55,020 bases of DNA from Pseudomonadota bacterium. Lineage in GTDB: Bacteria > Pseudomonadota > Gammaproteobacteria > JAADHS01. Numbering within the stretch: the stretch's first letter is position 1; each line of letters starts with the position of its first letter. The notes under the pieces were generated by a model, which searched no databases, had not been told where the DNA came from, and was given only the letters and a program-made list of their open reading frames with translations. Shown here one piece after another: positions 1 through 55,020 of this stretch. Position numbers and translations under genes: made by a program. The DNA is taken from assembly GCA_021821045.1 (NCBI GenBank), contig JAKACW010000029.1:1-55020 (forward strand). The letters are read 5' to 3'.

Positions 1-1
1 C

Positions 2-49
2 CTTTGCAACGTGGCCGAGCGGGTGCATTTCGATGTGACGAGCGGCTAA
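2..49 (+). CDS. C-terminal end of an unidentified protein (partial)
   Basis: An open frame enters from the left edge and ends at a TAA at 47-49. Its last residues read LCNVAERVHFDVTSG. This is too short to assign a family. A short inverted repeat (GCCCG at 53-57, CGGGC at 64-68) follows but has no T-run, so it is at best a weak terminator. The call rests only on the open frame and its stop just ahead of an intergenic stretch. Confidence 0.35.
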   Translation, partial: LCNVAERVHFDVTSG

Positions 50-198
50 CCGGCCCGGGAATTCGGGCACCGAATCTGCTAAACTACGCCCTCCTCGCGG
101 CACGTCGGACTACGCCATACCCTTCGCGTTTATCCATTCTGGCTCGTTTGTTGCCCCGGCCTTTTCGCAATTTTTGAACGTTATTGGAATACATCACT

Positions 199-1830
199 AT
201 GATCTCTACCGCCAACGTCACCATGCAGTTCGGTCCCAAGCCCCTGTTCGAAAATATCTCCGTCAAGTTCGGCAACGGCAATCGCTATGGCTTGATCGGC
301 GCCAACGGCTGCGGCAAGTCGACCTTCATGAAGATCCTGGGCGGCGATCTAGCGCCGACGTCCGGCAACGTCTCGGTGGACGCCCACATGCGAGTGGGCA
401 AACTGCGCCAGGATCAATTCGCCTTCGAGCGCTTCTCGGTCGTCGATACCGTGATCATGGGCCATGCCAAGCTGTGGGAAGTCAAGCAAGAGCGCGACCG
501 CATCTATTCGCTGCCGGAAATGAGCGAGGACGACGGCATGAAGGTTGCCGAGTTGGAGATCCAGTTCAGCGAGTTGGACGGCTACACCGCGGAATCCCGC
601 GCGGGCGAACTATTGTCGGGTTTGGATATTCCTTTGGCACTGCACGGCGGGCCGATGAGCCAGGTCGCGCCCGGCTGGAAGCTGCGCGTGTTGCTGGCGC
701 AGGCCCTGTTCGCTGACCCGGATATCCTGTTGCTGGACGAGCCGACGAACAACCTGGATATCAACACGATTCGTTGGTTGGAAGACATTCTCAACGAACG
801 CGCCAGCACCATGGTGATCATTTCCCATGACCGGCATTTTTTGAACAGCGTGTGCACGCACATGGCGGACATGGATTACGGCGAGCTGCGCGTTTATCCG
901 GGCAACTATGACGAATACATGGTGGCGGCGACCCAGTCCCGTGAGCGCTTGATCGCGGACAACGAGAAGAAGAAGAGCCAGATCGCCGAGCTGCAAACCT
1001 TCGTCAGCCGCTTCTCGGCCAATGCGTCCAAGGCCAAGCAAGCAACGTCCCGCGCGCGCCAAATCGAAAAGATCGAACTGGCCGAGATCAAGCCGTCGAG
1101 CCGAGTCAATCCGTTCATACGCTTCGAGCAGGACAAGAAGCTGTATCGTTTGGCCGTGGAAACGAAGAAGCTCAGCAAGGGCTTTGATGGCGGACCGCTG
1201 TTCCGCGATCTTGATCTGGCCATCGAAGCGGGTGAGCGCGTGGCGGTCATCGGCCCTAACGGCATCGGCAAGACCACCTTGTTGCGCACACTCGTCGGCG
1301 AGCATGCGCCGGACGGCGGTTCCATCCGCTGGGCGGAGAACGCCGAAATCGGCTATTTCGCCCAAGACCACGGCGCCGACTTCGAGCAAAATATGACCCT
1401 GTTCGAGTGGATGAGCCAGTGGAAGCGGCCGCGGGACGATGAGCAATCGGTGCGCGCGGTGCTTGGCCGCATGCTGTTTTCCCAGGACGACATCAAGAAG
1501 TCCGTGAAGATTCTCTCCGGCGGCGAGCAAGGACGCATGCTGTTCGGCAAGCAGATGATGCTCAAGCCCAACGTGCTCATCATGGACGAGCCCACCAACC
1601 ATCTCGATATGGAATCCATCGAATCCCTGAATACGGCGCTGGAGAACTATCCGGGCACGCTCATCTTCGTGAGTCACGATCGCGAGTTCGTATCATCGCT
1701 GGCGACGCGTATCGTCGAGCTGACGCCCAATGGCGTGGTGAATTACAGCGGCACCTATGAAGACTATTTGCGCAATCAGGAGTTGACGGCCAATGCAGAG
1801 GTGTTGGGGCGGGCGGCCGGGGTTCGATAG
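199..1830 (+). CDS. ybiT: ABC-F family ATPase YbiT
   Basis: A 543-residue soluble protein with two ABC ATPase domains and no membrane segments, as in ABC-F ribosome-associated ATPases. The first Walker A is GANGCGKST (residues 34-42) and the second is GPNGIGKTT (about 352-360). Both Walker B segments are followed by DEPTN. The first signature motif is degenerate (VAPGWKLR), which is typical of YbiT, while the second is canonical (LSGGEQGRM). The sequence closely follows E. coli YbiT as I recall it, for example in the stretch around [20 protein letters not shown]. An in-frame ATG lies at 184, but the ATG at 199 matches the family N-terminus and has a GGA about 10 bases upstream. The precise role of YbiT in translation is not settled; EttA-like control of elongation is an inference from the family. 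Confidence 0.93.
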
Positions 1831-1890
1831 ATCGTGGCTTGTCGGCATGGCCCGACACGCCGTCGTCGGTTGACAGCCCAAAACACCTCG

Positions 1891-1915
1891 CCGAGAATAG
1901 CTCGGGGTTTTTGTC
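1891..1915 (+). terminator. Rho-independent terminator after ybiT
   Basis: The stem CCGAG (1891-1895) and CTCGG (1901-1905) encloses AATAG and runs into GGTTTTTG. The stem is short, but its position and T-run fit the end of the ybiT transcript, 60 bases past the stop. Confidence 0.6.
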
Positions 1916-1952
1916 GTCGTTTTTGAGTGGCCGTTTCATGAAAGGAAATCAA

Positions 1953-2441
1953 ATGAAAAAATCACTTGTTACGCTGGCTGTGCTGATGGGGTCGATGTCC
2001 AATGCCATGGCGGCGTCGCCGAATAGCGTGGGTTGCGGTTTGGGCGCCCAGTTGTTCGACGGGCAGTCGGGGATCTTTCCGCAGGTTTTGGCAGTGACGA
2101 CCAACGGCACCTTTGGTAACCAAACTTTCGGTATCAGTACTGGAACGCTCGGCTGCGATCCTGACGGCACGGTTGTGGCTTCGGCTCGCATCCCAATGTT
2201 CGTCGGCGCCAACATGGAAAATCTGGCCCGTGACATGGCCACCGGCAAGGGCGAATCCCTGGAGTCGCTGGCCGCCCTGCTGGGCGTAGCCGAGCAGGAC
2301 AAGTCGTCGTTTTTCACCGCGACCAAATCCAATTTTGGCCGGATTTTCGCCCGTGACAACGTAACCTCCGGCGATGTTGTCGCTTCGCTGTATCAAGTAA
2401 TGCAAGAAGACGCAGCGCTTGCCCAGTACGTTCCCGCGTAA
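1953..2441 (+). CDS. DUF3015 family exported protein
   Basis: A 162-residue protein with a signal peptide (MKKSLVTLAVLMGSMSNAMA, probable cleavage after Ala20). The mature part starts with a conserved GCG-type segment and the block PQVLAVTTNGTFGNQTFGI, which is the hallmark of DUF3015. The function of DUF3015 is unknown. The likely location is the periplasm or outer-membrane space. The start at 1953 gives the signal peptide directly and has AAAGGA 7 bases upstream; earlier in-frame ATGs would add an unlikely N-terminal extension. It stands alone between the ybiT terminator and a REP pair, so it is probably monocistronic. Confidence 0.8.
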   Translation: MKKSLVTLAVLMGSMSNAMAASPNSVGCGLGAQLFDGQSGIFPQVLAVTTNGTFGNQTFGISTGTLGCDPDGTVVASARIPMFVGANMENLARDMATGKGESLESLAALLGVAEQDKSSFFTATKSNFGRIFARDNVTSGDVVASLYQVMQEDAALAQYVPA

Positions 2442-2458
2442 CTTGTCGAGCGTCGGAC

Positions 2459-2587
2459 GTGGGAGCGGAGTCTGAAGCACTGGGGTATCGGAATGTCGCC
2501 GCGCGCTGTGGGAGCGGTTTCCTACCGCGATTCCCGCAGCGACTTGGTGCCATAGCCTGACTCCATCGCGGAATGATCCGCTCCAAC
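2459..2587. repeat. REP-like cluster: truncated copy plus an inverted pair
   Basis: A full REP-like unit starts with GTGGGAGCGG at 2508 and runs to about 2532, with a stem GCGGT/ACCGC and loop TTCCT. A second unit in opposite orientation lies at 2565-2587 (GCGGA/TCCGC stem, loop ATGA). A truncated head (GTGGGAGCGGAG) is at 2459-2470. The cluster fills the gap between the DUF3015 gene and the DUF4105 gene. Units of the same family occur throughout the window. Confidence 0.85.
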
Positions 2588-2667
2588 GTCCATTGCCCCT
2601 GAGCTGACCACTTGATCCGGGGTGTCTAATTAATCTCTTTTCCGTTGGTTTCCGGTTTGCCTTCGCT

Positions 2668-4554
2668 GTGGTGGCGTTTGTCCATTGCCACGTCGCCGCG
2701 GCGTTCGACGAAGCGTACTTGAATCAGCTCATCGAGCGCGCCGATCAACTCAATCTCGCTGATCACCCGCAATGGCACGCGCTGTTGCACTATCGATCCA
2801 ACCGTTTATTGCCCGGCGTAACGAGCCTGATCGATGATCCGCTGTTTTTTCTGTCTCCTCAAGGCAAGACAGATCCCCGAGCGGAGATGGAAGCGACGCT
2901 GCGGCGCTTCGCTAGCGATGACATCCTGGCCAGCAAGGAAGAGCCAGCCCAGTGCGCCTTCGCGGCCCGCTACGAGTGGTTGAATCGACAGCTCGGTTTC
3001 GATGAAGGGCGACTGCTGCGCCAAGCTTGTCTGCGTTTCGATGAGTGGGTCGGTCGCATTGAACCGCATACGCTTACACTGGTATTTCCTGCAGCGCATC
3101 TCAATAACCCATCGTCCATGTTCGGCCACACGTTGTTGCGGTTTGATACGGCCGCACAAACCGAGCAGACACGGTTGCTGGCCTACACGGCCAACTATGC
3201 CGCCGTGACCGGCGAGGACAACGGCGTGGCATTCGCCATTAAGGGGTTGTTTGGGTTCTATCCCGGTTACGCATCCATTGCGCCGTACTACGAAAAGACC
3301 AAGCAGTACTCCGACCTCGAGAACCGCGATATCTGGGAATACACGTTGCGGCTCACCCCTGAGGAGGTGTCGCGGGTGCTGATGCACATTTGGGAGCTGC
3401 GGGGCATCTATTCTGATTACTATTTCTTTACTGAAAACTGCTCCTACGAACTGATGTTGCTACTTGATGCAGCGCGTCCCGAGCTGCGCCTGCGGGACCA
3501 ATTCGGCTATTGGGTGATTCCGGTGGATACGGTGCGTGTTCTGTACCAAAACGATCTTATCAGTGGTGCCGAATACCGGCCGGCGGCGGGAACCAAACTG
3601 CGGTATCGTGCCAATGTGTTGCCGGTTCCACAACAGGACATGATCCGGCGCATTGCCGATGGCGATGTCCGATACGACGACGAGAGGGTGCGGGCGTTGG
3701 CGCCCGCGGACCGGGCGTCCGTTTATGCGTTGACATACGATTATCTGCGGTATGAACTGGCCGGGCGACGCAAGAGCCGGGATGAGATTCTTGATGTATC
3801 GAGGACGGTACTGGAAGCGCGCAGTGCTCTGGGCGAAGCGGCGGTCGACGACATGGACCCTCCGGTCCCGCCGCGTCCTGAACATGGTCATCCGACGACG
3901 TTGATCGAGGCGGGGATCGGACGGGCGGCGGGGATCGACAACCTGTCGTTGCGCTGGCGGCCGGCATTCCACGATCTGTATGCGCCGGAGGAAGGCTATG
4001 TGCGTGGCGCTCAGATCGAATTCCTGGATACGGTGTTCTCGTACCGTCCCGAGTCGGCGTCGTGGCGGCTCGATGAATTGACCTTCATCGACATCGTCTC
4101 GGCGACGCCGCGAACACAATTGTTCAAGCCGCTGTCGTGGTTGGTGAGTGCGGGGCTGACGCGGCCGCCGCTGCCCGAGTATGCGGACCGGCGCCATCTG
4201 ACCTTTCAGTTCGATGTCGGAGCGGGGTTCGCCAAAGATTTCACCGAGTCGACATTCGGGTTCGGTTTTATGAAGTTTGTGTTTGACGCCAATTCGGATT
4301 TGGACAAGGATTATGCGGCGGGCGTCGCCATCGACGGTGGCGCCGTGGCGTCGGTGACGCACAACTGGAAAGCGGGGTTTCGCGGCTTTGCGAGCGCGTA
4401 TGGTGTCGGTGAAGACTTTGCCCGCTTCGGCGTGGAGCTGGATCAGCGGTTTGTCATCGACAGGGCGAATCACGTAAGGCTGCTGTACAGACACAGCCGA
4501 GTGGATGATCAGCATGATCGAGAATCGATGTTGGCCTGGTCGTACTATTTTTAG
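2668..4554 (+). CDS. DUF4105 (Lnb N-terminal periplasmic domain) protein
   Basis: About 628 residues. The N-terminal half matches the DUF4105 family, with the conserved block NNPSSMFGHTLLRFD and a Cys in ENCSYELMLLLDA. The C-terminal half looks like an extended beta-rich region ending in an aromatic residue (SYYF), as in outer-membrane associated proteins. Function is unknown; export is likely. The start is uncertain. The GTG at 2668 leaves only a short hydrophobic stretch and no basic residues, while the frame stays open back to 2608 and encodes more signal-peptide-like residues (FRFAFAVVAFVHCHVAAA) without a standard start codon other than this GTG. It overlaps the next gene by 50 bases, suggesting co-transcription. 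Confidence 0.8.
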   Translation: MVAFVHCHVAAAFDEAYLNQLIERADQLNLADHPQWHALLHYRSNRLLPGVTSLIDDPLFFLSPQGKTDPRAEMEATLRRFASDDILASKEEPAQCAFAARYEWLNRQLGFDEGRLLRQACLRFDEWVGRIEPHTLTLVFPAAHLNNPSSMFGHTLLRFDTAAQTEQTRLLAYTANYAAVTGEDNGVAFAIKGLFGFYPGYASIAPYYEKTKQYSDLENRDIWEYTLRLTPEEVSRVLMHIWELRGIYSDYYFFTENCSYELMLLLDAARPELRLRDQFGYWVIPVDTVRVLYQNDLISGAEYRPAAGTKLRYRANVLPVPQQDMIRRIADGDVRYDDERVRALAPADRASVYALTYDYLRYELAGRRKSRDEILDVSRTVLEARSALGEAAVDDMDPPVPPRPEHGHPTTLIEAGIGRAAGIDNLSLRWRPAFHDLYAPEEGYVRGAQIEFLDTVFSYRPESASWRLDELTFIDIVSATPRTQLFKPLSWLVSAGLTRPPLPEYADRRHLTFQFDVGAGFAKDFTESTFGFGFMKFVFDANSDLDKDYAAGVAIDGGAVASVTHNWKAGFRGFASAYGVGEDFARFGVELDQRFVIDRANHVRLLYRHSRVDDQHDRESMLAWSYYF

Positions 4555-5410
4555 CGCGAGGGCGGTTCTGACGCTTTGCGCCGTCCTGGCTTTGACCGGG
4601 TGCACGCAGCTGTTTTTTTTTCCGCAGAAGGAATTGATTGCGACCCCGGACAGATTGGATCTCGAATACCGTGATGTGTTCTTTCAAAGCGCCGATGGCA
4701 CCCGATTGCACGGCTGGTTCTTGCCGACCCAAGGGTCCGCGCAAGGAACCGTCTTCTTCCTTCATGGCAACGCCGAGAACATCAGCACTCACATCGGCAG
4801 TGTCCATTGGCTGCCCAATAAGGCCATGAATGTTTTTCTTTTCGACTACCGCGGCTACGGCCGTTCGGAAGGCGTGCCGGACTTGCCGGGTATCGTCGCT
4901 GACACGCAGGCCGCTTTCGCGGCGATGCTGGCGTTGGATGAAACGAAGCGGCTTCCCGTGGTGATCTTCGGTCAGAGTCTGGGCGGCGCGTTGGCGGCCT
5001 ATTTTGCCGCCAACAATCCCCATCGCCAGCGCGTGGCCGGCGTGATCATCGACAGCGCGTTTTCCGATTTTCAACGCATCGTGCGCGAGAAGGCGGGCGC
5101 CAGTTGGGTGACGTGGGCGCTGCAGTATCCCGCCGCGTGGACCGTGTCGAACGCCTACAGCCCTATTGCGCACATCGCCAAAATCAGTCCCATACCGCTG
5201 CTAGTTATGCACAGCAAGTCAGATCAGATCATTCCGCCACACCATTCCCAGGTTTTGTACGACGCGGCGGGCGAGCCGAAGACCCTGTGGTTCATCGACA
5301 ATGAGTACCACATCGGCGCCATGCGGCGGGAGGAGCATCAAGAGCGGGTTTATGCGTTCATGGCGGATGCCATTGCGACTTTCAAAGGGACAACGCGCTC
5401 CGAGCCGTGA
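4505..5410 (+). CDS. alpha/beta-hydrolase lipoprotein
   Basis: A 301-residue protein with an N-terminal signal and lipobox (LALTGC), so probably lipid-anchored. The body is an alpha/beta-hydrolase fold: oxyanion-type HGNAEN, a nucleophile elbow GQSLGG, a probable acid in HSKSDQIIP and a catalytic His in NEYHIGAM. It resembles the YfhR/ABHD13-like group of serine hydrolases, whose substrates are not well defined. The start overlaps the end of the DUF4105 gene by 50 bases; a second ATG at 4514 is possible. It is followed directly by a REP cluster, facing the pilin operon. Confidence 0.83.
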   Translation: MISMIENRCWPGRTIFSARAVLTLCAVLALTGCTQLFFFPQKELIATPDRLDLEYRDVFFQSADGTRLHGWFLPTQGSAQGTVFFLHGNAENISTHIGSVHWLPNKAMNVFLFDYRGYGRSEGVPDLPGIVADTQAAFAAMLALDETKRLPVVIFGQSLGGALAAYFAANNPHRQRVAGVIIDSAFSDFQRIVREKAGASWVTWALQYPAAWTVSNAYSPIAHIAKISPIPLLVMHSKSDQIIPPHHSQVLYDAAGEPKTLWFIDNEYHIGAMRREEHQERVYAFMADAIATFKGTTRSEP

Positions 5411-5415
5411 TGGTT

Positions 5416-5555
5416 GTGGGAGCGGGTGATTCCGCGATTGTTTCGGCTCTGGCAATGAGTCGGGCGAAGAATCGCGGAATGATCCGCTCCCACGGTGGAG
5501 ATCCCGCCGTCGACGGAGAGACTTAGCGCTGTGGGAGCGGTTTCCTACCGCGATT
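5416..5555. repeat. Three REP-like units between convergent genes
   Basis: Units lie at 5416-5439 (GTGGGAGCGGG head, forward), 5470-5493 (inverted, ending CTCCCAC) and 5531-5555 (forward, GCGGT/ACCGC stem). The first two form an inverted pair about 30 bases apart. The cluster occupies almost the whole 167-base gap between the convergent hydrolase and pilE genes and could act as a bidirectional terminator or an mRNA end barrier. Confidence 0.88.
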
Positions 5556-5577
5556 GGTTGAATCGGCAGGGCGTCGG

Positions 5578-6021
5578 CTACCAACAGCCCGCCGGTCCCT
5601 TCAAGCCGTGGGGATTGGCGTTGTTGATGGTGAGGGTGATGGGATCGCACGAGGTGTCGCCGGCTTGCTTTCCCGTCGGATCTGCTTCAACGGTGTACGC
5701 ATTGCCGGTGGCCGAATTCGCCGTAATCGAAATGTTGTAATAGCTATCCGGGCTGGTGGCGGCGGCCCGCACGCTGCTCAGCGCCGCTGTCGCGCCGCAG
5801 GTATCGGCGCCCGTGGCGCCCGACAGAGTCTGGGCATAGAAGCGGCAATTTCCTCTGAGCCGCTCCTGGGCCAATTGAACGGTTTGAATCGCGGCATGCG
5901 CGTCCGCACGCCGCGATTTTCTTATCGAGTCCTGATAGGAGGGGTAAGCGATCGCCGCCAAGATCCCTATGAGGGCGATCGTTACTACGATTTCGATCAG
6001 TCCAAATCCCTTGTCAGACAT
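5578..6021 (-). CDS. pilE: type IV minor pilin, PilE-like
   Basis: A 147-residue prepilin. The class III signal is very short (MSDKG) with the cleavage motif GFGLIE, so Gly replaces the usual Thr at +2. A hydrophobic helix follows (VVTIALIGILAAIAYPSYQD). The segment after it (RKSRRADAHAAIQTVQLAQE) is typical of PilE of fimU-pilVWXY1E clusters. A C-terminal Cys pair (SCDP and GCW) may form the pilin disulfide loop. It is the last gene of the minor-pilin operon, 18 bases after pilV, and would sit near the tip or initiation complex of type IV pili. Confidence 0.87.
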   Translation of the reverse strand: MSDKGFGLIEIVVTIALIGILAAIAYPSYQDSIRKSRRADAHAAIQTVQLAQERLRGNCRFYAQTLSGATGADTCGATAALSSVRAAATSPDSYYNISITANSATGNAYTVEADPTGKQAGDTSCDPITLTINNANPHGLKGPAGCW

Positions 6022-6039
6022 GTCATGCCCTTCATCCGT

Positions 6040-8040
6040 TTACGGACAGCTGGTGTTGTGGTTGACCCACAGATCGCGCGTGTAGATACCCGGCGCGAGA
6101 TTGGTGAGCGTGGCCACGCCGGTTGTCGGGTTCACATCCGTGCCGCACACCTTGCCGCTCGCCGGCGTGAAGGTGATCGTGCCGGTCCAGGTTTCAGTGT
6201 CGAAAACACCGGTTGTACACGAGTACCCCATACCATCCGCATCGACCAGGCACGAGCCGCCCACGATGCTGATGCTGGCGGAGGACAGCTTCCTATTGGT
6301 ATGGCCGCTGGTGACCGTGCCGGTGACAACCACGATGTTGCCCGCTGCGCAGCCGAAGTCCTTGCCGGAGCCGTCCGCGCCGATGCTGGTCATGTTCATG
6401 CGCTGATCGGCGAGTCCGTCGATTGATCCATCATCGTTACAGGCGATGGCGTAGGAGTTGGGATTGATCTGAATATAGCCATTCCAGCCGTTACCCCAGT
6501 CGTAGACGTCGCAGGTATAGGTCGCGGAGTACGCGGCGCCGCTGAAGCTGAATACGCCGCGGGTACAGTTGCCCGGGCCGTCGGAGGTGTTGACGGAAAT
6601 CAGCTCGACATTTGCTGCTTGGCTGACGTCGGCGACAACATCAATGGTTCCCGACAGAATGTGGCGCGCCGCCGGCGGATCGGTTGGGTCGTAGGGACAG
6701 GTGTTTTCCACTCCGTAGACGGTAGAGTCGAAGCTATCGATGTAGCTGGGATTGAGACACACAAAATCCGTCGGTATGCCTTCAAACAGTGCGCCGGAGA
6801 CGCCGCCCACCACCGAGTCGGGGCGGACCATGATGCCTTGGGTTTTGCAGTTAGAGCCTTCAGTGGCGGACACCGCCAGGCTGGCGATGACGAAGTCGTG
6901 GGTTTTGTCACTGGTGTCGGGATCCGGCAGAACGATCGCGTCGCCGACCCCAATAGAGTAGTAGATATTGTCGCCGTTGGCATTCTGCTGCTTGCCGTTG
7001 GCGGTGGAAGCGTCCACCTTGTACAGCATGCCGCGGTAGGCGCGACGGGCCGCAATGACGGGCTCCGCCCAAGCGTCAGTGGTCACCGGGTCGCCCTGGC
7101 AGAACTTGTCACTCTGCGCGATGCCGCCGGCCAGTAGAATACCGATGTTGCCGTGCCAGCCGCCGCCCAAATAGCAAGTGTAGTCGAAGTATTCGTAGTC
7201 GCCGCTGGCGGTTGTCAGTGCCGAGGTGGTGTTGTTGTCAACGGGGTGAGCCGTCGGGTTGCCTGCGCCGTCGTAGGTGACGTAGTAGCGCTGACAATAG
7301 GCGGCGTCCGATGCTTTGACGAACACTTCGCCGGGGTCTAACTGGCTTTGCGTCGCTGTGTCGATGTAGATCCGTCCTTTAATCTTTACAAAGTTCAAAC
7401 AGGAGCCGTTCTGGCACGCGTCTTCCAGCGTGAGCACGATGTCGTTGCCGACGACAAGCTTAAGATCGCCGGATCCGTCGTCATATATTTCGGTGCCATC
7501 GTCGTTGGGCGTGGTTGTGGCGTTGGGCGGCAGTTGCCCTTCGCCAAGGTGCGCGCGGCCGGTCGGCGAACCGACGTGAGCAATGGTGGTGTCGCGGCCG
7601 ATGTCGCCGACGGAGCGCGGCGATTCCCAGCCGAGTTCGGCGCTAAGAACGACACTGTGGGAGTTGTTTCCGCGGTCAGTCCAAGCGACCTGGACGTTGA
7701 CCTGCTTCCGATTGCCATTGGTTGTAAACGCTTCGCGTCGATTGAAGGTGGAATTGACGCCGGTGATGCTCGTATCCGCGCCTTCGTTGCCGGCGGTGAA
7801 GAGGGCGTTGAACTCATCCACGGTCCGGGCGGAATTGGTGTAGTTGCGCAGCTCCTCGATGCGCGCCTGCGCCAGAGCCGTGGCCTCCACCTTGGCTTTG
7901 CTCTCGCCGCTTTCCGCGGTGAGTCGGCTCTGAAACGAGACGACGGCGAGCAGGCCGAGGGCGACCACGGACATGGAGACCAGGACTTCAATCAAGCTAA
8001 AGCCGGTCCGTTTCGCATGCTGTCGTGCAATCGTTTTCAT
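6040..8040 (-). CDS. pilV: very large PilV-like minor pilin
   Basis: A 666-residue prepilin. The leader MKTIARQHAKRTG is cleaved before FSLIEVLVSM, followed by the PilV-type helix and the QARIEELRN segment. Usual PilV proteins are 150-200 residues, so this one has about 450 extra residues. The extension contains three related Cys/Trp-Gly units near residues 283-314, 504-534 and 606-632, each with a YxC-type start and a W-x-G-x-I core, and many cysteines. It may act as a surface or tip adhesin, but that is inference. The ATG at 8040 was chosen because the prepilin leader starts there and GAGG lies 9-10 bases upstream; an earlier in-frame start at 8073 would overlap pilX. It sits 17 bases after pilX. 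Confidence 0.83.
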   Translation of the reverse strand: MKTIARQHAKRTGFSLIEVLVSMSVVALGLLAVVSFQSRLTAESGESKAKVEATALAQARIEELRNYTNSARTVDEFNALFTAGNEGADTSITGVNSTFNRREAFTTNGNRKQVNVQVAWTDRGNNSHSVVLSAELGWESPRSVGDIGRDTTIAHVGSPTGRAHLGEGQLPPNATTTPNDDGTEIYDDGSGDLKLVVGNDIVLTLEDACQNGSCLNFVKIKGRIYIDTATQSQLDPGEVFVKASDAAYCQRYYVTYDGAGNPTAHPVDNNTTSALTTASGDYEYFDYTCYLGGGWHGNIGILLAGGIAQSDKFCQGDPVTTDAWAEPVIAARRAYRGMLYKVDASTANGKQQNANGDNIYYSIGVGDAIVLPDPDTSDKTHDFVIASLAVSATEGSNCKTQGIMVRPDSVVGGVSGALFEGIPTDFVCLNPSYIDSFDSTVYGVENTCPYDPTDPPAARHILSGTIDVVADVSQAANVELISVNTSDGPGNCTRGVFSFSGAAYSATYTCDVYDWGNGWNGYIQINPNSYAIACNDDGSIDGLADQRMNMTSIGADGSGKDFGCAAGNIVVVTGTVTSGHTNRKLSSASISIVGGSCLVDADGMGYSCTTGVFDTETWTGTITFTPASGKVCGTDVNPTTGVATLTNLAPGIYTRDLWVNHNTSCP

Positions 8041-8057
8041 GGTTGTTGCCTCAAAGG

Positions 8058-9269
8058 TTAGAAGTCTCTCCATGTGCCCGATGACGATCCGAGCGGACCG
8101 TTCCTGCTCGCCGAGGCGAGTAAATCCGAGTGATAGGTGATGTCCAAGCTGCCGCCGGTTTGGTTCGCAATGTCGTTGGACGCGACCATGGCGCCGTAAA
8201 CTGTTGCGCCGCCTTTTATACTGACCGCGCCGTTCACGAACAGGATGCCGTAGAACTGGGGCGAACCCGACAACTCGAGATCGCCATTGACAATCACGAT
8301 CGATGGCCGCATCACGCCGTCGGGGCAGTAATTGCTGCCGGTGACGTTTTGGCTGCAGCCGACGGTAATCGAGCTGAGGCTCGTATTGCCCTCGATCCAG
8401 ATTACCTCGCCTTGCGCGTTGGCGATGTCCGTCGCTGCGCTGGCCGCCGTGGTGTCGATGGTTACCATCGCTTCGCGATAATTGGCCGGCGTCATGCCGA
8501 AGAAGTTCTCGAAGAACTGATTTTGGGACAAATTATCCAGGCTGGAGTCATGCTCGACCACGTCAAGTCCTACGGTAACTTTGTTGGACGAAGCCACCGT
8601 GCTACAAGTCATGGAAGTGTCCATGCAAGTCGGGTAGCCGGCGTCGGTCATGTCGGCGACTTCAGTGGCCGTGCTGTTGTTTGAGCCGAGGTCGACGTCG
8701 CTCCCGCTCCAAATGGTGCTGTGCCCTTCCGGGTTGATAACCGTGGCGGAGCCGGAAACGATGATGGAGCCGCGCGTGGTGAGCGGGTTGTCCGGGGACA
8801 TGGGCAGCGCGTTCAGCGTCGAAAGGACTTGGGTCAGTGTTCTGCTGGCAGTGAAGTCGTCGCTGTAGCCGGTCGATTGGACAGTAATGACGGTGAAGGG
8901 GGCGTCGGCGGGCGAGGAGTCCGTTGGAGTGACCGTGACCGTGTAGCCGTTGCCGACCGTTGCCGTATTGGCGTCACCGATACCGTCGGCGTTGGTGTCG
9001 AACACGTTCGGATCGAGCACGCCGTCACTGTCGGCGTCGACGTTTTCGGAATAGTATTCCACCGCCGCCGCCAATCCGGCTTCCGCCGCTTCCAAGGCCT
9101 GCTGCGCCCGAAACGCATTATTGGCAATCTTCTTTTCCACGAATACCGACTTCGACGTGAAGACGCTCACCATGGCGATGATCATCAGCACCATGAGAGA
9201 GACGACCAGGGTCGCCGTGCCTTTTTGGCCCTGGGCGAGTCGCGTGTTGTTCGGTGTATGGCGTTTCAT
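8058..9269 (-). CDS. pilX: PilX-like minor pilin
   Basis: A 403-residue protein with the PilX N-terminal domain: QKGTATLVVSLMVLMIIAMV followed by KIANNAFRAQQALEAAEAGL. PilX proteins lack a strict GFTLxE site, as here. Residues 78-99 are rich in Asp with two D-x-D/N-x-D-G patterns (DADSDG, DTNADG), like calcium-binding loops. The C-terminal part has repeated beta-strand segments (GDLELSGSPQFYGILFVNGA). It lies 2 bases after pilW and 17 before pilV, so the genes are translated from one message. Predicted role: assembly of the pilus tip complex. Confidence 0.85.
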   Translation of the reverse strand: MKRHTPNNTRLAQGQKGTATLVVSLMVLMIIAMVSVFTSKSVFVEKKIANNAFRAQQALEAAEAGLAAAVEYYSENVDADSDGVLDPNVFDTNADGIGDANTATVGNGYTVTVTPTDSSPADAPFTVITVQSTGYSDDFTASRTLTQVLSTLNALPMSPDNPLTTRGSIIVSGSATVINPEGHSTIWSGSDVDLGSNNSTATEVADMTDAGYPTCMDTSMTCSTVASSNKVTVGLDVVEHDSSLDNLSQNQFFENFFGMTPANYREAMVTIDTTAASAATDIANAQGEVIWIEGNTSLSSITVGCSQNVTGSNYCPDGVMRPSIVIVNGDLELSGSPQFYGILFVNGAVSIKGGATVYGAMVASNDIANQTGGSLDITYHSDLLASASRNGPLGSSSGTWRDF

Positions 9270-9271
9270 GG

Positions 9272-10021
9272 CTAGCGCACCCTCACCAACTCATTGCGCA
9301 CCCGTACGATTTGCGAGACCGAGGCGGTTACGGTGTTATCGTTGACAAGTGTTCCGTCGATGGTGATGCCGACTTGGCGGGTTTCCACGGTGACTACGTC
9401 GCTGCCGTTAGCCGGGACGTTGGTGTAGCAGTCGTATTCCTCCGCGTTGTCGGCGACGCTATCGCCGTCGTCGTCCACGCCGTCGGGTTGGCTGGTGTTC
9501 AGGCATTGGGATGCTGAGAGATCGAACGACAAGCCGGTGATGTTGATGATTGCGCCGTCCGTAACCGACAGCCAGGTGTCGCTGGCGTCCGCGTCGATGC
9601 AATCGTTGGCGCTGGCGGGATCGCCTTGCTGGCGCATTTGAATGACGCCGCCGCTCAAGCGGAAGCCCACCACCTCGCTAGCGTCGGGCGCGTTGCCGCC
9701 GGAATTGTTCGCGTCGTAAGTGTAGACAATGCAATTGCCGCCTTGAACCTCAAGGGCTGTGCTATTCACTTGAGAAAAGGGGTTGTCTTGGGGGCGCGTG
9801 TAATCGGGACCGCCGTCATAACCCGCGCGCCGAATATCATTGGCCATCACGCTGAGCACGGCCGTCAACTCTTGGTTCAGCTTGCTTGCTTTCAGCGTGG
9901 TGCTGCTGCTGCCGACGGTCGAGCCGTAAATCGATACAACGCCGCCGATGACCACCATACTGATGGCCAGGGAGATGAGCATCTCGGTAAGCGACATGCC
10001 GAGCTGGTTCGGAATTTTCAT
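9272..10021 (-). CDS. pilW: PilW-like minor pilin
   Basis: A 249-residue prepilin with leader MKIPNQLG and cleavage before MSLTEMLISLAISMVV. The block VLSVMANDIRRAGYDGG is typical of PilW. An Asp-rich segment (residues 183-191, VDDDGDSVAD) looks like a calcium-type loop. The ATG at 10021 was chosen because it gives the prepilin leader directly; the frame extends upstream into fimT but without a better start. It begins 2 bases after the fimT stop, so translation is probably coupled. Confidence 0.85.
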   Translation of the reverse strand: MKIPNQLGMSLTEMLISLAISMVVIGGVVSIYGSTVGSSSTTLKASKLNQELTAVLSVMANDIRRAGYDGGPDYTRPQDNPFSQVNSTALEVQGGNCIVYTYDANNSGGNAPDASEVVGFRLSGGVIQMRQQGDPASANDCIDADASDTWLSVTDGAIINITGLSFDLSASQCLNTSQPDGVDDDGDSVADNAEEYDCYTNVPANGSDVVTVETRQVGITIDGTLVNDNTVTASVSQIVRVRNELVRVR

Positions 10022-10023
10022 GG

Positions 10024-10653
10024 TTAGCAACTCGCCGTACTGTAGCCAGGCACGGATCCGTCCGGTGAGCAAATTCGCAATTGACCCAGCGCGCCGACTT
10101 TCACTTTTAGCTGCTTTCCCTCGGCGGAGGTGAGCGTAACATCGCCGCCGGCGCCGCCTTGAACAGTGCCGCGCAAGTTATCGAAGCCGATCTGGGTCGC
10201 ACCACCGAAGTCAATCGCCATGGTGATGCCGGTGTAGTCGGCGCTGGTGAAGCGGGTCAGCATAAGGTCGCCGGTGTCGTTAACGCCGCCAATGCCATGC
10301 ACGGTGCCGTCGCCGTCATCTACCACCATGACGCAGGCGCTGGCGCCGGTGTTGGCCGTTTGGGTTAAATCGCAGTTGTTGGTTGCGCTGATGCCGTATT
10401 GCCAAGTCGCGCTGCCGTCGGCGTTGAAGTTGGCGTAGAAGGGGGCCGATCGGGCAATGGATTCGAGTCGCGCTTGTTGAATGTGTTCGTAGACTTGCTC
10501 GGTTGCGCCCACCAAACGCTTGGCGTCGATAAAGGTGCTCATGCTGGGAATGCCGATTGCCAGCACGATGCCCATGATCGCTAGAGTGATCATGATCTCG
10601 AGGAGGGTAAACCCTCGCACAGCGCGCTTATGTAGGTGTCGAGCCATACGCAT
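10024..10653 (-). CDS. fimT: GspH/FimT-type minor pilin
   Basis: A 209-residue prepilin. The leader has several basic residues (MRMARHLHKRAVRG) and the cleavage motif GFTLLEIMITLAIMGIVLAI. The following FIDAKRLVGATEQVYEHIQQ and ARLESIARSAP fit FimT/FimU. It is the first gene of the operon fimT-pilW-pilX-pilV-pilE. In FimT proteins linked to DNA uptake a C-terminal GRxR motif has been described; here the matching place reads GQLR, so the motif is not intact. The ATG at 10653 was preferred; an ATG two codons later is also possible. Confidence 0.86.
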   Translation of the reverse strand: MRMARHLHKRAVRGFTLLEIMITLAIMGIVLAIGIPSMSTFIDAKRLVGATEQVYEHIQQARLESIARSAPFYANFNADGSATWQYGISATNNCDLTQTANTGASACVMVVDDGDGTVHGIGGVNDTGDLMLTRFTSADYTGITMAIDFGGATQIGFDNLRGTVQGGAGGDVTLTSAEGKQLKVKVGALGQLRICSPDGSVPGYSTASC

Positions 10654-10681
10654 TCCGAAAAACCAGTTGAGGGTCCCTTCG

Positions 10682-10795
10682 TCGGGCGAACCCGATGGAG
10701 CCGAAACATGACGCGGCGCGTCAGTGGGGGTTTCGGCTCGGGACTGGGGTTTTTACAGGGGTCGGTCCGGAATTTGTTAGGTACATCACAAATTC
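10682..10795 (-). promoter_or_regulatory. structured region ahead of the minor-pilin operon
   Basis: The 244-base gap between the HPP gene and fimT contains several inverted repeats. They are GAATTTGT/ACAAATTC (10770-10777, 10788-10795), GAGCCGAAAC/GTTTCGGCTC (10698-10707, 10730-10739) enclosing TGACGC/GCGTCA, and TCGGG/CCCGA with a TTCG loop on the minus strand (10682-10695). No T-run follows them on the minus strand, so they do not look like a plain terminator. They could form a leader RNA or mark operators. No known riboswitch class was recognised. Confidence 0.45.
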
Positions 10796-10897
10796 GGGCC
10801 TGTTCGGCCGGCGAGAGACCTCTAGGGGAGGTTTCGGCATGTCGGTCAGGCTATTTTTAGCAGCTACTAGAAAAGGGTTATTAATAAGCGCAAAGCA

Positions 10898-11851
10898 CTA
10901 AGGGCATTTCACCCACGTGCCATCAACCAGTTCAACCTCGTGCTTGGCCCACTGTGCGAACTCGCGGCGGGTGCAGGTGCCGGTGGACTTGGCGCCGGCG
11001 CCGGCGCTGACGCGAAAGATGACGCGATCCTTCTCGGGGGTATCGATGCCCGACTCGTCGATGACCCGGCGTACTGCCCAGTCCGATCCGGTCCGACCGT
11101 TGCTGTAGAAGCGGCCCAGTACGATTTGCTCGGGGTTCATGCGCGCCGATTCGGCATGGTGCAGCGCCAACTCATAGATCTGTTGCAGATCTTGTTCGCT
11201 GATATCGACAAAGGACTCCATCTTGCGCAGGGCGTAGCGGATGTCGTTTTCGCCGATGGGGGAGCGCATTTCTTCGCCCACGTGGGGGAGGACGTCGGCG
11301 GGTTCTTTATGGCGTGCCAGGGCGGTGGGGTAGCGGCGCCACGGAAAAATGTAGTTGAAAATGACGCCAATTGCGATGATCGTGCAGGCATCGAGCATGA
11401 CTGGTGCGACAACGTATGCATAGCCCAAGTCGTGGACCGCCGGGCCGCCAACCACTGCGGCCAAGGCGGTTGCCCCGCCCGGTGGGTGCAGGCAGCGCAA
11501 ATAGTACATGACGAAGATTGCAAGCCCGACCGCGGCCGCAGCGGCAATCAGTGGGTTTTCCAGGTATTTGGCGCAGGTTACACCGATGGTGGCGCAGATG
11601 AATTGGCCTCCCAATAACGGCCAGGGCTGCGTTAGCGGACTATGGGGTACCGCGAACAGCAGCACCGCCGAGGCGCCCATGGAGGCGATGACCAGCGGCG
11701 TTCCTAAATCCGGAACAACTTGGTTGTTTACGCTACCTATTATATAAATCGCGATCAGCGCCCCTAGGCCGGAAATGAGCTTCTCGAAGTGGTGACCGGC
11801 CGGGGAGTCGATGTGCCAAGAGGCGAGTCGGGCGAGGAACTGCTTATACAT
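10898..11851 (-). CDS. HPP family integral membrane protein
   Basis: About 317 residues. The N-terminal half is an HPP domain with several membrane segments, the block LVIASMGASAVLLFAVP and the family-naming LHPPGGATAL. The C-terminal half is soluble and uncharacterised. HPP proteins are integral membrane proteins; some have been linked to nitrite transport in plastids and cyanobacteria, but the role here is unknown. The start is uncertain: the frame is open to a TTG at 12052, but the ATG at 11851 puts the N-terminus close to the HPP domain and leaves the divergent regulatory DNA free. No clear ribosome-binding site is seen for either. It is transcribed away from the PspA module. Confidence 0.8.
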   Translation of the reverse strand: MYKQFLARLASWHIDSPAGHHFEKLISGLGALIAIYIIGSVNNQVVPDLGTPLVIASMGASAVLLFAVPHSPLTQPWPLLGGQFICATIGVTCAKYLENPLIAAAAAVGLAIFVMYYLRCLHPPGGATALAAVVGGPAVHDLGYAYVVAPVMLDACTIIAIGVIFNYIFPWRRYPTALARHKEPADVLPHVGEEMRSPIGENDIRYALRKMESFVDISEQDLQQIYELALHHAESARMNPEQIVLGRFYSNGRTGSDWAVRRVIDESGIDTPEKDRVIFRVSAGAGAKSTGTCTRREFAQWAKHEVELVDGTWVKCP

Positions 11852-12148
11852 AGTTCTGTGCGAAAACCATTGGGCGTACAAATAATGTGCATAAAATACA
11901 CCAAATCCGGACGTTTGTCGCGCCCAGTCCGCTAATCGACTCGGCGTTTTGACAACGCTGCGACTCTTGGTATTCATAGAATGCATGTTACGATACATAT
12001 TATGTATGTCGATTGTCTGTCCAGACATCCGTCGAATTGGGGCGAGATCCAATAACTATCTGTTTATGAAAGAGACAATGTAATCCCGCAGCCATGGTAT
12101 AAAAATTGATATGTCCCTCATGTATAACCACACATGAGGAGTCTAGAA
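11852..12148. promoter_or_regulatory. divergent control region, HPP gene / PspA module
   Basis: It holds two perfect inverted repeats in tandem: ATACATA-T-TATGTAT (11993-12007) and TGTCTG-TC-CAGACA (12014-12027). About 80 bases further is a -24/-12-like element, TGG at 12095 and TTGA at 12106-12109, with the spacing of sigma-54 promoters but A instead of C in the -12 GC. The layout matches an enhancer-binding site plus a sigma-54 promoter, and a sigma-54 activator is encoded in the same operon. A sigma-70 reading with TATAAA (12098-12103) as -10 is also possible. Confidence 0.5.
12116..12139 (+). promoter_or_regulatory. palindrome covering the pspA ribosome-binding site
   Basis: CCTCATGT (12116-12123) and ACATGAGG (12132-12139) form a perfect 8-base inverted repeat with an 8-base loop. 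The 3' arm includes most of the pspA Shine-Dalgarno GAGGAG (12136-12141). In RNA it would mask the site; in DNA it could be an operator. Confidence 0.5.
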
Positions 12149-12808
12149 ATGTCTCTATTCAAACGCATCACAACCACGATATCCGCCCGGGTCGATCAGC
12201 TCGTCGGCGAGATCGAAAATCACGATGCCGTCGTCGAAGCGGCGATCAAGGACGCCCGCCAAGCCACGGCCAAGGCCAAGGTTCGACTGCAGCGCTTGAC
12301 CCAGGAGCGCCAGAAACTGGAGTCCCGCATCGACGGGCTGCGACAAAGGGAAATCGAATGGACGGAGCGGGCCCAACGCAGCGCGGAGCCGGACGAGGAC
12401 AAAGCACTGGCGTGTTTGCGTCGTCGTCGCGAATGCCAACGACAAATCGCCGAGTTGAGCGCGGCCGTGACCAAGCAGCGCGAGGCGGAAGAGAAGATAT
12501 CCGCCGACGTGCGTCAAGCGGAGACGCGTATAAATGAAATGAATCAAAAGCGCAGCCTGATGCGCACGCGAGAGTCGGCCGCCGAAGCCCTGGCTAATTT
12601 CAGCCGTCTGGATGAAGTTCAGTCCATCAACGTCGACGACACCTTCGATCGCTGGGAAATTCGCATCACTGAAGCCGAGACGCGGAACGGGACCAATCTG
12701 CAAAACGACGCCGTCGATTCCTTGGAGCGCGAGTTCATCGACACCGAGGAACGGGAGTCTCTTCGTTCGGAGCTCGCCGCACTGACGAAGGAGGTGGGTC
12801 GTGAGTAA
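12149..12808 (+). CDS. PspA/IM30 family phage-shock-like protein
   Basis: A 219-residue, highly charged, mostly helical and coiled-coil protein that starts MSLFKRITTTISARVDQLVG, the typical amphipathic PspA start. The segment QATAKAKVRLQRLTQERQKL matches the PspA/IM30 core. Such proteins bind and protect the cytoplasmic membrane and in some bacteria hold back a sigma-54 activator. The ATG at 12149 has GAGGAG 7-8 bases upstream. It is the first gene of a four-gene module; its stop overlaps the GTG start of the next gene by 8 bases. It is not close enough to enteric PspA to give it the same role with certainty. Confidence 0.83.
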   Translation: MSLFKRITTTISARVDQLVGEIENHDAVVEAAIKDARQATAKAKVRLQRLTQERQKLESRIDGLRQREIEWTERAQRSAEPDEDKALACLRRRRECQRQIAELSAAVTKQREAEEKISADVRQAETRINEMNQKRSLMRTRESAAEALANFSRLDEVQSINVDDTFDRWEIRITEAETRNGTNLQNDAVDSLEREFIDTEERESLRSELAALTKEVGRE

Positions 12809-14204
12809 TCTAGCGAACACTGCCACTGCGGACGCCGCCGACTGCGGTTCACCGGCGACCATTCAGGCCGGCGCAACCCGAAAACCCGTTGCACAAGATC
12901 CGTGGAAGGCCGAGGAGGCGCCAAGCCGCGGATTCGATTTTGCACTGCTGCCGCGAATTTTACGGGCGCTGGGCGGAACGACGCTGATCGCGTCCATTTC
13001 CATCTTTCTGCTGCAGGGCTGGGAAAACGGCAACGATGTTTTCCGCTATCTGTTGTTGCTCGGACATAGCGTGGTGTTAACCGCGATCGGTTTCGCCAGC
13101 GGTCACTATCTCAAGGAAAGCAAAGGTGCTCGCTTGCTGGTGACGCTGGCGCTGGCGTCGGTTCCGGCGAACTTCGCTATTCTCGGCGCGTTTATCTACT
13201 CGCTCGCTACCGCCGGCGGCGTGGACTTGCCGCAATTCGTGGTGTGGCAAGTGGATAACTGGACGACGCTTTCCATGACGCTCGCCGGCGCGGTGGTGCT
13301 AATGGCGCCGATGGTAGTGTTGGGGTTTATGGTCTTGGCCCGCAGCTCCGCGCTGCGTCTTAGCGGCGTGTTCCTGCTTGGCAACGCAGCGCTGCTTTTT
13401 CCGGCGCGGGATCCTGTAACGACCGCCGTGTTGATGCTGGCATTGACCGCCATGGCGCTGTGGGCCAACGCCCGCATCACCAAAGCGGATCCGACATTGC
13501 GCACCTGGGAAGGCTTGGTGGCGCGCGCGCTTCAATTTGCGCCCGTGGGCGTGGTGTTCGGGCGAACCGCGTGGCTTTACAGCGGTGATGCGTTTGTCTT
13601 TACGGCGATGTCGGTCATTGCGTTCGTTCTCCTGCGGCACTTTGCGCTGATGATGAAGCCGCAGAGTTCGTTGCGTGGATGGATGGAGAAGGCCTCGGTT
13701 GCGTCGTCGTTGACGACGGCTTACGGTGCCGTGTTTTGCGTCGATCGACTGGCCCCTGCGTTGACGGAAAGCGCGCTGCTGCCCTTGTTCGCATTTGTTT
13801 CTGCCGCGTTGGTGTTCGAAATCGGATTGCGTGCCGCCAACGGCGGAGCCGGCTATCGCCGTTTGGCCGCGGCCATGATTGCGCTTGGTCTGCTGGTGCA
13901 GCTTTGGATCGGCGGCAGCGTCGTCGTTGCGGCGATCTGCTTGGCGGCGGGGTTGGCCCTCGTCGTCTACGGCTACAGTGTGGAACAGCGAGTCGTTTTC
14001 GGACTGGGCGCTTTGCTGCTGTCCGTCGGATTGATTCATCAGATTCACTTTGCCATCACGACGTTTGATCTGGGCAGTTGGGGCAGTTTGGCCGTCCTGG
14101 GCGTCGTAGCGATTGTCGCGGGCTCGGCAGTGGAGCGTCATGGAGAGCGCGTCAAGGCGCAGATGGCGCTGTGGAAGAATCGGTTTCAGGGGTGGGAGTA
14201 CTGA
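12801..14204 (+). CDS. polytopic membrane protein of the PspA module
   Basis: A 467-residue protein with a soluble N-terminus of about 50 residues and then about 11-12 hydrophobic segments, ending in a short basic tail (KAQMALWKNRFQGWEY). I do not recognise a named family; the repeated hydrophobic layout recalls DUF2157/DUF4401-like membrane proteins, but this is only a resemblance. It starts with GTG at 12801, has a strong GGAGGTGGG upstream, and overlaps pspA by 8 bases, so translational coupling is likely. It may be the membrane partner of the PspA-like protein. Confidence 0.7.
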   Translation: MSNLANTATADAADCGSPATIQAGATRKPVAQDPWKAEEAPSRGFDFALLPRILRALGGTTLIASISIFLLQGWENGNDVFRYLLLLGHSVVLTAIGFASGHYLKESKGARLLVTLALASVPANFAILGAFIYSLATAGGVDLPQFVVWQVDNWTTLSMTLAGAVVLMAPMVVLGFMVLARSSALRLSGVFLLGNAALLFPARDPVTTAVLMLALTAMALWANARITKADPTLRTWEGLVARALQFAPVGVVFGRTAWLYSGDAFVFTAMSVIAFVLLRHFALMMKPQSSLRGWMEKASVASSLTTAYGAVFCVDRLAPALTESALLPLFAFVSAALVFEIGLRAANGGAGYRRLAAAMIALGLLVQLWIGGSVVVAAICLAAGLALVVYGYSVEQRVVFGLGALLLSVGLIHQIHFAITTFDLGSWGSLAVLGVVAIVAGSAVERHGERVKAQMALWKNRFQGWEY

Positions 14205-14223
14205 TTCGCGCAAAGAGAGTGAG

Positions 14224-14252
14224 CGGCCGCGACCGGGACGTTGCGGCCGTTT
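14224..14252 (+). terminator. intra-operon hairpin, possible attenuator
   Basis: CGGCCGC (14224-14230) and GCGGCCG (14243-14249) form a 7-base GC stem with a 12-base loop, followed by only TTT. It lies between the membrane protein gene and the lipoprotein gene. The short T-run makes it a weak or partial terminator or an mRNA processing site. Confidence 0.4.
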
Positions 14253-14291
14253 GCGAATGTTTCCCCAGATCAAAGTAATGTGAGGTGGAAT

Positions 14292-15191
14292 ATGACTCTG
14301 CGAAAGTTGTTCAAGTTGTTTCTATGTGTTGCTCTTGTCGCGTTTCTCGCCGGCTGCGCAATGCAGCCCAAACAGCGAATGCGCAGCAGCGTGGTGGAGT
14401 ATCTCTACCCCGAAAAAGATGTGGTGGAAAGTCCGTCGATTCCGACGCTGAGACTGCCCATCGACGTGGGAATAGCGTTTGTTCCTGGTGATACCGTGGG
14501 CGGCGGCCAGTCGAACTTTTGGGTTGGATCGATCGATCCGATGTATCAAAGCGAAAATCAGAAAATGGAGCTGCTGGAAACGGTCGCGGCGCATTTCAAG
14601 CAATACAATTTCGTTCGAAACATCGAAATCATCCCCAGCGCCTATCTGCGTCCGAAGGGCGGGTTCGAGAATCTTGACCAGATCAGAACGATGTACGGCG
14701 TCGACGTCGTTGCGCTGGTGTCGTACGATCAGGTCCAGTTTACCGATGAGGACATCCTGTCACTGACGTATTGGACGCTAGTGGGCGCCTATGTGGTTGA
14801 GGGCGAAAAGAACGACACGCAGACCTTGATGGACACGGCTGTGTACGAAGTGGAAAGTAAGAAGTTGCTGTTTCGGGCGCCCGGCGCATCCAGAGTAAAG
14901 GGCCGTTCAACGGTCGTGAACCTGAGTGAAGAGCTGCGCGCTGACAGCAGGAAAGGCTTCGACGAGGCCACCTCCGAAATGGTTGCGAACCTTGATGCCC
15001 AGCTCGGCAAATTCAAGGAGCGTGTGAAAGAACGGCCCAACGAATACAGCGTCGAGTATCGTCCCGGTTTCCAAGGCGGCGGTGCGTTTGGCTGGAGTAC
15101 GCTGATGGTTTTGCTGGGGGTGCTGGCGTGGCGGCTGTCCCTTGCGGGGCGCGGAGAGAGTCGAACAGGGGGTGGGTGTGGCTGGGAGTAG
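14292..15191 (+). CDS. rhombotarget lipoprotein with GlyGly-CTERM-like tail
   Basis: A 299-residue lipoprotein: basic start MTLRKLFK, hydrophobic core and lipobox FLAGC (Cys22, followed by Ala, which favours the outer membrane). The middle part is a globular domain of unknown function. Near the C-terminus GGGAFGWSTLMVLLGVLAWR has the small-residue motif, hydrophobic helix and Arg of GlyGly-CTERM sorting tails, though an extra 18 residues follow. This arrangement matches the family known as rhombotarget lipoproteins, substrates of rhombosortase. The ATG at 14292 has GAGGTGG upstream. The stop overlaps the sigma-54 activator gene. Double anchoring, then release of the C-terminal end by a rhombosortase, is an inference. 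Confidence 0.8.
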   Translation: MTLRKLFKLFLCVALVAFLAGCAMQPKQRMRSSVVEYLYPEKDVVESPSIPTLRLPIDVGIAFVPGDTVGGGQSNFWVGSIDPMYQSENQKMELLETVAAHFKQYNFVRNIEIIPSAYLRPKGGFENLDQIRTMYGVDVVALVSYDQVQFTDEDILSLTYWTLVGAYVVEGEKNDTQTLMDTAVYEVESKKLLFRAPGASRVKGRSTVVNLSEELRADSRKGFDEATSEMVANLDAQLGKFKERVKERPNEYSVEYRPGFQGGGAFGWSTLMVLLGVLAWRLSLAGRGESRTGGGCGWE

Positions 15192-16665
15192 ACCGTTGCA
15201 CGGCGAGCTTAGAGCGTTTTTTCAGCGTTTCACAGATGTAATCTTTGCCAATCCGTTCAGTTCGACCGTTGAGCAAGTGGAACAGTGGCTTGGCGTGAAA
15301 GTGGATGCGCCCATCCAGTCGGGCCACCACTATGCCGCACTGGCGCCGCTTGCCCAGGCGAAGCTCGCCCAGCTTAATGATTCGGGAATCGCCAAAGTCC
15401 AGGACTGCGCCGCGAATGATCGTCAGCTTATCCTGTATGTGTTCCTGTTTGAACTATATGACCAGTACGCTTCCCCGTTCGACGGTTTAATCGCAGCTCA
15501 GTTGAAAAAGGGGGACGAACCAGCCGATGTCCCGTTCGCGCAGGAGCTGATGTTCAAGTTCAAAGAGCGCGGGCTCAGCGAAGCGGAAGCCGCGCGCTAC
15601 ATGGCCCTGTTTTATCAACTGCGCCGCGCACACTTTTTCATCTCCAAGGGTTTGATCGGCGCGTCGGCGAGCATGAAAGCGCTACGCCACGCGTTGTGGA
15701 ACAACCTATTCACCGCCGACGTGCGTTACTACGCAGAACATCTGTGGGATCGCATGGAGGACTTCTCGACACTGTTGTTGGGCGAAACAGGCACCGGCAA
15801 AGGCTCGGCGGCGGCGGCGATAGGGCGCTCCGGTTTGATACCCTTTGATCCTGTCGCGGGACGTTTCAAGTACAGTTTCACCGCAACGTTTATCGCCACC
15901 AACCTGTCCCAGTTTCCCGAGAGTCTGATCGAGTCCGAGTTGTTCGGTCATCGCAAGGGTGCGTTTACGGGAGCGATCGACAATCACGCCGGGTTGTTCG
16001 AACGGTGCAGCCCGCACGGGGCGTTGTTCCTCGATGAAATCGGCGATGTATCTATCCCGGTGCAAATCAAGTTGCTCAATGTTCTCCAAGAGCGGCGCTT
16101 CTGCCCAGTCGGAGGCCATAAGATCCAGCGTTTTCAGGGGCGCGTCATCGCCGCGACCAACAAGACGTTGGACAAATTGCGTCAAACGGGAGAATTTCGC
16201 GACGACTTCTATTACCGTCTTTCCTCCGACGTGATCCATGTGCCGCCGCTGCGCACCCGCCTGCAGGAGGCGCCGGACGAATTGGAGCGGTTGGTTGGCT
16301 TGTTGGTTGAACGGCTGACGGGGGAGGTGGATCATGAATTGATCGATAAAGTGATGTCGGCGCTTGCGGCCGGGGTTCCGCGCGGCTACCCATGGCCGGG
16401 CAACGTGCGTGAATTGGAACAAACCGTGCGGCGCGTCATCTTAAACGGCGATTGTGCCGTCGAACAGCGCGGCGGACCCACTGCCACTTGGCTCGACGCC
16501 GCCGACAAGGGCAGTCTAAGTGCCCATGATCTCCTTGCCGCGTATTGTCGAATGTTGTATGACCGCCACCGCAGTTATGAGGATGTGGCCTCGATTACCC
16601 AACTGAACTGGCGCACGGTAAAAAAGTACATTGGACCGAACGATGAATCAAACGTCCCCGGCTAG
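15178..16665 (+). CDS. sigma-54-dependent activator of the PspA module
   Basis: About 495 residues. A helical N-terminal domain of some 190 residues has no receiver, GAF or PAS features that I can see. It is followed by an AAA+ sigma-54 interaction domain: Walker A GETGTGKGS (202-210), the sigma-54 contact loop GAFTGA (261-266), Walker B ALFLDEIGD (282-290) and the segment YPWPGNVRELEQ. A C-terminal helix-turn-helix follows (SYEDVASITQLNWRTVKKYI). The likely start is GTG at 15178, behind a GGGGGTGGG; an ATG at 15142 is also in frame. It overlaps the lipoprotein gene by 14 bases and miaA by 23. It probably controls its own operon. Confidence 0.88.
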   Translation: MAGSRPLHGELRAFFQRFTDVIFANPFSSTVEQVEQWLGVKVDAPIQSGHHYAALAPLAQAKLAQLNDSGIAKVQDCAANDRQLILYVFLFELYDQYASPFDGLIAAQLKKGDEPADVPFAQELMFKFKERGLSEAEAARYMALFYQLRRAHFFISKGLIGASASMKALRHALWNNLFTADVRYYAEHLWDRMEDFSTLLLGETGTGKGSAAAAIGRSGLIPFDPVAGRFKYSFTATFIATNLSQFPESLIESELFGHRKGAFTGAIDNHAGLFERCSPHGALFLDEIGDVSIPVQIKLLNVLQERRFCPVGGHKIQRFQGRVIAATNKTLDKLRQTGEFRDDFYYRLSSDVIHVPPLRTRLQEAPDELERLVGLLVERLTGEVDHELIDKVMSALAAGVPRGYPWPGNVRELEQTVRRVILNGDCAVEQRGGPTATWLDAADKGSLSAHDLLAAYCRMLYDRHRSYEDVASITQLNWRTVKKYIGPNDESNVPG

Positions 16666-17608
16666 CTCCGCCAACTGGGCCCCGCCGCGGGTTATCGCCA
16701 TTATGGGGCCCACCGCGTGCGGCAAGAGCAGCGTGGCCGAGGCCATCTGTCGTCAGCGGCCTTGCGAAATTGTCAGCGTCGATTCGGCTTTGGTATATCG
16801 CGGCATGGATATCGGGACGGCGAAGCCTTCGCCGGCGATTCGCCAGGAGATTCCGCATCACCTGATTGATGTTCTCGATCCCGAGCAGTCCTTCTCGGCG
16901 GCTGAGTTCGCCAATGCAGCCCTGCGGGCCATCGCGCAGATCCACTCTCGCGGCAACGTCCCGTTGCTCGTGGGCGGAACCATGCTGTATTTTCGCGCGC
17001 TGCTTGAAGGTTTGGCGCCGCTGCCCGCAGCGTCGGAGAGTGTTCGCGCCCGTCTGGTCGAAGAGACTGCGACTCTTGGTCTGGAGGCGCTGCATCGACG
17101 CTTGGCCGAGGTCGATCCCGTTTCCGCTCAGCGAATTCACAAGAACGATCCCCAGCGGATTCAGCGTGCATTGGAGGTTTACGAAGTGACGGGGCGTCCG
17201 CTGAGCGACGCATGGCGCGAGGCGGAGAGATACGTATTTCCATACCCGTTGACAAGGATTGTTCTGTGGCTGCCTGATCGCGCTAAGCTTCATCGGCGAA
17301 TCGCTCAGCGTTTGGACGACATGTTTGCCGCCGGGTTCGTCGATGAAGTTGCGCGATTGCGAGGGCGCCCGGGCCTGACGGCGGATATGCCCAGCATGCG
17401 GGCGGTCGGCTATCGCCAAGTGTGGGAGTATCTTGCAGCGGAAACCGATTCCGAGACGATGCGCCAGCGTGCGTTATTCGCCACGCGTCAGCTTGCCAAG
17501 CGACAAATGACGTGGCTCAGGCAAGTGCACAATGCGCGTTGGATTGAAGCGGATAGCGAGCAAATTGTTGAGTATGTCTTGAAAATTCTCGACGCGGCCC
17601 CATGTTAA
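16643..17608 (+). CDS. miaA: tRNA dimethylallyltransferase MiaA
   Basis: A 321-residue enzyme that transfers the dimethylallyl group from DMAPP to A37 of tRNAs reading UNN codons. It has the P-loop GPTACGKSS (22-30), the VSVDSALVYRGMDIGTAKPS block, LVGGTMLYFRALLEGLAPLP and the RQLAKRQMTWLRQ stretch, all characteristic of MiaA. The ATG at 16643 lies 23 bases inside the preceding activator gene and has GGA 7-8 bases upstream. hfq follows after 292 bases, the order known from many gammaproteobacteria, but the usual mutL neighbour is replaced by the PspA module. Confidence 0.94.
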   Translation: MNQTSPASSANWAPPRVIAIMGPTACGKSSVAEAICRQRPCEIVSVDSALVYRGMDIGTAKPSPAIRQEIPHHLIDVLDPEQSFSAAEFANAALRAIAQIHSRGNVPLLVGGTMLYFRALLEGLAPLPAASESVRARLVEETATLGLEALHRRLAEVDPVSAQRIHKNDPQRIQRALEVYEVTGRPLSDAWREAERYVFPYPLTRIVLWLPDRAKLHRRIAQRLDDMFAAGFVDEVARLRGRPGLTADMPSMRAVGYRQVWEYLAAETDSETMRQRALFATRQLAKRQMTWLRQVHNARWIEADSEQIVEYVLKILDAAPC

Positions 17609-17900
17609 TTTGGCCGTTGGCCTTGTGATACACTGTGCGCCGCGCTCACGGTCCTATGCGGGTATTTATAGGCGCATTTATTGAATTGTTTTTTTTGGTA
17701 GGTCGGGTTATCAATCGCCTTTTCCAACCTTTAGGCTCAGGTTTACGACGCGCCCGCAGGCGTTGAAATTTGGGTTCAGGGGAAATAGGGAAATCGAGCG
17801 ATAACAACAATAAAGGATCCTTCGCATTAGTTCGCACGGGCGCAGGCCGTCCGCGTGGCGATGTTAGGGTTCCAAACGTTGCATAACAAGGAGAAAGCAC
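17609..17900 (+). other. intergenic region miaA-hfq
   Basis: No gene is seen in these 292 bases. A weak inverted repeat (ATGCG at 17656, CGCAT at 17673) is followed some 11 bases later by a run of eight T (17689-17696), a poor terminator. TACACT around 17629 could be a -10 element without a clear -35. hfq probably has its own promoter here, but I cannot pin it down. Confidence 0.4.
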
Positions 17901-18173
17901 ATGTCGAAGGGGCATAGCTTACAAGACCCTTTTTTAAACGCATTACGCAAAGAGCGCGTTCCCGTCTCGATTTATTTGGTAAACGGTATCAAGCTTCAGG
18001 GTCAGGTCGAGTCTTTCGATCAATTCGTTGTGCTTTTGAAAAACAGCGTCAACCAGATGGTGTATAAACATGCCATCTCCACTGTCGTACCCGCGCGCAA
18101 TGTCAAAATGAGCGCCGATGACAACGCGGGTAACATCGCGCCTCCGGTGCCGGGTCCCGGCAACGCGAAATAG
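17901..18173 (+). CDS. hfq: RNA chaperone Hfq
   Basis: A 90-residue protein, a little shorter than E. coli Hfq. It forms a hexameric Sm-like ring that pairs small RNAs with mRNAs. Key residues are present: Gln8, the Sm1 segment [20 protein letters not shown] and the Sm2 motif YKH (55-57). The C-terminal tail is short and Gly/Pro-rich. The ATG at 17901 has AAGGAG upstream. hflX begins 25 bases after the stop, the classical hfq-hflX-hflKC order. Confidence 0.97.
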
Positions 18174-18198
18174 CGCATCCATGAGCGTAGCCAGGTAA

Positions 18199-19344
18199 GT
18201 GCAACTCTTCGAACGTCCCCAGCGTGGCGAAAAGGCCGTTTTGGTTCACATCGACATCGGAGCGCCTCGCTCCGATGATGCCTGGGAGGAATTTCGCCAA
18301 CTTGCCGCAGCCGCGGGGGCGGAGATTGCCGGTGAAATCCCCGGCAAGCGCCCCGCCCCTGACGCCAAGTATTTCGTCGGTACAGGCAAAGCTGAGCAGA
18401 TCCGTATCGCGGTAGAGCAGCTTGGGGCGAATCTGGTTTTGATCGATCACGCCCTTTCGCCGGCGCAGGAGCGCAATCTCGAGCGATTGGTCAAATGCCG
18501 TGTGCTTGATCGCACCGGTTTGATTCTGGACATTTTTGCTCAGCGGGCGCGGTCCTACGAGGGGAAACTGCAAGTCGAACTCGCGCAGCTGCGTTATCTT
18601 TCGTCCCGGTTGGTTCGCGGTTGGACTCACTTGGAGCGTCAGCGCGGCGGCATCGGTCTACGGGGGCCCGGCGAAACGCAGCTCGAAATGGACCGGCGCA
18701 TGATCGGGGACCGTATAAAGCAGCTCAAAAAGCGTTTGGAAAAAGTCGAGAAGCAACGTCAAGGCCAACGCCGAGCCCGGCAGAAATCCCGTCTGGCCAC
18801 GGCTTCGCTGGTGGGGTATACCAACGCCGGCAAGTCGACCTTGTTCAACGCGCTTGCCCGAGCCGACGTTTATGCCGCCGACCAGCTGTTCGCGACATTG
18901 GATCCGACGTTGCGCCGGGTTGTGTTGCCGGATAGCGATCCGGTTATTCTCGCCGATACGGTTGGATTCGTGCGGGATCTTCCGCACACGTTGGTCGCGG
19001 CATTTCGCGCCACGCTCGAGGAGTCGCGCGAAGCGGATTTGCTATTGCACGTTGTCGATGCGGCGGATCCGGAGCACGATCAGCGCATCGATCAGGTGAA
19101 TGACGTCCTGGGCGATATCGGCGCCGACCACGTGCCGCAACTGATGGTGTTCAATAAAATCGATTTGCTCCCGTCGGCTCTGCCGCGAATCGATCGCGAC
19201 GAGTCAGGAGTGGCCGTGCGCGTTTGGCTTTCGGCCGCCACCGGCGATGGCGTGGCGCTGCTCAAGCAGGTGTTGGTTGAGCGTTTGTATCGGCCGTCGG
19301 AGGTGTCCTCGGAGCGTGTGCGGGCGGGAGCAGCGGTGATTTGA
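18199..19344 (+). CDS. hflX: ribosome-associated GTPase HflX
   Basis: A 381-residue GTPase that binds the 50S subunit and splits stalled ribosomes under stress. N-terminal HflX domain with GTGKAEQIR, then the basic coiled linker, GLRGPGETQLEMDRR, and the G domain: P-loop GYTNAGKST (206-214), ADTVGFVRDLP (G3) and NKID (G4). It is shorter than E. coli HflX (426). The start is GTG at 18199, with AGGT just upstream, reading MQLFERPQRG. It forms an operon with hfq. Confidence 0.95.
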   Translation: MQLFERPQRGEKAVLVHIDIGAPRSDDAWEEFRQLAAAAGAEIAGEIPGKRPAPDAKYFVGTGKAEQIRIAVEQLGANLVLIDHALSPAQERNLERLVKCRVLDRTGLILDIFAQRARSYEGKLQVELAQLRYLSSRLVRGWTHLERQRGGIGLRGPGETQLEMDRRMIGDRIKQLKKRLEKVEKQRQGQRRARQKSRLATASLVGYTNAGKSTLFNALARADVYAADQLFATLDPTLRRVVLPDSDPVILADTVGFVRDLPHTLVAAFRATLEESREADLLLHVVDAADPEHDQRIDQVNDVLGDIGADHVPQLMVFNKIDLLPSALPRIDRDESGVAVRVWLSAATGDGVALLKQVLVERLYRPSEVSSERVRAGAAVI

Positions 19345-19690
19345 AACGCGACTCCGACGGGGGCGTGAAAGTGACAGCGAACTTTTCCCGCTGCGCGGCG
19401 TTCCAATTTGGCGTGGGGGTCAAAAACGCGAGTTACTCAATCAACCCGACGAACCTAGGGAGTATTGGGCCGGGTTTCGCCGGGCTAACAGCTTGAATAA
19501 AAAGGTGCTGCCGCCTAAAATCGTTCTTTCCGGAACTGGGCATAGGCTTGCGCAATGAACTGGCGCGGATACGCTTGCGGCGCGCATCAACGTTATGAGC
19601 GCGAGCGATAACGAAAAGTAACCTATTCAGGGTGTCACCGGTTCGCCGAGTGACAAATGTGCCAAATCATCAACCGACACGGAGTACTCA
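19345..19690 (+). other. intergenic region hflX-hflK
   Basis: 346 bases without a convincing gene. The clearest element is a hairpin 36 bases before hflK: TGTCAC (19633-19638) pairs with GTGACA (19650-19655), with an inner CGG-TTCG-CCG and one bulged A. It lacks a T-run, so it is not a standard terminator. It may be a leader element or mRNA stabiliser for hflK-hflC, which probably start from a promoter in this gap. Confidence 0.45.
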
Positions 19691-20926
19691 ATGGCTTGGA
19701 ATGAGCCGGGCGGGCCGAAAAACGACGACCCCTGGGGTAAACCCAAGAACGATCAGAGCGGGCCGCCCGACCTGGACGAGGTAATCCGCAACTTGCAGAA
19801 CAAGTTCGGCAGCCTGTTCGGTCGCAAGGGCGGCGGCGGTCAGGGCGGCCCCGGTGGCGGCGGAACCGCCGGAATCCCTCGACCCGGCGGATCGGGTATG
19901 TGGATTCTCATCGGCGTGTTTGTCGCCTTCGTTTACGGCTATCAATGCTTCTATGTGGTTGCGCCGGCGGAACGCGCGGTCGTGCTGCGTTTCGGCAAAC
20001 TGGTCGACACCATGTTGCCCGGCCCGCACTGGGCCTGGTTCCCCGTTGAAACCGTGACGATTGAAAACGTCGATCAGATCCGAACCGCCGAATTGGGCTA
20101 TCGCAGCAGCGGCCGCAATCAACAGATGACGGCGACCAACGCCAAGGAAGCCCTGATGCTGACGCGGGACGAGAATATCGTCGACATCAAATTCGCGGTT
20201 CAATACAAAATAAAGAATTTGTCCGAATTTCTTTTTCAGGTCGTGGAGCCGGAAGAATCGCTGCGCCAAGCGACGGAAAGCGCGGTGCGTGAAATCGTCG
20301 GCAAGAGCGACATGGACTTCGTTTTGACCGAGGGTCGCAGTGATATCGCAGTGCGGGTGGCGGCGTTGTCGCAGGAAATCCTTGATCGCTATAAAACCGG
20401 ATTGCAGGTCACGAGCGTGAATATGCAGTCGGCGCAAGCGCCAGAAGAAGTGCAGGGCGCATTCGACGACGCCGTAAAGGCGCGCGAGGATCAGCAGCGC
20501 TTGATCAATGAGGCCGAGGCTTACGCCAACGACATTCTGCCCCGGGCGCGCGGTGCGGCTGCTCGTCAGCTTGAGGAAGCCAACGCCTATAAGACCCAAG
20601 TCACCGCTCAGGCCGAAGGTGAAGCGGCGCGTTTCACCCAGATCTATACCGAGTACGCCAAAGCGCCGGACGTGACTCGCAAGCGTTTGTATCTCGAGAG
20701 TGTGGAAGGGGTCATGCGGGATACGAACAAAGTGGTAATCGACGTGAAATCCGGCAACAACGTGATGTTCTTGCCGCTTGATCGCATGGGCGTAACCACT
20801 GGTGGAGCGGCGGTTCCAAGCACGTCCGACACGCTTATGAATGATGCCGCCGCAGTGGCGCCGCTGGTGCCCCAATTGGAGGACCGCCGGGGTCGCAGCG
20901 ATACCCGCGGCAGGGAGGCACGCTAA
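19691..20926 (+). CDS. hflK: FtsH modulator HflK
   Basis: A 411-residue membrane protein of the SPFH/prohibitin family. With HflC it forms a cage around the FtsH protease in the inner membrane. The N-terminus is Pro/Gly-rich (MAWNEPGGPKNDDPWG, then a Gly tract), followed by one membrane segment (MWILIGVFVAFVYGYQCF), the SPFH domain (APAERAVVLRFGKLVD) and a charged helical region. An SD-like GGAG precedes the ATG. Its TAA overlaps the hflC ATG (TAATG), so the pair is translationally coupled. Confidence 0.96.
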   Translation: MAWNEPGGPKNDDPWGKPKNDQSGPPDLDEVIRNLQNKFGSLFGRKGGGGQGGPGGGGTAGIPRPGGSGMWILIGVFVAFVYGYQCFYVVAPAERAVVLRFGKLVDTMLPGPHWAWFPVETVTIENVDQIRTAELGYRSSGRNQQMTATNAKEALMLTRDENIVDIKFAVQYKIKNLSEFLFQVVEPEESLRQATESAVREIVGKSDMDFVLTEGRSDIAVRVAALSQEILDRYKTGLQVTSVNMQSAQAPEEVQGAFDDAVKAREDQQRLINEAEAYANDILPRARGAAARQLEEANAYKTQVTAQAEGEAARFTQIYTEYAKAPDVTRKRLYLESVEGVMRDTNKVVIDVKSGNNVMFLPLDRMGVTTGGAAVPSTSDTLMNDAAAVAPLVPQLEDRRGRSDTRGREAR

Positions 20927-21798
20927 TGGAAAAACGAATTGCATCAGTCCTTATCGGCGTGGCGGTCGTGCTGTTTTTGGCGTCCATCTCGCTGTTTACG
21001 GTAAGCGAACGAGAAAAGGCCATTGTGCTGCGCTTGGGGAAAATCGCCCGCGCGGACTATATGCCCGGTCTGCATTTTAAGTTTCCATTTATCGAGACGG
21101 TGCGCCGCTTCGACGCGCGTATCAATACGATGGATGCGGAACCTGAGCGTTATCTCACGGCGGAAAAGAAGAACGTTATCGTTGACGCTTTTGTGAAATG
21201 GCGTATCAGCGATGTCGCGACCTACTTCACGTCAATGGGCGGTGACTCCAACCAGGCCAATCTGCGTATTGCTCAAATCATCAAACAGGATTTGCGCAAC
21301 CAATTCGGTAAGCGAACCATTCAAGAAGTAGTGTCCGGCGACCGCGTGCAAGTGATGGACATCCTAACTACGACCATGGCCCAGCAGGCCAGAGATTTCG
21401 GCATCGAAATCGTAGACGTGCGGATCAAGCGCATCGACTTGCCGGAAAACGTCAGCGCGTCGGTATATCGTCGAATGGAAGCGGAACGGGCGCGAATCGC
21501 CAAGGACTTCCGCTCCAAGGGCGCCGAGGAGGGGGAGAAGATCCGCGCCGACGCGGACCGCAAGCGAACGATTATCATCGCGGAAGCATATGGTGAAGCG
21601 GAGCGCATTCGCGGTGAAGGCGACGCCCTGGCGTCCGAGATTTTTGCCAAGGCGTATACTGCGGATCCTGATTTTTACTCCTTTTACCGCAGTCTTCAGG
21701 CCTATCGAAGTACGTTCAAGGGCGGTAATAACACGATGGTTGTTGAGCCCGACTCGGAATTCTTCAAGTATTTCAAGGAGTCAGGCGGTACGGACTAA
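20926..21798 (+). CDS. hflC: FtsH modulator HflC
   Basis: A 290-residue SPFH protein and partner of HflK. One N-terminal membrane segment (IASVLIGVAVVLFLASISLF), then VSEREKAIVLRLGKI and the SPFH core, and a long helical part with RIDLPENVSASVYRRMEAER. The end (VEPDSEFFKYF) matches HflC. It starts at the last base of the hflK stop. A terminator follows. Confidence 0.96.
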   Translation: MEKRIASVLIGVAVVLFLASISLFTVSEREKAIVLRLGKIARADYMPGLHFKFPFIETVRRFDARINTMDAEPERYLTAEKKNVIVDAFVKWRISDVATYFTSMGGDSNQANLRIAQIIKQDLRNQFGKRTIQEVVSGDRVQVMDILTTTMAQQARDFGIEIVDVRIKRIDLPENVSASVYRRMEAERARIAKDFRSKGAEEGEKIRADADRKRTIIIAEAYGEAERIRGEGDALASEIFAKAYTADPDFYSFYRSLQAYRSTFKGGNNTMVVEPDSEFFKYFKESGGTD

Positions 21799-21823
21799 CA
21801 GTGCCCCAATAAGAGCATCAGGT

Positions 21824-21886
21824 GCGGGGATCTTAAACCCCGCTAACAAGCAAACGCTGCCCCTTGGTGGCGTTTTCTTTTTTTTC
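21824..21886 (+). terminator. hairpin and Rho-independent terminator after hflC
   Basis: Two stems follow hflC. GCGGGG/CCCCGC (21824-21829, 21838-21843) has no T-run. AAACGC/GCGTTT (21852-21857, 21870-21875) runs into TTCTTTTTTTT, a good terminator. It separates hflKC from the next transcription unit. Confidence 0.8.
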
Positions 21887-21998
21887 TGTAGCTGCGGACT
21901 GCCGTGGCAGGTGGAGTCATCATCGGGCGCAAGCCAGCAAGTCCAATTGTTTCCGGCTGACGGCGCCTTTCACTGTGCGGGCATAATCGAGGTGTGGC

Positions 21999-22187
21999 GT
22001 GGATTGGCATGACTTTTTGGCGGCGGTCGCGTTAGTGCTGGTTTTTGAAGGTATAATGCCGTTCCTGAGTCCCCCGACGCTAAAACGCACCATGGCGACC
22101 ATCATTTCTCTCGATGATCGTACGTTGCGGATGGCTGGGTTTGCCGTGATGGTAACCGGTGCGATTTTGCTCTATTTCATACGCTAA
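21999..22187 (+). CDS. DUF2065 small membrane protein (YjeT-like)
   Basis: A 62-residue protein with two membrane segments: DFLAAVALVLVFEGIMPFL and MAGFAVMVTGAILLYFIR, with a short polar loop between. Size, the FEGIMPFLSP motif and its position between hflC and hisZ/purA fit DUF2065. Function is unknown. The start is GTG at 21999 with GAGG upstream. hisZ starts 16 bases after the stop, so they are probably co-transcribed. Confidence 0.87.
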   Translation: MDWHDFLAAVALVLVFEGIMPFLSPPTLKRTMATIISLDDRTLRMAGFAVMVTGAILLYFIR

Positions 22188-22203
22188 AAACACAGAACGA
22201 CCG

Positions 22204-23385
22204 ATGTTGAACGAGAAGCGATGGCTGCTGCCGGAAGGCGTCGAGGAATTGTTGCCGGATCAATCGCGGCTGGTCGAGAAACTGCGACGGCGGTTGTTGG
22301 ACTTGTTCGATGCGTGGGGTTATGAGCTCGTCATTACGCCTCTTATGGAATACATCGAATCGCTCTTGCTTGGGCGCGGCGACGACCTCGATCTGCAAAC
22401 CTTCAAGCTCATCGATCAGTTGAACGGGCGATTGATGGGCGTGCGCGCCGATATCACGCCCCAAGTCGCGCGCATCGATGCGCACCACCTGCAAAACGAG
22501 GGGCCCTCGCGCTTGTGCTACGTGGGAAGCGTATTGCACACCCGGCCCGATGGGTTTGCCCAAACGCGCCAGCCGATTCAAGTGGGCGCCGAGCTGTATG
22601 GCTATCCCGGACTCGAGGGCGATATCGAGGTCATTCACCTGATGGTGGAAACGCTGTCGCGGGCCGGAATTGGCGATGTGTTCGTCGATTTGGGGCACGT
22701 CGGAATTTTCCGCGCCATGGCGCGCTGCGCCGGGTTGTCGGATCAGGATGAGGCGACGCTGTTCGATGCGATGCAGCGCAAAGCGCGGCCGGACGTCGAG
22801 CAGTTGCTCGAGGCTGCTCGCGTTCCTGCCCCGTGGCAGGATCACTTTTTCTGCTTGGTTGATTTGAACGGCGACAAAGAGGTGCTGGCCATCGCGAAAA
22901 AGCGGCTTGCCCCCTTGGACGCGGATATCGCCAAGGCGGTGGCGGATCTCGAACAAGTGCTAATGGCGCTCAATGCTCGTTTGCCGAACCTCACGGTGCA
23001 TTTCGATTTGGCGGAGTTACGCGGCTATCACTACAAAACCGGGCTTGTTTTTGCGGCATTTGTGGCCGGTCATGGCCAAGAAGTGGCGCGCGGCGGCCGT
23101 TACGACAATATCGGCGCCGCTTACGGGCGCGCGCGTCCCGCTACGGGATTTAGCACCGATTTGATGACGCTGCTGCGCTTGGCTCAGGCCGAGCCGCGCC
23201 GCAAGTTGGCCATCCTCGCTCCCGCCGGCGACGACGTCGATTTGATGCAGCGGGTGGCTCAATTGCGCCATTCCGGCGAGCGCGTTATCTCGGCGTTGCC
23301 CAATCAGTCGGGGTCGCCGGTCGAGTTGGGATGTGATCGCCAGTTGGTGCGGATAAAAGAGCAGTGGGAGATCAAGCCGCTGTAG
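22204..23385 (+). CDS. hisZ: ATP phosphoribosyltransferase regulatory subunit HisZ
   Basis: A 393-residue protein related to histidyl-tRNA synthetase. It is the regulatory partner of the short-form HisG in histidine synthesis. It has WLLPEGVEELLPDQ, GRLMGVRADITPQVARIDAH, the segment YVGSVLHTRPDGFAQTRQPI, and RGGRYDNIGAAYGRARPATG, but lacks the C-terminal anticodon-binding domain of HisS. The ATG at 22204 fits the family N-terminus better than an earlier in-frame start at 22159. The stop codon TAG lies inside a REP-like unit. purA follows. Confidence 0.93.
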   Translation: MLNEKRWLLPEGVEELLPDQSRLVEKLRRRLLDLFDAWGYELVITPLMEYIESLLLGRGDDLDLQTFKLIDQLNGRLMGVRADITPQVARIDAHHLQNEGPSRLCYVGSVLHTRPDGFAQTRQPIQVGAELYGYPGLEGDIEVIHLMVETLSRAGIGDVFVDLGHVGIFRAMARCAGLSDQDEATLFDAMQRKARPDVEQLLEAARVPAPWQDHFFCLVDLNGDKEVLAIAKKRLAPLDADIAKAVADLEQVLMALNARLPNLTVHFDLAELRGYHYKTGLVFAAFVAGHGQEVARGGRYDNIGAAYGRARPATGFSTDLMTLLRLAQAEPRRKLAILAPAGDDVDLMQRVAQLRHSGERVISALPNQSGSPVELGCDRQLVRIKEQWEIKPL

Positions 23386-23404
23386 GCGCGGATTCATCTG
23401 CGAA
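23382..23404 (+). repeat. diverged REP-like unit at the hisZ stop
   Basis: A GTAGG head, a GCGGAT...ATCTGC stem and a GCGAA end mark a diverged copy of the window's REP family. The TAG of its head is the hisZ stop codon (23383-23385). Confidence 0.6.
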
Positions 23405-23428
23405 CCGATTTTGTACAAGGTGTATTAA

Positions 23429-24727
<1,299 letters not shown>

Positions 24728-24859
24728 GCGTGGTGTCGTGACTTCCGGTCGGCGCCGTCCGCGTGTCGCAGTATCGGCGTCGACGGGTTTTCCCGGCGCA
24801 GCCGAACGTGCGCGTTATTCCGATGGAAACCTGGATGGAATCATTCGGGGTTCATTCGA

Positions 24860-24944
24860 TGGTGCCGAAGAGAGGACTCGAACCTCCACGGGTCTCCCCA
24901 CTAGTACCTGAAACTAGCGCGTCTACCAATTCCGCCACTTCGGC
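24860..24944 (-). tRNA. tRNA-Leu (anticodon CAG)
   Basis: An 85-nt tRNA on the minus strand. The acceptor stem pairs GCCGAAG (24938-24944) with CTTCGGC (24864-24870), followed by A and an encoded CCA (24860-24862). The anticodon arm has stem CTAGT/ACTAG and loop TTCAGGT, so the anticodon is CAG. A long variable arm and GGTTCGAGTCC T-arm fit class II tRNA-Leu. It lies between purA and rnr, on the opposite strand to both, an order I recall from Pseudomonas. Confidence 0.96.
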
Positions 24945-24960
24945 AAAGAGCGACCGGCGC

Positions 24961-24989
24961 AATTTACCCACATAACGCCCAGATGTCAA
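24961..24989 (-). promoter_or_regulatory. promoter of tRNA-Leu
   Basis: On the minus strand a perfect -35 TTGACA (24984-24989) is 17 bases from TAAATT (24961-24966), followed by a GC-rich GCGCC discriminator, as in stable-RNA promoters. The start point would lie about 10 bases before the tRNA 5' end. Confidence 0.8.
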
Positions 24990-25000
24990 TTTCTCTGAGC

Positions 25001-25006
25001 TATAAT
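25001..25006 (+). promoter_or_regulatory. -10 element for rnr
   Basis: A consensus TATAAT lies 11 bases before the rnr ATG with no clear -35. It would give a transcript starting only a few bases before the start codon. It partly overlaps the divergent tRNA-Leu promoter region. Confidence 0.5.
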
Positions 25007-25017
25007 GCTAACCTACT

Positions 25018-27306
25018 ATGACTAATAGAAAAAAACCCCGTTTTTCCAGTGACCCTCAGGCCGCCCGCGAAGCGGAGCGCTACGAGCGGCCTTTACCCAG
25101 TCGCGAATTCATTTTGCAGATCCTTGCCGACAGGGGAATGCCCCTGACGCACGAGGAGCTGTGCGACGCGTTCGGGTTGGCGGACCCGCAGGACCAGGAG
25201 AGCTTCACTTTTCGCCTGCGCGCCATGGAGCGCGATGGTCAGATTATTCGCAACCGCCGCGGCAGTTACGCTCCCGTCGACAAATTGGATCTGGTGCGCG
25301 GCCGCATCGTCGGCCATCCCGATGGTTTCGGTTTTCTCGTCCCCGATGACGGCGGCGAGGATCTCTTCATGGCGCCCAAGCAGATGCGCAGCCTGCTGCA
25401 CGGCGATCGGGCGGTGGTGCGCGAAGTCGGTCGCGATCGCCGCGGTCGGAAGGAAGGCGCAATTGTCGAAATCCTCGAGCGCGCGAACAAGCGTTTGGTG
25501 GGGCGATTTCTGCTGGAGCACGGCATCGGTTTCGTCATGCCCAGCAACAAGCGCATTCACTTGGATATCGCGATCCCGCCGGGTGAGCAAGGCAACGCCC
25601 AAGATGGTCAGATCGTGGTCGTCGAAATCGTTGAACAGCCGAGTTGGCGCAGCCAGCCCATCGGCCGGGTAGCTGAAGTTCTCGGCGACCATTTGGCGCC
25701 GGGCATGGAAATCGATGTCGCGATTCGTTCCTATGATTTGCCCACCGAATGGCCGGAGGCGGTGCAGCACGCGGTCAAGGACATCCACCCCGAGGTTCGC
25801 CAGCAGGATTGGCACGGGCGCGAAGACATTCGCCACCTGCCTTTAGTCACGATCGACGGCGAGGATGCCAAGGACTTCGACGATGCGGTTTATTGCGAGC
25901 CTCACGGTAAAGGCTGGCGATTGTTGGTGGCGATCGCCGATGTGTCCCATTATGTCCAACCCGGCGCGCCGTTGGACGAGGAGGCGAGCAAGCGCGGCAA
26001 CTCTGTCTACTTCCCCGGCCGGGTGGTGCCGATGTTGCCGGAGGTGTTGTCGAACGGACTGTGTTCGCTCAATCCGCGGGTGGATCGTTTGTGCATGGTG
26101 TGCGAAATGTTCGTCACGACCAGCGGGACGGTGCGCAAGTTTCGGTTCTTCGATGCCGTCATGCATTCCCACGCCCGGCTCACCTACAACGAAGTGCATG
26201 AAATGGTCATTGCGCAGAAAGCGCCGGTGCGGCGGCGTTACAGCGAAGTCGTGCCCCATGTCGAAGAGCTTTTCGCGCTGTATAAAGCGTTTCGCAAGCA
26301 GCGGGAGAAGCGCGGCACCATCGATTTCGAAACCATCGAGACCAAGATTCTGTTTGGTGAAGACCGCAAGATCAAAGCGATTGTCGCCGCGGAACGGTTG
26401 GAATCCCATCGCCTGATCGAAGAGTGCATGGTGGCCGCCAACGTGTGCGCCGCGGAGTTTTTGTTATCCAACGAATTGCCCTCGCTGTATCGGGTCCATT
26501 CCGGCCCCAACGCGCAGAAACTCGCCGATCTCCGCGACTTTTTGGGCGAACTCGGCTTGAGTTTGGGCGGGCGTGACGATCCCGAGCCGCGCCACTACGC
26601 GCAGTTGCTGGACGCTATTCGCGACAGAGTGGACGCCAATTTGATTCAAACGGTCTTATTGCGCAGTCTCAGCCAGGCGGTGTACTGCCCGGAGAACACG
26701 GGCCATTTCGGTCTCGCCTACGAGGCCTATACGCATTTCACTTCGCCGATTCGGCGCTACCCGGATTTGCTGATTCACCGCGGAATTCGCCACATATTGT
26801 CCGGCGAGCCTCGAGCGCGTTATCCCTATCGCGTGACCGAGATGGCGACCTACGGTGAAAGCTGCTCTCTCACCGAACGACGCGCCGATGAAGCGAGCCG
26901 TGATGCGACAGAATGGTTGAAGTGCGAATACATGATGGACAAGGTCGGCGAGGAGTTCGACGGCATTGTCAGCGGTGTCACGGCGTTTGGTTTGTTCGTT
27001 GAACTCTCGGGGGTTTACATCGAGGGGTTGGTGCATGTGACTTCACTGAACAACGACTATTACCATTTCGACGCGCCCAAGCATCGTCTCTATGGTGAAC
27101 GCACGCGCACGGTCTATCGGCTGTTCGACAAGGTTCGTGTGCGCGTGACGCGGGTCAGTCTGGACGACAAGAAGATCGACTTGGAGTTGGCCAGCGCGCC
27201 GGCCGGCAAGAAGCAGGAAGGCGCCGGCAAAAAGCACAAAGCTGCCGGTGACAAGCAAGAAAAGCGCGACGGGCCGCGACGTAAAAAGCGCGGCCGTCGG
27301 CGTTGA
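25018..27306 (+). CDS. rnr: ribonuclease R
   Basis: A 762-residue 3'-5' exoribonuclease that degrades structured RNA. Order of parts: N-terminal helix-turn-helix (PLPSREFILQILADRGMPLT), cold-shock-type domains (IVGHPDGFGFLVPDDGG), the RNB catalytic domain with IDGEDAKDFDDAVYCE acid cluster, HFTSPIRRYPDLLIHR, a C-terminal S1 domain (FDGIVSGVTAFGLFVEL) and a Lys/Arg-rich tail. The ATG at 25018 aligns with the family start, yet no Shine-Dalgarno is present. rlmB follows after 171 bases containing a REP unit, the usual rnr-rlmB order. Confidence 0.97.
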   Translation: MTNRKKPRFSSDPQAAREAERYERPLPSREFILQILADRGMPLTHEELCDAFGLADPQDQESFTFRLRAMERDGQIIRNRRGSYAPVDKLDLVRGRIVGHPDGFGFLVPDDGGEDLFMAPKQMRSLLHGDRAVVREVGRDRRGRKEGAIVEILERANKRLVGRFLLEHGIGFVMPSNKRIHLDIAIPPGEQGNAQDGQIVVVEIVEQPSWRSQPIGRVAEVLGDHLAPGMEIDVAIRSYDLPTEWPEAVQHAVKDIHPEVRQQDWHGREDIRHLPLVTIDGEDAKDFDDAVYCEPHGKGWRLLVAIADVSHYVQPGAPLDEEASKRGNSVYFPGRVVPMLPEVLSNGLCSLNPRVDRLCMVCEMFVTTSGTVRKFRFFDAVMHSHARLTYNEVHEMVIAQKAPVRRRYSEVVPHVEELFALYKAFRKQREKRGTIDFETIETKILFGEDRKIKAIVAAERLESHRLIEECMVAANVCAAEFLLSNELPSLYRVHSGPNAQKLADLRDFLGELGLSLGGRDDPEPRHYAQLLDAIRDRVDANLIQTVLLRSLSQAVYCPENTGHFGLAYEAYTHFTSPIRRYPDLLIHRGIRHILSGEPRARYPYRVTEMATYGESCSLTERRADEASRDATEWLKCEYMMDKVGEEFDGIVSGVTAFGLFVELSGVYIEGLVHVTSLNNDYYHFDAPKHRLYGERTRTVYRLFDKVRVRVTRVSLDDKKIDLELASAPAGKKQEGAGKKHKAAGDKQEKRDGPRRKKRGRRR

Positions 27307-27364
27307 TGTTCGGGGCGCCGGATCGCGCATGAATCCGCTACTACACCAGAGCACCCATTCTTCC

Positions 27365-27388
27365 GTGGGAGCGGTTTCCTACCGCGAT
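27365..27388 (+). repeat. REP-like unit between rnr and rlmB
   Basis: A complete forward unit with GTGGGAGCGG head and GCGGT/ACCGC stem. It is the only feature seen in the rnr-rlmB gap. Confidence 0.88.
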
Positions 27389-27477
27389 GCTTTGCCTCGA
27401 TCCTCGCCAACTCCAGCTCCCATCGCCACATATTTACCCGCGGGATGGGCTGGCGAAATGAGACGGTTTAAGTCCCA

Positions 27478-28227
27478 GTGAGCACCGAATGGATTTACGG
27501 CTTTCATGCCGTCACGACTGTTCTGCGCAGCCGGCCCTCGGATATTCAATCGTTGCTGCTGGATGCACAACGCAACGACGGCCGCGCCAAATCCCTCATC
27601 GCCGTGGCGCAGGAGCACGGCATCACCGTGCAGCGTGTGCCGCGCTCGCGGCTTGACGCCATTATCCCCGACGGTCGCAGCCAAGGCGTGGTCGCGGAAG
27701 TTCTTATGGGAACGGCGCAGGGTGAATCGGCGCTGACGGACTTGCTCGACGGCTTGGAAGGGCCGCCGTTTTTGCTCATCCTCGATGGCGTTCAGGACCC
27801 CCACAACCTCGGAGCCTGCCTGCGGACCGCCGAAGCGGCCGGGGTGAACGCGGTCATTGCGCCCAAAGATCGGGCCGTCGGCCTCACGGCGACTGTGCGC
27901 AAAGTGGCCGCCGGGGCGGTGGAGCGGGTGGCGTTTTTTCAAGTTACCAATCTGGCTCGAAGCCTGCGCGAGCTTAAGGAGCGGGGCGTCTGGCTGGTGG
28001 GTTTGGCCGGAGACGGTGAAAAAAGTCTTTATGAAACAAGCCTTACCGGTCCACTAGCCGTGGTTCTGGGGGCGGAAGGCAGCGGCTTGCGCCGGCTTAC
28101 GGCGGAGTTGTGCGACTTCAAAGTGCACATCCCCATGGTCGGTGGCACGGAAAGCGTTAACGTCTCGGTGGCCACGGGTATCGCCTTGTTCGAGGCCGTC
28201 CGTCAACGACGTTTTGCATCGCGCTGA
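27478..28227 (+). CDS. rlmB: 23S rRNA (guanosine-2'-O) methyltransferase RlmB
   Basis: A 249-residue SPOUT methyltransferase that modifies G2251 of 23S rRNA. N-terminal substrate-binding domain (WIYGFHAVTTVL), then the three SpoU motifs: LDGVQDPHNLGACLRTAEA, VVLGAEGSGLRRLT and TESVNVSVATGIALFEAVR. The start is GTG at 27478. It probably shares a transcript with rnr. Confidence 0.95.
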   Translation: MSTEWIYGFHAVTTVLRSRPSDIQSLLLDAQRNDGRAKSLIAVAQEHGITVQRVPRSRLDAIIPDGRSQGVVAEVLMGTAQGESALTDLLDGLEGPPFLLILDGVQDPHNLGACLRTAEAAGVNAVIAPKDRAVGLTATVRKVAAGAVERVAFFQVTNLARSLRELKERGVWLVGLAGDGEKSLYETSLTGPLAVVLGAEGSGLRRLTAELCDFKVHIPMVGGTESVNVSVATGIALFEAVRQRRFASR

Positions 28228-28256
28228 ATTGTCAATTAAAATACCCGCCTTTCTTC

Positions 28257-28304
28257 ACTCCTTGCCTTACCGCAATCGAGCGGAAGGCTATAACCCGTAG
28301 GGAG
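28257..28304 (+). promoter_or_regulatory. S6:S18-type leader of rpsF
   Basis: Just before rpsF, CTCC (28258-28261) can pair with GGAG (28301-28304), closing a loop that holds the hairpin GCCTT-CCGC/GCGG-AAGGC (28264-28288). An unpaired CCG (28295-28297) lies in AACCCGTAGGG. This is the layout of the leader through which the S6:S18 complex represses its own operon in many bacteria. Confidence 0.7.
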
Positions 28305-28309
28305 CAGTC

Positions 28310-28696
28310 ATGCGTCATTATGAAATCGTTTTCTTGGTCCACCCGGACCAAAGCGACCAAGTTCCGGCCATGGTCGAGCGCTATCGCAGCTTGATCGAGG
28401 GCGACGGCGGCAAGATTCACCGTTTGGAAGATTGGGGCCGGCGTCAGTTGGCGTACCCGATCAACAAAGCGCACAAAGCGCACTACATCCTCATGAACAT
28501 CGAGTGCAGCCAGCCGGTATTGGACGAGCTGACCTCTGCGTTCCGTTTCAACGACGCCGTTCTGCGCCACATGAGCTTGGTGCGCGACGAGGCCGTAACG
28601 GAACCTTCCCCGATGGCTAAGTCGAAGGATGATCGCGAAGAGGGTGAGTCGCGCGGTCCCCGTGAACCGCGCCAATACGACAGCGCTTCGGCCTAA
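28310..28696 (+). CDS. rpsF: 30S ribosomal protein S6
   Basis: A 128-residue protein of the 30S platform that binds S18. It starts [20 protein letters not shown] and has [20 protein letters not shown], typical of S6, with an acidic and polar C-terminal tail. rpsR, the gene of its partner S18, follows after 18 bases. Confidence 0.97.
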
Positions 28697-28714
28697 CCAA
28701 CAAGGGAAATCGTC

Positions 28715-28939
28715 ATGGCACGTTATTTTCGCCGCAAAAAGTTTTGCCGTTTTACTGCAGAAAACGTCAAAGAAATCGATTACAAAGACATTGCCACGTT
28801 AAAGAGCTACGTCACCGAAACGGGCAAGATCGTACCCAGCCGCATCACTGGAACCCACGCCCGGTACCAACGCCAATTGTCGCGCGCCATCAAGCGTGCG
28901 CGTTTTCTGGCGCTGCTGCCGTATAGCGACGCGCATTAG
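28715..28939 (+). CDS. rpsR: 30S ribosomal protein S18
   Basis: A 74-residue basic protein with [17 protein letters not shown] and [20 protein letters not shown], characteristic of S18, which pairs with S6 in the 30S subunit. Downstream, a 9-base stem AGGGACGGC/GCCGTCCCT (28956-28964, 28979-28987) lies before the next gene and may partly end or protect the transcript. Confidence 0.97.
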
Positions 28940-28955
28940 TTTTGTTTCTCGTTGT

Positions 28956-28987
28956 AGGGACGGCGCGCTGCGAGGGGTGCCGTCCCT
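28956..28987 (+). terminator. hairpin after rpsR, partial terminator or processing site
   Basis: AGGGACGGC and GCCGTCCCT form a perfect 9-base stem with a 14-base loop and no T-run. Its GTAGGGACGG start recalls the GTAG heads of REP units in this window, though the sequence differs. It lies in the 79-base gap before the DUF2232 gene. Confidence 0.4.
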
Positions 28988-29018
28988 GCGCGGGGTGCCC
29001 TGAAGAGGATTTCCCCGA

Positions 29019-29948
29019 GTGAAAGCGCTGGCGTCATTCATCATGCGGGGCCCGATGCAGGCCGTCATGGTTGTCACCTTGACGTCCGCATTGAGTATCC
29101 TTCTGTCGCCGGTGCAATTGGTGACGGCGGGCGCGGTGGCTCTGGTCACGCTGCGCAACGGGTGGCGTTCCGGTTTGTTGGTGATCGCGGGCGGGGCTGC
29201 CGCCGCAGGGCTGTTGGGTTACTTTGCGACGACGAACCACGCCCTGGTCGCCGGCTTTCTGGTTTCCATGGCCGTGGTCGTGGTTCCGGTTTGGTTGCTG
29301 GCGATTGTGTTGCGATCCACCATCGCGCTGGGATTGGCGGTTGCGTTGGCCTCGGTTGTTGGGGCCCTGTTCGTGTTCGGTATGCACGGCGCGGTGGGTG
29401 ACCCGGCCGCGTTGTGGCGCGGCGTCTTCGAGCAGGCGCTGGCGGCAAATCCTGCGCTGGGCGGTGACGCCGATCAATTCGGCGTTGTCATCGAGATGAT
29501 GGCGGGATTGATGACGGGTTTGCTGGCGGCGGCGTTGGTCACGACCAGCGTACTTGGGTTGTTTCTGGGTCGGTGGTGGCAAGCGCTGCTCTACAACCCG
29601 GGCGGCTTTCGCGACGAGTTTCTCCGTCTCGACCTCGGGCGGACCGCTGCGATTGTTGCGATTGTTGTGGCCGTCGCGGCAAAGCTTTTAGACGGCGGAA
29701 TCGGCGCGATCGCCGGCGATCTTACGTGGGTGGTGACAACGGTATATGTTTTTGTCGGCGCGGCGATTTTTCACCACATCGCGGCGGCCAAAGGATGGGG
29801 GAAAGGTCCCGTTGTCGCGTTTTATTTTGCGATGATCATTCCCCATCTGGTGTTCTTGGTGGCGGTGGTCGGGTGGGTGGACACCTGGGCCAAGTTTCGA
29901 AGCCGCTTCCCGCTGCCTTCGCAGCCGGGAGCGAGCAAGGCCGAGTAA
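29019..29948 (+). CDS. DUF2232 family membrane protein
   Basis: A 309-residue polytopic protein with about eight membrane segments, ending in a soluble Pro/Ala tail. Its place between rpsR and rplI is where many gammaproteobacteria have a DUF2232 (YybS-like) gene; the sequence (multiple Gly-rich helices, AFYFAMIIPHLVFLVAVVGW) is consistent. Function is unknown; some relatives have been discussed as transport-like. The start is GTG at 29019. It is in the rpsF operon. Confidence 0.78.
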   Translation: MKALASFIMRGPMQAVMVVTLTSALSILLSPVQLVTAGAVALVTLRNGWRSGLLVIAGGAAAAGLLGYFATTNHALVAGFLVSMAVVVVPVWLLAIVLRSTIALGLAVALASVVGALFVFGMHGAVGDPAALWRGVFEQALAANPALGGDADQFGVVIEMMAGLMTGLLAAALVTTSVLGLFLGRWWQALLYNPGGFRDEFLRLDLGRTAAIVAIVVAVAAKLLDGGIGAIAGDLTWVVTTVYVFVGAAIFHHIAAAKGWGKGPVVAFYFAMIIPHLVFLVAVVGWVDTWAKFRSRFPLPSQPGASKAE

Positions 29949-29993
29949 TTGGGCGAACGGTTTTGATTCATTGAATACTTTTGAGGTGGGATT

Positions 29994-30443
29994 ATGCAAG
30001 TCATATTGATGGAAAAGGTAACGAACTTGGGCAAGTTGGGCGATCTGGTCAACGTCCGTTCCGGTTACGGGCGCAATTTCTTGATTCCTCGTGGCAAGGC
30101 GGTCTTGGCCACCGACGACAACAAGAAAAAGTTCGAAGAGCGCCGCGCCGAACTGCAAAAAGCCGAGGCGGATGCCTTGGCCGCTGCGCAACAGCGTTGC
30201 GACGATCTGAACGGTAAGACAATCACCATCAGCGCCATCGCGGGTGAAGAAGGCAAGTTGTTTGGTTCCGTCGGCACGATCGATATCGCGGAAGCGATCG
30301 GCAAGATGGGTTCGATTGTGGAGAAGCATGAAATTCGTTTGCCGAACGGTCCGCTGCGCACCGTTGGCATGCATGAGATTGTGCTGCATTTACATCCTGA
30401 TGTTGACGCCGCGGTGACGATTAACGTCGTCGCTGAAGCCTAG
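29994..30443 (+). CDS. rplI: 50S ribosomal protein L9
   Basis: A 149-residue two-domain protein: MQVILMEKVTNLGKLGDLVN and VRSGYGRNFLIPRGKAV form the N-terminal RNA-binding domain, then a long helix and the C-terminal domain (EKHEIRLPNGPLRTVGMHE). Length is normal. It ends the rpsF operon, with a strong terminator behind it. Confidence 0.97.
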   Translation: MQVILMEKVTNLGKLGDLVNVRSGYGRNFLIPRGKAVLATDDNKKKFEERRAELQKAEADALAAAQQRCDDLNGKTITISAIAGEEGKLFGSVGTIDIAEAIGKMGSIVEKHEIRLPNGPLRTVGMHEIVLHLHPDVDAAVTINVVAEA

Positions 30444-30474
30444 TATCCGATCACGGTATTCGGGTTTTCGCCAG

Positions 30475-30510
30475 CGCCGCGCGGCACGTAGGTGTCGCGC
30501 GGCGTTTTCG
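30475..30510 (+). terminator. Rho-independent terminator of the rpsF-rplI operon
   Basis: CGCCGCGCG (30475-30483) pairs with CGCGCGGCG (30496-30504), extended by GCAC/GTGT around a GTAG loop to a 13-base stem, followed by TTTTCGTT. Confidence 0.88.
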
Positions 30511-30989
30511 TTCCAGGGGGCTCGGCTGGCTTCATCGACCGTGTCATTGAACCTCTAGCGAACAACGCGTGTTGTTTGCTGCTCCGCGATTGCGAATCAG
30601 ATCATTTCTGTTGTCCGCTTCTTTTGTTGCATCAGTTCGAAATTCTAAACCGCTGTTTTTAAGTTCATGGGTGAAATGATCACCACTCGATCGGCATTGC
30701 GGTGTCGCAACAAATTTTTAAACACGCGGAAATTTAGTATTGCGTTGACGGCGGATGTTGCGGTACAAAGACAAACCACCGCAGCGCAAACCTGCGGATC
30801 CTTTACTGGCTGCGCGACCTTCGGTCGCTGCACGCTCGGATGCAACGAATTGATCAGAGGTTCCATTGAACGATCGACCATCCCAAACCGTTTGGTCGTA
30901 ACATTCAAACCGGAGCACCCATTAGTTGCGCGCACAAAAGTAGTGCCGCGCTCGCGACGATCAGTAAGAACCACGACAGGTACCTAAGC
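30511..30989. other. unassigned region between rplI terminator and dnaB
   Basis: About 480 bases with lower GC than the neighbours. Open frames of about 105 codons exist on both strands (30667-30987 plus, 30645-30974 minus), but neither shows a recognisable domain, a convincing ribosome-binding site or the codon bias of flanking genes. GCGAC/GTCGC with a cTTCGg loop lies near 30813-30827. It may hold a small RNA, a degraded gene, or only the dnaB promoter. Confidence 0.4.
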
Positions 30990-32384
30990 ATGGAACTTGC
31001 TTTTGCTCCCAAATCTCACGAAACGACCCAGCGCTTGCGCGTGCCGCCCCACTCCTTAGAGGCGGAGCAGGCGGTGCTTGGCGGCTTGGTGCTGGAAAAC
31101 GATGCCTGGGACCAAGTGGCTGACGTTGTAACCGAGGCGGATTTCTATCGTCGCGATCATCGATTGATTTATCGCGCCATCGCGGAGTTGGCGGATCAGG
31201 CCAAGCCGTTCGATGTGGTCACCCTGGCTGACTGGTTTAGCAGCCGCAATGAGCTGGAGAATGTCGGCGGGTTGCCCTATCTAGGTGCCTTAGCGAACGA
31301 CACGCCCAGCGCAGCGAATATCAAAGCGTACGCGTCGATCGTGCGCGAATACTCCGTGATGCGGCAGTTGATTAATGTCGGCACCCAGATCAGCGATAGC
31401 GGATTCAGTCCCGACGGCCGCGCTGCGGCCGAGCTGCTGGATAACGCCGAGCGCTTGGTGTTCGAGATCGCCGAGCAGGGCGCCAAGGGACGATCCGGTT
31501 TCGTCAGCATCAAGGATTTGCTGACGCGAACCGTCGACCGCATCGACACATTGTTTCAACAGGACAATCCGATTACCGGCGTACCCACGGGGTATTCGGA
31601 TTTCGACGACATGACCTCGGGTTTGCAGTCGTCCGACCTGGTCATCGTGGCGGGACGGCCGTCCATGGGTAAGACCACGTTCGCCATGAACATCGCGGAA
31701 AACGCCGCCATCAAACATGGTCTGAGCGTGGCGATTTTCAGCATGGAAATGCCCGGCGAGCAACTGGTGATGCGTTTGATGTCTTCGCTCGGGCGAATCG
31801 ACCAGCATCGCTTGCGCACCGGCAAGTTGGACGATGACGATTGGCCCCGTTTGACCTCGGCCGTCGGCCTGTTGGCAGAAGCGAAGATGTTCATCGACGA
31901 CACGCCGGCATTGTCTCCTACGGAGCTGCGTGCCCGCTGCCGTCGCTTGAAGCGGGAGCATGGCCTGAATTTGGTGGTGATCGACTATCTTCAGCTCATG
32001 CAAGTGCCTGGGCACAAGGAAAACCGCACCGGGGAGATTTCGGAGATTTCTCGAGGCTTGAAGTCGTTGGCCAAGGAACTCCACGTTCCTGTTATTGCGT
32101 TGTCTCAGCTCAATCGCAGTTTGGAACAGCGTCCGAATAAGCGGCCGGTAATGTCGGATTTGCGCGAATCGGGCGCCATCGAGCAGGACGCCGACTTGAT
32201 TGCGTTCATATACCGCGATGAGGTCTACAACGAGGACAGCCAGGACAAGGGAACGGCGGAAGTCATCATCGGCAAGCAGCGTAATGGCCCCATCGGGACG
32301 GTGCGCTTGACCTTCCTCGGCCAGTACACGCGGTTTGAAAATTACATTCACGAAGTCTACAGCAGCGGCGAGGGGTTCCAGTGA
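30990..32384 (+). CDS. dnaB: replicative DNA helicase DnaB
   Basis: A 464-residue hexameric helicase that unwinds DNA ahead of the replication fork. N-terminal primase-binding domain (PPHSLEAEQAVLGGLVLEND), linker, and RecA-type ATPase domain with Walker A GRPSMGKTT (222-230), VVIDYLQLM Walker B, and SDLRESGAIEQDADLIAFIY. Normal length, no intein. It follows the ribosomal operon as in many relatives. apt, rather than alr, is the next gene. Confidence 0.97.
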   Translation: MELAFAPKSHETTQRLRVPPHSLEAEQAVLGGLVLENDAWDQVADVVTEADFYRRDHRLIYRAIAELADQAKPFDVVTLADWFSSRNELENVGGLPYLGALANDTPSAANIKAYASIVREYSVMRQLINVGTQISDSGFSPDGRAAAELLDNAERLVFEIAEQGAKGRSGFVSIKDLLTRTVDRIDTLFQQDNPITGVPTGYSDFDDMTSGLQSSDLVIVAGRPSMGKTTFAMNIAENAAIKHGLSVAIFSMEMPGEQLVMRLMSSLGRIDQHRLRTGKLDDDDWPRLTSAVGLLAEAKMFIDDTPALSPTELRARCRRLKREHGLNLVVIDYLQLMQVPGHKENRTGEISEISRGLKSLAKELHVPVIALSQLNRSLEQRPNKRPVMSDLRESGAIEQDADLIAFIYRDEVYNEDSQDKGTAEVIIGKQRNGPIGTVRLTFLGQYTRFENYIHEVYSSGEGFQ

Positions 32385-32404
32385 CCCGCTTAGAGGCTTC
32401 ATGA

Positions 32405-32920
32405 ATGGAATTGCTCAAGGAAAAGATTCGCGACATTCCCAACTTCCCGCAACCCGGCATTGTGTTCAAGGACATTACGCCGCTGGTTAAAGACCCAGCC
32501 GCATTGCGGCTGACCGTTCATGAGCTGATCCATCCGTTTGTCACCGAGCCGTTGAGCGCCGTCGCGGGGATGGAAGCGCGAGGTTTTATTTTTGGCGCAT
32601 TGGCGGCGTGGGAATTGGGGATCGGTTTTATTCCGCTGCGCAAGCCCGGCAAATTGCCCTATGACGTCCAAAGCATTTCCTACGATCTTGAATACGGTTC
32701 GGCCTCGCTCGAGATGCATGTGGACGCGGTCGGTCCCGGTGATCGCATCCTGGTGGTGGACGACGTGATCGCGACCGGCGGGACGGCTGCCGCGAGTTGC
32801 AAACTCATCGAGAATCAAGGTGCGACGGTTGCGGGTTGTGCGTTTGTGATCGAACTCGCGGCGCTTGAAGGACGCAAGCTGCTCAAAGACTACCGCTTGC
32901 ATTGCCTGCTGTCGTTTTAG
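32405..32920 (+). CDS. apt: adenine phosphoribosyltransferase
   Basis: A 171-residue enzyme that makes AMP from adenine and PRPP (purine salvage). It has IPNFPQPGIVFKDITPLVKD, MEARGFIFGALAA and the PRPP loop VVDDVIATGGT (117-127), all typical of Apt. It lies 20 bases after dnaB and may be read from the same message. Confidence 0.95.
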   Translation: MELLKEKIRDIPNFPQPGIVFKDITPLVKDPAALRLTVHELIHPFVTEPLSAVAGMEARGFIFGALAAWELGIGFIPLRKPGKLPYDVQSISYDLEYGSASLEMHVDAVGPGDRILVVDDVIATGGTAAASCKLIENQGATVAGCAFVIELAALEGRKLLKDYRLHCLLSF

Positions 32921-33061
32921 CGCCGATGATTAATCGTCCGCGACTTTAACCATTTTTCATGGCGCCGGATTTTGCGCGCTAACCGCTCGATATGTCTAAA
33001 CCGATCCTGTCATGTTCCCGATAGTGAAGGGAGCACACGCGAATTCTGACAGGACCGAATT

Positions 33062-34240
33062 ATGGGCACACCGCCGCTGATTCTCGTTATCGACGACGAG
33101 CCGAAAAATCTCCGCATCATGACTGGCCTGCTGGCCGAAAAGTACCGCTTGGAAACGGCGGAAAGCGGTGAGGAAGGTCTGAGCAAAGCGCAACAGAACA
33201 AACCCGACCTCATGCTGGTGGACATTATGCTGCCCGGCATCGACGGTTATGAGGTCTGTTCGCGAATTCGCAGTGACTTCGAGACCCAAAATATCCCCGT
33301 CATATTTGTGTCCGCCAAAGATTCGCTGGAGGAACGCCTCAAGGGTTACGAAGTGGGCGGCGACGACTACTTCATCAAGCCCTTCGACCATGAAGAATTG
33401 TTGGTCAAGATCGCGAAAACCGTAGCGACCCAGCGACGTGGTGAGGAGTTGGCGACGCGCGTGGCCCAGGCGAACGCCATCGCCATGCAAGCCATGACCA
33501 GTACCAGTGAGCTTGGTTCGATCATTCACTTTCTCGAAGCGAGCTTCACCGCGGCGGACTTCGACGCCTTGGCGGAGCGATTCTTCGACACCACCCGCGC
33601 CATGGGCTTGAGTTCCAGTCTGGCGATCTTCGGTGCGGCCAAGCCCTTCTATAAGAGTGACTCGGGCACCATGAGTCCTTTGGAGCAGTCCGTTCTCGAA
33701 CGCGCCGCCGACAAAGGGCGGTTCGTGGACTTCAATCACCGTACCATCGTGAACTTCGATCACATCTCCCTATTGATCAAGAACATGCCCGTGGACAACG
33801 CGGAGCGCTATGGTTTGATCAAGGACAACATTTGCCACCTGCTGGGCGGCGCCGACGCGCGGGTACGCGCCTTGCTGGTCGCGCAGGAGAACGAGCGTCA
33901 GTATGCATTGCTCATGGAGTTTGTGCGTTTGATCAATCGCGTTTTGGACGATTTCGCCGTGCGCTACAAAGCGATGCAAGGCGAGAGCTACACCATCGTC
34001 GAGGACATGGCCGAGCGGTTCAACGACGTCGTTCCGCGCCTGGGTCTCGAGGAATATCAAGAGAAAAGCATTTTCGAAATTGTCGACCGCTGTATTCACG
34101 GTATTCGTGACAGTTACGATCGCAGCCAGCTTATCGACGAAAGATTCTCGCGCATCATGAAGCAGTTGTTCCAGTTGTCGGCGGAAGGTAGCCTGAGCAG
34201 CGAGCAGTTGCATCAAATGATCAGCATGGTTTCCGAGTAG
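33062..34240 (+). CDS. response regulator with non-DNA-binding C-terminus
   Basis: A 392-residue protein. Residues 5-120 are a receiver domain: acidic pair D11-D12, phospho-acceptor D54 (LVDIMLPG), S84 and K106 (FIKPF). The remaining 270 residues are a region with GAF-like traits (about 149-275) and a helical end; no helix-turn-helix, GGDEF, EAL or HD-GYP motif is seen. It probably acts by protein contact or as part of a phosphorelay. The kinase gene begins 12 bases after the stop, so they form a two-component pair. SD-like AGGA lies upstream of the ATG. Confidence 0.83.
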   Translation: MGTPPLILVIDDEPKNLRIMTGLLAEKYRLETAESGEEGLSKAQQNKPDLMLVDIMLPGIDGYEVCSRIRSDFETQNIPVIFVSAKDSLEERLKGYEVGGDDYFIKPFDHEELLVKIAKTVATQRRGEELATRVAQANAIAMQAMTSTSELGSIIHFLEASFTAADFDALAERFFDTTRAMGLSSSLAIFGAAKPFYKSDSGTMSPLEQSVLERAADKGRFVDFNHRTIVNFDHISLLIKNMPVDNAERYGLIKDNICHLLGGADARVRALLVAQENERQYALLMEFVRLINRVLDDFAVRYKAMQGESYTIVEDMAERFNDVVPRLGLEEYQEKSIFEIVDRCIHGIRDSYDRSQLIDERFSRIMKQLFQLSAEGSLSSEQLHQMISMVSE

Positions 34241-34252
34241 CGGCGCCCGTCA

Positions 34253-36832
34253 ATGCAGATGCCCGAAGCAGGCGCACGGCCGGCTGACCTCGATGGTGCA
34301 GCGCGCGCGGTGGCGCTCACGCTCAACGGGTTTTCGACCTCGGAGAACGACCGGCTGCGCCGGATCGCGCAAGCCGCGCTCGCGCGACACGGCGCAAGTA
34401 TCGACGACAGTTCAACCAACCCCTGGGCGCCCGGGATTCACGTTCTTCACGAGCAGTTTGCCCGGGAGATAGCGCGTACCTGGCAGGAGCGGCACGCGCA
34501 ACCGCCGCGGTGCGCGGTCTACGTTGTTCTAGGCGCCGGCGACGATCCTCTGACAGCGCTGTCCGGTTTTACCGCATTTCTCCTCAGTCCGTTGCCAACC
34601 GACGCCGAGCTGGAGCTGGGTTTCGTTGCCGCCTTTAACCTGTTGCGAGCGCAAGACCGAATGGAAGCGGACTTTGTCGACCGAGCTCGAAGTCTCGTGT
34701 TGGCGAACGATGAGTGGCAAGCGCTGCTGGTATCCAATGCCAATCTCGAAGATCAGTTGCAGCGTCAGAACGCCCTATTCACCGCCATGTTTGACACCGT
34801 GGTCGACGGCGTGATCACTATCGACGAGCGCGCGCGAATCGAATTGATCAATCCCGCGGCTCGCCAGATTTTTGGCTACTCCACCGAGGAAGTCGTCGGG
34901 CGCAACGTGTCGATGCTGATGCTGCCTCGGGACGCAGCGGTCCATGATGGCTACGTGGCCAGCTATATCGCCACCGGGCAGGGCAAGATCATCGGCGTCG
35001 GCGGCCGGGAAGTGGTGTGTCGGCGCAAGGATGGGTCGACCTTCGATGCCGAACTCAGCGTGGCCGAAGCGCGCGTCGGAGAGACGAGGCGGTTTACCGG
35101 CATCGTGCGCGACATCAGTCAGCGCAAGGCGATGCAGCGCGAGTTGGCGGAGTCCCAGGCGCGGCTCGCGCGCCAGAATGCCGCGCTGGTGAGCCTCGGT
35201 ACACGCAAGGACACTGGCAAGGAAACCTTACGGGATTCCCTGACCGTGATTTGTGGTGTTTGCCGCGTGGCGTTGGATATCGATACTGTTCGCGTTTGGT
35301 TGCTGGACCAACAAGAGGCGCGGTTGTACGTGGCCGCGGGTTGGCCGGATTACGCGGCCGAACCACGGCTGTTGAGCGCCGCCAGGTTCGGCTGCCTGTT
35401 CGAGCAGTTGGAAGTCGAAGGGGTTGTGATGAGCGACGGGCAGGCCGACGTTGGCCCCTGCGCGTTGCTGCTGGATGCGGAGGGATTGGGCGGCAAGGCG
35501 TCTTTGTTCGCCGCCATTCGGTCGAAGAGCGGCATCGCCGGCGTGCTGCAGTGCGCGGCGGACTCTGCCCGTAGTTGGATGCTTGACGAGCGCAACTTCA
35601 TCGGATTTCTCGCCGACCAGGTTGCACTGTCCGTGGAGCAGGACCAAACCCTGCGGGCCAAGAAGCAAGTGCGCGACCGGGAGCAGCGGCTTGCGAACGC
35701 GCAACGCATCGCCAACTTGGGCGACTGGCAATGGTATCCGGCTAGCGATGAGTTTACCGGATCGGATGAACTGTTTCATTTGCTCGGATGCGAGCCCCCG
35801 ACAGGGACTTGGACTCTAGCGGATTTCTTGGCCTTCCTTCATCCCAATGACCGCGCGCGGGCTGTACTGGAAATCGAACGCTGCGCCGAGAATAACACGC
35901 CGTTACAGGGCGACTTTTCCATCGTTCGCGCCGACGGCTCGATTCGCTACGTCCACGGTCAAGTGGTGTCCGGTGCGGAGGACACGCTGACGCAGCGTCG
36001 CGTTATGGGAACGGTGCTCGATATCACCGAGCGCAAGGTGGCGGAGCAGGCGGTGATCGACATGCGCGACACGCTGCAGGACAAGGTGGACGAACAAACC
36101 AAAGATCTCATTGAGGCGCGCGACGAGGCATTGGCCGCCGAGCGCATGATGTCGGCGTTTCTGGCCAATATGTCTCACGAAATCCGCACCCCGTTGCACG
36201 CGATTTTGAGCTATGCCAAATTCGGACTCAAGAAAACCGATGATCCAACGCAGCAGGAGATTAACGGCTTCTTCGATGAGATCAGAGACAGCGGCGAGGA
36301 TCTTTTGGCGCTGTTGAACGACTTGCTGGATTTATCGAAACTCAAAGCCGGTAAAATGGATTACGAGCCGGTGGCGGTGAATGTCAAAGAGCTGGCCGAC
36401 AAGGTCGTAGCGCAGTTCGGTCCGGCGGCGCAGGAAAAGAAGATAAACTTGATGGTGGTGGGCATTGCGCCGAAGCTGACGATACAGGCCGACAAGAACA
36501 AGCTCGCCCAGGTGTTGCGCAACCTTGTATCGAATGCCATCAAGTTCAGTCCCGAGGGCGAGATGGTGAGAATCACCGCCAAACCGCGGGACGACGGCAA
36601 GATGGTCATCGCGGTTACGGATCAAGGCCCCGGAATTCCACAGGATGAACTCCAAGGCATATTCGATCCCTTTGTGCAAAGCAGCAAGACCCAAAACAAA
36701 GCGGGCGGAACCGGACTGGGATTGGCGATTTGTAAGGAGATCGTCGAAAACGGCCACGCTGGGCGAATTTACGCCGAGAACAATGCGGGCGGCGGGGCGA
36801 GTTTCTATGTCGTGCTGCGAGCGAGCGCGTAG
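34253..36832 (+). CDS. PAS-GAF-PAS sensor histidine kinase, FixL-like PAS
   Basis: An 859-residue soluble kinase without clear membrane segments. Order: N-terminal region of unknown type (1-170), PAS (about 175-290), GAF (about 310-465), second PAS (480-600), coiled coil, HisKA with phospho-acceptor H642 (NMSHEIRTPLHAI) and a HATPase domain with N757, DQGPGIP and GGTGLGL. The first PAS resembles FixL heme PAS domains: NVSMLMLPRD, then H231 at the place of the proximal heme ligand and IIGVGGREV with an Arg near the FixL distal Arg. Oxygen or redox sensing is inference. It is paired with the preceding response regulator. Confidence 0.88.
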   Translation: MQMPEAGARPADLDGAARAVALTLNGFSTSENDRLRRIAQAALARHGASIDDSSTNPWAPGIHVLHEQFAREIARTWQERHAQPPRCAVYVVLGAGDDPLTALSGFTAFLLSPLPTDAELELGFVAAFNLLRAQDRMEADFVDRARSLVLANDEWQALLVSNANLEDQLQRQNALFTAMFDTVVDGVITIDERARIELINPAARQIFGYSTEEVVGRNVSMLMLPRDAAVHDGYVASYIATGQGKIIGVGGREVVCRRKDGSTFDAELSVAEARVGETRRFTGIVRDISQRKAMQRELAESQARLARQNAALVSLGTRKDTGKETLRDSLTVICGVCRVALDIDTVRVWLLDQQEARLYVAAGWPDYAAEPRLLSAARFGCLFEQLEVEGVVMSDGQADVGPCALLLDAEGLGGKASLFAAIRSKSGIAGVLQCAADSARSWMLDERNFIGFLADQVALSVEQDQTLRAKKQVRDREQRLANAQRIANLGDWQWYPASDEFTGSDELFHLLGCEPPTGTWTLADFLAFLHPNDRARAVLEIERCAENNTPLQGDFSIVRADGSIRYVHGQVVSGAEDTLTQRRVMGTVLDITERKVAEQAVIDMRDTLQDKVDEQTKDLIEARDEALAAERMMSAFLANMSHEIRTPLHAILSYAKFGLKKTDDPTQQEINGFFDEIRDSGEDLLALLNDLLDLSKLKAGKMDYEPVAVNVKELADKVVAQFGPAAQEKKINLMVVGIAPKLTIQADKNKLAQVLRNLVSNAIKFSPEGEMVRITAKPRDDGKMVIAVTDQGPGIPQDELQGIFDPFVQSSKTQNKAGGTGLGLAICKEIVENGHAGRIYAENNAGGGASFYVVLRASA

Positions 36833-36864
36833 CGACGGATCGGGACGATTTGCATTCTAGGTCC

Positions 36865-36888
36865 AATCGCGGAATGATCCGCTCCCAC
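36865..36888 (-). repeat. REP-like unit (inverted) after the histidine kinase
   Basis: A complete unit on the minus strand, ending CGCTCCCAC on the plus strand, with stem GCGGA/TCCGC. It lies between the convergent kinase and DUF3047 genes. Confidence 0.87.
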
Positions 36889-36908
36889 AAAAGCATAACC
36901 GCGTGGTA

Positions 36909-37550
36909 TCACTCGCTGCTGAAAAAGATTTCGCCGTAGTAAGCTGTGGCTTCCTGGCCTGTATTGTCCGTGTCGGTCATGAAGGCGATGGCGTTGATTT
37001 GCGTAATGTCGCTGCCGAACAGTTTTTTGAAATCCTCGCGGACGTTGCGTTTCTCAACGTGCCACTGGCCGAGGGCGGCGTCCGGTCCTCTCACGGCCAG
37101 CATCTGGGCGTTAGAGGTGAACGCGTTAGGCCAATGGCTGCCCGGCGCCTGCTGACTCGACCAGACGTAGTTCACCGCTCTTGTGCGCCAAAAGAAAACG
37201 CCGCCCGATACCACGACGTAGAGCCGAGCCGGGTAATCGTCGCCGCTTTTTTCCCGTTCCGCATTACCCGTCAATCGATTGTCGACGCGCCAGCGCCAAT
37301 TCAGGTAGGGTGTGGCATTGAGATTGATGTCTTTTTCCAGGAAACGCCCGGATGCGCCGCCCTTACTGTGGGCGCGAACGACGGTATGGCCGTCCAAAGT
37401 CACCGCGTCGTAGTTCGTTTGACCGGCGAAATCCTTTGACTCCCAGCCGTCGAGATCGGCATCGGCGAGGACGCGGATTTCCGCGGCTGTCCCGGGCTCG
37501 GCTAACAGCATCAGTGCCAAGGCAATCGGTATAATCAGCGCGTTACTCAT
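36909..37550 (-). CDS. DUF3047 exported protein
   Basis: A 213-residue protein with a signal peptide (MSNALIIPIALALMLLAEPG, cleavage near TAA|E). The mature part has PYLNWRWRVDN, DDYPARLYVVVSGG and AIAFMTDTDNTGQEATAYYG, hallmarks of DUF3047, a beta-sandwich family of unknown function. It is transcribed away from radA, with a 72-base gap that contains the repeat CTGTGC/GCACAG (37571-37601). Confidence 0.85.
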   Translation of the reverse strand: MSNALIIPIALALMLLAEPGTAAEIRVLADADLDGWESKDFAGQTNYDAVTLDGHTVVRAHSKGGASGRFLEKDINLNATPYLNWRWRVDNRLTGNAEREKSGDDYPARLYVVVSGGVFFWRTRAVNYVWSSQQAPGSHWPNAFTSNAQMLAVRGPDAALGQWHVEKRNVREDFKKLFGSDITQINAIAFMTDTDNTGQEATAYYGEIFFSSE

Positions 37551-37622
37551 GATGGTGCAACTTAACCATTCTGTGCCCGGTTTGGCAACCAGAGTGCACA
37601 GGAAACATTACGAGAAGGGGCT

Positions 37623-38987
37623 ATGGCAAAAAACAAAGCCGTGTACGTGTGCGGCGAATGCGGCGCGCAAAGTACCAAGTGGTCGGGTCAGTGCGGCGAG
37701 TGCGGGGCGTGGAACGCCTTGACCGAAAGCGTCGCCGTGGTCGCCAAGGGCCGCTTCCAAGGGCGCGGCGGTTACGCGGGGGATACCAGCGCGCAGGTCC
37801 GCGTGCTGCGCGACATTGCGCCGGAATCCGTGGTGCGCAATACGTCGGGCATTCCCGAGTTGGATCGCGTGTTGGGCGGCGGCCTGGTTGCGGGCGCGGT
37901 AGTCTTGATCGGCGGCGATCCGGGCATCGGCAAATCCACACTGCTCATTCAAATGCTGGCCGATTTGGGTACGCGGGCCAAGACGCTTTATGTGACCGGC
38001 GAGGAATCGCTGCAACAGGTGAGCCTGCGGGCCCACCGTTTGGGGTTGCGCGACAGCGGCTGTTTGCTGCTGGCGGAAACCAATGCCGACGCGATCATCG
38101 AACACGCCCGGGCGCAGCAGCCGGACGTGATGGTGATCGATTCCATCCAAACCGTCTATTCGCCGTTGTTGCAGTCGGCGCCGGGTTCGGTGGCGCAGGT
38201 GAGGGAAAGCGCGGCGCAATTGGTGCGCTATGCCAAGCAGACTCAGACCGTCCTGTTTCTGGTCGGGCATGTCACAAAGGAAGGTGCGCTTGCCGGGCCG
38301 CGCGTGCTGGAGCACATGGTGGATACGGTGCTCTATTTCGAGGGCGACGCCAACAGCCCGTTTCGCATCATTCGCGCCATGAAGAATCGTTTTGGCGCCG
38401 TCAACGAGCTGGGCGCGTTCGCCATGACCGAAGGCGGGCTCAAGCAGGTTACCAATCCGTCGGCGATATTTTTGTCCCGCCACGATGACGCCGTGGCGGG
38501 AAGCATGATCATGGTGACGCGCGAGGGGACCCGTCCACTGCTGGTGGAAGTGCAGGCGTTGGTGGCGGAAAGCCATGGCGCCAATCCGCGGCGCGTGACC
38601 GTCGGCCTGGATCAAAATCGACTGGCCATGTTGCTGGCCGTGTTGAACCGTCACGGCGGCGCGGCGATGTTCGATCAGGATGTTTTCATCAACGTGGTGG
38701 GCGGCATTCGCGTCAACGAAACCGCGGCCGATTTGCCGGCGTTGCTGGCGGCCTTGTCGAGTTTTCGCAACAAGCCGATGCCGCAGGATTTGGTGGCCTT
38801 CGGCGAAGTCGGGCTGGCGGGTGAAATCCGTCCTGTGCAGAACGGGCAGGATCGATTGCGCGAGGCGGCCAAGCAAGGCTTCAAGCGCGCCATCGTGCCC
38901 CATGGAAATGCGCCGAAGAAAATCATCGAGGGCGTGGAAGTGACCGCGGTGAAGCGGCTGCGCGAAGCGCTGGACTGGGCGTTTTAG
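37623..38987 (+). CDS. radA: DNA repair protein RadA (Sms)
   Basis: A 454-residue RecA-like branch migration ATPase in recombinational repair. N-terminal zinc finger (C10, C13, C24, C27), Walker A GGDPGIGKST (97-106), the RadA-specific KNRFG (254-258) and a C-terminal Lon-like domain (VVGGIRVNETAADLPALLAA). The ATG has GAGAAGGGG upstream. The stop is only 3 bases from the convergent PilZ gene. Confidence 0.97.
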   Translation: MAKNKAVYVCGECGAQSTKWSGQCGECGAWNALTESVAVVAKGRFQGRGGYAGDTSAQVRVLRDIAPESVVRNTSGIPELDRVLGGGLVAGAVVLIGGDPGIGKSTLLIQMLADLGTRAKTLYVTGEESLQQVSLRAHRLGLRDSGCLLLAETNADAIIEHARAQQPDVMVIDSIQTVYSPLLQSAPGSVAQVRESAAQLVRYAKQTQTVLFLVGHVTKEGALAGPRVLEHMVDTVLYFEGDANSPFRIIRAMKNRFGAVNELGAFAMTEGGLKQVTNPSAIFLSRHDDAVAGSMIMVTREGTRPLLVEVQALVAESHGANPRRVTVGLDQNRLAMLLAVLNRHGGAAMFDQDVFINVVGGIRVNETAADLPALLAALSSFRNKPMPQDLVAFGEVGLAGEIRPVQNGQDRLREAAKQGFKRAIVPHGNAPKKIIEGVEVTAVKRLREALDWAF

Positions 38988-38990
38988 GCC

Positions 38991-39371
38991 CTAACCCGAA
39001 AGCGGCTCCCCGCCGTGGGTGCCCAACTGGGTGAGTTCCCGTTCGAGCAATTCCGGATCGCCCAGGTTGAGTTCCACCAGACGACGCAGGTGGGTCACGC
39101 TGTCGGAGTCGATTTCGCGGCAGTAGAAGCCGGCCCTGTCACCGGTGACGTGCGCCGTTGTCACGTCCATTGTAATGACCACGTCGCTGTCATTGAGCTT
39201 CAACGTCAATCGCGCGTTCTGACCGCGGCTGAGCGCCAGGTGGGCCGGGATCGTCAGCAAGGCACCCTTGATCGAGATATCGATCACATGGCATTTAACG
39301 TCTTCGCCGTTGACGGTCAGGCTGGTGTCCGCATCAAAGGTCAGACGGCTGAAGCGGCGTTTCTCGTCCAA
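38991..39371 (-). CDS. single-domain PilZ protein
   Basis: A 126-residue PilZ domain with both c-di-GMP binding motifs: RxxxR (R5-R9 in RRFSR) and DxSxxG (DISIKG). Expected to bind cyclic di-GMP and act on a partner, possibly pili or motility; the partner is unknown. The start is TTG at 39371 with AAGGAG 6 bases upstream. It lies between convergent radA and the dap genes, and is probably co-transcribed with dapE or alone. Confidence 0.88.
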   Translation of the reverse strand: MDEKRRFSRLTFDADTSLTVNGEDVKCHVIDISIKGALLTIPAHLALSRGQNARLTLKLNDSDVVITMDVTTAHVTGDRAGFYCREIDSDSVTHLRRLVELNLGDPELLERELTQLGTHGGEPLSG

Positions 39372-39456
39372 GGCGGTCTCCTTTGCTAAGGCCCCGTTTC
39401 GCTCGCGGAGCGCTACGGCTGAAAGTATAGATGGTTGCGCCAGGTTTCCAAGCCGG

Positions 39457-40608
<1,152 letters not shown>

Positions 40609-41430
40609 TTAAATATCGCGCAACAGCTCGTTAATTCCAACCTTGGAACGGGTCTTTTCGTCAACCTGCTTTACGATAACAGCGCAGTACAGGCTGTAAT
40701 TGCCGTCTTTTGACGGCAGGTTGCCTGATACTACCACCGAACCGGCCGGGATGCGGCCGTAGGTGATCTCGCCGGTTTCGCGGTGATAAATGCGTGTGCT
40801 CTGGCCGATGTAAACGCCCATCGAGATTACCGAGCCCTTTTCGACAATGACGCCTTCCACTACTTCCGAACGCGCGCCGATGAAGCAGTCATCCTCGATG
40901 ATGGTCGGGTTGGCCTGCAACGGCTCCAACACGCCGCCGATGCCCACACCGCCCGAAAGATGAACGTTCTTGCCGATCTGAGCGCACGATCCAACCGTCG
41001 CCCAGGTGTCTACCATGGTGCCGCTGTCGACGTAGGCGCCGATGTTGACATAGCTCGGCATGAGCACCACGTTGGGCGCCAGATAGGACCCTTTGCGTGC
41101 CGTTGCCGGCGGCACCACGCGCACGCCGCTTTCGCGAAACTCGCGCGGATTGTATTCGGCGAACTTGGCGGGAACGCGGTCGAAATAGTTGGTGAAGCCG
41201 CCCTTCATGAAGGCATTGTCCTGGATGCGGAACGACAGCAACACGGCTTTTTTCAGCCATTGATGCACCACCCATTGGCCGTTGATCTTCTCCGCGACGC
41301 GGGCTTTGCCTTGGTCGAGCAGGTCGATCACGTGCATGACCGCTTCCTTGACATGGGTGTCGACGCTGCGCGGCGTGATGTCGGCGCGCTTTTCGAAGGC
41401 TTGCTCGATGATGGTTTGCAGTTCGGCCAT
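40609..41430 (-). CDS. dapD: tetrahydrodipicolinate N-succinyltransferase DapD
   Basis: A 273-residue left-handed beta-helix enzyme that succinylates tetrahydrodipicolinate. The block [20 protein letters not shown] and the hexapeptide repeat region ([20 protein letters not shown]) match closely. The ATG at 41430, reading [20 protein letters not shown], fits the family and has GGAG upstream; an in-frame start at 41481 would overlap dapC. It forms dapC-dapD-dapE. Confidence 0.97.
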
Positions 41431-41464
41431 TTTTTTCTCCGGGTATGACAATAAATTTAAAAAA

Positions 41465-42661
41465 CTAAAGCGATTCGACAAACGCGCGAACGCGCTGCGC
41501 GGCTTCGACGCATTCGGCGACGGAGGCCACCAAAGCCATGCGCACGCGGTTTCGGCCCGGATTGCCCAAAGGGGTATCGCGGGACAGAAAGCTGCCCGGC
41601 AGCACGGTTACATTCTTGGCGCCGTAGAGCTTCCTGGCGAACTCCGTGTCGGGGATTGGCGTCTGGGGCCAAAGATAAAATGCCGCGTCCGGCGCCTGAA
41701 CGTCCATGACCGGCTGCAGTAGGGCAAGTACTGCTTCGAATTTCTCGCGATAGAGCTGACGGTTTGCCCGCACATGCTCCTCGTCGCGCCAGGCCGCGAT
41801 GCTCGCCCGTTGCGCAGGCAGGGGCATGGCGCAGCCGTGATACGTGCGATAGCGCAGGAAGCGGTCGAGCAGTTTGGCGTCGCCGGCGACGAAACCGGAG
41901 CGCAGGCCAGGAAGGTTCGACCGTTTGGACAAGCTGTGAAATACCACGCAGCGCTCGAAATTCGTTCGTCCCAATTCCCGGCAGACTTGCAGCAATCCAA
42001 CAGGCGGATTGTCTTCGTCGGGATAGATCTCCGAGTAACACTCGTCGGCGGCGATGACGAAGTCGTATTTATCGGCCAGCTCGATGAGCTTGGCCAGTTG
42101 TTCACGGGGCAGCACGCGTCCCGTGGGATTGCCCGGGCTGCAGGTATAAATGAGTTGGCAGCGCTGCCAAACCGTGTGCGGCACGGCATCCAAATCCATG
42201 TCGAAGTGGTGCTCGGCCGTGGTGTTCAGAAACCACGGTTCCGCACCCGCCAGAATCGCCGCCCCTTCGTAAATCTGATAGAAGGGATTGGGCATGACCA
42301 CCGTGGGTTGAACCCGCCGATCGATGGTGGCCTGGGCGAAGGCAAACAAGGCTTCGCGCGTGCCGCTGACGGGCAGAACGTGGTGATTCGGGTCGATGGC
42401 ATTGGCGGCCAAGTCGAATCGCTGCACGAGCCACCGTGCGATGGCTTCACGCAATTCGTCCACACCGCGAGTGGTCGGGTATTTGGCGAGTTCCGACAAA
42501 TGTTCGGCCAACACGTCGCATACGAACGACGGCGTTTCATGTTGCGGCTCGCCGATCGAAAGGGCGATGTGGCGCAAATCCTTCGGGGTCGAAACACCCG
42601 CTTTGAGTTGCGCCAATTTTTCGAATGGGTAGGCGTGCAGTCGTTCAATAGATGGGTTCAT
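41465..42661 (-). CDS. dapC: succinyldiaminopimelate transaminase DapC
   Basis: A 398-residue PLP aminotransferase of fold type I. It has [35 protein letters not shown] and the PLP-lysine segment [17 protein letters not shown]. Position upstream of dapD and dapE supports the DapC role in the succinylase branch of lysine synthesis. An ArgD-like enzyme could do the same reaction elsewhere, but the context makes DapC most likely. Confidence 0.93.
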
Positions 42662-42813
42662 AGCATCATATTCAAGTTCTACGCACCAAATTCGTTATCA
42701 TTATGCGGTCGCTGCGTCGCCCAGGCCCGGACTGCCTTTAAAGCGCGGGCTCGGTGTTCGAGATTGGGCGTGGGGCGGTCTAATCGAGGCGCCTATTGTA
42801 CCGGAAGGGTGTT

Positions 42814-43725
42814 GTGCTGTCAGGGGAAGCGGAAAGAACCAGTAATAAGGCTGTAGCGGCGCTTTTGTTGGCGGCGACTTTGTGGGGTATTTTCTGGTAT
42901 CCCTTGCGTCTGCTGGAGCAGGGGGGCATGGTTGGTCTGTGGGCGGCGTTTTTTATTTATTTGGGAACGCTGCCCGTGGCGTTGCCGGTGTTCTGGCGAT
43001 CACGTCATCAGTTCGCTGCGAATCCCATGGTGTTGGGCGTCATCGCGTTGGCGAGCGGTTGGTGCAACGTGTCGTTTTTTCTCGCCATGCTGGAAGGCAA
43101 CGTGGTTCGCGTGCTGCTGCTGTTTTATCTGGCGCCGCTGTGGACCGTGCTATTCGGGGCGCTGGTATTGCGCGAGCGGCCGTCGCCGGCATCGTTGGTG
43201 CACCTGGCGGTCGCGATGGCCGGCGCGCTGTTCATGCTGTGGGATCCGACGCTCAGTCACCCGTGGCCCCAAACCTATGCCGATTGGCTGGCCATATCGT
43301 CCGGCTTCTCTTTCGCCATCGCCAATGTGATGACCCGCAAAGGCGCGGCGCTGTCCGATGGCGCAAAGGTCTCGGCGGCATGGCTGGGCGCGTTTATCGT
43401 CTCGGTGATCTGGCTTGCGCTGGCGGCGCCCGAACTCGGCGCGGTAGCCATGCCCGGAATCGTTGGTGCCGTCGCTCTCGGTTTGTTCGGGATCGTCATC
43501 ATGACCAGTGCGGTGCTCTATGGCGTCAGCCGCATGCCCGTTCACCGTTCGGCGGTCATCTTGCTGTTCGAACTGATTGTCGGCGCGGTATCGGCGCAAA
43601 TTCTCACTCACGAGGTCGTGTTGCCGCGAGAGTGGATCGGCGGCGCGTGCATCTTGGTGGCGGCGTGGTTGAGCGCGCGGCAACCGGTTGAGCCGTCCGC
43701 AGCGAAGCCCGCCGCGAGTGGATGA
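42814..43725 (+). CDS. EamA/DMT family transporter
   Basis: A 303-residue membrane protein with ten hydrophobic segments in two EamA halves: first half ATLWGIFWYPLRLLEQGG to LLLFYLAPLWTVLFGALVLR, second half ending VVLPREWIGGACILVAAWL. The DMT superfamily exports metabolites or amino acids; the substrate is unknown. The GTG at 42814 has GGAAGG 5 bases upstream and is preferred to a TTG at 42796. It diverges from dapC. Confidence 0.85.
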   Translation: MLSGEAERTSNKAVAALLLAATLWGIFWYPLRLLEQGGMVGLWAAFFIYLGTLPVALPVFWRSRHQFAANPMVLGVIALASGWCNVSFFLAMLEGNVVRVLLLFYLAPLWTVLFGALVLRERPSPASLVHLAVAMAGALFMLWDPTLSHPWPQTYADWLAISSGFSFAIANVMTRKGAALSDGAKVSAAWLGAFIVSVIWLALAAPELGAVAMPGIVGAVALGLFGIVIMTSAVLYGVSRMPVHRSAVILLFELIVGAVSAQILTHEVVLPREWIGGACILVAAWLSARQPVEPSAAKPAASG

Positions 43726-43784
43726 GGGGCGGCGCTTGGGTGAAATGCCGTCGCGCTGGTCGCGGCGTCCCTCGGGGCGACATT

Positions 43785-43808
43785 GTGGGAGCGGTTTCCT
43801 ACCGCGAT
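43785..43808 (+). repeat. REP-like unit overlapping the rhombosortase 3' end
   Basis: A complete unit with GTGGGAGCGG head and GCGGT/ACCGC stem. It supplies the stop codon and the last codons of the minus-strand rhombosortase (stop at 43799-43801). Confidence 0.87.
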
Positions 43809-44461
43809 GTTCCGCCCGAATCATCCTCTGCCTCGGGTTTATTGCGAGCGGATCCGCCGCCGTCGAATTTTTTCTTGTAAGCCCATTCCGCCAGACTGAA
43901 AACCAGACCGCCGATCGCTCCGTAAAGATGAGCATCCACCACCACCGGGCCACCCGCGGCGCTTTCGGAGCCCGGCAGCGGGCCGTTGATTTGCTCCCAA
44001 ACCAGTTTCACCGCGAGCGCCAGCAATAACAAACCCTCCAAGCGCAGCCCGCGCCGCCAGCTGGCGACGGCCCCGGTGACGAACAGCCCGTGCAGGACGC
44101 CCGACAATCCAACGTACCAATTCAATTTCGGCAGAAAAAAGTACAGTCCGCTGCTGACGAAGAGGGCGCTCACTAGAAAGCAGCCGGCCCACGCCAGCGG
44201 GGGCATGACGGGCGCGAACAGCAGCGAGATCAACGCCAAGCCGGCCAAGTTGAGCAGCAGATGAGACGTGCCTAAATGAGCGAAATGGCCGCTGAGCAGA
44301 CGCCACACTTCACCGCTGTGGATGGCCGAACGGTCGAACTGTGTTACCTGGGTTGCGGCGTCGCCCATCGCCGCGATGGCGATGCTGATCAGGGCTACAA
44401 CGGCGGGCAAGATAAACGGCGTGAGGGATCTCGGGCCCATCGATTCATGTGGACCTAGCAT
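43799..44461 (-). CDS. rhombosortase (GlyGly-CTERM sorting protease)
   Basis: A 220-residue intramembrane serine protease of the rhomboid family. Conserved EVWRLLSGHFAHLGTSHLLL with H59, H62 and H67, catalytic S120 in WYVGLSGVLHGLF, and catalytic H178 in DAHLYGAIGGL. Six helices, the small size and sequence match rhombosortase, which removes GlyGly-CTERM tails. The ATG at 44461 has AGGAG 5 bases upstream. A likely substrate, the rhombotarget lipoprotein, is encoded at 14.3-15.2 kb. The C-terminal residues TSR and the stop come from a REP unit. Confidence 0.9.
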   Translation of the reverse strand: MLGPHESMGPRSLTPFILPAVVALISIAIAAMGDAATQVTQFDRSAIHSGEVWRLLSGHFAHLGTSHLLLNLAGLALISLLFAPVMPPLAWAGCFLVSALFVSSGLYFFLPKLNWYVGLSGVLHGLFVTGAVASWRRGLRLEGLLLLALAVKLVWEQINGPLPGSESAAGGPVVVDAHLYGAIGGLVFSLAEWAYKKKFDGGGSARNKPEAEDDSGGTSR

Positions 44462-44485
44462 ACTCACTCCTGCAATGGGTTCCCG

Positions 44486-47143
44486 TCAGACGCGGCCTTC
44501 ATCCAAGCGTTCTCGAATGTTGTCGCGCAGACAGTTGAATTGCTTTTCTTCCGTGAGCGGCTTGTTCGACAAGTCGGTGACAAAGAAAATGTCCTCGACC
44601 CGTTCTCCGAAGGTGCTGATCTTGGCGCTGTGCAGACGCGTTTCGCACTCGGCGAGCGCTTGACCGACTAAAGACAAAAACCCCGGGCGGTCGCCGGCAA
44701 CGACCTCCAAAATTGTGCGCTGATTGAACAGGTCGGTGCTGAAGCCGATTTCGGTGGCGATGGAAAAGTGCTTCAAACGCCGCGGCATCGGCCGGTGACT
44801 CAACACGGCGCGCTTCAGCGGATTGGCCACCGCCGCCTTCAGCTTGCGGGTCAACTCGGTGATCTGGTACGGATCGCTCAACGGCTCGCCGGACGAGTCC
44901 AGCACAATGAAAGTGTCGAGAACGAGACCGCCCTTGGTGGTGATAATGCGCGCGTCTTGTATGTCGAGATTGAGCTGATCCAACGTTTGAGTGGCGGCGG
45001 CGAACAGGAAGTCTTTGTCTCGCGCGTACACGAATACGGCGGTGGCGCCGCCCCGCGCGGGGTCGTTGCGCACCAGAATCAGCGGCAGATCCTCCGATGC
45101 CGTCACGGCAATGGCTTGCGTGTGCCACGCGATCTCGTCGGCGGTATGGCGCAGAAAATAATCCTCATCGAAGCGTTTCCACACTTTGTCGATAGCGTCC
45201 TGGGATGTCTTCGCCGCTGCCAGCTGTTCTCTCGCCGCCCGCTGCACTTCCTCGATGCGATCGTTCTTGTCCACCGGATGCTCCAGGCCCCGTCGCAGAG
45301 CGCGCGCGGTGGAGATGTAGAGTTCGGTGAGCAGGGCGTCCTTCCAGTTGTTCCATAGTTCCGGATTGGTGCCGCGAATGTCGGCGACGGTCAGCAAGTA
45401 GAGATAATTCAAATGGACTTGATCGCCGACTTGACGGGCAAAGTGGGCAATGACGCCGGGATCGCTGATGTCCTGGCGCTGGGCGGTGCTGGACATGATC
45501 AAGTGATGGCGCACCAGCCAAGCGACAACGCGCGCGTCATAAGCGCTCATGCCATGCGCGACGCAAAACTCGTAGGACTCCTGCGCGCCCAGGTTGCTGT
45601 GGTCCCCGCCGCGCCCCTTGGCGATGTCGTGAAACATGGCGCCCAGATATAGGATTTCCAGTTTCGGGATCTGCTGAATGAGTTTGTGGCAGAACGGATG
45701 CTCGTGGGCGTGCTCGGGCAGCGTAAAACGCCGCACGTTGCGCAACACCATCAAGGTGTGTTCGTCCACGGTGTAGACATGGAACAAGTCGTACTGCATC
45801 AGGCCGACGATCTTGCCGAAAGCCGGGATATAGCGGGCCAGTATGCCGTAGCGGTTCATGCGCCGCAGTTCATGGGTGATGCCCCGCGGCTGACGCAGAA
45901 TTTCCATGAACAGGCTCTTGTTGCGCATGTCGGCCCGAAAAGCATCATCGACCAGATGACGATGTTCGCGCAGCAGTCGCACCGTGGAGGCGCGCACGCC
46001 AAGCAGTTCCGGGTGATGCTGCAGGAGCAGAAAAATCTCCAGAATGGCGAACGGGTAGCGGCGGAACACGTCCCGGTCAACGGCCTCGATAAAGCCTTTG
46101 CGCGATTGAAAGCGCCGGTTGATGGGCACCGGCGTGACGGGTTCGTCGGCGAACAGGATCGCTTCCTGGAACAGTTGCAACAGCATTTCGTTGAGCCGGC
46201 TCAGCTCCGTAATGGTGACGTAGTAGTCGCGCATGAATTGCTCGACCGCCAGCCGGTGCCGGGCGTCCTGATAGCCGAACTGCTGAGCGATGCTTTTCTG
46301 GTGATCGAACAGCAGGCGGTCCTCGCGCCGCCCCGTCAGCGTGTGCAGCGCCAGTCGCACTTTCCACAGAAACTCCTGGCCTTCCATCAGCGCCGCGTAG
46401 TCGGTTTCCGTCAAAAAACGGTATTGAACCAAATCGTGCAGGGTCGCCGCGCCGAAATGCCGTTTGGCCACCCAGCCGATCATCTGGATGTCGCGCAGCC
46501 CGCCCGGGCCTTCCTTGACGTTCGGTTCGAGGTTGGACACCGCGTCGTGATAGCGTCGATGGCGGGCGATCTGCTCCTGCCACTTGGCTTCGAAGAATTG
46601 CCGGCTCGGCCAGCAGCATTCCGGGCCGGTGCGGCGCTTCATTTGGTCAAACAGCTCGGCGTCGCCGCTGACCAAGCGCGCCTCCATCAGATTGGTCGCG
46701 ACGGTGATGTCCTGCGCGGCCGCGACGCACTCGTCCACGGTGCGGACACTTTGCCCCACTTGCAGACCCACATCCCACAGCAAGGTGATGAAGCGTTCGA
46801 GATTGGCTTTGAACTCGTCGCCGTGCTCGTCCGGCAGCAATATCAGAATGTCGATGTCCGAGCCGGGATGCAGTTCGCCTCGACCATAGCCGCCGACGGC
46901 AACCAGTGCCAGACGCGATGCGTCGCCGCCGAGCAGCGCCTGCCAGGCGCACAGCAACACTTGATCGACAACCCAGGCCCGTTGGTGGATCAGTCGGCTG
47001 ATGTTTTCGCCGCTAAGAAAGCGTTGGCGCAGTTGCGCATTGGCTTCGCTCAGGATGCGCCTCAACACGGGTAAGGGGTTCGCGCCTGCTGCGAGTTCTT
47101 TGCCTAAGGCCGCGGAGTCGATCAAATTAACGTCGGAGAACAT
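44486..47143 (-). CDS. glnD: bifunctional uridylyltransferase/uridylyl-removing enzyme GlnD
   Basis: An 885-residue nitrogen sensor that adds or removes UMP on PII proteins in response to glutamine. N-terminal nucleotidyltransferase domain GGYGRGELHPGSDIDILIL (84-102, D96 and D98), central HD domain (GAMFHDIAKGRGGDHS) and two C-terminal ACT domains. Length and order are normal. It is downstream of map, separated by an inverted REP pair. Confidence 0.97.
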   Translation of the reverse strand: MFSDVNLIDSAALGKELAAGANPLPVLRRILSEANAQLRQRFLSGENISRLIHQRAWVVDQVLLCAWQALLGGDASRLALVAVGGYGRGELHPGSDIDILILLPDEHGDEFKANLERFITLLWDVGLQVGQSVRTVDECVAAAQDITVATNLMEARLVSGDAELFDQMKRRTGPECCWPSRQFFEAKWQEQIARHRRYHDAVSNLEPNVKEGPGGLRDIQMIGWVAKRHFGAATLHDLVQYRFLTETDYAALMEGQEFLWKVRLALHTLTGRREDRLLFDHQKSIAQQFGYQDARHRLAVEQFMRDYYVTITELSRLNEMLLQLFQEAILFADEPVTPVPINRRFQSRKGFIEAVDRDVFRRYPFAILEIFLLLQHHPELLGVRASTVRLLREHRHLVDDAFRADMRNKSLFMEILRQPRGITHELRRMNRYGILARYIPAFGKIVGLMQYDLFHVYTVDEHTLMVLRNVRRFTLPEHAHEHPFCHKLIQQIPKLEILYLGAMFHDIAKGRGGDHSNLGAQESYEFCVAHGMSAYDARVVAWLVRHHLIMSSTAQRQDISDPGVIAHFARQVGDQVHLNYLYLLTVADIRGTNPELWNNWKDALLTELYISTARALRRGLEHPVDKNDRIEEVQRAAREQLAAAKTSQDAIDKVWKRFDEDYFLRHTADEIAWHTQAIAVTASEDLPLILVRNDPARGGATAVFVYARDKDFLFAAATQTLDQLNLDIQDARIITTKGGLVLDTFIVLDSSGEPLSDPYQITELTRKLKAAVANPLKRAVLSHRPMPRRLKHFSIATEIGFSTDLFNQRTILEVVAGDRPGFLSLVGQALAECETRLHSAKISTFGERVEDIFFVTDLSNKPLTEEKQFNCLRDNIRERLDEGRV

Positions 47144-47247
47144 GCTCGTACCTGCTACGTCGCGCGAACAGCAGCCATGTTACCAAACCCGGCCGGTCGG
47201 TGCGTTTGGATAGGGCGAAGTTGTTCGACATGGGCCGAGGCTGTGTG

Positions 47248-47309
47248 GTGGGAGCGGTTTCCTACCGCAATTTTCCGCCGAGTCAATCGCGGTAGGAAAC
47301 CGCTCCCAC
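47248..47309. repeat. near-perfect inverted REP pair between map and glnD
   Basis: Two units, forward 47248-47272 and inverted 47285-47309, match in 24 of 25 positions and are 12 bases apart. In the map-glnD message they can form one long hairpin of about 25 base pairs. Confidence 0.92.
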
Positions 47310-47324
47310 TGGGGTGGTGCTGCT

Positions 47325-48092
47325 TCAGATGTTTTCGTCGGATCGCTTGGTGAGAACTTCGAACCCATCGTCCGTAACGAGAATAGTGTGCTCCCACTGG
47401 GCCGACAGGCTGCGATCCTTGGTGACAACGGTCCATTTGTCCGGCAACAGCTTCACATGGCGTTTGCCGGCGTTGATCATCGGCTCGATGGTGAACGTCA
47501 TGCCGGACTCGAGAATCATCCCGGTGCCGGGCGTGCCGTAGTGCAGGACCTGAGGTTCTTCATGGAATTTCCGTCCGATGCCGTGACCGCAATACTCGCG
47601 AACGACGGAAAAGCTATGTTTCTCGGCGTGCTTTTGTATGGCGCTGCCGATGTCGCCCAAGCGCATGCCGGGTTTAACCATTTCGATGCCGATGCGCATG
47701 CACTCGTAACTGACCTGGGTGATGCGCCGCGCCTGAATGGACGGTTCGCCGACAAAAAACATTTTGCTGGTATCGCCGTGAAACCCGTCTTTGATGACCG
47801 TGACGTCGATGTTGACGATGTCGCCCTGTTTGAGGGGTTTGTCGCTGGGAATGCCATGGCAGACCTGATGATTCACCGACGTGCAGATCGATTTGGGAAA
47901 ACCATGGTAATTCAGCGGCGCTGGCACCGCCTGCTGGGTGTTGACGATGTAATCGTGGCAAATGTCGTTCAATTCACCGGTGGTCACGCCCGGCACGACC
48001 CGCGGCCCGATCATTTGCAGGACGTCGGCCGCCAGGCGGCCCGCCAAGCGCATTTTTTCGATTTCGTCGGCGGTTTTTATATGCACTTCCAT
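47325..48092 (-). CDS. map: methionine aminopeptidase type I
   Basis: A 255-residue metalloprotease that removes the N-terminal Met from new proteins. It aligns with E. coli Map: VHIKTADEIEKMRLAGRLAA, NYHGFPKSICTSVN, VNIDVTVIKDGFHGDTSKMF, REYCGHGIGRKFHEEPQVLH and SAQWEHTILVTDDG, with the metal-binding D, D, H, E, E set. The ATG at 48092 matches the family start; another ATG at 48116 would add eight residues. Neither has a clear ribosome-binding site. It diverges from rpsB, the usual order. Confidence 0.95.
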   Translation of the reverse strand: MEVHIKTADEIEKMRLAGRLAADVLQMIGPRVVPGVTTGELNDICHDYIVNTQQAVPAPLNYHGFPKSICTSVNHQVCHGIPSDKPLKQGDIVNIDVTVIKDGFHGDTSKMFFVGEPSIQARRITQVSYECMRIGIEMVKPGMRLGDIGSAIQKHAEKHSFSVVREYCGHGIGRKFHEEPQVLHYGTPGTGMILESGMTFTIEPMINAGKRHVKLLPDKWTVVTKDRSLSAQWEHTILVTDDGFEVLTKRSDENI

Positions 48093-48204
48093 GGCGTTTG
48101 ATGTCGGGTTACGCATTGAGGTCGGGAAGTTTACCGTGATTCTCGATTTATTCCAATTATAGTATTTACTTTCAAAAGGTTATTTGCCGGAATTCACCCC
48201 GCCA

Positions 48205-48397
48205 TTGAGCCGGATAAGCACTCTATGGTATAAAGCCGCGCGGGCAACGCAACGAATCCAACATTCGCAGCGTCTCACCGTAAACAACCTTTATTAAATT
48301 CGCACGCATCTCGTCACACTGGCCGGGGTGCCGGGGCAAACTGCGCCGGTCGGCTTTTGGGAGATGCGGAGGCTCAACCCTACAAGGAGCAAATACG
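48205..48397 (+). promoter_or_regulatory. rpsB promoter and leader
   Basis: TTGAGC (48205-48210) and TATAAA (48229-48234) are 18 bases apart, followed by a GC-rich discriminator (GCCGCGCGGG), as in growth-rate controlled promoters. The leader of about 155 bases contains GC-rich repeats near 48322-48355 and could be the S2 autoregulation region, although I do not recognise a defined motif. Confidence 0.65.
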
Positions 48398-49258
<861 letters not shown>

Positions 49259-49291
49259 GGCGCCGCGCCACGAATCGAGGAGAAGTCCACA

Positions 49292-50179
49292 ATGAATATA
49301 TCAGCATCACTGGTCAAGGAGCTCCGCGAGCGCACCGGCTCCGGCATGATGGAGTGCAAAAAGGCATTGGTTGAAACCAAAGGCGACATCGAGGCCGCGG
49401 TCGAACTGATGCGCAAAGCAGGTCTGGCAAAGGCCGACAAGAAAGCAGGACGCGTCGCGGCCGAAGGCATCATCGCACTGGCGATCAGTGCGGACGGTCA
49501 CACCGGCGTTCTGGTGGAAGTCAACAGCGAAACCGATTTCGTGTCGCGGGGTGATGACTTCACCGGGTTCGCGGCCAAAGTCGCGCAACGTGCTTTGGAA
49601 GGCAAGCCGGCGTCGCTCGACGAGTTGGTAAAGCTCTCGATCGAAAAGAGCGGCGGCGACACCATCGAGCAGACTCGCCAACAACTGGTGGCGAAGATCG
49701 GCGAAAACATTTCGGTGCGCCGGTTCACTACCCTTGGCTCTTCCGACGCTACCGTGGGTTCCTATTTGCACGGCACCCGCATCGGGGTACTGGTGGAAAT
49801 GAAGGGCGGCAATGTCGAGGTCGCCAAGGATGTCGCCATGCATATTGCCGCCAGCCGGCCGGTGTGTGTGCGTCCTGACGATGTTCCTGCGGAAACGGTC
49901 GAGAAAGAACGCGAGATTTACACCGCTCAAGCGGCGGAAAGCGGTAAGCCGGCCGAGATCGTTAAGAAGATGGTAGAAGGCCGGGTCAGCAAGTATCTAA
50001 AGGAAGTGTCCTTGCTCGGTCAGCCGTTCGTGAAGGATCCGGACACCACGGTCGAGCAGTTGCTGAAAAAGAACAACGCGCAAGTGACTCGCTTTGCGCG
50101 TTTCGAGGTGGGTGAGGGCATCGAAAAGAAAGTCGATAACTTCGCCGAAGAGGTTATGGCTCAGGTGCGGGGGAGCTAA
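49292..50179 (+). CDS. tsf: elongation factor Ts
   Basis: A 295-residue guanine nucleotide exchange factor for EF-Tu. N-terminal [20 protein letters not shown] and [20 protein letters not shown], then [20 protein letters not shown] and the dimerisation/core domains. Normal length. It lies 33 bases after rpsB and 3 bases before pyrH. Confidence 0.97.
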
Positions 50180-50182
50180 CCC

Positions 50183-50926
50183 GTGCCTGACGCCGCGTCC
50201 GCCAAACCAAAATTCAAAAGAATACTTCTCAAGCTCAGCGGCGAGGCCCTCATGGGGCAGACCCAGTACGGCATCAGTCCGGAAGTCATCGGGCGGATGG
50301 CTTCCGATATTTGTGGTCTGCTGTCCATGGGCGTCGAGATCGGGTTGGTCATCGGCGGGGGCAACATTTTCCGCGGCGCCGGATTGGCGGCGGAAGGCTT
50401 GGATCGGGTCACCGCGGATCACATGGGAATGCTGGCCACGGTCATCAACGCCCTGGCTATGCAGGACGCCCTCGAGCGGCATGGGGCCTATGCCCGCGTG
50501 ATGTCCGCCATCAAGATCAATCAAATCTGCGAAGACTACATTCGGCGCCGGGCCGTCAGGCATCTGGAGAAGGGCCGCGTGGTGATCTTCGCCGCCGGCA
50601 CGGGCAACCCGTTTTTCACCACCGACTCCGCCGCCAGTTTGCGCGCCGTGGAAGTCGGCGCTGACCTGCTGATCAAGGCGACCAAAGTGGATGGTGTTTA
50701 CTCAGCCGATCCAATGAAGCACGCCGATGCCAAGCGTTATACGCGGCTAAGCTACGACGAGGTCCTGACCCGCAAGTTGGAGGTGATGGACGCCACCGCG
50801 ATCGTGCTGTGCCGCGATCACGGCATGCCGTTGAGGATTCTGAACGTAAACACGCCGGGCGCGTTGAAACGGGTGGTGCTGGGCGAGGATGTGGGCACGC
50901 TGGTAGAAAAGGGAGCGGAGTCATGA
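50183..50926 (+). CDS. pyrH: UMP kinase
   Basis: A 247-residue amino-acid-kinase-fold enzyme that makes UDP from UMP. It has [48 protein letters not shown] and the [13 protein letters not shown] block. The start is GTG at 50183. The stop TGA overlaps the frr ATG. Confidence 0.96.
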
Positions 50927-51480
50927 TCAATGACATCAAAAAGGACGCCACGGCGCGCATGGCCAAGAGCATCGAGGCGTTTCGGGAAGAGCTGGCCAAG
51001 TTGCGTACGGGACGGGCTCACACCAGTCTGTTGGATCACGTTCGAGTGGATTTTTATGGCACCGAGGTGCCCATTAACCAGGCGGCCAACGTAACAGTGC
51101 AAGACGCCCGTACTTTGGTGGTTACGCCGTGGGATAAAGGGATGGTGCAGGCAATCGAGAAGGCCATCATGTCGTCCGATCTCGGCCTCAACCCGGCAAC
51201 CGCGGGAACGGTGATCCGCGTTCCGCTGCCGCCGCTGACTGAGGAGCGGCGTAAAGACATGATAAAAGTGGTTCGTCACGAAGCGGAGAATGCGCGGGTG
51301 GCGATTCGCAACGTCAGACGGGATGCCAACGGCGGTCTCAAAGAGCTGACGAAGGCGAAAGAAATCACCGAAGACGAGGAGCGCCGCGCCCAAGACGAGA
51401 TCCAAAAACTAACCGATAAGTACGTCGCCGAGGTGGAGAAAGTTCTGGCCGAAAAAGAAAAGGACTTGATGGCGATCTAG
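50923..51480 (+). CDS. frr: ribosome recycling factor
   Basis: A 185-residue protein that, with EF-G, splits post-termination ribosomes. Typical [40 protein letters not shown], and [20 protein letters not shown]. The ATG at 50923 overlaps the pyrH stop (ATGA). An earlier in-frame start inside pyrH is not likely. Confidence 0.97.
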
Positions 51481-51497
51481 GTGCTTCGAACAAAAAT

Positions 51498-51520
51498 GTA
51501 GGAGCGGATTCATCCGCGAT
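51498..51520 (+). repeat. REP-like unit between frr and uppS
   Basis: A GTAGGAGCGG head with a GCGGA-TTCA-TCCGC stem. A partial inverted relic (AATCGCGATTGGAG) follows near 51535-51548. Nothing else is seen in the 133-base gap. Confidence 0.83.
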
Positions 51521-51613
51521 CGGAGCGCGCACCGAATCGCGATTGGAGCCACCAATCACAGCGCGCCTGCAGGGATCGATCACAGGTTTTCTAACGCCGA
51601 ACAAAGGTTCGCA

Positions 51614-52357
51614 ATGTCGTCCAACACCCAGCAGCAGATTCTTCCCCGCCATGTCGCCATCATCATGGATGGCAATGGCCGCTGGGCCAAAGCCCGGCAC
51701 TTGCCTCGAATCGCAGGCCACCGCGCCGGCGTGGAGGCGGTGCGCAAGGTCGTCGAGGGCTGTGCCAAGCGAGGGATCGAGGCGTTGACGTTGTTTGCGT
51801 TCAGCAGCGAAAACTGGCGCCGCCCGCAGCAGGAAGTGGGCATGCTGATGGAGCTGTTCATGCTGGCGCTGGAGCGGGAAACCCGGGACCTGCACAAGAA
51901 CAAGATTCGATTGAGCGTCATTGGGGATCGCAGTATGTTTTCGCCCAAGCTGCAAAAAGCCATGGCGGATGCTGAAGCGCTCACCCGGGACAACACTGGT
52001 CTGCGTCTGACCGTCGCGGCCAATTACGGCGGCCGTTGGGACATTGTTCAAGCGGTCAAGGTCCTTGTTGGCGAAGTCGCCGACGGAAAGCGCGGCATCG
52101 ATTCCATCGACGAGGCCGCGCTGGCTGATCATTTGGTGACTCGTGACCTGCCCGAGCCCGACTTGTTCATCAGAACGGGCGGGGAGCAGCGTATCTCGAA
52201 TTTCCTGCTGTGGAACCTGGCCTATACCGAACTCTATTTCACGCCGTTGGCCTGGCCGGAGTTTGATGACGCCGCGTTGGAAGCGGCGCTGCAATCGTTT
52301 GCGTCGCGCGAACGGCGCTTCGGGCAAACCAGTGAGCAGGTGCGCTCGCGTGTTTAA
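51614..52357 (+). CDS. uppS: undecaprenyl diphosphate synthase
   Basis: A 247-residue cis-prenyltransferase that makes the C55 lipid carrier for peptidoglycan and polysaccharides. It has [20 protein letters not shown] with the catalytic Asp, [14 protein letters not shown] and [17 protein letters not shown]. Normal length. The stop overlaps the cdsA start by 8 bases. Confidence 0.96.
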
Positions 52358-53195
52358 GCAGAGAGTGATAACCGCGCTGGTGCTGCTACCCCTGTTCGTG
52401 AGCGCATTGCTTTACCTTCCCACCATGTGGCTCGGCGTTTTGTTCGGCGCGGTTTTGCTCTTGGGCGCCCGCGAGTGGCTGCACATGTTTCCGTTTGCCG
52501 AGGCCGTTCGCCGTGCTGCGCTGGCCGTGTTCGCCGGTTTGCTCGCACTGGGTCTCATCTTGGCCGGCTACACCGGCGCGGTGTCGGCGGTGTTGGCGTT
52601 TACCCTGGTTTGGTGGGCGGTCGCGTTGTATTGGATTATCCGCGCTCAGCGCAGCGGCGAGAGTCAGTCACAGGACGTGGCGGCGTGGATGCCGGGGTTT
52701 CCAGTCAGCTCTCTCGCCGTCGGCTTCATGGTGTTGTGGTCGCCGTTCGTGGCGTTGCTGGCGCTGCATCAGGCCGGCGAATCCGGGCCGAAGTTGGCGC
52801 TTTATTGTTTGACGCTGATGTGGGTCGCCGACACAGCGGCGTATTTTGTCGGACGGAAGTTTGGCCGGCGCAAATTGGCCTCGCTGGTCAGCCCCGGCAA
52901 GAGCTGGGAAGGGGCCCTCGGGGCATTAGCCGTCACGGCGATTTGGTCGGTGCTCGGCGGCGTGTGGCTGGGTTTGAGCGCCGCGGATATGTTGTGGTTT
53001 GTGCCGTTAAGCGTAGTCACTGCCGGGTTTTCCGTGGTCGGCGATCTGTTTGAAAGTCTTATCAAACGTCATGCTCACATCAAGGACAGCGGCCAGTTGC
53101 TGCCCGGCCACGGCGGCGTTCTGGACCGTATTGACAGCATCACCGCCGGCGCACCCCTATTCGGGCTGGGCATCCTATGGCTGGCCAAGCTATGA
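52350..53195 (+). CDS. cdsA: phosphatidate cytidylyltransferase
   Basis: A 281-residue inner-membrane enzyme that makes CDP-diacylglycerol for phospholipid synthesis. About eight membrane segments, then [20 protein letters not shown] and the family signature [20 protein letters not shown]. The start is GTG at 52350 (reading [13 protein letters not shown]), inside the end of uppS. The stop overlaps the dxr ATG. Confidence 0.95.
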
Positions 53196-54382
53196 CGGCT
53201 CGCGCGCTGACCGTCCTGGGCGCGACGGGGTCCATCGGGCTGAATACATTGAACGTGATGGCGCGCCATCCGGACAAGTATCGCGCCGTGGCGCTGAGCG
53301 CGAACACCGACGTGCAAAAGATGCTCGGCTTGTGCCGCGAACATCGACCGCGTTACGCGGTGATGCGCGACGAAGCGGCCGCGGGGCAGTTGCGGGACGC
53401 GCTCAAGGGCGCGTCGCTGAACATCGAGGTGATGTCCGGCGAGCAGGGTTTGCGCGAGGTCGCTACCTTGCCGGAGGTGGATACGGTTATGGCCGCCATC
53501 GTCGGCGCGGCGGGACTGCTGCCGACCCTGGCGGCCGCCCAGGCCGGCAAGCGTATTTTGCTGGCCAACAAAGAAGCGCTGGTTATGTCCGGCGCGCTGT
53601 TCATGGACTCCGTGAAGAAACACGGCGCGCAGCTATTGCCCGTGGACAGCGAGCACAATGCGATCTTTCAGTGCTTGCCCCCGACGTTCGGCGACGGATT
53701 GGAACGAATCGGCGTTAAGCGCATTCTGCTTACCGCATCCGGCGGCCCCTTTCGGACCCGCGAATTGGCGTCGCTCCACGAAGTGACGCCGGATCAGGCC
53801 TGCGCCCATCCGAACTGGGAAATGGGGCGCAAGATTTCCGTGGACTCCGCCACCATGATGAATAAGGGGCTGGAGTTGATCGAGGCGTGTTGGCTGTTCA
53901 ATGCCACAACAGACACCGTGCAAGTGATTGTCCACCCGCAGAGCGTGATTCATTCCATGGTCGAATACGTCGACGGTTCGGTGTTGGCGCAATTGGGCAC
54001 GCCGGACATGCGCACGCCGATCGCCAACGCATTGGCGTGGCCGGAGCGCATCGATGCCGGAGTGTCCGGACTGGACCTGCTGCGCGTCGGCCGGCTTGAT
54101 TTCGAGCCGCCGGATTTTGCGCGCTTCCCCTGTTTGCGCCTGGCCTATGATGCGATCTCGGCCGGCGGCGCGGCCACGACGGTGCTGAACGCCGCCAATG
54201 AGGTCGCGGTAGACGCGTTCTTGAAACGCAAGCTGCCCTTTACCGCCATCGCCTCGGTGATTGAACACACGCTCGGACGCATCCACGGCACGAGCGCGGA
54301 AGTCTTGGAGCAGATTCTCGAAGCCGACGAGCGGGCGCGACGCGAAGCGCGGGCCTTTGTCGCGGCAACAATGGGACACTGA
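53192..54382 (+). CDS. dxr: 1-deoxy-D-xylulose-5-phosphate reductoisomerase
   Basis: A 396-residue enzyme that converts DXP to MEP with NADPH, the first committed step of the MEP isoprenoid pathway. NADPH-binding [42 protein letters not shown] and [20 protein letters not shown] are typical. The ATG at 53192 overlaps the cdsA stop (ATGA); an ATG at 53177 is possible but less likely. Confidence 0.96.
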
Positions 54383-54386
54383 TCGA

Positions 54387-55020
54387 ATGAGTTCTGTTCT
54401 CTCATCTGCGTTTTTCTTCGTCGTTACGCTGGGCATCCTGATCGCCTTCCACGAGTTCGGTCATTTTTGGGTGGCGCGGCGTTTAGGCGTGAAGGTGCTG
54501 CGCTATTCCATCGGATTTGGTCGCCCCTTGTGGTCGACGACTCGCGGTCCGGACAAGGTCGAGTATGTGCTTGCGGCGTTTCCCTTGGGCGGCTACGTCA
54601 AGATGCTCGACGAGCGCGAAGGCCCCGTCGCGCAGGAGGAGCAGCATCGCGCATTCAATCGGCAGCCGCTGGCGTATCGAACCGCCATCGTCTTGGCCGG
54701 ACCCGTGTTCAATTTTTTGCTGGCGGTCGCCGTCTATTGGCTGGTGTTCATCCTCGGCGTGAGCGGCCTCAAACCCATCGTCGGCGATGTTGCGGAAAAC
54801 TCCCTTGCCGCCCACGGCGGGTTCATGCCGGGCGACAGAATCATCACGGTCGGCGACGTGGAAACCAAGAGTTGGAATAGCGCGGTCATGGCGTTGTTGG
54901 ACCAGTCCTTGTCCCAGACCGTGGTTACGATGACCGTGGAGAGCGAAGATGGCAAAGTCCGGGCGCGCCATCTTGAGGTCAGTTCTCTGCCGTCCGAGCT
55001 GAACCAGAATAATCTGTTCG
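54387..55020 (+). CDS. rseP: RIP metalloprotease RseP (partial, runs off the window)
   Basis: The first 211 residues of a site-2 zinc protease that cuts RseA and so releases sigma-E. N-terminal membrane segment with the zinc motif HEFGH (IAFHEFGHFWVARRLGVKVL), then FPLGGYVKMLDERE, a second hydrophobic segment with AGPVFNFLLAVA and the first PDZ domain (AAHGGFMPGDRIITVGD). The ATG is at 54387, 4 bases after dxr. The C-terminal half is outside the window. Confidence 0.94.
   Translation, partial: MSSVLSSAFFFVVTLGILIAFHEFGHFWVARRLGVKVLRYSIGFGRPLWSTTRGPDKVEYVLAAFPLGGYVKMLDEREGPVAQEEQHRAFNRQPLAYRTAIVLAGPVFNFLLAVAVYWLVFILGVSGLKPIVGDVAENSLAAHGGFMPGDRIITVGDVETKSWNSAVMALLDQSLSQTVVTMTVESEDGKVRARHLEVSSLPSELNQNNLF

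Follow-up and report, generated by a model that had tools for sequence, protein, structure and literature searches.

Among the closest described systems is pspABC/pspF of Escherichia coli, in which PspA binds PspF through a contact that depends on W56 of PspF (PMC3128695). Other PspA neighbourhoods, in which PspA is accompanied by membrane partners including the DUF2157-containing LiaF, have been described by Popp et al. (2022; PMC9239133) and Ravi et al. (2024; PMC11237479), and the latter include operons with NtrC-like activators carrying ACT and PAS domains. The type reported here is not among these, and the main text of neither paper mentions rhombosortase or GlyGly-CTERM lipoproteins; the open-licence literature yielded no paper on the activator family described below, nor on PspA with rhombotarget lipoproteins.

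The window, a stretch of 55,020 nucleotides from a gammaproteobacterial genome, carries at 12149-16665 four genes on the same strand, identified by the open reading frame list and profile searches as pspA, a membrane protein gene, a rhombotarget lipoprotein gene and a sigma-54 activator gene (Table 1); their succession and positions are as the earlier note had described, and the rhombosortase gene of the window, the operator and the sigma-54-like promoter are additional to what the note had seen. The locus resembles pspABC/pspF in combining a PspA-family effector, a sigma-54-like promoter element before pspA and an AAA+ activator with a GAFTGA motif, but here the activator is encoded by the last gene of the operon and has an N-terminal domain of about 190 residues that PspF lacks, and a polytopic membrane protein and a sorted lipoprotein are found instead of pspB and pspC. 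The AAA+ module also scores well against the model of RtcR, a CARF-domain sigma-54 activator; the N-terminal domain of the window protein is, by contrast, all-helical where the CARF domain is Rossmann-like, and the gene neighbourhoods differ. As in rhombosortase/GlyGly-CTERM sorting, the window encodes both a TIGR04179 lipoprotein and a TIGR03902 rhombosortase, and the genome encodes other GlyGly-CTERM proteins, but the lipoprotein gene belongs to the PspA operon rather than lying beside the rhombosortase gene. We consider it fairly probable that the locus is a self-contained, positively autoregulated sigma-54 envelope-stress operon, a reading in which the genes, the operator, the promoter-like element and the genomic contexts are seen in the sequence and from which we infer binding, activation, autoregulation and the signal. 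The main interest of the locus lies in its activator, from a family of enhancer-binding proteins that is uncharacterised and has an operator of its own, and which in the lineage of the window probably drives a PspA operon.

Table 1. Features of the PspA locus and the rhombosortase gene in the window
Feature	Position	Strand	Description
Operator-like site 1	11972..11986		ATTCATAGAATGCAT, 2 mismatches to ATACAT-N3-ATGTAT
Operator-like site 2	11993..12007		ATACATATTATGTAT, only perfect copy in the 4.5-Mb host genome
Sigma-54-like -24/-12 element	12095..12110	+	TGGTATAAAAATTGAT, before pspA, with A instead of C at position -12
Inverted repeat	12116..12139		CCTCATGT-N8-ACATGAGG, perfect 8-bp, over the pspA ribosome-binding site
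PspA/IM30-family protein	12149..12808	+	ATG 12149, further in-frame ATG at 12134; PF04012, 58.3 bits
Polytopic membrane protein	12801..14204	+	GTG start, 467 aa; sub-threshold DUF2157-like
Rhombotarget lipoprotein	14292..15191	+	ATG 14292; ORF list starts at TTG 14241; TIGR04179
Sigma-54 activator	15142..16665	+	Orphan all-helical N-terminal domain, AAA+ with GAFTGA
Rhombosortase	43799..44467	-	TIGR03902, 161-162 bits (equivalog cut-off 84)

Two of the three junctions between the four genes overlap, as the note had it: pspA and the membrane protein gene by 8 bp, and the lipoprotein and activator genes depending on the choice of start. Of the candidate activator starts, TTG 15142 and GTG 15178 lie within the lipoprotein gene and TTG 15196 abuts it, all leading to the stop at 16665; 15178 or 15196 is more likely than 15142. 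The membrane protein gene is separated from the lipoprotein ATG by 87 nt. Downstream follow miaA, hfq and hflX, in agreement with the earlier observation that the genes occupy the place before miaA where mutL often sits, and an intact mutL is present elsewhere in the host genome. The miaA gene probably starts at ATG 16643, overlapping the activator gene; given this overlap with the activator stop (16643-16665), sigma-54-dependent transcription could read through into miaA-hfq-hflX and increase their expression under stress. Divergent from pspA lies a gene for an HPP-family membrane protein (10898-12052, minus strand), whose longest reading frame crosses the operator, so that its true start is probably further downstream.

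The operator was derived by an inverted-repeat search in the upstream regions of members of the activator family. The repeat TACAT-N3-ATGTA recurred in 13 of these regions, compared with at most two for any repeat in one shuffled set, and its extended form ATACAT-N3-ATGTAT was found within two mismatches in 44 of 72 regions (1.9 expected) and within one mismatch in 19 of them (0.1 expected), many regions having two sites about 22 bp apart. In the window the two sites are 21 bp apart, at -177 and -156 relative to pspA; the homologous locus L101/L049 likewise has a pair, spaced by 22 bp, at -178 and -156. Elsewhere in the host genome the sole site within one mismatch falls inside an ileS-like reading frame, and neither of the two host Aas loci has an operator site, so the regulon looks local.

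The perfect operator copy stands 96 bp upstream of the sigma-54-like promoter. With a hand-built, untrained matrix, the latter scored 8.0 (p=0.008 against shuffles of the 97-bp region); the element is weak, with TAT for CAC and GA for GC, and scores of this size are nothing out of the ordinary over the window as a whole. The same scan recovered the E. coli pspA promoter (TGGCACGCAAATTGTA) as a control and gave 13.6 (p=0.002) for the equivalent element of L049/L101, TGGCACAGAACTTGGA, whose -24 element lies at -55 from pspA, compared with -54 in the window. Eleven loci with PspA and the membrane protein and without the activator had no comparable promoter (best score 6.9), several of them having a divergent XRE gene in its stead. 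The promoter architecture of the window recurs in a single close relative, L101/G109. Sigma-54 promoters of the form TGGCAC-N5-TTGCW precede most of the genes that diverge from the activator in the family, and one lies 64 nt upstream of the lipoprotein gene of L118. The inverted repeat at the pspA ribosome-binding site of the window is a possible translation control.

The activator was recognized by Sigma54_activat (PF00158; 148.9 bits) and has a Walker A motif, GETGTGKG, in addition to GAFTGA. It scored 156 bits against the PspF model TIGR02974, below the equivalog cut-off of 443.55, and 176.6 bits against the RtcR model NF038308 (cut-off 650), the match being confined to the AAA+ region. No Pfam HTH match was obtained; a conserved C-terminal segment, SYEDVA..RTVKKYI, looks like a helix-turn-helix, and the family has an operator. 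In line with the note's suggestion that the helical N-terminal domain of about 190 residues may be new, it had no known domain in profile searches, no consistent Pfam match among 69 members, no sequence relative with a solved structure and no Foldseek match in the PDB at E<=0.001. The predicted structure is confidently all-helical (pLDDT 90), and the family alignment has invariant NPF, W171 and LW.RMED positions. No structural identity was called from the best VIA match (Z 3.7), in a list rich in TetR-like helical proteins. The activator belongs to what appears to be an undescribed family of enhancer-binding proteins, whose all-helical N-terminal domain is an orphan.

The PspA protein is a member of the PspA/IM30 family (PF04012, residues 7-220, cut-off 33.9), the only one in the host genome, and scores 50.6 bits against the model of canonical proteobacterial PspA, TIGR02977, below its equivalog cut-off of 242.95. 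For its neighbour, to which the note had assigned 11-12 helices, hydropathy gives roughly 10-12 hydrophobic segments, and the match to DUF2157 (PF09925) reaches 18.7 bits, below the gathering score of 32.4, with weak matches in 4 of 13 homologues. The two proteins are an old pair and a stable core: pspA is immediately upstream in all 12 loci with a full-length membrane protein gene. The lipoprotein scored 332.6 bits against TIGR04179 (equivalog cut-off 150) and is thus a rhombotarget lipoprotein, with the lipobox LAGC and a C-terminal GGG followed by a hydrophobic segment and arginines; the protein, for which the note had pointed out a GlyGly-CTERM-like tail, belongs to a rhombosortase-sorted family. 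A genome search with the C-terminal 22-residue GlyGly-CTERM model TIGR03501 (E<=0.01) returned two other proteins and not this one, the tail of which fits GlyGly-CTERM by eye and is covered by TIGR04179. An AlphaFold2 model of the lipoprotein (pLDDT 39.5, two-sequence alignment) was discarded. The processing and sorting enzyme of the lipoprotein is likely to be the rhombosortase encoded 28 kb away in the window; in other genomes the two genes are adjacent in seven cases. The rhombosortase gene of the window adjoins glnD and dapC-dapD-dapE, with no evident target gene adjacent.

The complete set of four genes was found in no surveyed genome except the window's own, so that the surveys do not bear out a strict module of the kind the note had proposed; what stands of that proposal is one operon with its own sigma-54 activator, subsets of which recur in G109, G070 and L118. 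In a class-wide sample the lipoprotein family exceeded the cut-off in 16 of 370 genomes, the membrane protein was present in 15 of 342 and the activator N-terminal domain in 4 of 342; among 114 close relatives, the activator occurs in the host genome and G086 only. G109, the only surveyed relative with the activator plus PspA, has pspA, the membrane protein gene, a lipid-hydroxylase-like gene and an activator gene (60% identical), and G070 has pspA, the membrane protein gene and the rhombotarget lipoprotein gene. The gene pairings exceed chance.

When 84,980 species genomes were searched with three aligned N-terminal domains, 75 loci of the activator family came to light in at least eight phyla, represented by Gammaproteobacteria, Thermodesulfobacteriota, Myxococcota, Planctomycetota, Nitrospirota, Verrucomicrobiota, Lentisphaerota and Acidobacteriota. 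Sedimenticola hydrogenitrophicus, Trichlorobacter thiogenes and Desulfopila aestuarii are cultured, non-pathogenic bacteria among the hosts. The activator gene is often opposite a divergent operon, and the commonest facing genes are the LplT/Aas phospholipid-repair genes, followed by rhombosortase with a surface protein. An LplT/Aas-type acyltransferase is encoded in 30 of the 75 loci (26 confirmed by its acyltransferase domain), a rhombosortase-like protein in 12, a VIT/VWA protein in 12 and a CDP-alcohol phosphatidyltransferase in four; in 35 loci no lipid or sorting gene of those looked for came up, partly owing to the many short contigs. In L118 (Nitrospiraceae) the divergent operon encodes a rhombotarget lipoprotein, 49% identical to that of the window, and a rhombosortase, with Aas on the other side; the L118 activator is far from that of the window in the tree, so that the two genes have probably come together on two or more separate occasions.

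Several other neighbours recur. VIT/VWA proteins of L108 (5744-7843), L116 (5691-7796), L133 (5728-7803) and other loci have a common tail, G(S/T)GPVGPLF...W(L/I).RR(K/R), and their genes adjoin a rhombosortase-like gene; this tail could be a C-terminal sorting signal of a type not yet described, served by its own rhombosortase. In L126, L129, L135, L136, L146, L150 and L164 the activator faces genes for B12-binding radical SAM proteins, accompanied in some of these loci by BadF/BadG-like or other genes. An Amidohydro_2 protein whose N-terminal part has a conserved AGIG(A/S)GGSGC-like motif is encoded in L118 (12905-14017), L134 (6759-7859) and 12 other loci, often next to Aas and the activator.

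The note had also suggested the N-terminal domain as the contact with PspA or the membrane protein. A PspA contact is unlikely as a function of the family: pspA is nearby in one of the 75 loci, and of six genomes checked that have the activator and no PspA at the locus, five (G086 and those of L118, L139, L133 and L104) have no PspA_IM30 gene, so that PspA cannot be the general partner of this domain. These observations equally count against a PspF-like feedback, in which PspA would inhibit the activator directly, through the N-terminal domain or the AAA+ surface, until released by stress. There is a precedent in E. coli PspA-PspF (PMC3128695), PspA and the activator share an operon in the window and in G109, and BLASTP places a phenylalanine (or threonine) near W56, in a gapped region; W56 itself appears unconserved, and we regard such feedback as unlikely. 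A lineage-specific PspA effect may be exerted via the AAA+ domain alone.

Similarly unlikely, in our estimate, is a chance joining of two independent units, an old pair of PspA and membrane protein and a later unit of lipoprotein and activator. The stability of the former pair, the more usual company of the lipoprotein with rhombosortase than with PspA and the occurrence of lipoprotein and activator together in Nitrospirota all fit such an origin, but G070 combines the pair with the lipoprotein and G109 combines it with the activator, the fourth gene being absent in both cases, and the operator is upstream of pspA, not of the lipoprotein gene. Still less probable is that the activator is a general or distant regulator which merely lies downstream of pspA, the operon being under another promoter. 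The weakness of the -24/-12 element, the gap before the lipoprotein gene, which allows a separate transcript, and the presence of the activator without PspA in G086 and other genomes would be compatible with this; against it stand the position of the genome's sole perfect operator copy upstream of pspA, the operator spacing conserved in L101 and a simple sigma-70 scan of 11800-16800, which found no promoter on the plus strand.

Under the autoregulated operon that we favour, the activator would bind the two palindromic sites (11972-12007) as an enhancer some 96 bp before the -24/-12 promoter (12095-12110) and, on registering membrane-lipid disturbance through its N-terminal helical domain, would drive pspA, the membrane protein gene, the lipoprotein gene and its own gene. 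PspA would then stabilise the inner membrane with its polytopic partner, whose role is presumed, and the rhombosortase encoded at 43799-44467 would sort the lipoprotein, whose role is likewise presumed, within the envelope.

Membrane-lipid state is our best guess for the signal, drawn from gene neighbourhoods. LplT and Aas flip and re-acylate lysophospholipids (PMC11416262), and rhombosortase targets of Vibrio cholerae carry a joined glycerophosphoethanolamine moiety (PMC6219818). In three gammaproteobacterial loci (L050, L051 and L053) the pspA and membrane protein operon lies opposite an XRE regulator gene, behind which come Aas and LplT; in L061 the XRE-Aas-LplT set lies beside a remnant of the membrane protein gene, and L055 and L056 are more distant cases of a facing XRE gene. 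At loci that lack the sigma-54 activator, this XRE-type protein may act as regulator. L029 has the lipoprotein and rhombosortase genes beside Aas and LplT, and in G109 a VIT-like protein gene faces TetR-Aas-LplT. In one genome or another, then, genes of lysophospholipid recycling adjoin those for PspA, the lipoprotein, rhombosortase or the activator, which points to membrane-lipid state as the signal. Since the family appears to control other membrane-repair or surface-sorting genes in other phyla, it is probably the state of the lipids or the envelope, and not PspA, that the activator senses.

A tentative generalisation, which we hold to be possible rather than probable, is that a cross-phylum family with a helical sensor domain of a new kind reads membrane-lipid damage, such as lysophospholipid or free acyl chains, and through a common operator commands interchangeable repair kits: lysophospholipid recycling, rhombosortase-sorted surface proteins and, in the lineage of the window, PspA. 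The PspA operon gives rhombotarget lipoproteins, so far named by sequence only, a physiological setting. The signal of PspA-type responses is still debated, and a regulator family whose one operator links PspA with lysophospholipid recycling and with rhombosortase sorting opens a direct and testable route to it; as PspA is absent from some of the genomes that have the activator, sensing can be examined there independently of PspA. The neighbours of family members in many phyla suggest that bacteria have a further, new means of sensing damage to their envelope.
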